Of a stretch of DNA of 11,719 bases, positions 1 through 11,719 are shown piece by piece. The stretch comes from Actinomycetota bacterium. GTDB lineage: Bacteria; Acidobacteriota; Blastocatellia; Chloracidobacteriales; Chloracidobacteriaceae. Position 1 is the first letter of the stretch. Every line of letters starts with the position of its first letter. The position numbers and the translations under genes were made by a program. The stretch covers positions 1 to 11,719 of the forward strand of contig JAAFHI010000040.1 of the NCBI GenBank assembly GCA_013298335.1, given 5' to 3'. Below the pieces are notes generated by a model. The model was not told where the DNA came from, ran no database searches, and worked only from the letters and a program-made list of their open reading frames with translations.

Positions 1-823
1 AGGTCTCCGAGGAACGCAACGAACGTGGGGAAGTGGTCTACAAACTTGTGGGATTCAGGCCCCCGCCCCTGACCCTTGCGGAACTCTCGACCTTGCTGCT
101 TGCCCAGCGATCCATCTCCGCCACCGGCTGACGGCGTTCGGGACACCCTTTGCGGAGACGGGGCGCGGACTACTCGCCAAAATCCGGGCGGCCATGCCGG
201 AAGGGATGCAGGAAAAGCTCGACGAACTGGCGCGTGTCTACGGCACGGCCCTGATTCCGGCAAAGGATTACTCGGTATTCGCGGAAACCATCCATCAGTT
301 GACGACCGCCGCCGCCGAGCGCCGCCGCGTACGATTGTTCTATCGCTCCCACGGACGCCCGCCCGGTGAACGCGCGTTCGAACCCTACGCGGTCTACTTT
401 GACCCCGACGGCGGCACGCTCAAAACCCTCGGTCACGACGCCAAAAGCGGCGAGATTCGCCCGTTCAACGTGGATCACATCCTCCAACTGGATTTGACCG
501 ACGAACGGTTCGAACGGCCCGCCGATTTTGATTTCGAACGCTTCATGGAAGCCAACTGCTTCAATGGCATCCACGGCGATCCGGTGACGGTCCGCCTGCG
601 GGCAACCGGGTCGACCGCGAACGTCTTTGCCGAGCGGCAGTTTCATCCCTCCCAGAAAACCCTCGTCAAAACCGATTCGTCCGTCGAAATCGAACTCACC
701 GTTGCCGGCGGACGCGGCCTCGAACGCTTCATTCTGAGCTGGCTGCCGGATATCGAGGTCCTTTCGCCGCCCAACCTCCGCGCGAAAATTTTCGAAATTC
801 TCGAAAAATCCCTGAATCGCTAA
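1..823 (+). pseudogene. WYL-domain transcriptional regulator, 5'-truncated by the window edge and frameshifted
   Basis: The 3' part of a helix-turn-helix/WYL-type regulator, a family often found beside CRISPR-Cas loci, where the WYL domain senses a ligand or nucleic acid. The reading frame starting at base 3 is protein-like (residues such as RGEVVYKLVGF, then LTLAELSTLLLAQRS) and runs into TGA at 129-131. The matching continuation (LTAFGTPFAETGRGLLAKIRAAMP) is in frame 2 from about 128 and runs to the stop at 823. Inserting one base near 128 would join the two halves, so this looks like a single-base deletion. The downstream part holds the WYL core: RRVRLFYRSHG, an FEPYAVYFDPDGGTLKTLGHD strand pair, and a C-terminal LERFILSWLPDIEVLSPPNLR segment. 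An ATG at 194 could start a 209-aa remnant carrying only the effector domain. Its DNA-binding part lies outside the window. A sequencing error cannot be excluded. Family call is confident; true loss of function is less so. Confidence 0.7.
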
Positions 824-925
824 TTCGGAATGGACCGTACTTGTCCACCCCCTCGGGTAGTCTTGCCGAATATGACAGCGGCCTGACCGTGAGGAAGGGC
901 TGGCATTTCGCGGAGGTGTAACGAA

Positions 926-3523
926 ATGAACGAGTTCCCTGAAATATTGAAAGCCTATTGGGGAAAGGCCCACGCGAAGGATGCCGGGCCGAGCCATCAT
1001 CTGTTTGTTTACCACTGTCTCGACGTGGCGGCGGTCGCGGCCCGCTGGTGGGAAACGGACGCCGCGCTCCGGTCGGCGTTCGTCCGGACAGGCCGCGCCG
1101 AGGAAGTGCTGGTCCGGGCGTGGGTCCTGTTTTTCGTCGCGCTCCACGATCTCGGAAAGCTCGACTTCCGCTTTCAGTTGAAGGCCCGTCTGGTGGCGGA
1201 GGCGCTCAATCCGCTCCTGCAAAATCCGAAAATCGAGGCCGAAAAGAACTACTTCGATCACGGCCCGGCTGGACTCAACTGGTTCAAAAGGGAAAAAGCA
1301 GCGTACGGGGTCTCGGCGGATGAAGAAATGAAGCCGTGGATGGACGCCGTCGCGGGCCATCACGGGCGACCGGACCCCGGTTTCAAAAAACCGTTCACCG
1401 ACCCAAAAGTACAAAACCACGACGCCGAAGCCCGGAAACAGTGGCTGTTCCTGCTTGAATCAATGTTCTTGAAACCCGTCGGCCTGTCGCTCGCGGACGC
1501 GCCGCCGCCGATGCCGGACCTGCTCGCCGGGTTCTGTTGCGTGTGTGACTGGATCGGTTCGAACGACGACATTTTCGAATATGTCGCGAATCCGGATGTT
1601 TCACCGCGGGACTATTTCAATTCCAGGACGAACGACCCTGAGTTTGCCCCCCGCGCCCTGGATGAAAGCGGGATGACGGCCCGACCCGCCGATGAAGCCG
1701 GGATGGCCCGACTGTATTCGGCGTTAAACCCGCGCGGCGTCCAGACCCTGATTGACGATCTTCCGCTCGGTCCGGGTCTGTTTCTGATTGAAGCTCCAAC
1801 CGGACAGGGGAAAACCGAGGCGGCGACCGCGCTGGCTTCGCGGCTGATTTCGGCGGGATTCGGGTCAAGCGTGGTGTTTGCCTTGCCGACGCAGGCGACC
1901 GCCAACGCGATGCTCGGACGGCTCACGGATGAAAAAGACGGTCCGGCCCGGCGGATGTTTCCCGACCGCCCGGCGCAGTTCGTTCTCGCTCATGGAAAAG
2001 CGCGATTCAACCACCGGTTTCGAAATCTGAAACGGGCCGCCTTGGGGCCAACGGCCCAGGGCCAGGAAGAAGCCGCCGCCCAGTGCGCCAAATGGCTCGC
2101 CCAGAGCCGGAAGCGGGTATTTCTCGGCCAGTTCGGGGTCTGCACGGTGGATCAGGTCCTCCTGTCGGTCCTGCCGGTGAAGCACAATTTCGTCCGGTCG
2201 TTCGGGATCGGGAAAAGCGTTCTGATCGTTGATGAAGTGCATGCCTACGACAGCTATATGAATGAACTTCTCAACCGGGTCATCGAACGCCAGAAACGCG
2301 CGGGCGGGAGTGTCATTCTGCTTTCCGCGACGCTGCCGGAAAGTCGCCGGGCCGAAATTCTGAAAAAATGGGGTGGAACGATGGTCGAACCGGCGGGTGA
2401 TTGCGATTACCCCCTTGTCACCGCCGCCGTCGGTGGAGATGTCGTCACCCGCCGACCCGCGATGCCCGAAATTCCCAAACCAGTACGATTTGCCGTCCGC
2501 CAGACGCCGGACATGCGCCCGGACGACAGCACGGTGTGGGAAATCGTGGAGAAAGTTCGCGCGGGCGCACTGGTCGGCGTGGTATGCAATCTCGTCGCCG
2601 ACGCGCAGGCGTTCGCGGCAAGGCTGCGGGGCATTCCGGAACTGGCCGACAGGGTGGACCTCTTTCATGCCCGCTTTCGGTTTCAGGACCGGGACCGAAT
2701 CGAGGACCACGTGTTGAAAGCCTACGGCAAACAAGCCGAACGGTCCGCTTCGGGCGGACGGGTGGTGGTCGCCACACAGGTCATCGAGCAGAGCCTCGAC
2801 CTCGATTTCGACTGGATTGTGACGCACCTGTGTCCGATTGAACTTCTGATTCAGCGCGTCGGGCGGTTGTGGCGGCACGCGCGCGACGCCCGTTTCGGCG
2901 TTTCAAACGCGGAATGCCTCGTTCTCGCGCCGGAGGGCGACGACTTCGGATTGCACGCGTTGATCTACGACACGCCCAAATGGCTCTGGCGGACGCGGGA
3001 CCTGATCGAGCGCTCGCCGGAAGCCGAATTTCCGGCGGTCAACCGCCCGTGGCTCCGCGAGGTTTTCTCCGAAGAACCGTGGATCGGGGAACCGTCCGAA
3101 CTTGAGGCGGCCCATGAGAAATATGAAAACGAGCAGGTCGGAAAACGATACCGGGCGAAGCTGCTTTCCAGCGCCGATTCCGACGGGACGAATCCGTTTG
3201 AGGATACGGAAGGGAAGGCCGCAATCCTGACGCGGGACGGCGAAATGTCGGCCAAGGTCGTTCCGATTCTCGCGGGCGGCGGAGCGCGGCGCTCGCTCGA
3301 AGGCGAGGCCTTCCCGAATGACGACGAGTTCAAACTCGGCGAACTCCTCGACCGGAATTCGGTCAATGCCCCGCATTCCTGGAAAAAATTTCTCCCCAAA
3401 CCGGAAGAAGACGTTTACTTTCTGGAAATGTCCGCCGAGGGCGACGGGCGCTGGGTCTCAACTGATGGACAATTTTCCTACAACCACTACTTCGGCCTGA
3501 AGATGGAGGAAACGGCCTCATGA
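926..3523 (+). CDS. cas3: CRISPR-associated helicase/nuclease Cas3 (type I-E, HD domain at the N-terminus)
   Basis: 865 aa, the usual length for single-chain Cas3. It is recruited by target-bound Cascade, nicks the displaced strand and unwinds and degrades DNA with ATP. The HD nuclease domain spans about residues 20-215: H30 in FVYHCLDVAAVA, H74-D75 in VALHDLGK, H112, H145-H146 in AGHHGRPD and D208 in CDWIGSND. The superfamily 2 helicase core follows: Walker A EAPTGQGKTE at 289-298, DEVH at 436-439, SAT at 467-469, an ATQVIEQSLDLDFD segment at about 616-629, and motif VI QRVGRLWR at 643-650. A C-terminal accessory domain fills the rest. The ATG at 926 is preceded by a good Shine-Dalgarno GGAGGTG (912-918). 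The stop overlaps the cse1 start in ATGA, so the two are translationally coupled. All motif residues are intact, so the enzyme should be active. Confidence 0.97.
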   Translation: MNEFPEILKAYWGKAHAKDAGPSHHLFVYHCLDVAAVAARWWETDAALRSAFVRTGRAEEVLVRAWVLFFVALHDLGKLDFRFQLKARLVAEALNPLLQNPKIEAEKNYFDHGPAGLNWFKREKAAYGVSADEEMKPWMDAVAGHHGRPDPGFKKPFTDPKVQNHDAEARKQWLFLLESMFLKPVGLSLADAPPPMPDLLAGFCCVCDWIGSNDDIFEYVANPDVSPRDYFNSRTNDPEFAPRALDESGMTARPADEAGMARLYSALNPRGVQTLIDDLPLGPGLFLIEAPTGQGKTEAATALASRLISAGFGSSVVFALPTQATANAMLGRLTDEKDGPARRMFPDRPAQFVLAHGKARFNHRFRNLKRAALGPTAQGQEEAAAQCAKWLAQSRKRVFLGQFGVCTVDQVLLSVLPVKHNFVRSFGIGKSVLIVDEVHAYDSYMNELLNRVIERQKRAGGSVILLSATLPESRRAEILKKWGGTMVEPAGDCDYPLVTAAVGGDVVTRRPAMPEIPKPVRFAVRQTPDMRPDDSTVWEIVEKVRAGALVGVVCNLVADAQAFAARLRGIPELADRVDLFHARFRFQDRDRIEDHVLKAYGKQAERSASGGRVVVATQVIEQSLDLDFDWIVTHLCPIELLIQRVGRLWRHARDARFGVSNAECLVLAPEGDDFGLHALIYDTPKWLWRTRDLIERSPEAEFPAVNRPWLREVFSEEPWIGEPSELEAAHEKYENEQVGKRYRAKLLSSADSDGTNPFEDTEGKAAILTRDGEMSAKVVPILAGGGARRSLEGEAFPNDDEFKLGELLDRNSVNAPHSWKKFLPKPEEDVYFLEMSAEGDGRWVSTDGQFSYNHYFGLKMEETAS

Positions 3524-4992
3524 ACCTGCTGCTTGACCCATGGATACCGGTCCGCGACGAAACCGGATTCCGTCACATTTCATTCCGTCGTTTTCTGTGC
3601 GTGGAACATGAAAGCCTCGAATTCGGCCTGAACCGCGACGATTTCAATCTGGCGACCCTGCAACTCCTGATTTCGTTGGCGCAGGTGATTTTTACGCCTG
3701 AAAACGCCGCCGAAGTCCGTCAACGTGAACGCACGCCGCTGACGGAGCCGGAATTCGACGCCGGCATTGCGCCGTATGCCGATTGGTTCGAGGTTCGGCA
3801 CCCCGAAACGCCGTTCATGCAATCGCGTGGCGTCGGCGCGAAGGACGCCACTCCGATTCAAAAGCTCTTTCCGGGACTGCCGGAGGGCAACAATCACGCA
3901 ATGTTCAATCCGACCGACGAAGTCGCCGCCGCCTGTGAAAGCTGCGTCGCGATTGCGTTGTTCAATCAGGCGATGAACTGCCCGAGTCTGGGTGGTGGTT
4001 TCAAGGGAAGCCTGCGCGGGGGCGTGCCGATCAATACCTTTGTGAAGGGGCCGACCGAGCGGCGGACCGTCTGGCGCAACATACTTTCGTCGGAATGGGT
4101 GGGCGAGACCTATCCGCCGCGCGACAAATACGATGTTCCGACGTGGGTTTCGCCGATTCTTTCCGAGGAAAAAATCCCGGCGGGGAAGATCGGCCTGTTG
4201 CGCGGCCTGTTTTGGCAACCGGCGCGCTTCGAAGTCATCGGCTGGCACGCCGGAATCTGCCCGATCTGTGGCGGCGGGGCGTTCGCGCTGGCATCGGGCT
4301 TTCTCAAGGAAAAGTTCAACTTTGCGATTCTCGGAACCTGGCGGCATCCGCACGGTCCGCGCCAGTGGAAGGACAAGGGCAGCGGACCCGAGGAACGGTA
4401 CGGTTCGTTCACCACGAAAGCCCCAGCCTGGACTCAGCTTACGTCGATGGTTGCCGACGGCCCGGAGGCGCAAAAGGAAGGTTCGTCGCCCGCACTCGTG
4501 GTGACCCACTTCAACCGGGTTTTCGATTCGCTGGAACCGCTCGACCTGATCGTCGGTGGCTATCGCAACAATCAGGCCGCCATCACAGATCGGCGGCACG
4601 AGCGTTTCAGCCTGGCCCATGGCTGGAAGGACGAAGTCGAAATTCTGAGGTCAATCATCGCCGAGGCGGTCGAGGTCAAGGATGTGCTTCGTAAAAAAAC
4701 CTACGGCTTCGGGAAAAACGTTGGCGTGCCCGGCCTTGCCGAACGCGCCGAGGAATCGTTTTACCAGACTTCCGAGTCCGCCTTGCACCGGACGCTCCGC
4801 GAAATGGAATGGGATGAAGCGCCACGCGTCCGTCGGGAACTTACGGCGGCTTTGTGCAGGCAGGCGCGGGCGATTTTCGAGGATGTGACCGATTCCTACC
4901 GGACCGACCCGAAAATGCTGAAAACGCTGACGATGAGTCGGCGTTCGCTCGAACGGGATTTGAAGAAACTCACCCAAGGAGAACAGGCATGA
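3520..4992 (+). CDS. casA: Cascade large subunit Cse1 (CasA / Cas8e)
   Basis: 490 aa, typical for Cse1, the large subunit that recognises the PAM, opens the target DNA and recruits Cas3. The N-terminus NLLLDPWIPVRDETG is the family signature. The region NNHAMFNPTDEV (about 124-135) falls where the PAM-contacting loop is expected, and FKGSLRGGVPINTFVKG (161-177) is another conserved block. Two C-x2-C pairs, C139/C142 and C247/C250, could together bind a metal ion; this is inferred from spacing only. The C-terminal part is helical, as expected for the four-helix bundle. The gene overlaps cas3 by 4 nt at the start and cse2 by 4 nt at the end, so the three interference genes are coupled in one operon. 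Confidence 0.95.
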   Translation: MNLLLDPWIPVRDETGFRHISFRRFLCVEHESLEFGLNRDDFNLATLQLLISLAQVIFTPENAAEVRQRERTPLTEPEFDAGIAPYADWFEVRHPETPFMQSRGVGAKDATPIQKLFPGLPEGNNHAMFNPTDEVAAACESCVAIALFNQAMNCPSLGGGFKGSLRGGVPINTFVKGPTERRTVWRNILSSEWVGETYPPRDKYDVPTWVSPILSEEKIPAGKIGLLRGLFWQPARFEVIGWHAGICPICGGGAFALASGFLKEKFNFAILGTWRHPHGPRQWKDKGSGPEERYGSFTTKAPAWTQLTSMVADGPEAQKEGSSPALVVTHFNRVFDSLEPLDLIVGGYRNNQAAITDRRHERFSLAHGWKDEVEILRSIIAEAVEVKDVLRKKTYGFGKNVGVPGLAERAEESFYQTSESALHRTLREMEWDEAPRVRRELTAALCRQARAIFEDVTDSYRTDPKMLKTLTMSRRSLERDLKKLTQGEQA

Positions 4993-5459
4993 GCGTCACG
5001 ACTGAAACGAAACCGGATTTCGTCGGATTGAAGCGGGCCTACGAAACGCGCCTGAGCAACGGCCAGCGCGCCGATATCCGCCGCGCACCGAATTTCGAGG
5101 AACTGAGTCTGGTGCCGGCGGTGTACCGGCTGGTCCCGCCGGGAGCGGCGGACGGTCCGCAGTTCGAACGCTGGCTGCGCGTGATTCATTTCCTGCCGCT
5201 GGCTGAGGGCCATAACCCGGACGCGCCAACGCTTGGGGCGATGCTCGCCCGGCGAAAAATCAGCGAGACGCGGATGATGCAGGTCGCCCGGTCGGAGTTT
5301 CCGAACGATCTCCGCTACCTGCGCCAACTGGTGTCGGAACTTGATCTCCCGGTCGTCAACTGGGACCGACTCGGCGCGCTCCTTTTCTACTGGGGCGAAC
5401 AAAACAAGCGGCGGCTGATCGAGGATTTCTACGCGAATTACGATTTCTCCGACAGTTAA
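4989..5459 (+). CDS. casB: Cascade small subunit Cse2 (CasB)
   Basis: 156 aa, close to the roughly 160 aa usual for Cse2, of which two copies sit along the belly of Cascade and stabilise the R-loop. Residues NGQRADIRRAP (about 23-33) carry the conserved basic patch that contacts nucleic acid, and the C-terminal GALLFYWGEQNKRRLIEDFY motif is typical. The ATG at 4989 is chosen because it overlaps the cse1 stop in ATGA and has an AAGGAG ribosome site at 4976-4981. The longer frame back to 4854 would lie inside cse1 and lacks family similarity. A 240-bp gap follows before cas7, which is unusual because I-E Cascade genes are normally packed closely. Confidence 0.93.
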   Translation: MSVTTETKPDFVGLKRAYETRLSNGQRADIRRAPNFEELSLVPAVYRLVPPGAADGPQFERWLRVIHFLPLAEGHNPDAPTLGAMLARRKISETRMMQVARSEFPNDLRYLRQLVSELDLPVVNWDRLGALLFYWGEQNKRRLIEDFYANYDFSDS

Positions 5460-5524
5460 AAATTTCTTTCCAAATGTATGCACGTAAATACTTGTAAATT
5501 TTTTTGAAATCCGCGATGGTGAGG
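5457..5524 (+). promoter_or_regulatory. AT-rich putative promoter region ahead of the mini-array and cas7
   Basis: The first 65 bp or so after cse2 are strongly AT-rich (5460-5510, including a run of seven T at 5499-5505), unlike the GC-rich coding DNA on both sides. This is where a promoter for the crRNA-like RNA and cas7-cas5-cas6e would be expected. A -10-like TAAATA sits at 5485-5490 inside the predicted Cascade target. I could not assign a convincing pair of sigma-70 hexamers, so the promoter is an inference from composition and position. Confidence 0.4.
5459..5493 (-). promoter_or_regulatory. Predicted Cascade target site (protospacer plus AAG PAM) for the neighbouring crRNA-like RNA
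   Basis: Read on the minus strand, AAG (5493-5491) is followed by TATTTACGTGCATACATTTG (5490-5471). The guide predicted from the mini-array begins TATTTTCGAGCTTTCATCTG. They agree at positions 1-5, 7 and 8, the complete I-E seed, and at 16 of the first 21 positions. Mismatches within that stretch are at 6, 9, 12, 14 and 18; positions 6, 12 and 18 are those Cascade does not read. Beyond position 21 the match fades, leaving 18 of 32. AAG is a standard type I-E PAM. Partial matches of this kind let Cascade bind and block transcription without efficient Cas3 cleavage. Confidence 0.7.
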
Positions 5525-5616
5525 CCGTTTCCTTGGGATGACCGGGGATGGCCCGTATTTTCGAGCTTTCATCTGGTGAGTTTGGAACCGTTCCCCGCTC
5601 CGGCGGGGATATAGCA
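5525..5616 (+). ncRNA. Degenerate one-spacer mini-array encoding a crRNA-like cas-regulating RNA (CreR-type)
   Basis: The first pseudo-repeat, 5525-5555 (31 nt), keeps the repeat's start CCGTT-CC and its end CGGGGATGxxCCG, giving a near-normal 5' handle ATGGCCCG (array: ATGAACCG). Its middle is changed. The second, 5588-5616, is 29 nt and matches 22 of 29 bases of the array repeat. It keeps the six-base-pair Cas6e stem CCCCGC/GCGGGG with a four-base loop (TCCG in place of ACAC), while its own handle is decayed (ATATAGCA). Exactly 32 nt separate them (5556-5587), the spacer length of the main array. Processing would release a 61-nt RNA (5548-5608). A small RNA of this design that guides Cascade to a cas promoter is known as a cas-regulating RNA or CRISPR-regulated antitoxin. 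Here the target is just upstream. A decayed old array is the alternative, but the guide-target match argues against it. Confidence 0.75.
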
Positions 5617-5618
5617 AA

Positions 5619-5679
5619 CGATATGGAATTCCGACCGTCAGGAAGCGTTTCCCTCCCTGACGGTCGGGGTGCCATACCG
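5619..5679 (+). repeat. Long imperfect hairpin between the mini-array and cas7
   Basis: The arms CCGACCGTCAGG (5631-5642) and CCTGACGGTCGG (5656-5667) are perfect reverse complements around a 13-nt loop. Pairing continues outward through 5619-5630 with 5668-5679, with two G-U pairs and two mismatches, for about 24 pairs in all. No run of U follows, so it is not a standard intrinsic terminator. It begins 2 nt after the second pseudo-repeat and ends 10 nt before the cas7 ribosome site. It may bound the small RNA, protect the cas7 message, or bind a protein. Confidence 0.65.
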
Positions 5680-5699
5680 AATTTCCCTAAGGAGCCGTC

Positions 5700-6848
5700 A
5701 TGTCCAATCACAACTTCCTGAATCTGCACGTTTTAATCTCGCACAGCCCGTCCTGTCTGAACCGCGACGACGCCAACATGCAAAAATCCGCCATTTTCGG
5801 CGGCGTCCGGCGGGTCCGGGTGTCGAGCCAGTCGCTCAAGCGGGCGATCCGGCACAGCGACGCCTACCGCGTGCGGCTCGGTGAGCCGTCCATCCGGACC
5901 AACAAACTTGACAGTCTGACGCGGCGCTTCTCGGAGCAGCTTGCCGCCGATTTTCCGGAAGACCTCGTTGCCCGCGTGGTCAATCTCATCGCCCGCGACG
6001 AACCGTCCGACGACGATTCGAAAAAAACGAAAAAGGGCGCAACCGCCGGTGACGAAGCCAAGGAAACGAAACTTGCCGTCGCGCCGTGGAGTGTTTCAGA
6101 AGTCCGGAAAATCTGCGAACTCGTTCAAAATGAACCGGATGCGAAAAAGGTTAAGAAACTCTTCGATGAAGGGAAGGGCGGCAGGCTCGGTGATGAAGTC
6201 CGGCAGGTGCGGGCGTCCCTGCGCGGCGCGGTGGACATCGCGCTTTCCGGGCGCATGACCACCGCCGGAATCATGATGCCGGTGGACGGCGCGGTTTCCG
6301 TCGCCCACGCCATCACGACTCACGCGGTTGACGCGGATCTCGACTGGTTCACCGCCGTGGACGATCTCGTCGTGGACGCGGGCGAAGTCGGCGCGGGCCA
6401 TTTGAATACTCAGGAATTCAGTTCCGGGGTCTTTTACCGCTATGCCAGCGTCAACCTCGGCCAGCTTCAGACCAACCTCGGCGACGCGAACCGGGCCGAC
6501 GCGCTCGACATCGCCGCGCACTTCGCCTACCTGCTGGCCACCGTCGTTCCGGAAGCCAAGCAGCGCACCTTCGCCGCCCACAACCTCGCTGATTTCGTAA
6601 TGGCGTCCTTTGGGGATATTCCGGTTTCCGGGGCCAACGCCTTCGAAGCCCCGATTCGCCGCGACCGCGACGGCGGTTTTCTGAAGCCCTCAATGGCCGC
6701 CTTCGAGAATTACATCGAATCGGTCCGGACGGGTTACGGATTGAATGAATCGCACGCCGTCTTTTCGCTGCGGGAAACCGGGCTCGGTCCGAAACTCGCG
6801 TCGATGGCGGAACTCGAAAACTGGATTCGCGCCGACGGAACGAGGTAA
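5700..6848 (+). CDS. casC: Cascade backbone subunit Cas7 (Cse4 / CasC)
   Basis: 382 aa, near the usual length for CasC, six copies of which form the helical backbone that holds the crRNA guide and kinks every sixth base. The N-terminus carries the family signature: FLNLHVLISHSPSCLNRDD, then KSAIFGGVRRVRVSSQSLKRAIR (about 29-51), which is the RNA-binding start of the RRM-like fold. Other conserved blocks are DIALSGRMTT and TTHAVDADLDWFTAVDDL, and ASVNLGQLQTNLG near the middle. A charged, low-complexity stretch at about 103-124 (DDDSKKTKKG...KETK) looks like a surface loop insertion. The start has an AAGGAG ribosome site at 5689-5694. This gene opens the second transcription block after the 240-bp gap and may be the first gene controlled by the crRNA-like RNA. 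Confidence 0.96.
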   Translation: MSNHNFLNLHVLISHSPSCLNRDDANMQKSAIFGGVRRVRVSSQSLKRAIRHSDAYRVRLGEPSIRTNKLDSLTRRFSEQLAADFPEDLVARVVNLIARDEPSDDDSKKTKKGATAGDEAKETKLAVAPWSVSEVRKICELVQNEPDAKKVKKLFDEGKGGRLGDEVRQVRASLRGAVDIALSGRMTTAGIMMPVDGAVSVAHAITTHAVDADLDWFTAVDDLVVDAGEVGAGHLNTQEFSSGVFYRYASVNLGQLQTNLGDANRADALDIAAHFAYLLATVVPEAKQRTFAAHNLADFVMASFGDIPVSGANAFEAPIRRDRDGGFLKPSMAAFENYIESVRTGYGLNESHAVFSLRETGLGPKLASMAELENWIRADGTR

Positions 6849-6854
6849 CGCGCC

Positions 6855-7568
6855 ATGCCCGAATTTCTGATTCTCCGTCTGCGCGGCGTCATGCAGGCGT
6901 GGGGGCGACACACCTACGAGGATTTTCGCCCGGTGGAAATCTTTCCCACACGGAGCGGGCTGGTCGGCCTGCTCGGGGCCTGCCTGGGCATTGACCGCGC
7001 CGAACCGGGCCGGTTGCGCGACCTGTCCGAGAGTTTTCGGTACGCCGCGCGCGCCGATGCCCGGACCCGGCTGGAGTACAAAAAGGAAAAGTCACTGCTT
7101 CCGCGCAAAATCACTGACTACCACACGATTCTTGAACCGCGACTCGTGCCCGGCTCGACTCGAAAGGGGGCGGTGGTGAGTCCGCGCGAGTACCTCTGCG
7201 ACGCGCATTTCACCGTTGCGCTTGAAGGTCGCCCCGAGGCGGTCTTTTCCCTCGAAGAAATCCGCGCCGCCGCCCGCAAACCGTTTTTCACGCCGACGCT
7301 CGGGCGGCGGTCCTGCCCGTTGAGTTTTCCGCTGCTCGATCCGGCGCTAGAAACCGTCACAGCGGACGATCTTCACGCCGCGCTCGCGCTCGTGCCACCC
7401 GGCGCGGGCACGATCTACAGCGAAATGCCTGGCGACAGCCCCAACCGGTACACCGTCCGGGACGTGCCGACCGGTCACCCGAAACGGCAGTTCGCCGCCC
7501 GGACGCTGTACATTCATGCCGAAACGCCCTTCGACCCGGTTGACCCGGCGGAAGAAAGCGAGGACTGA
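6855..7568 (+). CDS. casD: Cascade subunit Cas5 (CasD)
   Basis: 237 aa, typical of Cas5e, which caps the 5' handle of the crRNA and anchors Cse1. The N-terminus FLILRLRGVMQAWGRHTYEDFRPVEIFPTRSGLVGLLGACLGI matches the family start: an RRM beta strand, the MQAWG motif, then a PTRSGLVGLLGA helix. Downstream, KITDYHTILEPR and a VVSPREYLCDAHFTVAL block are conserved, as is the C-terminal KRQFAARTLYIH strand. The ATG at 6855 follows the cas7 stop by 6 nt, with GAGG at 6842-6845 as ribosome site. It is followed by cas6e after 4 nt. Nothing suggests damage. Confidence 0.95.
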   Translation: MPEFLILRLRGVMQAWGRHTYEDFRPVEIFPTRSGLVGLLGACLGIDRAEPGRLRDLSESFRYAARADARTRLEYKKEKSLLPRKITDYHTILEPRLVPGSTRKGAVVSPREYLCDAHFTVALEGRPEAVFSLEEIRAAARKPFFTPTLGRRSCPLSFPLLDPALETVTADDLHAALALVPPGAGTIYSEMPGDSPNRYTVRDVPTGHPKRQFAARTLYIHAETPFDPVDPAEESED

Positions 7569-7572
7569 AGCG

Positions 7573-8187
7573 ATGCGGATTTCATTCTGGGAACTCGACT
7601 GGAAACACGCCCGCAACCCCTACGATCTGCACCGCGCCCTGTGGCACGGCTTTCCCGATTTTCCGCCGGGCACGGACCGTCCGTTTCTCTTTTGCGTCCG
7701 GTGGGGGAAATTCGGCCAGCCCGTGCAGGTCCGGCTGCAATCGGAAACCGAGCCGGTCCAGCCGTCCGACCCGACGATTCGGCTGCTGAAGATTCAACCC
7801 TATGACCCCCGACCGACCGAGGGGCAACTCGTCCGCTTTACCGTTTGCGCCAACCCGGTCAAGCGGCTAACCGAGAAGACTGGCCCCGATGACGCCGGAC
7901 GCCAGGCCCGGATTCCCCTGATTCGCGAGGATCACCGGCTCGAATGGCTGACCCGGCAGCTTGCGCCCGCCGCCGACATCCTCGAATCGAACATCGTCGA
8001 ATGGCGCGACCTGTTTTTCACCATTCGGAGCGGAGAAGGGAAGACCCGTCCGGGAAAACACGCGACCGTGACCTTTACCGGCGTGGCGGAAGTCCGCGAT
8101 TCCGAAAAATTGAATACCCTCATCCGGACCGGCATCGGTCCGGCGAAGGCGTTCGGTTGCGGTCTGCTCGTCCTCGGTCGGGGATAG
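7573..8187 (+). CDS. casE: crRNA-processing endoribonuclease Cas6e (CasE / Cse3)
   Basis: 204 aa, close to the roughly 200 aa usual for Cas6e. It cuts the precursor at the 3' base of each repeat stem and stays bound to the hairpin. Y17 and H20 in NPYDLHRALWHGFPD fit the active-site tyrosine and histidine (H20 in E. coli). The C-terminal GIGPAKAFGCGLLVL (about 187-201) is the glycine-rich loop of the second ferredoxin-like domain. The ATG at 7573 is preferred over the in-frame ATG at 7516, because the latter lies inside cas5 and the family start corresponds to MRISFWELDW; GAGG just upstream is a fitting ribosome site. It should process both the array and the second pseudo-repeat, whose stem is identical. 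Confidence 0.95.
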   Translation: MRISFWELDWKHARNPYDLHRALWHGFPDFPPGTDRPFLFCVRWGKFGQPVQVRLQSETEPVQPSDPTIRLLKIQPYDPRPTEGQLVRFTVCANPVKRLTEKTGPDDAGRQARIPLIREDHRLEWLTRQLAPAADILESNIVEWRDLFFTIRSGEGKTRPGKHATVTFTGVAEVRDSEKLNTLIRTGIGPAKAFGCGLLVLGRG

Positions 8188-8197
8188 GGAAGTGCGT

Positions 8198-8235
8198 TGG
8201 AGCACGCGCATCCTGCGCGTATGACTTGAAGAAAA
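8198..8235 (+). repeat. 38-bp palindromic repeat element, copy A
   Basis: The core ACGCGC-ATCCT-GCGCGT is a small hairpin followed by ATGACTTGAAGA. Copy A starts 10 nt after cas6e ends and ends 10 nt before the nuclease gene. It agrees with copy B (9273-9310) at 32 of 38 positions with no gaps. Together A and B bracket the nuclease gene as direct repeats. The shape is that of REP-like dispersed palindromes. Confidence 0.7.
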
Positions 8236-8245
8236 GAGGGCAAAG

Positions 8246-9268
8246 ATGGGCGATCTCCTTCCGTCCGAATACGCCGACTTGCTCGGCACGATCAGGCAGC
8301 GGGTTCGCGACGCGCAATACGCCGCGTTGCGGGCGGTTAACCAGGAACTGATCTCCCTCTATTGGGATATCGGGCGGATGATCGTCGAACGCCAGCAGGG
8401 GGAATCCTGGGGACGGTCCGTCGTTGTTCAACTCTCCAAGGACTTGCAGGCCGAATTTCCCGGCCTTTCCGGGTTCTCCACGCCTAACCTCTGGAAAATG
8501 AAGCAGTTTTACGAGGAATACGCCAACGATGAAAAACTCTCACCACTGGTGAGAGAAATTGGCTGGACGCACAACTGCATCATTCTCATGCAGTGCAAGG
8601 ACCCGCTTGAACGAGAGTTCTACATCCGGATGACCCGCAAGTTCGGCTGGTCGAAGAACGTCCTGATTCACCAGATCGAGATGAAAACCTATGAAAAAAC
8701 GCTCGGGAATCAGACGAACTTCGACCGGACGCTCCCCGAGGAGGTCCGCAACCGGGCAAAATTGGCGGTCAAGGACGAATACACGTTCGACTTTCTTGAT
8801 CTCGGCGATGAATTTACGGAACGCCAGCTCGAAGCGGGTCTGATCGCCCGGGTCGAGGCGTTTTTGAGGGAAATGGGCGGTGTGTTCACGTTTGTCGGAA
8901 GTCAGTACCGCCTGACAGTCGGCGACAAGGAGTTTTTCATCGACATTCTGCTCTACCACCGGACGCTTCGGGCGCTGGTCGCCGTTGAACTCAAAATCGG
9001 GGAATTCGAGCCGGAGCATGTCGGGAAAATGCAGTTTTATCTGGCGGTACTGAACGACACGGTTCGGCTCCCCGACGAAAATCCTTCCATCGGCATCATT
9101 TTATGTCGCGGTCGGGATCGAACCATCGTCGAGTACGCGCTCCGTGAGGCGACCACGCCAATCGGCGTCGGTTCATACCGGCTGACGCCGACGTTGCCAT
9201 CGAATCTGGCCGGGCAGCTTCCGTCGCCCGAACAGATTGCCAAACTGCTTGAGGAAGTCGAACCCTGA
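8246..9268 (+). CDS. DUF1016/YhcG-family PDDEXK nuclease
   Basis: 340 aa, the full length of the family. The N-terminal DUF1016_N helical domain (about 10-160) shows AVNQELISLYWDIGRMIVERQ, GWGRSVVVQLS-like WGRSVVVQLSKDL, FSTPNLWKMKQFY and LVREIGWTHNCIILM. The C-terminal PDDEXK domain shows D233 in FFIDILLYH, E248-x-K250 in VAVELKIG and Q263 in KMQFYLAVLN, so the catalytic set looks complete. The family was predicted to be endonuclease-like; its substrate is not firmly known, and members occur near mobile and defence genes. It is not a normal I-E component. It sits between cas6e and cas1, with its own ribosome site (GAGGG about 8 nt upstream), and is bracketed by direct palindromic repeats, which suggests insertion as a cassette. 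A direct role in this CRISPR system is possible but not shown. Confidence 0.88.
   Translation: MGDLLPSEYADLLGTIRQRVRDAQYAALRAVNQELISLYWDIGRMIVERQQGESWGRSVVVQLSKDLQAEFPGLSGFSTPNLWKMKQFYEEYANDEKLSPLVREIGWTHNCIILMQCKDPLEREFYIRMTRKFGWSKNVLIHQIEMKTYEKTLGNQTNFDRTLPEEVRNRAKLAVKDEYTFDFLDLGDEFTERQLEAGLIARVEAFLREMGGVFTFVGSQYRLTVGDKEFFIDILLYHRTLRALVAVELKIGEFEPEHVGKMQFYLAVLNDTVRLPDENPSIGIILCRGRDRTIVEYALREATTPIGVGSYRLTPTLPSNLAGQLPSPEQIAKLLEEVEP
8537..8555. repeat. 19-bp palindrome, copy 1 (inside the nuclease gene)
   Basis: CTCTCACCACTGGTGAGAG is a perfect palindrome with 8-bp arms around ACT. It encodes part of the LSPLVRE segment of the nuclease. Near copies lie at 9314-9332 (two differences) and 9633-9651 (three differences). 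Confidence 0.6.
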
Positions 9269-9272
9269 ACAA

Positions 9273-9310
9273 TGGACCGCGCGCAACCGGCGCGCATGAC
9301 TTGAAGACAA
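9273..9310 (+). repeat. 38-bp palindromic repeat element, copy B
   Basis: TGGACCGCGCGC, a short loop, then GCGCGCATGACTTGAAGA. It begins 4 nt after the nuclease stop and is a direct repeat of copy A (32 of 38 identical). Its first 12 bases are identical to the start of copy C, which is inverted. Confidence 0.7.
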
Positions 9311-9311
9311 A

Positions 9312-9334
9312 TTCTCTCACCGGTGGTGAGAGAA
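9312..9334. repeat. 19-bp palindrome, copy 2, extended to 10-bp arms
   Basis: The arms TTCTCTCACC and GGTGAGAGAA are perfect reverse complements around GGT. The inner 19 bp (9314-9332) differ from the copy inside the nuclease gene only at two central bases. A run of A follows it on the plus strand rather than T, so it is not a clear terminator for the nuclease message. Confidence 0.6.
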
Positions 9335-9368
9335 AAACCGTTCATTGCACTTTTTTTGAGAAAAATCC

Positions 9369-9391
9369 AAAAAATGCAGCCAGTGGTTGCA
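9369..9391 (-). terminator. Possible intrinsic terminator for the minus-strand small gene
   Basis: On the minus strand TGCAACC-ACT-GGCTGCA (9391-9375) forms a short stem with one A-C mismatch and is followed at once by six T (9374-9369). It lies about 25 nt past the stop of the small minus-strand gene. The stem is short, so confidence is moderate to low. Confidence 0.4.
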
Positions 9392-9415
9392 GAAATTGAC
9401 GGGAAGTTCGTGGGT

Positions 9416-9589
9416 CTAACCGCCATCCATTTTCGTGGGTGGAATTTCCTCGACTTCCATTTCAAAAAGCCGGACATCGGCGGGGTTTGAAAGGCGAAGG
9501 CGGGGGCTCATCACCCGGAGGGTTCCGCCCTTGGAGAGCTGGATGGTGAATTCCTCCGGATCAACCGGTTCTTCGTGTTGCTTTTGCAT
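9416..9589 (-). CDS. Putative 57-aa acidic protein of unknown function
   Basis: I do not recognise a family. The frame reads MQKQHEEPVDPEEFTIQLSK and then GGTLRVMSPRLRLSNPADVR before an acidic end (FEMEVEEIPPTKMDGG). There is no signal peptide or membrane segment. Points for a real gene: third codon positions are rich in G and C as in its neighbours, a plausible terminator lies just beyond, and it fills an interval otherwise empty of genes. Points against: the nearest purine-rich site GAGGAG (9609-9604) is 14 nt from the ATG, longer than ideal, and the protein is short. It is the only gene opposing the cas direction, convergent with the nuclease gene and divergent from cas1. A small acidic partner or inhibitor of the adjacent nuclease is one idea, on position alone. 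Confidence 0.45.
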   Translation of the reverse strand: MQKQHEEPVDPEEFTIQLSKGGTLRVMSPRLRLSNPADVRLFEMEVEEIPPTKMDGG

Positions 9590-9632
9590 GTGAACCGTCT
9601 TTTCTCCTCGGTTGTGTTCGCGCGGTGAATTT

Positions 9633-9651
9633 CTCGCACCACTGGCGCGAG
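9633..9651. repeat. 19-bp palindrome, copy 3
   Basis: CTCGCACCACTGGCGCGAG has three differences from the copy inside the nuclease gene and one imperfect pair in the arms. It lies between the small minus-strand gene and cas1, where an operator for either could be. Confidence 0.5.
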
Positions 9652-9659
9652 TTTTCAAT

Positions 9660-9695
9660 TCTCCAAACTCATGCGCGCAGGGCGCGCGCGGTCCA
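9660..9695 (-). repeat. Palindromic repeat element, copy C (inverted)
   Basis: Read on the minus strand it begins TGGACCGCGCGC, identical to copy B for 12 bases, has a different loop, then GCGCGCATGA shared with copy B, and diverges after with a one-base indel. It ends 6 nt before the cas1 start, so cas1 lacks a good ribosome site in the usual place. Copies B and C form an inverted pair around the interval with the small gene. Confidence 0.6.
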
Positions 9696-9701
9696 AAGAA
9701 A

Positions 9702-10935
<1,234 letters not shown>

Positions 10936-11036
10936 TGTTTGAAAATCTGGAATTTTCCGTCGTACATGGGTGGCCAAAAGTCGGTAGCTCATGTACGCTC
11001 CCGCAACTTCCCTGAATTCAACGAAATCTGGGAAGT
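10936..11036 (+). promoter_or_regulatory. CRISPR leader
   Basis: The 101 bp between cas2 and the first repeat are the expected place for the array promoter and integration signals. The stretch is richer in A and T than the genes before it. It contains an inverted repeat, CGTACATG (10961-10968) with CATGTACG (10990-10997). I see no strong IHF consensus and no clear sigma-70 promoter, so the internal signals remain unassigned. Confidence 0.75.
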
Positions 11037-11719
11037 CCGTTCCCCGCACACGCGGGGATGAACCGTTCAGGGTGGTGGGTGTCACGAAACGGCTTCGCCG
11101 TTCCCCGCACACGCGGGGATGAACCGGCGGGCTCCACCATCACCATCGCCTCTACCTACCGTTCCCCGCACACGCGGGGATGAACCGGCGACCGGGGACG
11201 CGATGGACACGCTGGGGGCCCGTTCCCCGCACACGCGGGGATGAACCGGATTTCCAATTATGGGCACGAATTACGTCAAGCCGTTCCCCGCACACGCGGG
11301 GATGAACCGTCAATCGCGGTGATTTTTGCGCTGGAAGAGGACCGTTCCCCGCACACGCGGGGATGAACCGCACGCGATGCCTTCGCCCGTTGTCCCTTCG
11401 AACCGTTCCCCGCACACGCGGGGATGAACCGGGCTCGAACTCGGAACGTCAAGAGTCGCCGCCCCGTTCCCCGCACACGCGGGGATGAACCGGCAGCCCG
11501 GTACGACGTCGAGCGGGACAGCGACCGTTCCCCGCACACGCGGGGATGAACCGGATCACGAGGCGCAGGTCGTGGCCCACATCAACCGTTCCCCGCACAC
11601 GCGGGGATGAACCGCGCACAAGGTCGCCGTCGGGAGGGCGCACGCACCGTTCCCCGCACACGCGGGGATGAACCGATACGGGTGATACTTGATGTTTGTC
11701 AAGCAAGCCGTTCCCCGCA
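11037..11719 (+). CRISPR. Type I-E CRISPR array, 11 complete repeats plus a partial, continuing past the window
   Basis: The repeat is 29 nt: CCGTT, stem CCCCGC, loop ACAC, stem GCGGGG, handle ATGAACCG. Complete copies begin at 11037 and every 61 nt to 11647; a twelfth is cut at the right edge (11708-11719). All complete copies appear identical. The 11 spacers are each exactly 32 nt and all different. The handle direction, and the leader next to cas2, show that transcription and processing run left to right and that the newest spacers are at the left. Invariant repeats near the leader fit a working adaptation module. No spacer has an obvious match elsewhere in this window. Confidence 0.99.

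Follow-up and report, generated by a model that had tools for sequence, protein, structure and literature searches.

A predicted CreR guide in the leader of cas7 in a type I-E CRISPR-Cas locus

In the type I-E CRISPR-Cas locus described here, a noncoding gap of 240 nt separates cse2 from cas7. The window, i.e., the whole stretch of 11,719 nt that was analysed, contains cas3, cas8e, cse2, the gap, cas7, cas5, cas6e, a DUF1016 nuclease gene, cas1, cas2, and a CRISPR array. The effector genes are located on the plus strand: cas3 (926–3523; PRK09694 above cut-off), cas8e (Cse1/CasA; 3520–4992; TIGR02547 above cut-off), which overlaps cas3, cse2 (CasB; 4989–5459; TIGR02548), cas7 (Cse4/CasC; 5700–6848; TIGR01869), cas5 (CasD; 6855–7568; TIGR01868), and cas6e (Cse3/CasE; 7573–8187; TIGR01907). 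Each of the six passed its family cut-off, and the effector gene set is whole. The end of cse2 coincides with the predicted target described below. The first gene behind the predicted switch is cas7, with a ribosome site AAGGAG located by eye at 5689–5694; the product of cas6e is the predicted leader-processing enzyme. The main CRISPR array (11037–11719, plus strand) has a period of 61 nt and continues to the window end. Upstream of cas3, a WYL/WCX-domain protein is encoded at 194–823 in a frame open to the window start; it is possibly a second regulator of the operon.

Mini-array in the cas7 leader

The gap carries a mini-array on the plus strand, composed of a degenerate repeat, psi-R1 (5527–5555), a 32-nt guide (5556–5587; TATTTTCGAGCTTTCATCTGGTGAGTTTGGAA), and a second repeat, psi-R2 (5588–5616). 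The sequence of psi-R1 is far diverged from the array repeat. A stem of six pairs, CCTTGG/CCGGGG (5531–5536/5542–5547; two G-U pairs), is possible at the usual place, and the 5′ handle, ATGGCCCG (5548–5555), agrees with ATGAACCG at six of eight positions. When folded freely, psi-R1 forms a longer stem with part of the handle paired. psi-R2 has kept the stem CCCCGC/GCGGGG (5593–5598/5603–5608) and has lost the downstream handle (ATATAGCA). The two repeats are 61 nt apart, which equals the period of the main array and fixes the frame of the guide; the boundary that an earlier note on this DNA had taken from the repeats was thereby borne out. Such a crRNA-like unit, with a guide between degenerate repeats, located outside the main array and linked to cas genes, is one of the marks of a CreR.

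A strong hairpin (5619–5679, plus strand) belonging to a dispersed genomic repeat is located between psi-R2 and the cas7 start. Searching with the leader gave 32 matches in its own genome, and all except the full-length one map to the hairpin stretch. The single Rfam match, to a microRNA family far below the gathering score, also falls on the hairpin. The hairpin is probably not part of the CreR, yet it lies close to where the processed cas7 mRNA is predicted to begin. The leader as a whole is highly structured (z −3.97). An open frame of 32 codons (5516–5614, ATG to TAG), found by eye, spans the whole mini-array.

Guide, target, and putative promoter

The predicted Cascade target (protospacer) lies on the minus strand at 5459–5490, read from 5490 to 5459 (TATTTACGTGCATACATTTGGAAAGAAATTTT), and begins at the last base of cse2. 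It is flanked by an AAG PAM on the same strand (5491–5493; CTT on the plus strand). All seven seed positions of the guide (1–5, 7, and 8) match. Overall, 16 of the first 21 and 18 of all 32 positions match, with two matches among the 11 positions 22–32. The mismatches within the first 21 are at positions 6, 9, 12, 14, and 18, three of the five thus falling on 6, 12, and 18. On realignment, the match was exactly as claimed in the earlier note, including the PAM. Partial complementarity that is PAM-flanked, PAM-proximal, and located upstream of a cas gene, here cas7, is a further mark of a CreR. Besides the guide itself, this is the sole site with a 7/7 seed match in the 11,719-base window.

The chance argument of the earlier note was made from the PAM and the seed. 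The 5.1-Mb draft genome contains seven AAG-flanked seed sites, a reversed-pattern control gave eight, and the PAM with the seed is therefore not rare genome-wide. What makes the match rare, in addition to the PAM and the seed, is the nearness of the target together with the extended match. Among 400,000 shuffled guides of the same composition, 734 had AAG and seven seed matches within 350 nt, and two also matched at at least 16 of 21 positions; with four PAMs allowed (AAG, ATG, AGG, GAG), five of the 400,000 were as good. When 209 pseudo-guides were taken from the leader, AAG with seven seed matches was found for two, the real guide with 16/21 and one other with 9/21. No AAG-flanked full-seed site for any of its 11 array spacers was present in the window.

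Other targets of the guide in the genome were considered and rejected. The six remaining AAG-flanked seed sites are poor, matching at just 9–11 of 21 positions. The first 11 guide bases, with position 6 left free, occur at six other genomic places, none of them with AAG; the best (C181:1661, L138) matches at 15 of 21 positions but has GAA in place of the PAM. By eye, another repeat-like stretch of the genome (C568:4183) reads as a pair of inverted hairpins, and the 2.6 kb analysed there contained no good target.

A strict scan of 5380–5720 found no consensus sigma-70 promoter. Two weaker elements are predicted on the plus strand: a −35-like TTGTAA (5492–5497), missed by the strict scan, and, 17 nt after it, a weak −10-like GATGGT (5515–5520) with three of six consensus matches. 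The PAM overlaps the −35-like element and runs into its TTG (CTTG), the same placement as in 13 of the 16 relatives described below. When the promoter frame of the window was scored alone, offset 0 tied for rank 3 of 121.

Related units in other type I-E loci

Degenerate repeat pairs were searched for, without a target criterion, in 112 loci and the window. This repeat-pair-only scan gave 20 rows: three represented the window (two of them refetched copies, L001 and L009), 13 were minus-strand units elsewhere, and four were on the plus strand. All 13 minus-strand units had an AAG-flanked target 67–135 nt from the guide, with a seed match of 7/7 in 11 and 6/7 in two. Twelve of them outscored all 20 of their own shuffled guides, and in L047 one shuffle scored higher. 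The four plus-strand rows (L080, L089, L098, and L049) look like decayed array ends and were rejected; no AAG target was found for L080, L089, or L098.

Repeats and an AAG target were scanned for jointly in the best 80 of 124 Cas7 loci that had been found by pattern in species genomes. Units were detected in 16 of these best 80 loci and in the window. Seven decoy triplets were used in place of AAG (102 loci, two of them repeats); six gave no unit and CTT gave one. Positions 6, 12, and 18 were omitted from the score, and freedom to mismatch there is therefore not built in. The scan required at least six of seven seed matches and a run score, so that seed agreement among the 16 units is partly built in. 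The nearest genomes sampled for cas7 (n = 98) included 17 with a cas7 locus. The 17 same-class I-E loci gave no unit with a repeat profile that was derived from different taxa and may overlook their repeats.

Position 6 is mismatched in 12 of the 16 units, position 12 in 14, and position 18 in 12. Positions 9–11 match in 47 of 48 cases; positions 24–32 match in 38 of 144, near chance. The window unit departs from its relatives in that its position 9 is mismatched. The covariation of guide and target that the earlier note proposed to check in relatives was followed in the units of other I-E loci, and joint change was seen among the closely related L053, L046, and L069 and between L065 and L070. 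L040 and L047 have guides whose first 12 bases are identical apart from the free position 6. In 13 of 16 units, a G follows the plus-strand CTT of the PAM, which results in a −35-like TTG. This PAM/−35 frame was first noticed by eye and then scored with a −10 element at 15–19 nt; the score was 7.75, compared with a mean of 4.69 (sd 0.60, maximum 6.31) at 120 other offsets. The psi-R1 stem has 6/6 pairs (G-U allowed) in 10 of 14 units, including the window, and two to four pairs in the other four, a count made without a null model. These regularities provide search rules for type I-E guides: AAG running into a −35-like TTG, matches at positions 1–11, freedom at positions 6, 12, and 18, and, with respect to the cas genes, a minus-strand target.

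The layout of the window differs from that of the relatives. Fifteen of the 16 units are located between cas3 and cas8e and one (L095) before cas3, and each of the 16 runs divergently from the operon. Where the gap before cas8e is at least 200 nt, a unit was present in 14 of 21 loci; with a smaller gap, in two of 50 (L060 and L095). L060 has an ORF of 211 aa between the unit and cas8e. In L095, the divergent CreR-like unit (L095:1080, minus strand) stands before cas3, where cas3 and cas8e overlap. The two genes overlap in the window as well, yet its unit precedes cas7 on the same strand, with the target upstream of the guide. The orientation of the target relative to the cas genes is the same in the window and in the 16 relatives; only the side and the direction of the guide differ. 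It is likely that the repressor guide and the repressed mRNA share one transcript in the window. This sense-encoded position inside the cas7 leader is the unusual feature of the locus and was unmarked by the earlier note.

The cse2–cas7 gap exceeded 100 nt in four of the 78 Cas7 loci measured (from the best 80 of 124; L096 and L101 unmeasured). In three of them (L085, L106, and L093) it is filled by two small ORFs of 85–86 aa each, which we take to resemble a DUF4160/DUF2442 pair, and in the fourth (L091) cse2 is broken into short frames; the noncoding 240-nt leader is therefore alone in the set of 78. The largest gap among the other rows was 106 nt (L024, a weak fragment). No close relative with the leader of the window was found in phylum, plasmid, viral, and class searches. 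The 396 phylum genomes (E ≤ 1e-60) gave its own genome only, the matches in 232 plasmid records were all under 60% identity, and no viral contig was found. For L053, six of 369 class genomes matched (E ≤ 1e-40), one of them its own, and the five other loci had no unit (two are repeats, L156 and L157 being L037 and L057). Among 40 genomes of the L033 phylum, only that of L033 itself matched.

Predicted autorepression and alternative readings

By anatomy and comparison, the window unit is a CreR, its repressing effect being predicted. CreR, a cas-regulating RNA, was reportedly described by Liu et al. in 2023 in Cell Host Microbe. According to later sources, CreR occurs in types I-B, I-E, and V-A (PMC13131331) and consists of a crRNA-like guide partly complementary to a cas promoter (PMC13131331, PMC12737573, PMC12948488), and removal of Cascade by array crRNAs or anti-CRISPRs lifts the block (reviews PMC12737573 and PMC13131331). 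The circuit proposed in the earlier note is, by the same sources, already known as CreR, with the sensing of crRNA load and anti-CRISPRs included (PMC13131331, PMC12737573). The window has the crRNA-like guide and the partial complementarity upstream of cas genes in common with CreR. It differs in arrangement, as the 16 I-E units are divergent, whereas the window unit is sense, mid-operon, within the cas7 leader, and downstream of its target. No leader-encoded sense CreR was found in the accessible parts of the literature searched, which did not extend to the original CreR description, and as far as this search reaches, the layout may be new.

Two other systems are comparable. CreA of CreTA was reportedly described by Li et al. 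in 2021, a study cited in PMC13131331. In PMC9458426, handle loss in CreA affects psi-R2, whereas most of the handle is retained in psi-R1; the window likewise has a diverged psi-R1 with the handle largely kept, a psi-R2 without it, and a guide partly complementary to what is here a predicted promoter. It differs from CreA in that a cas gene follows the target and no toxin gene was seen. A long tracrRNA plays a role in the autorepression of SpyCas9. That system, named in PMC13131331, resembles the one predicted here in that the effector represses its own expression and anti-CRISPRs bring relief; it differs in being type II, with a single effector and without a mini-array guide.

Very probably, the mini-array (5527–5616) acts as a CreR that is processed by Cas6e, loaded into Cascade, and directed against cas7-cas5-cas6e as a predicted repressor. 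Autorepression by Cascade, as proposed in the earlier note, is retained as the best reading of the sequence, and 16 units with other guides follow the same rules. A former autorepressor that has decayed beyond function in its guide, handle, and promoter would be consistent with the position-9 mismatch, the changes at two of eight handle positions, the weak −10, and the much diverged psi-R1. Such decay is nevertheless improbable: the PAM, the 7/7 seed, both stems, and the exact 61-nt spacing are intact, positions 13–21 other than 18 match at seven of eight, and strong divergence of psi-R1 is normal for CreA units (PMC9458426).

We give very little credence to a reading without any guide, in which 5459–5490 and 5556–5587 form an imperfect inverted repeat that acts as an RNA hairpin or as an operator bound by a protein, and remnants of old repeats lie close by. 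Guide and target inherently form an inverted repeat here, and the high structure of the leader would suit it. However, the match sets in at the very base where the repeats place the guide start, has a PAM beside it, weakens with distance from the PAM, and leaves out positions 6, 12, and 18, and the only other leader pseudo-guide with AAG and a full seed match stops at 9/21. Guide and target are on the same strand in the 16 relatives; symmetry is therefore not what is kept. It would also be most surprising if the unit were CreTA- or CrePA-like, with a guide that represses a toxin, a cell that depends on Cascade, and cas7 downstream by accident. The anatomy of a guide with degenerate repeats is the same, and the 32-codon frame seen by eye crosses the unit, but no protein toxin gene was found behind the target: the target is upstream of the guide and of cas7 themselves, no ORF of at least 60 aa lies wholly inside 5460–5699, and the 16 related units are likewise upstream of cas genes. 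A tiny RNA toxin may nevertheless be encoded beside the guide.

The predicted CreR would operate as follows. A transcript from about 5527, driven by the putative promoter at about 5492–5520, or read-through from cse2, would be cut by Cas6e after both stems. The products would be a crRNA with the guide 5556–5587 and a cas7 message starting near 5609 that keeps the hairpin and the ribosome site. Cascade with this guide would bind 5459–5493, cover the upstream half of the promoter and the −35 element on the PAM side, and block RNA polymerase at the promoter or read-through from cse2. In type I-E systems, a short R-loop resulting from PAM-distal mismatch should spare the DNA from Cas3. With the PAM-distal third mismatched (2/11), the R-loop would be short, and Cas3 would not be called in to cut. 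Array crRNAs or anti-CRISPRs, by drawing away or disabling Cascade, would relieve the block. Since the guide sits in the leader of the mRNA that it would repress, every copy would be excised from a cas7 transcript, and the supplies of guide and of Cascade subunits are therefore expected to rise and fall together.

We lean towards the view that the leader of the cas7-cas5-cas6e mRNA encodes its own repressor guide, which Cas6e excises from the very message that encodes Cas6e and with which Cascade returns to its promoter. If so, a leader-encoded guide would control half an operon: cas3-cas8e-cse2 would remain free, the crRNA-binding half would be throttled, and the guide dose would be tied one-to-one to subunit supply, unlike in divergent CreRs. 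Such a layout would add to the known feedback a repressor guide inside the repressed message, and it predicts dynamics of another kind, with coupled derepression and no separate guide supply.

Farther downstream, the DUF1016/YhcG-type nuclease gene (8246–9268) is located between cas6e and cas1. It is flanked by 38-nt palindromic repeats that are 84% alike (stretch 8198–9310). An inverted copy of the flanking repeat is present at 9666–9695, and related palindromes occur at 8532, 9309, 9369, and 9628.
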